DNA from: Peronospora farinosa
Lineage: Eukaryota > Oomycota > Peronosporomycetes > Peronosporales > Peronosporaceae
NCBI GenBank assembly: GCA_947646735.1
Contig: CANTFK010000542.1
Location: forward strand, 1 to 23,233
Direction of reading: 5' to 3'
Length of the DNA: 23,233 bases
The translations under genes were made by a program, and so were the position numbers. The first letter of the stretch is position 1, and each line of letters opens with the position of its first letter. This document shows, in pieces, positions 1-23,233 of this stretch. The notes beneath the pieces are model-generated. The model was not told the DNA's origin and did no database searches. It saw only the letters and a list, made by a program, of their open reading frames with translations.

Positions 1-35
1 CTTGTTTATCACGTTTATCCCCCATAGTGGAGCTA

Positions 36-1096
36 CTACGTGTCGTGGGTCGCCCCCACGGCCAGGAGAGTAGGAACACGAGGGTGACAAGCCGAACTCA
101 CAAAAAATAACGTTAACCCTGTTGACGCGTTTACGGCGTTGTTGAGTGCGAACTCAGCAAGTGGTAAAAATGCACTCCAACTCGTGAATGACTTAGCATA
201 ACTTCGAAGAACGTCTTCGAGGACCTGGTTTACGCGCTCGGTTTGCCCATCTGTTTCCGGATCGGCCGCTGATGACATCTGCAGTTTTGTCCCGGGGAAC
301 AATGACGTCCAAAATGCATATGTGAATCGCGGATCAGGGTCCGAAACAACGTTTTCTGGAAGGCCACGATGACGGAAAACCGCGTCAATAGAGTGCTCCG
401 CGGTCTCTGCCGCGGCGATCTTAGCGTGAACAGGCACTATATGTGTCATCTTGCTGAATCTGTCAACAAAGACCAAGATGCCCTTTCGAGCTTGACTATT
501 GGGCGCAAGCCCGTAAATGAAGTCCATCGAAACTGATCTCCAGGCCTCTGCTGCAATTGGCAACGATCGCAAGGGAGCCTGTGTCGATGGAGATGGCTTC
601 ACACGCTGACATATTTCGCACGTTCGGATCCAGTTGCGTACCCACTTATACATGTGGGACAGATGAAGTCTCGAGACACAGCCGCGAAAGTCTTTTCGCG
701 GTCTAAATGGCCGCCAGCAGGGACATCGTGATCCTCGTGGATGATTCTTGCACGCAAATCCATGTCGTTGGAAATACACCGTGCGAGGAGCATCGAATTG
801 ATCAATGCTTTACAGAAGCAATCGCCGTCTAAACTGTATCGATGAATATGGTCGCGCTTGGTACGGGATAATGCTCCCAGTGCAGCATCGCTGGGAGCAC
901 GCAGATACTCGATAATGTCTGCATAATCTGAGTCACCATTGTACGCTGCGACGATCTCATCACATAAACACGGCTCAGGTGTAACCCGAGTTAAGTTCAA
1001 CGATACACACATTGCACATCGCAGATCATCGTCCTCGTCATCAGTAGCCTGGCGACTCAGAACAGTCCGAGGATCGTAGTCGGGACGTCGTGACAA
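36..1096 (-). pseudogene. pol: Integrase (HHCC zinc domain and catalytic core) with RNase H-integrase linker, frameshifted
   Basis: The C-terminal part of pol inserts element cDNA into chromosomes. From 1096 downward an Asp-rich linker (start SRRPDYDPRT) leads to the zinc domain HEDHDVPAGGHLDREKTF. A frameshift near 670-690 moves the rest to another frame: YKWVRNWIRTCEICQRVKPS with the CxxC pair, then the core. The first Asp (SMDFIYG), second Asp (VVSDPDPRFT) and Glu (DGQTERVNQVLED) of the D,D-35-E triad are all present; the Arg usual after the second Asp has become Pro. Homology decays near the left edge and the C-terminal domain is outside the window. Family assignment is secure; loss of function follows from the frameshift. 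Confidence 0.9.
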
Positions 1097-1103
1097 AAAG
1101 GCG

Positions 1104-1340
1104 TCAGGTCTTGCCTGGCTTGTAATGTACGACGAAGTTGTACTCAGAGAAGAAGGAGAGCCATCGTGCCATTCGTTGGGACAGGTGTGGGCTCTTCATC
1201 GCTGTGCGCATCGATGCATGATCGGTATACAGAGCAAATGTACGTTCACCAAGCAGATGCACGCGAAACTTGATGAGTGCATAGTGCATCGCTAATAACT
1301 CCTTGTCGTGAACCGGATAGTTCTTCTCAGCTGGCTTCAT
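1104..1340 (-). pseudogene. pol: RNase H domain of element 1 pol
   Basis: This is the Ty3/gypsy RNase H that removes RNA from RNA:DNA hybrids. Visible motifs in order are PAEKNYPVHDKELLAM (catalytic Glu), FALYTDHASMRTA (catalytic Asp) and YNFVVHYKPGKT. A small deletion plus frameshift directly after GKT removes the usual NILAD stretch carrying the last catalytic Asp and joins to DAFLSRRPDYD. The first Asp (VVCDAIDFAIG) lies upstream in the adjoining RT fragment, beyond the inverted duplication at 1339-1412. The apparent ATG at 1340 is an internal codon created by the duplication, not a natural start. Confidence 0.88.
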
Positions 1341-1412
1341 GAGAGCCGTGAACGAGTCGTGAGCTATTAGTCTGTCGCGACTAATAGCTCACGACTCGTT
1401 CACGGCTCTCAT
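1339..1412. repeat. 34-bp perfect inverted repeat with 6-nt spacer inside pol
   Basis: Bases 1339-1372 and 1379-1412 are exact reverse complements, separated by TGTCGC. On the element's coding strand the right arm is normal RT/RNase H coding sequence (codons for DDESRERVVSY, then a stop where Gln is expected, then SRQ). The left arm is an inverted copy of about 33 bp inserted exactly between SRQ and KPAEKN. This looks like a fold-back (template-switch) duplication in one copy rather than a functional palindrome. An assembly artefact is not excluded. Confidence 0.92.
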
Positions 1413-2454
1413 CATCAATTCGCATGAGGCACAACCGATTGCAAAATCAATGGCATCGCATACCACGTGGAACGGCTTAGAGTCGCCTGGTAGGACCAGC
1501 ACTGGCGCTGACGCCAGGATCTTCTTCACTTCTGCTTGGTGCTCGGGACGCCACAACCACGTGACGTCTTTCTTCAAGAGTGACGACAAAGGCTGAATAG
1601 AACCATCATAATCCTTCGTATACTTGTGCAAATAATTAGCCAAGCCGAGCCAATGGCGCAACTCCGTGGGGATCTTGGGTGTGGGCCAAGAACAGATGGA
1701 TGACACCTTCTCTGGATCAGCTCGAACTCCCGATTTACTCACATAGCAACCCAGCACCGGAATATCCGGGGCACAAAATACACACTTCTTGAGATTCGCA
1801 TACAACTCGTTGTCCCACATAAATTGAAACACCTGTTTCAAGTGATGAAGGTGAACTTGGACATCGTTGAGGTTGCCCTCGGCGTGAATGCGGACGAAAA
1901 TGTCGTCAAAATAATTTGGAGCAGAGTTCCAAAAAGGGGTCTCAACACTTGAAACACCATGCGATTGAAAGTGTCTGGAGCGTTCTTAAATCCTTGTGGT
2001 ATAACTAGCCACTCCCATAACATGCCACTCGAGGTGCTCACCGCGGTGAGTGGGATATCGCTCGGTCGCATCAGAATCTGGTAAAAGCCATCGGTCAAGT
2101 CGATGGCACTGAAAATGACACTTCCTGACATGGAATTCAGCACCATGTCCTTCCTGGGAATAGGCGGTTGCGCAGAAATAGTGGCATCATTCAACTTATT
2201 AAACGCATGCACTATCCGCCGGCCTCCCGTATCCTTCTTCACGCAGAAGGTTGGACTCGAATTTGGAGAGATACTCTCACGCACATGACCCGCCTTGCGG
2301 CGGCCTTCAAAGTATGCGTCAAAATAGATTCGACTTGATTTCGAGGCAACGGCCACTTCCGTGTCACACAATACTTCGACCCTGGCACGAGATCAATCTC
2401 GTGTCGAGCACCACGGCCCGCAGGAAGTTCAGGCGGGATCTTGTCCGGGAACAC
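1389..2454 (-). pseudogene. pol: Reverse transcriptase of element 1, several frameshifts
   Basis: The polymerase domain copies element RNA into cDNA. Starting near 2454 the order is FPDKIPPELPAGRG, HEIDLVPGSKYCVTRKWPLP, then in another frame FEGRRKAGHVRES, SPTFCVKKDTGGRRIVHAFN, FSAIDLTDGFYQILMR (first catalytic Asp), GMLWEWLVIPQGFKNAPDTF. The YFDD box is encoded by 1902-1913 in a shifted frame. The connection domain follows (ELYANLKKCVFCAPDIPVLG, LRHWLGLANYLHKYTKDYDG). At least three frames are needed to read it, so it cannot make a functional enzyme. It ends against the inverted duplication at 1339-1412. Confidence 0.92.
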
Positions 2455-3195
2455 GTCTGCATACTCGCGAGAAATGTCGTAGAAAGGGTTACCAGACTCT
2501 CGCAGATCCTCCCTTGACTGTGATGCAAACCTTTCCTCACGCGCTGATTTGGCTCAGCGCTTCGAGGACGCGTCATATCTTTCTCGTTCGCCACAGCATC
2601 ACCTCGTTGGTGATTAGACCACTTATTCTACAGTGCCTCCCTTAAGGTCACGTAGGAAATGCTTCCAAGAGAGCCCTGGAAGGCTTGTAATGGAAGACGC
2701 GTCGCGAGGTGGACTCGCAGCTTCAATTTATTGACGTATTTGTGGACCCCCTTCCACGTACACGATATCGTGGACATATTCCAACGCTGAGCTCTCGATG
2801 CTGTTGTCCCCATCGTTCTTCAAGTCACTACTCGAAGCCGGCGAACCGTAGTCAGGAGATAAACCATCACCCCCTCTTGGCACTGGATGTCCTCATCCAT
2901 AATGCCGGAAACACTTGACAGGAGTAGACCAAACTCGACCGTCGACACTTGATGCGGGAGCTCCTACTCGACCGCCGTAAACCTTGTGGAAGCCCCTGCT
3001 CAACCACAATGTGCCCATGTGGGAACCTCGGTTCGACCACAGTGGGTTATGATGGGAACCCCGGTTTGACTATCATGCTTTCGCGTGGGGACTCCTGTCC
3101 GTCCACGTTGTACTCGTGTGGGAGCCCCTGCTCATGTGGGAACCTCGGTTCGACCACAGTGGGTGATGATGGGAACCCCGGTTCAACCACTGCAT
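2455..3195 (-). pseudogene. pol: Protease-RT linker region of element 1, with imperfect repeats
   Basis: About 740 bp separate the recognisable protease and RT. The RT-proximal part (about 2460-2600) still shows a degraded match to the pre-RT segment of element 2, with residues like RICES preceding FPDKIPPELP. The rest (about 2940-3260) is imperfect repeats whose translation contains recurring VE-x-G-x-P-like segments. Bases 3016-3070 are repeated at 3133-3187 with only a few changes. No catalytic domain is visible. The linker is fast-evolving and repeat-bearing in both element 1 and element 2. Confidence 0.6.
3016..3187. repeat. Direct repeat of about 55 bp in the protease-RT linker
   Basis: The copy at 3016-3070 (CATGTGGGAACCTCGGTTCG...) recurs at 3133-3187, 117 bp further on, with a handful of substitutions. 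Looser copies of a GGAACCCCTGTTCGACC-like core extend on both sides (about 2950-3260). It lies between protease and RT coding sequence, at the place where element 2 has its own repeats. Confidence 0.8.
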
Positions 3196-3760
3196 TCACG
3201 TGCGGGAACCCCTGTTCAACCGCTTTAATAACGCTTTGGAACCCCTGTTCGACCGCGTCGTCCTCTTCGCTGAGGAGTCACTGTCACTTGTGACTCGAAG
3301 AACAGCACAATCAGTGCAGAGCGGTCCATCGCTCGCTCTGTACACCGCCAGCGTTGTGAAATCACGATCTACAACTTTGACGTTCGGCCAGTCACTTGGA
3401 GATACCAAGAGATGTGTAAACACTTCACTGTCATCGAACTTGCGTCTACGTCTCACTGATCTGGCTAACCAGTCGATCTGGGGCTTATAACGTGCCAACC
3501 ATGGCATGACCAGTATGCAATCGAATGCATAATTCATCGCGATCAACAAAAAATCATCATTACTGCGAAAACCATCAAACGTGTACGGCAACGACACTTC
3601 GCGCCGCAATACGCGGTGTGGTTTCCCGTCAGCTAACTTGACGACGACTTGGCAAGGTCCCTTACAGTACCTTAATGCTGGGAGGGAGCATCGATAAGCA
3701 AGATTCACGAAAAAAAATTCGCTGCTCCTGAGTCCAGGAGATCTCGCAGAGGTCGCCGGA
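3196..3760 (-). pseudogene. pol: Retropepsin-like aspartic protease of element 1
   Basis: The protease processes Gag-Pol. The active-site triplet is encoded as LLDSGAAN, with the catalytic Asp codon at 3732-3734 and DSGA at 3723-3734. Immediately downstream a T8 run (A8 on the plus strand, about 3710-3717) breaks the frame, and the domain continues in another frame from about 3708 with VVVKLADGKPHRVLRREV, LPYTFDGFRSNDDFLL, NYAFDCILVMPWLARYKPQI. A longer tail (to 3196) runs into the linker repeats. Homology to element 2's protease is obvious (YTFDGF, NYAFDCIL, PWLxRYxPxIDW), but this copy keeps the catalytic Asp that element 2 has lost. Confidence 0.85.
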
Positions 3761-3798
3761 CGGCGGCGACATGTAAACTGACGATAATTAGACGTGAA

Positions 3799-4958
3799 TC
3801 AACACTCGTAGTGGTGGCATGTAACCGTGCACGTAGCGCAGGAGGACTGGAAGGTTGGGCTGCCACCGGGGGACTCGGACCTCCGTTCCAACCAGTAGGG
3901 CGCCCTGCACCTACTGGTCCCGACCGTTTTTTGGACGTGCGGCCGGTACAGCACCCTCATGATGGGCATCCACTGCTTGCACCGATATCGGTGCTGGCTC
4001 ACGGCACGCAGCTGCGCGATGCCCTGGCTTGCGACAACGAAAGCAAACCATTTGACGCCCGGTGCGAGCATCACCCTTATGGTAAATGACACGTCACCGG
4101 TCACCCGACGACTCAATCACGTCGATCTCCATAGGTTCTGGACCAGAAGGCCGGGGAATGTTGACGACCGAGGGTTTGGCATAGTCTTTTGTGACCCTAA
4201 AGACCTCACGGAGGGCAATAGAAAATGCCTCCTCCAATGTGGCAGGCTCGGCGCGCTCCAGCGATAATCGGGTCTTCCCTTCACGCATACCATCCACAAA
4301 GACATTCACCTGCGTGTACATGTCCATGGGGTGCGTGATAATACACGACGCCAGATGCCTAGCCATCTGCACGTAGTCGTGCATCGCCATTCACCCTGTC
4401 GCATAGACAGGAATCTTGACCGAGCCAATTTCTCCTATTGCGGTGGCTCGAAAACAAGAAGAAGGTCGTCCTGGATGGTATCCAGGGTGGGGAACGCGTG
4501 CTCGTCCACAATGAGATTACCAAGGGCACACTCCTTGGTCTTCCCGATGAGGCGGGAAAGAAGGAAGTTGACCTTCGCCTGGGTGCCTGGAGAAGTCTCG
4601 AGGCGATGGCGATATTAACTTCTCGGAACCACCGATTCAGCGACAACCGGTCCTTACCTTCTCCTGAGTATAGGGAGGTTTCCATCTTCACGGCCTTTTC
4701 TACGTGAAAGTCGCGAGGGAGTCAAACCTCGCCAATTGGATTCGGCGAGCTCGCGTGCCATAAACTCATGTATGGCGAGACGTTGCGCTTTAGAGTCGCT
4801 GATCTCATCAGCTACGCGACGAATGCCTCTCCCGATATCGCCACGAGGCGATTAAGGGCATCCCACTCGACACCAGTAAAATGGGGGAAGGTCGCGTGCT
4901 CCAGAAATAAATCTGGAGTGTCAAAGTACGACGATTCGCTCATCCCAAACTCGAGCAT
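3799..4958 (-). pseudogene. gag: Gag (capsid and nucleocapsid) of element 1, broken
   Basis: Gag forms the particle and packages the RNA. The start at 4958 (MLEFGMSESS) lies 6 nt past the PBS and aligns with the start of element 2 gag (shared ESS, LEH..FPH.T.VEW.AL.RL and SGE). Stops and compensating frameshifts follow (about 4690-4830). The capsid-type domain reads METSLYSGEGKDRLSLNRWF at 4691, then in another frame DYVQMARHLASCIITHPMDM and VFVDGMREGKTRLSLERAEP (4094-4390). The nucleocapsid knuckle CFRCRKPGHRAAAC (Cx2Cx4Hx4C) is encoded by 4004-4045 in a further frame. It ends in a Pro/Ser-rich tail near 3800. Confidence 0.87.
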
Positions 4959-4963
4959 AGGAA

Positions 4964-4982
4964 GGACTACAAAGTGCTACCG
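4964..4982 (-). other. Primer-binding site of element 1
   Basis: On the minus strand the sequence two bases after the LTR end is CGGTAGCACTTTGTAGTCC. It matches the element 2 PBS (TGGTAGCACTTCGAGTCC at 8533-8550) at the same place relative to the LTR, apart from the first base and a few internal differences. The position defines it as the tRNA-primed minus-strand start site. The tRNA species was not identified. Confidence 0.75.
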
Positions 4983-4984
4983 GG

Positions 4985-5327
4985 TGTAACGGGGCTAGAA
5001 CGTACCTTCACTAGCTCACACGCGCGCTTGAGGAAGACTCAAGCCCAAGTATTAGGTATTAAGTACTTTTTACTCTGATTTTTATTTTGTTTTAATTCGT
5101 ACTACTTACGAAGAATTTGGTCGTAATAAATACGACAGTGTTCCCGCCTTTCGGGAACCACACAATTTCAGGTTGATTTATCATTGGTCCATATTGAGGT
5201 CTTAGGCCCCAATAATAAAACAGTTATCAATTGCCACGCTGTGCCAGCTATTTGGGAAAAGCACTGCGGGCTACATATGTAATTGTTTGTTTATGCTAAT
5301 GGTATCTGTGTAATGTGGCCCATTACA
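4985..5327 (-). repeat. 5' LTR of element 1 (343 bp)
   Basis: It is bounded by TG...CA with short inverted ends (plus strand TGTAACGGGG ... CCCATTACA). It is a clear homologue of the LTR at 20917-21257 over its full length. Followed on the minus strand by a PBS and gag, it is a 5' LTR. A stem-loop GTTCCCG-loop-CGGGAAC (about 5140-5158) and AATAAA-like runs are shared with the other copy. It should hold promoter and polyadenylation signals; no individual box could be assigned with confidence. Confidence 0.93.
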
Positions 5328-5383
5328 CTATGTATTACCCATCTCGTTGATCCTGGAGTAATTGAAAGTGTCCTGACAAATAG

Positions 5384-6900
5384 TTGACACAAAGTCCTAC
5401 CCAGCTCGAGGAGACTTGTGTAGTGAATGAAACGATGAAAATTAGTCACGCGTCCAATGGTCTTGCACAGAGCCGAAAGCCTGTGGCAGTTGATGGTGGG
5501 CTGACAGGAAGTCAAGCGCCACAAGAACCGGAACAAAGCCATGAGGCTGGTGCGGGTGGAAGGAGTGCGTTAGCTGAGATAGCAACGACACCTTCTTCCA
5601 GGTCAAAGGACGTGGTGACTCGAAGAACGAGCGTCAGACGTATTAAGACGATAAAGGGCACGTCGAAACGAGTGATCCTTGGATCAGTCTCGGTCCAAGA
5701 GGACGGACCTACGAGCGAGTTGTTCGAGGCCGTCGAAGACAAAATGCCGGAGGCATCCTCAGTTGAGGTGCTTGAACTTGTCTTGGCATCTGCCGAGGAG
5801 ATAGTAAATCTCTTGGAGATGACGTGGGATCTGTTCTTGACAAATTAAAGGAAGGAAAGATCCACGAGATAGTCGTACCAGTTCCAGAAGATAATGTGGT
5901 GGACTGTTGCTCGTCATCCATAATGGACGAGAGTGTCTTGGAGACCTACCAAAAAAACGGTTCGCTGCTCAAGGCTGGGATGCCTGGAAGGACTACCCGC
6001 TCTATGATGTTCTGTGGAAACACCGTGATGTGTTTCCAGCAGAAGTGCCGAGCCGCCTACCGGCCGATAGGGGCATCAGGCACGAAATTGACCTGGAGCC
6101 TGGCACCAAGTATTGTGTGACCAGGCAATGACCGTTGCCGAAGGAACAAGTCGATTACATCGATGAGATCTTCGACAAGCGAGCTAAAGCGGGACATGTA
6201 CGTGAGAGCAAGTCGCCTCACTGCAGCCCGACCTTTTGTGTGCATAAATAAACTGGTGGATGGCGCGAGGTTCATGCTTATAATAAGCTGAACACGGCCA
6301 CCATTTCCGGCTCAAACGCCGATCCCGCAGAAAGATGTCTTGTTGAACTCCATGGGAAAGTCAGCTATCTTTTCCGCGTTGGATCTGAAGGTTGGCTTCT
6401 ATCAAGTTCTCATGAGAGATACTGATGTAGCCAAAAGGCAGTAAGCACCCCAAGCGGTATGCTGTGGGAGTGGCTTGTGATGCCACAAGGGTTGAAAAAT
6501 GCTCCAGCAACATTCAACCGAGTGGTGGCTCACGTGATGCGTCAGCACCGTGCCTACGCGCCCCATTACTTTGACGATGCATTCGTGCATAGTAGGGCGG
6601 AGGACGGTCTGGGCGCAAAAGAGTCGCACAAGCGTCATTTAGACGCTGTGTTGCAGACTCTGGGTGACGCCCAATTATACGTGAACTTGCAAAAGTGCGT
6701 CATAGGGGTCTTCGAAATACCTGTGCTCGGTTGCATCGTAGGTACACATGGTGTACGAGCAGACCCAGAAAGGTAAAGGCTGTAAAGGAATGGCCAGTCC
6801 CACGTAATGTGAAGGATCTGCGCCAATTCCTCTGGCTCGCTTATTACTTGCATAAGTACGGAATTATGCGGAGCAGACTAATCCATTGTCTTTCCTTTTG
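5384..6900 (+). pseudogene. pol: Pre-RT region and reverse transcriptase of element 3
   Basis: A Ser/Glu/Val-rich pre-RT segment without recognisable domain is open from 5384 to 5848. RT starts near 5960 with KRFAAQGWDAWKDYPLYDVL and PADRGIRHEIDLEPGTKYC, then a stop at 6129-6131, PLPKEQVDYID, a stop within SPTFCVHK*TGGWR, and SGMLWEWLVMPQGLKNAPAT. The YFDD active site is intact (6567-6578, PHYFDDAFVHSRAEDG), followed by LYVNLQKCVIGVFEIPVLG. Another stop and frameshift near 6775 precede the connection domain. The chain is broken at least five times. Confidence 0.9.
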
Positions 6901-7698
6901 AAAAAGGATACAGAATGGACTTGGTCAAAGGAGCAAGAAGATGCGTTCACTTCAGTGAAGCAATCTCTTGTAGAGGCACCGGTCTTGGCATTGCCAGACG
7001 CGGATAAGCCCTTTAGCGTCGTCTGCGATGCAAGCAATTATGCAATCGACAGCGCGCTCATGCAGAAGGATGACAACGGCATTGAACGTGTCATATCGTA
7101 TCAGTCTCGGCTTTTGAAATCCGCAGAGCTGAATTGCCCTGTGCATGACAAGGAGCTACTTTCAACTAAGTATGCCCTTGTAAAGTTTCGGGTACACCTC
7201 TTGGGCAACGAAACTTTTGTGGTTTATACGGATCACGCATCACTGCGGACCGCTATAAATACACCGCACCTCTTGCTTCGGATGGCGAGAAAGCTGGCAT
7301 TCTTCTCTGAATTTAATTTCAAAGTTAAATATACGCCAGGTAAGTCGAATGTCTTGGCTGACGCTTTATCGAGCAGACCAGACTTCGAGGCAAGACACCA
7401 GGATAGTGTGTCTCGTGCGAAGGCACAACTTCAGTCGTCAACATTGGCAGCCATGAAGGCCTACCATGTAACGAGCTCAATGGCCTCCGATATAAAGGAG
7501 TGCTACAGTCAAGACGAACATTGTCGCCTGCTGTTGGATCACTTTGGTGGACGGAAGGTCACCCTTCCGTCGCATTTGAAAGCGAAGTCACGTCGCTTTA
7601 GTTACAGTGATGGACTGTTATGGCATCAGCTGTCACCCTGTGATCCCTTGAGAATATATGCCCCTTATGACACAGTTCACAAGCTGATGATGCCATGA
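6886..7698 (+). pseudogene. pol: RT connection and RNase H domain of element 3, open for 270 codons
   Basis: This is the longest uninterrupted pol segment in the left half of the window. In order it shows LLKKDTEWTWSKEQEDAF, LVEAPVLALPDADKPFSVVC, and the four RNase H acidic residues: Asp in VVCDASNYAI, Glu in VHDKELLSTKYAL, Asp in VVYTDHASLRTA and Asp in NVLADALSSRP. A linker to integrase follows (LLLDHFGGRKVTLPSHL, GLLWHQLS). It is an internal slice of Pol rather than a gene with its own start; the Met at 6886 is internal. All key residues remain even though the RT in front is wrecked. Confidence 0.9.
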
Positions 7699-7870
7699 TG
7701 CGCCATCGAGTAGGCATCTGGGCCGTGAAAAGACATTCTTACGAGTGTCAGAGGAGTTTTGGTGGCCCCACCTATATAGGTGGGTGGCCATCTATATTCG
7801 CTCTTGTTTTGGTCGGCGCTAAGCGCAGTACCAATCGTTGCCGGTCGCTTTAAGCGAGCCGCGCTATGAA
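7680..7870 (+). pseudogene. pol: Integrase zinc-domain remnant of element 3
   Basis: In the frame after the RNase H stop the translation gives HDAPSSRHLGREKTFLRVSE, WWPHLYRWV and IRSCF. This is the His-His and first Cys portion of the integrase HHCC zinc-binding domain. A stop follows at once and similarity is lost by about 7870; the catalytic core is absent. The fragment therefore ends by truncation, not by a stop alone. Confidence 0.75.
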
Positions 7871-8218
7871 CTTCTAAGACAAGAGCTCCACTTACGACAC
7901 GCAGAAGCCTATTCATCTTCTCTTGCGCAGTGGAAAATGTTAAGAAAATTCAAGATTGACTTATATCTAATTTAAAAGTAATTAAATATAATTCTAATCA
8001 CTGATTAATTAAATGTAAAGATCAGGAACGCGTCTCTTTCGAAGCGTATTACTACGTGCGAGCATAAATCAAATGTAAGCTCGATGATGACGTCCGTCTG
8101 AAAAGTCACCATGATGCCCTGTCCCAACTGGTCGTCATCTCCGTTTACTATGAATCCATCCATGGATATCACATCACGAGGGGTGGGTTACATTGATGTA
8201 CCTTACCCGAGTGTGAGG
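7871..8218. other. AT-rich spacer between element 3 and element 2
   Basis: No coding similarity is visible. Bases about 7940-8015 are strongly AT-rich. The last bases (TGAGG, 8214-8218) form the left half of the candidate target duplication of element 2. This stretch should therefore have been continuous with the sequence starting at 16932 before element 2 inserted, so it may be upstream flank of the MULE. Confidence 0.5.
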
Positions 8219-8531
8219 TGTAATGGGGCGACCTATTACATAATTAGTTATAGGCGTAATACATAATTACATAAGTAGGCATAGGGCAGTATCCGATTAG
8301 CGGATACCGCGTGTCATTTTATTATTGTTTTTTTACTGGGGTGCCAGACCCAAAAACTAACCAATAATAAACTGACTTCCATATTGAGTGGTTTCCATGA
8401 GCTAGGGAACATATTCGCATTACTGCGAATCAAACAAAAATAAAAACAGAGTTGTATTTACGAGTTAATGATGAGCGCTTTCTCAACGCCCTTTTAGTGT
8501 AAGACGGTAACGGTCCTTTAGTCCATTTTAC
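8219..8531 (+). repeat. 5' LTR of element 2
   Basis: It begins TGTAATGGGG and ends CCATTTTAC, a mutated form of the CCCATTACA end seen in the 3' LTR. It aligns along its full length with 16613-16926. Shared internal stem-loops are GTATCCG-ATTAG-CGGATAC (8289-8307) and ATTCGCA-TTAC-TGCGAAT (about 8412-8429). An AATAAA-type run is present. Confidence 0.95.
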
Positions 8532-8532
8532 C

Positions 8533-8550
8533 TGGTAGCACTTCGAGTCC
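8533..8550 (+). other. Primer-binding site of element 2
   Basis: TGGTAGCACTTCGAGTCC sits directly after the 5' LTR and begins with the TGG expected opposite a tRNA CCA end. Element 1 has nearly the same sequence at the same place. Which tRNA primes cannot be decided by eye. Confidence 0.8.
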
Positions 8551-8555
8551 TTCCA

Positions 8556-9632
8556 ATGAACAGATTCGAAATGAACATGGGCGAGTCTTCGGTGGCTCCA
8601 GCGGTCTCGCTGGAGCATTCTGACTTCCCACATCTCACCTCGGTGGAGTGGCAGGCACTACACCGCCTCGCGACGGTGTCTGGTGAAACTATTGTGACGT
8701 CGCTAATGAGCACAGCGACGCCCGATGATTAACGTGCCGCCATCTAAGACTTTATGGTGCGCGAGCTCGCCGAAGCGAATCGGCGAGTATTGATTATCTC
8801 GCGCACTTCGCACCATGACGATATCAAGATGGAGGCGTCAGCATACTCCGGCGATGGTACGGATCATCTTTTCCTCACTCGCTGGTTCCGTGGGTTGGAT
8901 ATTGCGATAGCGTCAAGATTAGTTGACGCTCCGACGGCGAAAGTTAATATCCTGCTGTCTCGCCTTGTTGGAAAAGCCAAGAAATGGGCTCCCGGAAAGA
9001 TCGTCTTAGTTGAGTCGGCGTTTCCTACGCTGGACGATATCCAGCGTGACTTACGACTGGCTTTCGAGCCTCCTCAAGATGAATCTCGCTTGCGTGCAGA
9101 TTTTTTCTCACTCAGACAGGGTAAGCTGTAGATGCGTGACTATGTGCAGAAGACACGTCATCTTTCTTCGTGTATTACCACGAAGCCAATTGACATGGCT
9201 TCACAAGCCCATGTCTATATTTTTGGTATGCAGGAGGTCATGACGCGTTACTGCCTCACACGTGTTGAACCAGAGTCCCTCGAGGAGGCATTTTCCTTCG
9301 CGCTTCGTGAGGATTACACTGTGTCGTCGTCGTACCTGCACGCAGCATCACAACATCCCCGGACGTCTAGCCCGGAGCCAATTCAACTTAATGCAATCGA
9401 GTCCTCTCGTGGTCGCGGCAAATCATTAAGCCGCGACATTCGCAATCCTAACACGATGAAGTGTTTTCGCTGTGGTAAGACAGGCCATCGTGCGGCTGTC
9501 TGTCGAGCACCTGCGCCGGTGACTATGAACACAGCTGTCTCACGAATAGACGCTGTGTCGTCGGTGGTCCCGCCAAAAACGAGCGGTTCCAGTAGGCGCA
9601 GGGCCCCCTACTGGCAGAAATGGAGCCCCTAG
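8556..9632 (+). pseudogene. gag: Gag of element 2: one frame, three in-frame stops
   Basis: The ATG at 8556, 6 nt after the PBS, starts MNRFEMNMGESS, and the same frame runs to 9632. Three point stops interrupt it: TAA 8730-8732, TAA 8745-8747 and TAG 9129-9131. The order is an N-terminal segment (LEHSDFPHLTSVEWQALHRL), a capsid-type domain (SAYSGDGTDHLFLTRWFRGL, MRDYVQKTRHLSSCITTKP, RVEPESLEEAFSFALRED) and a basic Ser-rich segment. The nucleocapsid zinc knuckle is MKCFRCGKTGHRAAVC (Cx2Cx4Hx4C), followed by a Pro/Ser tail with RRRAPYW that element 1 shares. There are no frameshifts, unlike element 1. Confidence 0.92.
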
Positions 9633-10120
9633 TACTCAGGTGGCAGCTCGGGCTCCTAGCCCCAAAGTGATTCATACTCACTTCAATGCCACCATCATGC
9701 GCGATGATTTGAGAATGATTTTAATCAGCCTCATCGCTGCTGGAGTGAAGCAAAAACTCTGAGCGTTATTGAATTTTGGCGTTTCCAATATATAAAATTT
9801 CGTACATCCTGTTTGTCTTTTCTCCCGTCCACTGTCACGGTTCGAGAAGGTCCATCTGGCATCGTTGTCAAACTTGCCGATGGACTACCAAAGGTTTCCC
9901 GCGTAAAAAAGCGGTTTTACCGTACACTTTCGACGGTTTCCAGAGTAATGAAGAATTTTTGGTGTACAAGATGAATTATGCATTTGATTGCATACTTGAG
10001 ATACCGTGGCTGTCACGGTATCAGCCGAAGATAGATTGGCTATATCTGTACGTCAAACGACGAAGCGGATATGACGTCCGTGAAGTGTTCAATCATTTGT
10101 TGGTCGCGTCATCTTACTAG
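9633..10120 (+). pseudogene. pol: Retropepsin-like protease of element 2, catalytic Asp lost
   Basis: Around 9763-9783 the translation is ALLNFGVSN where LDSGASN is expected from the family. The catalytic Asp codon is AAT (Asn) at 9772-9774, and the neighbouring Ser and Ala have become Phe and Val. Frameshifts follow. From about 9890 the domain is recognisable as LPYTFDGFQSNEEFLV, NYAFDCILEIPWLSRYQPKI and FNHLLVAS, homologous to element 1. It is dead through both active-site loss and frame breaks. Confidence 0.82.
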
Positions 10121-10756
10121 GCTCACGTCAGGGTCGTGAACGAACTCGCCAAGACTATTAGTCAACAAACAGAGAGCGCGATGGCCATCTGTTCGCAGTA
10201 TATACCATTACACTGATGGAGCCACAGAACGGGTCGGTCGAACATCGGTTCCCGCATACACAGACATCGGTCAAACAGGATTTCCCGATTCTAAACGAGG
10301 CGGTCGAGCAGGGGCCTTTGCATACAAGCACATCGGACGAGCAGAGGCTATAGAGGCGTTCGAGAAGGGGCTCCTGCATACAAGCACATCGGCTGAGAAG
10401 AGGCTCCCGATTAATATCGAGGCGGTCGAGCAGGGCTCCCGCGTATAAGCGCATCGGACAAGCAGAGGCTACCGATCTATATAGAGGCGGTCGAGCAGGT
10501 GCTCGAGCAACAGAGTGAGGTGGTTGACGACGATCTCCCGCCTTTGATTGACGAATATGGGCGGACTACGGATTCGCATGAGACCGACATGGTGGAGACA
10601 GAGCTCCCACGTCTAGAGGGGGGGGGGGGGTACATCATCCTCTTCTGATAGCTCTCGAGAAGGGACTCGAGACGCAAGATAAAACGCAAGAAATGAGCAC
10701 GCCGATCACCGAGACGACGCAATTCACGTCAACATGCTGATGCATTTGATTCCGAA
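10121..10756 (+). pseudogene. pol: Protease-RT linker of element 2 with imperfect repeats and a G13 run
   Basis: No catalytic domain is present. Between about 10220 and 10500 a unit of roughly 60-70 bp is repeated imperfectly about four times; its core is GAGGCGGTCGAGCAGG followed by CATACAAGCACATCGG. In one frame the core reads EAVEQGPLHTSTSDEQ. A run of 13 G (10618-10630) lies further on. The placement is equivalent to the repeats at about 2940-3260 of element 1, although the units differ. Confidence 0.65.
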
Positions 10757-11935
10757 GTGACGGAATCCGTATGCACGCTTGAATATGTGGAGGGTTCTAC
10801 ACATCGTGGACGATACATTGAGGTAGCGAGCCCGCAGTATACCACATCTCTGCCAGAACTTGCATGGAAAGACTTCCTTCATTACCTCAAGGCCGGCGAC
10901 ATCGAGCAAGTGTGCATTGTTTCAGCCACCGAACCAGCTAGTGAAGAAGTTCTGGAGGATCGACCGAAGAGCGCCAAGTTTAAATCAGCGCGCGAAGAAC
11001 GCTTTGCGGCACAGTCTTGGAATGCTCTTCGTGCTTCGGGCAACCCTGTATACAATATCGCCCGTGAGTACGCCGATATTTTCCCGGAGAGAATTCCAGC
11101 TGAGCTTCCAGCGGATCGTGGAGTGCGGCACGAAATAGATATAGTGTCAGGATCGTAGTATTGCGTGACACGGCAGTGGCCGTTACCGCGTGATTAAGTC
11201 CTCGCTATTGATGAATTTTCGAGGGTCGCCGCAAGGCTGGCCGTGTCCGCGAGACCATTCGAGTCCGACTTTCTGTGTGAAGAAAGCCACCGGCGGTTGG
11301 CGCATTGTGAACGCCTTCAACAAGCTGAATGACGCCACGATCTCGGCTCAAACGCCTGTTTCTCGAAACGACATACCATTGGATACCATGTCCGGGAGTA
11401 AGATCTACTGCGCCATAGATCTGACAGACGGTTTCTATCATATCCTCATGAGGGACAGTGAAATTCCGTTCAATGCGGTCAGCACCCCAAGCGTGATGCT
11501 TTCGGAGTGGATAGTCATGCCACAAGGTCTTAAGAACGCAACAGCTACGTTCACTCGGATGGTGACACAAGTACTTCGTCCACAGTCGCGATTTTGCACC
11601 GAGCTACTTTGACGACATTTGTTCACAGCCGCGTTGAGCAAAAGCTCAGCGCTACGGAGGTACACCTTCTTCACTTGAAGCAGGTGTTTCAAGTTACGCG
11701 CGAGAATGAATTGTATGCGAATTTGAAGAAATGTGTCTTCTGCGCTCCCGAGATTCCAGTACTCGGGTTCTACGTCAGCAAGGAAGGTGCCCGCGCTGAT
11801 CCTAAGAAGATCTCATCGATCTGTTCCTGGACAACGTCCAGGAACCAAACTGAATTACGTCAATGGCTCGGTCGGGCAAATAACTTGCATAAGTACACGA
11901 AGAACTATGCTGAGCTAATTTAGCCATTATCGACT
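10757..11935 (+). pseudogene. pol: Reverse transcriptase of element 2, stops and frameshifts
   Basis: A pre-RT segment (EERFAAQSWNALRASGN, YNIAREYADIFPERIPAELP) leads into ADRGVRHEIDIVSGS, a TAG at 11156-11158, then SPTFCVKKATGGWRIVNAFN, YCAIDLTDGFYHILMRDSEI (first catalytic Asp) and WIVMPQGLKNATATFTRMV. The YFDD box is encoded at 11605-11616, with a frame change beside it. The connection region is ELYANLKKCVFCAPEIPVLG and WLGRANNLHKYTKNYAEL, ending at a TAG (11921-11923). Homologous to the RT of element 1 throughout. Confidence 0.92.
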
Positions 11936-12776
11936 TTGCTCAAAAAAGACGCAGTATGGTTATGGAAGGCAGAACATCAATCTGCCTTCGACTCCGTGAA
12001 GAAGAGCTTGTCCGAGGCACCGGTGCTGATTCTACCTGATGACTCTAAGCCATTCCACGTCGTATGTGACGCGAGAAATTTAGCTATAAGATGCGCCCTC
12101 ATGCAATTCGATGACGAAAGTCGAAAATGCGTCGTAAGTTTTCAATCACCAAAGATAGACCCTGCAGAGAGAAAACTATCCGGTACACGACAAGAAACTT
12201 TTGGCTACGCGTTACGCGCTAATCAAGTTTATAGTATATTTGCTTGGCAAAAAGATGTTTTCTATCTACACAGATCACGCATCATTTCGTACCGCCGTCA
12301 AGAGCCCTCACGTGTCCCAGCGTATGACACGGTGGTTATCATTCTTCGCCGAGTATAATTTTGTGGTGCATTACAAGCCTGGCAAGAATAACATTCTCGC
12401 TGACGCGCTTTCTCGTCGTCCTGATTACGATCCTCGGCGCGACATGAGTCATCAACCAGATAATGTTGATGACGACGAAGATATCTATGCGTGTTGTATT
12501 GATCTGGGGCTCAATGCGATGATTTCGACATCCGTGCTGTCGATCCGAACTCACGTCGCTGAATCCTACGCGAATGATTCCTTCTATGCAGGAATCATCA
12601 ATTATCTCGGGGACCCGAGCGAAAATTTACTCGCGAAGTTGACGAAACCGATATGCGATAACATCAAGCGTTACGCGCTTGACGGTCCGTTGATGACGTA
12701 CATGATGGACGTCTTTGATTCCCCGCGTGTGGTCATCCCTGCTGATGACGACCTTCCGAGCCCAATTGGTTCATGA
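11936..12776 (+). pseudogene. pol: RNase H of element 2 and linker to integrase
   Basis: It starts LKKDAVWLWKAEHQSAFDSV, LSEAPVLILPDDSKPFHVVC and CDARNLAIRCALMQFDDESR (first Asp), then is disrupted near 12170-12200 where the HDKE block is degraded. It resumes in another frame with ATRYALIKFIVYLLGKKMF, SIYTDHASFRTAVKSPHVSQ (Asp) and YNFVVHYKPGKNNILADALS (last Asp), then an acidic linker (DNVDDDEDIYACC) like that of element 1. It ends in the start of the integrase zinc domain. Confidence 0.9.
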
Positions 12777-12973
12777 ATTTCACGACAGCACAGCTGGCGG
12801 ACGCCTGGGTTGCGAAAAGACGTTTGCGGCTATTTCTCGCATATTTTTCTGGTTGCGAATGTATAGAACATCCATTAATGGGTGCGCTCCTGTGAAACCT
12901 GTCAGTGTGTGTGAAGCCCGCGCCGTCTTCACAAGCCCCATTGCGTCCGCTTCCGATTGTTACCGAAGCCTGG
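12777..12973 (+). pseudogene. pol: Integrase zinc domain of element 2, left part of the split gene
   Basis: Across frames the HHCC domain can be read: HEFHDSTAGGRLGCEKTFAA, ISRIFFW, then SCETCQCV followed by a stop in place of the usual Lys. The block equivalent to PLRSLPIAAEAW of element 1 is recognisable up to the Trp codon at 12971-12973, where the 1,094-bp insertion starts. Coding resumes at 14069 with TGGCGTTCGGTC. Confidence 0.82.
12970..12973. repeat. Target-site duplication CTGG, left copy
   Basis: CTGG occurs once in the uninterrupted integrase sequence (codons for Ala-Trp-Arg) but is present on both sides of the nested insertion, here and at 14068-14071. Confidence 0.8.
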
Positions 12974-14067
12974 TGTGGTGAAGTGCTTGTTAGAAATATG
13001 GAGACCCCAGAAGCCAAGTGAAAATACGGGCATAGACCGTGTATCAGATTAATGAGACCAAATAAACAGGGGACTCGAGAGGAAGCGACCGTTGATGGAG
13101 AACAATCTGCAGGACCCACAAAAGAGAAATCAGTATCAGGGTACCGGTTAATCGGCACCGAAAGGAGTCGACCATGGTCCCAGTTGAAATGCCCGGTCCC
13201 TAATCGGTAGAAACGGTCCCTAATCGGTAGAACCGGTCCCTCATTGGTCGACCCGGTCCCTCTTGGTCGACCCGGTCCCTCATCGGTATACCTGAGTCCC
13301 TCGTCGGTCGACCTGGGTCCCTCATTGGTCGACCCGGTCCCTCTTCGGTCGATCCGGGTCCCTCGGGGTTCAGCCACTCCGCACCAGTTAACACAAGTAT
13401 CAGACTAGTCGACGCAAGGAATCAGAGCTTCAGGCAAGGATAGAGTAAAGGAGTTAAAAGGATAGGACTATATTAAATACTACTCAATTTGCGATCTACG
13501 TGGCACGACTCCGTCACCTAAGAAGAACTTGCTCTAAGCTACCACCTGTTCCGGAAAGAAATATCTTCTGGCCCCCGTCGAAGACAGTTGTGTAGCGAAG
13601 TTCAAGTGCGAATAGAGCTCCAGGATATATTTGGCCTGTAACCTCTTTCGAGTAGCAACACCCCCAAGACCCGCTATCGGAAGCGGTCTCCCTTACCTCA
13701 CGGTACGGGAGCAAAGAAAAGGTCAGGTGGTTGATACCCCTGAAACACGAAGGAAAAGGCCAGGGACGACAAGCGCCCCTGAAGAATTTGGCTCTAAGTC
13801 CACTCTCGACAAGGTCGATCGAGTGGCCACCTACCGGCTCACCATGTGAAGCATATTTACTCGAGGCCCCCCAGGTCTAACTCCCTCAAGACAGACGTCT
13901 ACATCGTCACCAAGTCCTCCGAAGAGTGCAACCCGCCAGCCGACGGGTACACAAGGTGATAGAAGGTCCATACGCGGCATCGGGGTACCCCCTCCGACAG
14001 TCTGCAGTCCAGCACAGTAAATAGTTTGGGGTCTCATCATACAATTCTGAGTACCCACTCCACCACA
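12974..14067. mobile_element. 1,094-bp nested insertion (solo-LTR-like) in the integrase
   Basis: The element 2 integrase reads ...GAAGCCTGG, is interrupted, and resumes CTGGCGTTCGGTC. The insert is flanked by CTGG on both sides (12970-12973 and 14068-14071). It begins TGTGGTGAAGTG and ends CACTCCACCACA, an inverted terminal match of 11 in 12. TG...CA ends plus a 4-bp duplication fit a solo LTR of another retrotransposon family; a non-autonomous inverted-repeat element is the alternative. It contains nine tandem 20-bp units (13195-13365) and an AATAAA at 13061-13066. No protein domain is seen: the open frames inside have no recognisable motif. Strand is unresolved. Confidence 0.85.
13195..13365. 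repeat. Nine tandem copies of a 20-bp unit
   Basis: A GGTCCCTCATTGGTCGACCC-type unit recurs with GGTCCC (or AGTCCC) at 13195, 13215, 13235, 13255, 13274, 13295, 13316, 13336 and 13357, so spacing is 19-21 bp. Units differ mainly in the second half (TCGGTAGAA, TTGGTCGAC, TCGGTATAC). The array lies wholly inside the nested insertion. On the minus strand it stays open and encodes a GPGSTNEGP-like repeat, taken here as a by-product. Confidence 0.9.
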
Positions 14068-14071
14068 CTGG
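14068..14071. repeat. Target-site duplication CTGG, right copy
   Basis: Matches 12970-12973. The integrase frame picks up directly from this copy as TGG CGT TCG GTC AGC. Confidence 0.8.
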
Positions 14072-14759
14072 CGTTCGGTCAGCATAAATTTTATCTTTGG
14101 ACTTCCACCGGATGAACAGAAACGCACGGGCGTATTGGTACTAGTGGATCAAAATCGCAAAATGGTGTATTTGGTCAGGTCACCGCCAACATTACGGCAG
14201 AGATGACAGCAAAGATCTTCATTGGCCTTATCTTCAGGCATCACGGCTTGACAGAATCTATTGTTTCAGATCGTGCCCCGCGTTTCACTACGGCTTTTTG
14301 GGCCGAATTATTCCAGCTATTAGGCACGGCAGCCCCCCAGAGACAAATGAGCAAACGGAGCATGTGAACAGAGTGCTTGAAGATGTCTTGCGCAGTTATG
14401 CAACATCGTTCTCGTCGTGGAGCTCGTTTCTTCCACTTGCAGAGCTTGCAAACAACAATGGTGCCCATGCGTCAACCGGGTGGACGCCCTGTTGCGTTAA
14501 CAACGCGAGGCATCCTCACGTTCCGGCGCTTCTTGCTCTCTCAGCTTCAGAGCACCCAGACCCAAAGCTAGGTGGGGGAGTATCTACGGATAAAATTGCG
14601 CCAAAACTTTTGATGACTGATTGCGATATAGGCAAGGTTGCTGCCGACGCAACTTATGCTGGTAACTTTGTGACCAACGGCATATCGACTCCTGACGCGA
14701 TGCATACCATCGCGTCTCCCGTAGCTAATTTTGCCCCAATGGGGACTCGTCGCCAGTAA
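14069..14759 (+). pseudogene. pol: Integrase catalytic core of element 2, right part of the split gene
   Basis: It resumes with WRSVSINFIFGLPPDEQKR. The family has SMDFIFG, so the first catalytic Asp is Asn here (AAT at 14087-14089) and the preceding Met is Ile, both explainable by G-to-A changes. Frames then alternate: TGVLVLVDQNRKMV, TESIVSDRAPRFTTAFWAEL (second Asp kept), and ETNEQTEHVNRVLEDVLRSY with the Glu kept. LPLAELANNNGAHASTGWTP matches element 1's LPLAEFALNNAVNASTG. Split by the insertion, frameshifted and missing one catalytic residue. Confidence 0.88.
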
Positions 14760-15730
14760 GTTCAGCTGCAGTAACCGAATCGCTACTATTACGACAAGGA
14801 ATCACGCGTTTTGTGCGTGATGCATTACAAGAGGCAGTCGACAAGCAAAAAGAGAATGCAGACAGAAGAGGTCGAAAGAATATGCTGACATTTCGAGAAG
14901 GTGACAGAGTATTATTATGAACAAGTAGATTACAGAACACCTCAGTGACGAATTTGGGCGCTAATAAGTTATCTCCAAAATATATTGGCCCATTTCGGAT
15001 TGTTAAGGTGCATGGTGACGCTTACACGCTAGACATACCTACGTCTATGCGTTTGAACCCGACGTTCTACGTTGGGCGCCTCAAGGCTTACCTACCGGCG
15101 GATTTCCCTTCGAATATTCCCGCTCTTCTGTGCCGGCTTCAAATCCGACATCCCTTGACGACGACGTTGACGACGACTGGGTCAAAGTCCTGCCCGAACG
15201 CGTGCAGACTAGATCTTCTGGGGTCCTCCGAACGCAGTCATATTAAGTTGACGTCGGCGTTTGACGTAGGCGTTCAACCAGTACCAGCTTCTCACGTCGA
15301 GTCTGCTCAGCAGTCTCAGTCGCAGCATCCGCACGATCTTGAGCTTTCTCAGCCATCTCGCGAGCATCAAGTAGGACATTCTCCGACTCCTCGGCTTCAG
15401 CGCGAAGTGGGCGAAGCTCGTCATTAGACGGTACAGGAGCCCGACTGCGAGAATCGGCGCTCATCGCCATAGGTCTTTCGTCGTGATGCTCCTCCGCCCT
15501 TAATTGATGCATCGGGTGCGCGACGCTGGATTGTCGACCTTATTGTCGATCACGAGGACCACAATCCCCAGGCGCCGAGTAATAACTCGGCGCCCACGAA
15601 GAACCATGTCGAGAAACATTACAGGGTTCGTTGGTTGGGATATTCCTCGGTGAACGATACATTGGAGCCATCGAGTACGCTGTCCCAAGATGTCCCGGAC
15701 GTGTTCGAGGACTATAAATCCCGTAGAAAT
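14760..15730 (+). pseudogene. pol: Integrase C-terminal domain, linker and chromodomain of element 2
   Basis: Helical ITRFVRDALQEAVDKQKENA leads to a frame break, then the SH3-like GPFRIVKVHGDAYTLD, SMRLNPTFYVGRLKAYLP, equivalent to GPFKVLKAIGDAYTLD of element 4. A linker with stops near 15428 and 15470 follows, then the chromodomain in the same frame: ARRWIVDLIVDHEDHN, KHYRVRWLGYSSVNDTLEPS, LSQDVPDVFEDYKS. The conserved Trp of the DTWEP block is Leu here. Chromodomains in such elements steer integration to particular chromatin. The frame stays open to 16156 with no further domain, lying opposite the antisense ORF. Confidence 0.87.
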
Positions 15731-16499
15731 ACGGTGATCGTGATCGACGCTGCCGGTTCCATCTCCGATCTCGCGAGCCGTAATGCTCGCGAGCAACGAA
15801 ACCACGACGACCTCCCGAGCGACTCCGAGAGCAAGACCTATTACGAGGCTAGGAAGCATATGGATGATATTTATGACGACCTCGGCTACGTGAACGCCCA
15901 AGGCGATCTTAAGGACGCAATCTCACTCGCCGTAGCTCGGACACCTGGAGCTGTGAAAGGCTTCTCTTATAACGGGCAATCCATGGACGAATATGATCGG
16001 GCATGTCTCGCGTACACACCAAGTCGTCCCATTCCTGCCGGACCGGTCGCAATCTGCCCATGTTGCACGTTGGACATCCCTCACGAACATGGACGTAACA
16101 AAGGTGATACTTGTCACAAGTCATACGACAGATGCGCCGGCGCAGGTCGCCAATAGCGTGTCTATCACGCATTCCTTTGCGACCATCTAACCAGGACGTG
16201 AAGGACATTTCTTCACGTCGACTAGCGTTCCAGCGTCTGATAAAGGCACACCAAGACCTCTGCAGCGCATCGTCGGTATACGCGTTGCTCGTTGCTTTGC
16301 CTCTCACTGTACGGTATCGCGTGAAGAGGTCCTTCACGACCTCCAGTGGCTCGGGTTCGACAGCACCTTCAAGACCATACAAGCGCCACGGTTTCAAGTC
16401 CCCATCCATGACCTGCGGCGCGTGTTCTCTTCGGATCGTTGCTTGGTGTCCCCATTTCTGGTTGTCAGAGACATTGTTTCGTGGACGCCCAGGGTCCAT
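15243..16499 (-). pseudogene. Antisense ORF of element 2 (Cys cluster, RS-rich region, coiled coil)
   Basis: One frame on the strand opposite pol runs 419 codons from the ATG at 16497-16499, the first ATG after an upstream stop at 16509-16511. Only three stops break it: 15909-15911, 15849-15851 and 15540-15542. Residues 35-125 form a helical-looking domain (PWRLYGLEGA, LQRSWCAFIRRWN, SFTSWL, IGDLRRR). A Cys cluster follows at Cys128, 134, 142 and 145 (CDKYHLC, CPTC), then EWDDLV, IARYKRSLSQL. Next is an Arg/Ser-rich stretch (GRSRSRGRH, CSRSRSGGRR, RRSRSPYFYG), and from residue 330 a coiled coil (EMAEKAQDRADAATETAEQT). The element 4 copy has the same order. Function unknown; RNA or splicing-factor binding through the RS region is only inference. 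Confidence 0.8.
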
Positions 16500-16570
16500 G
16501 CTGATCAGTTATGTCTAACTGAGCAGGTTCGAAGTTACGTCGCTGGTCGAGAAGAAACTTTCTGCGTTTC

Positions 16571-16592
16571 GCGCTTACGTTAAGGTAAGCGC
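16571..16592. other. Stem-loop between antisense ORF and polypurine tract, element 2
   Basis: GCGCTTAC (16571-16578) and GTAAGCGC (16585-16592) pair perfectly across a 6-nt loop GTTAAG, five bases before the polypurine tract. Element 4 has an unrelated-sequence hairpin at the equivalent place (21272-21307). Confidence 0.65.
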
Positions 16593-16597
16593 AATTT

Positions 16598-16612
16598 AAA
16601 GAAGGGGGGTGA
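16598..16612 (+). other. Polypurine tract of element 2
   Basis: AAAGAAGGGGGGTGA directly precedes the 3' LTR. It would prime plus-strand cDNA synthesis. Element 4 has GAGAAGGGGGTGA in the same place on its own strand. Confidence 0.85.
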
Positions 16613-16926
16613 TGGAATGGGGCAACCTATTACATAAGTAGTTATAGGCGTAATACATAATTACATAAGTAGGCATAGGGCAGTATCCGATTAGCGGATA
16701 CTGCGTGTCATTTTATTATTGGTTTTTTTATTGGGGTGCCAGACCCAATAATTAGCCAATAATAAACTGACTTCCATATTGAGTGGTTTCCATGAGCTAG
16801 GGAACATATTCGCACTTAATGCGAATTAAACAAAAATAAAAACAGAGTTATATTTACGAGTTAATGATGAGCGCTTTCTCAACGCCCTTTTAGTGTAAGA
16901 CAGTAACGGGTCTTTAGCCCATTACA
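16613..16926 (+). repeat. 3' LTR of element 2
   Basis: TGGAATGGGG...CCCATTACA is homologous along its length to 8219-8531, with about 18 differences by eye including one in the terminal TGT. It is preceded by a polypurine tract and followed by GGAGG, the presumed right target duplication. Confidence 0.95.
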
Positions 16927-17073
16927 GGAGGTCTAAAGTACCACGTAACTTTTTCAGACCTATCATATGCTTAACGAACTCGTGTAGTTATTGGCCCGTT
17001 ACATCGGCAACTTTTCCCTTGGACTCAACGCTTTGACCTTAACTTAAAGTTTGACGACGGAACCATCTTGCCT
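16927..17073. other. Short spacer between element 2 and the MULE coding region
   Basis: No gene is visible. After the presumed target duplication the sequence should be upstream flank of the MULE gene interrupted by element 2. No terminal inverted repeat was found by eye. Confidence 0.4.
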
Positions 17074-19076
17074 ATGCTTCCGGAAGATATGCTCGTTGAA
17101 AATGTATTCGCCAAACATTACAATGCCCTTAATGCCTTAAAGAAAGCCTCTCACGAGCACGGATTCTCCGTCAAGAAATAAGAAAACGAACAGAGCCAAA
17201 TCAGCCGAGCCCAAGAATGTTTGGCTCTTCATTACCTATTACATTGGTTGCGCTCGTGCACTGAAACTAGACAGTCGTTTAAAGGACGGGGCGAAGCCGA
17301 AACGAAAGCACCGCTATCTGTTGACAAGTTGCAGGTGGAGCGCAACTATTAAGAATGATGCGCCTGGTAATACTGGCTACCTCATTATCGCTTTTGCTGG
17401 GGAGCATAATCATCCCGCTGCGCTTAAATTACAATCTTTTCCAATTGCCCGTAGAATGAGCAAGGAGAAGCCTGAAAATTCGAAGCGATTACTGAGAACT
17501 GGCTTGAAGCCGTCATCTGTCTTAGACGTGATTCGAAGTGACCTTGCAGATGAGATCTGTCTAGTGGCTGAGAGGGATATAGTAAACATTCAACAGTCTG
17601 AGTGCGTACAAGAATTAGATGGACTGACGGAATTGGAAGCTCTTAAGAGAAATTTGAATGCGTACGACGCAAAGGTTCAGACTCGAGTAGACGGCGACGG
17701 GCATTTAACCCACCTGCGGATCATCCCTCACACGATTCTCGAGCTACTTAAAATGAAATGGCGAACGACTGTGGTGAAGTCAGAAGAAAACTACCGCACA
17801 AATGTCCATTGCGATGGAATGCTGCATATCATCAGTTCCTACAAATACCAATCGAGCGTCACCTTAGCCTACTTCTATGTGCGCATTACCACAGAGAAGA
17901 ATTTAACCTGAATTTTCAGTCGGTGTTGGATTTCAGCGGACACAGATGTAGCAATTGGAACGCTATGAATAAAGTTTTCCCGAAGTACCCCCATCTTCTT
18001 TACTACATGCATATTCAGGAAAATATACGAAAACACCATAGAGGAAGTTTTCCTAGCAAAGAGCAAGTTGAAGATGCTGCACTTGTGGGAGTGGATCTAA
18101 ACACTTGGGACACCTTTGTGGAAAACTTTGCAAATTTGTGCCTGCGAACATTTACCGAGGAAGACCTATACAAAATATGGACCGCAAATGAAGAAGCGCG
18201 TCGCGGAAGAATGTGCCAAGTATGCACAAAATATTTGGTTTAATACTGTCAAGGAGAGATTTTGAGCCCCCTGGTTCACTCACGTATTCCAATTTGGTCA
18301 ACTGACGACTTCATAGTGTAGTGGGCTCACGCCGCGTTAAAAAAAGAATAAGCCTCCTCCCAAAAGTCGCTGTGTATGATCTACAAGCCAATCGAGAAAG
18401 TGGCGGCCAAGTAATTGGATAAATGCCAAAAAGCGCGGTCGGATGACTTGTGAGCCGCGCAGATGCGCCCTCCTCAGATTTTTAGCGACCCTGTGTGTAC
18501 AATTTCCCTCAACGCTTTAACACCCTTTAAATGCAACTGGGCATTGCAAAAAGTAAATTCAAGAAGAAATAAGAGTTGGTCCCAGGACGTTACCAAAAGC
18601 CGCTTTGTGACGGTTTGTATTTATAGGGTCATTAGTTACATGGGTTCTCACCATTTATTTAATTTGGCTGAGAAGAATGGTGAAGAGGATGCACGAGTGG
18701 ATCCTACCACCATTCACGTTTTTTGGTTCCTGGACAAAACATAAAAACCACTTTCCAACCGCAAAAGCTCGACAATAAAACCTTTGCAGAACAAAGGCAA
18801 AACAAAACCGTAAAGGCACGCTGACCCACTGTACCTGATAATAACGGGAAGAAGGTACCGAAAAGGCGTGGAATGCAGATGTGCCATGTTTGTAGGAAGT
18901 ATGTTCGACATAACATTGCAACGTGTCACCAGAAACATCCCAAAAAAGCTGCTGTAAGGGAAGTTGGGGTACCAACACGGCGTCTGACGCCAATGCGAGA
19001 AGAAATTCGTGAAATTTTTACCGCCTCAGCCAGCGCTTCACCAGGAAGCTCACCCTCACCCACCGCCGCAACTTGA
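17074..19076 (+). pseudogene. Mutator-like (FAR1-type MULE) transposase, decayed
   Basis: ATG 17074 starts MLPEDMLVENVFAKHYNALN and ASHEHGFSVKK, then TAA 17179-17181. Another frame gives a FAR1/FLYWCH-like zinc domain: RKHRYLLTSCRWSATI ... EHNHPAA. A helical middle follows (TGLKPSSVLDVIRSDLADEI), then a MULE core: NYRTN...GMLHIISSYKYQSS and, after a frameshift, NAMNKVFPKYPHLLYYMHIQ with GSFPSKEQVEDA. From 17758 to 18744 a single frame holds the rest with six stops, including HAALKK and PPQIFSDPVC. A SWIM-like remnant (CIYRVISYMGSHHLFNLAEK) and a knuckle CHVCRKYVRHNIATC (18876 on, another frame) follow. The expected DCTYKTN motif appears as EENYRTN, so the first catalytic Asp seems lost. Family assignment is from remembered motifs. 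Confidence 0.8.
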
Positions 19077-19301
19077 GCAGCTTCATTGCCCTGTAATGCG
19101 GTCCCAGGCACCGCAGCTGCAGATTAAAGAGTGCCACTATCCCGCAATGCAGTCTCAGATGCATTATGGTGAGTCGCTGCTTTCAATGCAGCAGTACAGT
19201 CAGTTGCAGGCACCATTGATGCAGCACGGTCATTGCAGCCTTTAATGCAGCAATACGGCCAGTTGCAGACATCGATGTAGCACGGTCGTTGCAGTCCTTT
19301 A
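19077..19301 (+). pseudogene. Gln-rich tail of the MULE protein and seed of the minisatellite
   Basis: The frame from 19009 reads HQEAHPHPPPQLEQLHCPVM, QAPQLQIKECHYPAMQSQM, SMQQYSQLQAPLMQHGHCSL and stops at 19243-19245. Two degenerate units of 59 and 57 bp (starting 19186 and 19245) each contain an MQQY(S/G)QLQ segment plus an MQHG-like segment. The first half of this unit is what expands as the 30-bp array from 19302. A Pro/Gln-rich C-terminal tail on the transposase is the simplest reading. Confidence 0.55.
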
Positions 19302-20094
19302 ATGCAGCAATACGGCCAGTTGCAGACATCGATGCAGCAATACGGCAGTTGCAGACATCGATGCAGCAATACGGCCAGTTGCAGACATCGATGCAGCAAT
19401 ACGGCCAGTTGCAGACATCGATGCAGCAATACGGCCAGTTGCAGACATCGATGCAGCAATACGGCCAGTTGCAGACATCGATGCAGCAATACGGCCAGTT
19501 GCAGACATCGATGCAGCAATACGGCCAGTTGCAGACATCGATGCAGCAATACGGCAGTTGCAGACATCGATGCAGCAATACGGCCAGTTGCAGACATCGA
19601 TGCAGCAATACGGCCAGTTGCAGACATCGATGCAGCAATACGGCCAGTTGCAGACATCGATGCAGCAATACGGCCAGTTGCAGACATCGATGCAGCAATA
19701 CGGCCAGTTGCAGACATCGATGCAGCAATACGGCCAGTTGCAGACATCGATGCAGCAATACGGCCAGTTGCAGACATCGATGCAGCAATACGGCCAGTTG
19801 CAGACATCGATGCAGCAATACGGCCAGTTGCAGACATCGATGCAGCAATACGGCCAGTTGCAGACATCGATGCAGCAATACGGCCAGTTGCAGACATCGA
19901 TGCAGCAATACGGCCAGTTGCAGACATCGATGCAGCAATACGGCCAGTTGCAGACATCGATGCAGCAATACGGCCAGTTGCAGACATCGATGCAGCAATA
20001 CGGCCAGTTGCAGACATCAATGCAGCAATACGGCCAGTTGCAGACATCGATGCAGCAATACGGCCAGTTGCAGACATCGATGCAGCAGTGTGAC
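19302..20094. repeat. 30-bp minisatellite, 27 units
   Basis: The unit is ATGCAGCAATACGGCCAGTT followed by GCAGACATCG. Starts fall at 19302, 19332, 19361, every 30 bp to 19541, then 19570 and every 30 bp to 20080; the last unit is partial. Units are almost identical. Two 29-bp units (19332 and 19541) share the same missing C, and one G-to-A change lies near 20019. The unit has no stop in any of six frames; the transposase-strand frame reads MQQYGQLQTS. The two 29-bp units being 209 bp apart suggests a block duplication of seven units. Confidence 0.97.
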
Positions 20095-20205
20095 AAGCCG
20101 CGCCTTTTCGTGCAGCTTCCCCACCCAGACATGAGTTTACTTCATGGACAGCAAGCACCGAGCCAGGAAGAGATAGTGTATCTATTTGTATTTCCTTGTT
20201 GCTGA
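20095..20205 (+). pseudogene. Coding-like tail after the minisatellite
   Basis: The MQQYGQLQTS frame continues out of the array as MQQCDKPRLFVQLPHPDMSL, then a short stretch, and stops at 20203-20205. This is probably the last part of the MULE-encoded protein, though frame continuity through the array is broken by the two 29-bp units. No domain is recognised. Confidence 0.4.
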
Positions 20206-20657
20206 CGGATGGGTAATGTGTGCACTGGGACAAGATACGATAATTCTCGTGGCTCAAGACCACTAATATTCAGGTTGGAAACATCATTCCTCATTTTGCT
20301 CGCCTCTTTTTCATCTCTTTTTAGCTGGCCTCACCACATGCTGGCAGACAAGCTGGAAGCTGCTACAGGTCTGACACGCGCGACTCAGGATTTTAATCGA
20401 CCTCAATGTATTGTAAAAAGCACACTTCATACTACGATAGCATGCTCGTCGGGATCAAATTAGTTTTCATCATCCGCAAGTGTCGTAATGTTAGCACTAG
20501 GCGACGCGAGCATCTGCCCATGCAATTCCTGGCTGCATACAGGATGGGGAGCGCGCATGGTCAAGATTCTTGGGTGCTGCATTGAGTTCGAGGTCATTTA
20601 TGGTAGGAAGCCACTGGGTAAATGAAAATAAAACAATCAAGTAGAATTTCATCCAGC
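20206..20657. other. No recognisable feature
   Basis: About 450 bp in which neither strand shows a protein motif, repeat or RNA gene. A short open frame at 20209-20463 has no recognisable content. This may be the 3' non-coding part of the MULE or its flank; no terminal inverted repeat was seen. Confidence 0.4.
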
Positions 20658-20870
20658 TTATCTGCCCTTGCGACGTCGTGCTAGTGTGGCCGATTGTGAA
20701 GTCAAAGGAGCTTTTAGCTCACCCTCGCCTGAGTCTGGCTCTCCATTATGGATTGTCAAGACTTCAGACGTAGGGTTAACAGAGGCGGGTGATTTATAAT
20801 CGACGACCTGCTGTTGTGCCGCGGCTGTTTCTTTCGAAGCAGCGCGCTCATTGGCGCAGATGACGAAGCA
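20658..20870 (-). pseudogene. Short C-terminal coding remnant, family unknown
   Basis: One minus-strand frame ending in TAA at 20658-20660 is open for about 70 codons with natural-looking composition: CFVICANERAASKETAAAQQ, VVDYKSPASVNPTSEVLTIH and LTSQSATLARRRKGR at the C-terminus. Upstream (above 20870) the frame has stops. It resembles the tail of a larger protein, perhaps another transposase, but no family was recognised. Confidence 0.35.
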
Positions 20871-20916
20871 TGACCCTCACTGTCAGGAAGCATGGAAGAA
20901 TCCTGAAAATTGAGTA

Positions 20917-21257
20917 TGTAACGGGGCTAGAACGTACCGTCACTAGCTTACACGCGCGCTCGAGGAAGACTCAAGCCCAAGTATTAGGTATTAAGTAAAT
21001 TTAACTCTGATTTTATTTTGGTTTTAATTCGTACTAATTACGAATATTTTAGTCGTAATAAATACGACAGTGTTCCCGCCTTTCGGGAACCACACAATTT
21101 CAGGTTGATTTATCATTGGTCCATATTGGGGACTTAAGGCCCAATAATAAACCAATAATAAATTACCACGCTGTGCCCGCTATTCGGGCCCAGCACCTGC
21201 CACCATATGTAATTGTTTGTTTATGTTAATGGTATATGTGTAATGTAGCCCATTACA
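20917..21257 (-). repeat. 3' LTR of element 4 (341 bp)
   Basis: TGTAACGGGG...CCCATTACA on the plus strand, homologous over its full length to 4985-5327 and with the same GTTCCCG...CGGGAAC stem-loop. Because a polypurine tract and the pol end abut its upstream side on the minus strand, it is a 3' LTR. It cannot be the partner of the 5' LTR at 4985, which has its own gag on the other side. Confidence 0.93.
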
Positions 21258-21270
21258 TCACCCCCTTCTC
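21258..21270 (-). other. Polypurine tract of element 4
   Basis: On the minus strand GAGAAGGGGGTGA directly precedes the TG of the 3' LTR, matching GAAGGGGGGTGA in element 2. Confidence 0.82.
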
Positions 21271-21271
21271 A

Positions 21272-21307
21272 CGACAGCACTCACCAACCGTGAGTGCTCA
21301 GCTGTCG
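21272..21307. other. Bulged stem-loop beside the polypurine tract, element 4
   Basis: CGACAG+CACTCAC (21272-21284) pairs with GTGAGTG (21290-21296) and CTGTCG (21302-21307), giving 13 base pairs with a 5-nt bulge CTCAG and a 5-nt loop. It lies between the polypurine tract and the antisense ORF start, so it would be in the 5' leader of an antisense transcript and near the 3' end of the sense transcript. Confidence 0.65.
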
Positions 21308-21320
21308 AAAACCCTTTGCA

Positions 21321-22705
21321 ATGTCCGGAGACCCAACACCCAATCCAGCAGAACGCCCAAGATACATCAGCGGGAATGCATCAACCAGCATCATGGCGCG
21401 GCAGCTCATACCTTGGTCGCTGTACGACTTGTCCGGAGCTCACGCTCCGGACTCGCTGGACATGATGCGGGACTACTTCCGCCGATTTCGAAAACTGCGC
21501 GGAAAAGGTCTTGATGGAATCGAGCATGAAGCTCTACAACGTTCTTGGTGTGCCTTCATCCAACGTTGGAATCGGATGCTCGAGGATGGTAGCAGCTTCC
21601 AATTATGGCTCGCCAATCGAGAGGAGCTTCGCGCCGATCACTCCATCGGCGCGCTACGCGAAAGAGTGCGTGAGGATGCTTGAAATGAGGACCGTCTCTG
21701 CTTCGTCCATGTCAGTCTTGTGACTCGACTCCACGCCCAACTCATGACGAATGGCGACGACACATCGCTGAGTGTCCACTCAGCGATCGCGAACGAAGTT
21801 ATATTGCAAAGTATGAGCGAAGTCTGAGCGAACGGAGAAGCGCAGTTATTCGTGGTGCGCCCCGCTGGCGGCACCACTCGCGACAGCGGAGTCAATCTCC
21901 GCGGGATCATCAGCGCAGGGCAGCGACACGTTCGCCTGCCCGTCCAGTTGCGCGATTCTCGCCTAGCAATCGTGATATGTATTCACCGCGACATTCTCGA
22001 TCACGGCATCGATCTCGTTCGCGACATCGTTTGCGTTCGCGACATCGTTCTCGTTCGCGTCATCGTTCCCGTTCCCGACGACGTGGATCTCCTTACCACT
22101 CTCGTTTGTCACGAGAGCGTTCGCGTGCTCGCCCGCCTTGGAATAGTCCGACTTCGTGGCTTCATACGACAGAACCACATCTGGAACGTCACGAAGGAGC
22201 GAGGAACGTGGTTCCCATGTATCCTGCTCGGGAGGGAATCCAAGCCAACGTACTCGGTACCTGCGCACGGATGGAACCGCACGCTTCTCATGAGCCGACT
22301 GCAGTAATGGTTGTGGAGGGTCCTCGTGACCCACAATGCGGTCTACAATCCAGCGCACCTGTCCCTCCGCATCAACAAGCGGAGGAGGGCCCTCGCGATG
22401 GTAGTGCTGGCGTCCTGGTTGCTCAGGACGATGTTGATCAGGCCGTGAATATAGCTGCCGATGCTCGGCTGGAGGCTGAGGCTGCCAGTGAACGTGCTGC
22501 CCAGGCGGAGAAGACTTCGAGTGAGACCCGGCAGTCGAACCGTGAACTGCTCGAACGGATAAGGGTTCTGGAGCGCCAGGTGCTTGGTCAGGTTCAGACG
22601 GGATCGAGACCCCGCCCCATGTCATCGGCGCGTCGAGCACGACGGGAAGGCCGTTCGACTTACGAACCCCTGAAGCCGGCGTCGGAGCCAAACCGTGAAG
22701 CGTAG
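21321..22705 (+). pseudogene. Antisense ORF of element 4 (Cys cluster, RS domain, coiled coil), nearly open
   Basis: Homologue of the antisense ORF at 15243-16499. ATG 21321 starts MSGDPTPNPAERP; the N-terminal domain reads PWSLYDLSGAHAPDSLDMM, LQRSWCAFIQRWN, SFQLWLANREELR, IGALRERV. A TGA at 21681-21683 falls exactly where element 2 has the first Cys of the cluster (TGT to TGA). LCFVHV follows, a frameshift lies near 21708-21713, then CQSC, DEWRRHI and IAKYERSLSE. The frame is then open to 22705: a strong Arg/Ser domain (SRSRHRSRSRHRLRSRHRSR, about 21985-22080), a Pro-rich middle (GPRDPQCGLQSS) and a coiled coil (AEAASERAAQAEKTSSETRQ, ELLERIRVLERQV). About 460 codons; only two lesions. It overlaps pol on the other strand between 21963 and 22705. 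Confidence 0.82.
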
Positions 22706-23233
22706 CCGGACGATATTCCTTCAGCCGCCCGACATAGAATGTCGGGTGGAGTCGCAGTGAAGAGGGGACGTCGAGTGTATAAGCGTCGCCAATTGCCTTC
22801 AGAACCTTGAATGGACCGATGAAGCGTGGCGCGAGTTTACTCGCGCCCAGATTAGTGACCGCAGAATCCCTTAAACCTTCCGTAGATAATAATACACGGT
22901 CACCTTTCTCAAACTTGCTCATGTTCTTTCTTCCATGTTTGTCAGCGTTCTCCTTCTGTTGGTCTACCGCAGATTGTAGTGCGTCGCGTACAAACCGGGT
23001 GATGGCTTGACGTTGGAGTATAAATTCCGACACAGCCATGTCATCAATTGGTCGCGCCGACTCAATCGGCGCGTAGTTGGCAGTAGGTGAACGCTTACCC
23101 GAAGACGGGTCAATCAATGTCTGCGCAGTCCATCGAGCTAATGGGGACGCCACGTCTGATGGCGTCAAAGTGGCCGTCTTTGCCTTGGATCGTGTTACTG
23201 CATTCGCGCTCAAAATACCGTGAGCTGCACTCG
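21963..23233 (-). CDS. pol: Pol C-terminus of element 4: integrase C-terminal domain and chromodomain (partial)
   Basis: Open from the Met at 23213 down to the stop at 21963; the true frame probably continues past the right edge, with gene start outside. The order is helical ITRFVRDALQSAVDQQKENA, basic KHGRKNMSKFEKGDRVLLST, SH3-like GPFKVLKAIGDAYTLD and SLRLHPTFYVGRLKEY. A Pro/His/Gln-rich linker of about 130 residues follows, then the chromodomain: VRWIVDRIVGHEDPP, RRYRVRWLGFPPEQDTWEPR, LLRDVPDVVLSYEA. The aromatic and Trp positions lost in element 2 are intact here. The Asn/Asp/Ala/Val-rich tail (NDDANENDVANANDVANEID) is exactly antisense to the Arg/Ser domain of the opposing ORF, which probably explains its odd composition. 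Confidence 0.9.
   Translation of the reverse strand, partial: SAAHGILSANAVTRSKAKTATLTPSDVASPLARWTAQTLIDPSSGKRSPTANYAPIESARPIDDMAVSEFILQRQAITRFVRDALQSAVDQQKENADKHGRKNMSKFEKGDRVLLSTEGLRDSAVTNLGASKLAPRFIGPFKVLKAIGDAYTLDVPSSLRLHPTFYVGRLKEYRPATLHGLAPTPASGVRKSNGLPVVLDAPMTWGGVSIPSEPDQAPGAPEPLSVRAVHGSTAGSHSKSSPPGQHVHWQPQPPAEHRQLYSRPDQHRPEQPGRQHYHREGPPPLVDAEGQVRWIVDRIVGHEDPPQPLLQSAHEKRAVPSVRRYRVRWLGFPPEQDTWEPRSSLLRDVPDVVLSYEATKSDYSKAGEHANALVTNESGKEIHVVGNGNDDANENDVANANDVANEIDAVIENVAVNTYHDC

Follow-up and report, generated by a model that had tools for sequence, protein, structure and literature searches.

A chromodomain Ty3/gypsy element of Peronospora farinosa (element 2 of the 23,233-nucleotide stretch of contig CANTFK010000542.1 that was analysed here as a whole, hereafter the window) appears to carry, antisense to gag-pol, the decayed copy of a gene whose protein has been kept by selection. 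On balance we favour the reading in which this protein is probably a nuclear regulator acting in trans on the element. That the antisense frame (aORF) belongs to a real protein-coding gene is a conclusion we hold with high confidence; its proposed role is put forward more guardedly.

The antisense frame and its distribution

The first-pass annotation had described a 419-codon minus-strand frame with three internal stops, running from 16499 to 15243 in element 2, and reading of the sequence confirms it (Table 1). Its boundaries required correction. The frame was said to begin 114 bp inside the 3' LTR; the LTR is about 310 bp long, which leaves 113 bp between it and the ATG at 16499, so the start lies in the internal region. 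Nor is codon 419 the end, since an insertion of 13 nt at 15253 puts the frame out of register until 1 nt is deleted at 15122, and similarity to intact copies extends past 15243 to 15084. The element is heavily frameshifted, as claimed, with 19 indels (17 frameshifting) in the 4.7 kb upstream vs 2 in 15084-16499, counted in the main alignments against one intact copy with the repeat stretch excluded; another count, 25, includes indels from overlapping repeat alignments. The scarcity of indels in the aORF was set aside as evidence because this copy is old and changes private to single copies look neutral. The reported match along the plus-strand frame of element 4, a member of a second family (B), stands in part. 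When three pieces of the element 2 aORF were aligned to two pieces of the element 4 plus strand, the first piece matched over 94 aa with 46% identity (E=8e-25) and also over 49 aa (E=1.4e-4), and the third piece matched at E=0.064; the second piece gave nothing at E<=1.

Table 1. Positions of the antisense frames and associated features in the window.
Feature	Positions	Strand	Remarks
aORF of element 2, family A, decayed	15084..16499	-	Stops at codons 197 (TAA, 15911-15909), 217 (TAG, 15851-15849) and 320 (TAA, 15542-15540); insertion at 15253; deletion at 15122; intact relatives 468 aa
Conserved N-terminal domain with Cys/His cluster, predicted to be all-helical	15960..16409	-	About residues 31-180; predicted from the Phytophthora relatives P0002 and P0014
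pol chromodomain of element 2, facing the middle of the aORF	15530..15724	+	PF00385, E=1.2e-5
Tf2-1-like SH3 domain of element 2 pol, at the C-terminal end of the aORF	14939..15091	+	PF24626, E=2e-12
3' LTR of element 2; likely home of a putative antisense promoter	16613..16923	+	
5' LTR of element 2	8219..8527	+	
Leader from LTR to aORF start codon, with hairpins	16500..16612	-	Hairpin stems are those of other family A copies
aORF of element 4 (family B), decayed by stops and frameshifts	21321..22705	+	
pol chromodomain of element 4, facing the aORF	22161..22349	-	PF00385, E=8.7e-8
3' LTR of element 4	20917..21257	-	63 bp from its aORF start

The first 196 residues have at least 152 matches in the genome (46.85 Mb, 274 contigs), the 468-aa family A protein at least 106 and a family B relative at least 96; the three lists overlap and include fragments. 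Among the matches listed, 7 of the at least 106 for family A are open over residues 1-468, the length of the intact protein, and 25 of the at least 96 for family B are open from residue 7 or earlier to residue 458 or later (intact protein about 460 aa). The frame is thus fully open in many copies rather than in one.

The aORF lies on the 3' LTR side of the element, with its start codon 113 bp (family A) or 63 bp (family B) inward of the 3' LTR. In an intact copy, L042, pol is an open frame of 1895 codons with matches to protease-like, RT, RNase H, integrase and SH3_Tf2-1 domains and, at its end, a chromodomain (PF00385, E=2.1e-11). Gag occupies a separate open frame in L042, and its zinc knuckle has a Pfam match in the window copy. 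Three quarters of the aORF lies over pol (an overlap of 1058 bp in L009/L042, which are one and the same place), and the N-terminal part outside it is about 114 residues long in family A and 172 in family B. A single antisense phase, in which pol codon positions 1, 2 and 3 stand opposite aORF positions 1, 3 and 2, is found in 28 of the 29 frames listed (L032 is the exception), so that pol wobble bases face second codon positions of the aORF. The chromodomain is opposite aORF indices 261-327 and the SH3 domain begins at the aORF end, codon indices being counted here and below from the start of the open frame, three codons before the Met. Tandem repeats are present in pol before the RT, at 7658-8111 of L042 (33-bp step) and at 10235-10500 of the window.

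Some pol matches lack an aORF match, and seven of these loci (L059-L065) were read. Behind the start codon each lacks one base, and the aORF is missing from about residue 65 to index 211. In this loss lineage, A', other sequence replaces most of the aORF N-domain, including the stretch GGTTCGATCCCCACGTCCGCCA, which we take to resemble a tRNA 3' end. A tRNA gene had been suspected there from the letters; ARAGORN found none in the 7 loci. A DNA search located the insert at 40 places or more, some of them probable duplicates. Six of the 7 copies share a stop in the aORF frame at index 257. Over that stretch the pol frame has no stop in any of the seven, and it stays open for 317-377 codons, up to where the examined sequence ends.

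Relatives were found in two genera. A profile search, in which 7,996 candidates were scored, yielded 25 homologous proteins, and the 18 named ones all come from Phytophthora (fragariae, rubi, capsici, megakarya, ramorum, infestans and idaei) or Peronospora (destructor and effusa). Homologues therefore retain the frame in nine named species as well as in the two diverged families of this genome. The closest named database relatives are a Peronospora effusa model (67% over 39%) and a Peronospora destructor protein (59% over 98%). When 17 of the relatives and five copies of this genome were placed in a tree of the N-domain, two clades separated with support 1.000. The first holds family A, Peronospora destructor, Peronospora effusa, Phytophthora fragariae and Phytophthora rubi; the second holds family B and the remaining Phytophthora species, family B being its sole member of known source outside Phytophthora.

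Back-translation in the aORF phase implies an opposite-strand chromodomain in all nine database homologues tested out of the 25, with z of 8.5-16.9 for eight and 5.7 for P0004, which is without part of the middle. In the other two phases z was at most 2.7 in the nine homologues and 4.1 in controls from the own genome (z is the better of two targets, with 40 shuffles each). Since the aORFs are homologous, this result shows a coupled arrangement that was kept and not one that originated repeatedly. By inference from these sequences, chromodomain Ty3/gypsy elements of Phytophthora and Peronospora would carry the aORF across the 3' end of pol.

Selection on two overlapping frames

The overlap is free of stops in each of the three copies tested. 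Synonymous recoding of pol (20,000 trials, with the codon usage of upstream pol or, for L039, of the whole frame) gave on average 6.2 stops in the 352 overlap codons of L042 (family A, P0=0.0009), 6.7 in the 284 of L040 (family B, P0=0.0004) and 6.85 in the 257 of L039 (family B, P0=0.0002). The upstream pol of L042, read in the aORF phase, contains 77 stops in 1543 codons.

A codon model was applied to 7 of the 27 aligned copies (3 from A and 4 from B). It gave an omega of 0.25 (2dlnL 25.0) for aORF indices 28-117, which lie outside pol, and 0.24 (2dlnL 26.6) for indices 118-200; family B alone (18 copies) gave a 2dlnL of 5.7. When the six frames were compared over these two stretches, the aORF ranked top. 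An omega<1 was also obtained, with lower scores (17.0 and 10.6), for the mirrored frame, whose wobble base is the same as that of the aORF; the remaining frames favoured omega of 1 or above. Synonymous change thus exceeds expectation where pol leaves the DNA unconstrained, and neither a lack of synonymous excess nor an open frame confined to one copy, named beforehand as grounds for rejecting the gene, was found. The comparisons support the accessory-protein reading that the first-pass annotation had proposed for the conserved frame.

Further along, the pol frame scores highest at indices 300-345 (2dlnL 14.4) and the aORF at indices 345-468 (2dlnL 9.9), where the best omega for pol is 1.5. Divergence between families A and B by codon position is 0.38, 0.39 and 0.62 in the N-domain outside pol, and 0.30, 0.54 and 0.45 at indices 300-345; the latter pattern indicates that pol dominates there. 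Constraint is accordingly split, with the aORF leading at the N-domain and the coiled coil and pol at the chromodomain. It should be mentioned that at indices 200-300, where the RS stretch lies, constraint on the aORF is nearly absent (2dlnL 1.8) and the pol frame, with some constraint, has the highest score (6.4); this counts against the antisense-gene reading.

Site classes were examined in 29 family A copies, 28 of them aligned to L009, with poor windows masked and L017 excluded as a near-duplicate of L016. Outside the chromodomain, private single-copy changes are neutral, 117 of 436 being aORF-synonymous where 114.4 are expected (P=0.79). Changes common to 2-24 copies are enriched for aORF-synonymous ones (63 of 152, expected 42.6, P=0.0003), as are those common to 3-24 copies (29 of 58, expected 16.8, P=0.0006). 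Shared changes at the chromodomain show no enrichment (6 of 22, expected 5.7). An ungapped form of this test on 26 copies, to which copies with small indels added false differences, agreed in direction, with 65 of 173 against 47.3 expected, and was superseded. Stops common to 2-24 of the 28 A copies occur at 6 sites, with 10.1 expected, and those common to at least three copies at 1 site, with 3.3 expected; they are rarer than chance, but that any are present counts against the gene. Also on that side, no sign of slower pol synonymous change in the overlap was seen between A and B, identity at 4-fold sites being 0.235 (n=51) in the overlap and 0.312 (n=80) and 0.372 (n=94) upstream of it.

Predicted protein and flanking DNA

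The protein is predicted to consist of a helical N-domain with a Cys/His cluster, a basic middle rich in Arg and Ser, and a C-terminal coiled coil. In the AlphaFold model of the Phytophthora fragariae relative, helices occupy residues 41-179 (pLDDT mostly 74-90), and a long helix spans residues 325-385, with pLDDT above 90 in 331-380; the whole model has a pLDDT of 60.8 and a pTM of 0.31. Disorder with Arg/Ser repeats is predicted for residues 181-320 of the same protein, and a second model of the N-domain agrees with the helical prediction. The conserved pattern LCYVHV.EGC..C together with an upstream Cys could bind zinc; its His is replaced by Ser in Phytophthora capsici. Net charges of the five proteins computed range from +15 to +28. 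Pfam, NCBIfam, PDB-sequence and fold searches with the aORF proteins gave no informative match, and function is therefore inferred from composition and position.

The LTR and leader form a chain of hairpins in copies of both families (window 16500-16923 and 20917-21320). Over 490 bp of L009 there are 8 perfect stems with lengths of 6-11 bp, whereas 60 shuffles averaged 1.0 and never exceeded 4. The corresponding numbers are 9, 4 and 5 in L012, L038 and L036, and 4, 5, 4 and 5 in the family B copies L039, L040, L041 and element 4. One stem differs between the families yet remains paired (ATTCGCA/TGCGAAT in A vs TTCGTA/TACGAA in B), and so does a second, GCGCTTAC/GTAAGCGC in A and, in two of the four B copies, AGCACTCAC/GTGAGTGCT. 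In L009, L012 and L036 the start codon of the aORF adjoins the end of an 11-bp stem. Scanning the LTR for the oomycete initiator produced no signal above shuffles.

Elsewhere in the window, family B LTRs at 4985-5327 and 20917-21257 are about 90% identical, 15.9 kb apart and in the same direction. A 30-bp tandem array with several frames open on both strands lies at 19226-20207. Open pieces at 17141-18243 contain a GEHNHP-like motif, presumably reminiscent of FAR1/MULE transposases; no Pfam match at E<=0.01 was found in 17321-17911.

Proposed role and known antisense genes

In the mechanism that we propose, an antisense promoter in the 3' LTR would read inward, and its transcript would carry a short leader with hairpins ahead of the aORF. 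The protein would oligomerise through its coil, would be taken into the nucleus by its basic stretch, and might there bind element RNA or LTR DNA and adjust sense expression or RNA fate. Copies without the aORF would be served by others or escape control. The nuclear regulator reading is supported by analogy, because antisense genes of HTLV yield nuclear regulators (excerpts of PMC10186651) and the antisense product of maize Grande is nuclear (excerpts of PMC7264820). A trans-acting nuclear regulator in just this form is a proposal in which our confidence falls slightly short of even. The lineage without the aORF has amplified, and the aORF is therefore not needed in cis; the spread of A' fits a trans-acting factor or a self-limiting one.

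A self-limiting factor would restrain its own element, as the copy-number control factor p22 does for yeast Ty1 (PMC8458377, in part), and A' would have spread through its loss. A' indeed has no aORF, an open pol end and at least 40 places, and HTLV antisense proteins repress sense expression according to the same excerpts of PMC10186651, but copy numbers of A and A' are both lower bounds and not comparable; we consider this explanation unlikely. The protein could instead act beside Gag as a similar nucleic-acid chaperone that helps to form particles or nucleoprotein and reaches A' in trans, a role that its helical domain, Cys/His cluster and basic charge would suit. However, comparison of one Gag of the element with 21 relatives detected no relation (hhalign probability 0.15%), and the element has its own open gag with a zinc knuckle, which makes the helper role distinctly improbable. 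Gypsy elements of Phytophthora infestans have small RNAs of both senses mapping along them (PMC3522703, in part), as expected if the antisense RNA mattered as a small-RNA source or by interference and the protein were incidental; selection acts on amino acids and not on nucleotides alone, though, and an omega of 0.25 is unexplained by an RNA function, so we give this very little credence. Hardly credible, finally, is a frame that is a by-product of pol codon use, its openness and similarity shadowing pol conservation with no antisense gene: although three quarters of it lies over pol and phase-coupled codons carry similarity across, the part best conserved between families lies outside pol and the codon model contradicts the by-product reading for the N-domain, recoded pol would give 6 to 7 stops where three copies have none, and most A' copies share a stop in the aORF frame while their pol frame has none.

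A few retroviruses have antisense genes, and so do plant Gypsy elements, where they lie between pol and the LTR; for most of them no function is known. The plant examples include the ORFs of the Retand lineage with its TRP28 domain, gene23 of maize Grande and that of rice RIRE2, their function being given as unknown in the available portions of PMC7264820 and PMC11963269. Like them, the oomycete aORF is long, antisense to gag-pol and near the 3' LTR. In contrast, the Retand ORFs are described in these portions as lying in a region of 2.9-6.6 kb between pol and LTR of non-chromovirus elements, whereas the oomycete aORF is mostly over pol and its chromodomain. HBZ of HTLV-1 and APH of HTLV are antisense genes adjoining the 3' LTR (PMC10186651, excerpts), as is the oomycete aORF, for which a C-terminal coiled coil is predicted; the host group differs. 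Neither the TRP28 domain (PF04195) of the Retand ORFs nor the bZIP of HBZ is among the six families matched by 14 aORF members at E<=1. In Mytilus chilensis, an antisense ORF has been proposed from the 3' LTR of Steamer-like element-1, likewise positioned, but it has 67 aa vs 460-470 aa in the oomycete aORF (PMC10974842, as excerpted), and the excerpts give no evidence of selection on it. The oomycete Ty3/Gypsy element Chronos shares a chromodomain at the end of pol with the aORF-bearing element; it has a second, archaeal-type RNase H according to part of PMC5348765, whereas the L042 pol matches only RT_RNaseH and RT_RNaseH_2 at E<=0.01. The main text of the Chronos paper (PMC5348765) contains no word beginning with 'antisense'. 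Searches of the open-licence PMC literature turned up no description of such an oomycete antisense gene. In arrangement, the ORFs of Retand, Grande and RIRE2 and HBZ of HTLV come closest; the oomycete gene may work alike and appears to be a member of neither group.

As a tentative picture, which we regard as possible while leaning against it, an HBZ-like regulatory gene would have evolved in oomycete retrotransposons, independently of retroviruses and plants, on the back of a chromodomain, with constraint split between the strands, before Phytophthora and Peronospora separated; one lineage would have shed it and would now be a freeloader or an escapee. If elements of both genera do carry the aORF, at least 16 Phytophthora protein clusters termed hypothetical or uncharacterized would be reverse-strand retrotransposon products. 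A 1.4-kb antisense gene sharing most of its DNA with pol, including the chromodomain, in a tightly coupled phase appears to have been long-lived, over genus-level time. Because natural copies are numerous, the two families have diverged and one lineage has lost the gene naturally, the effect of such a gene on a retrotransposon can be tested by comparison.
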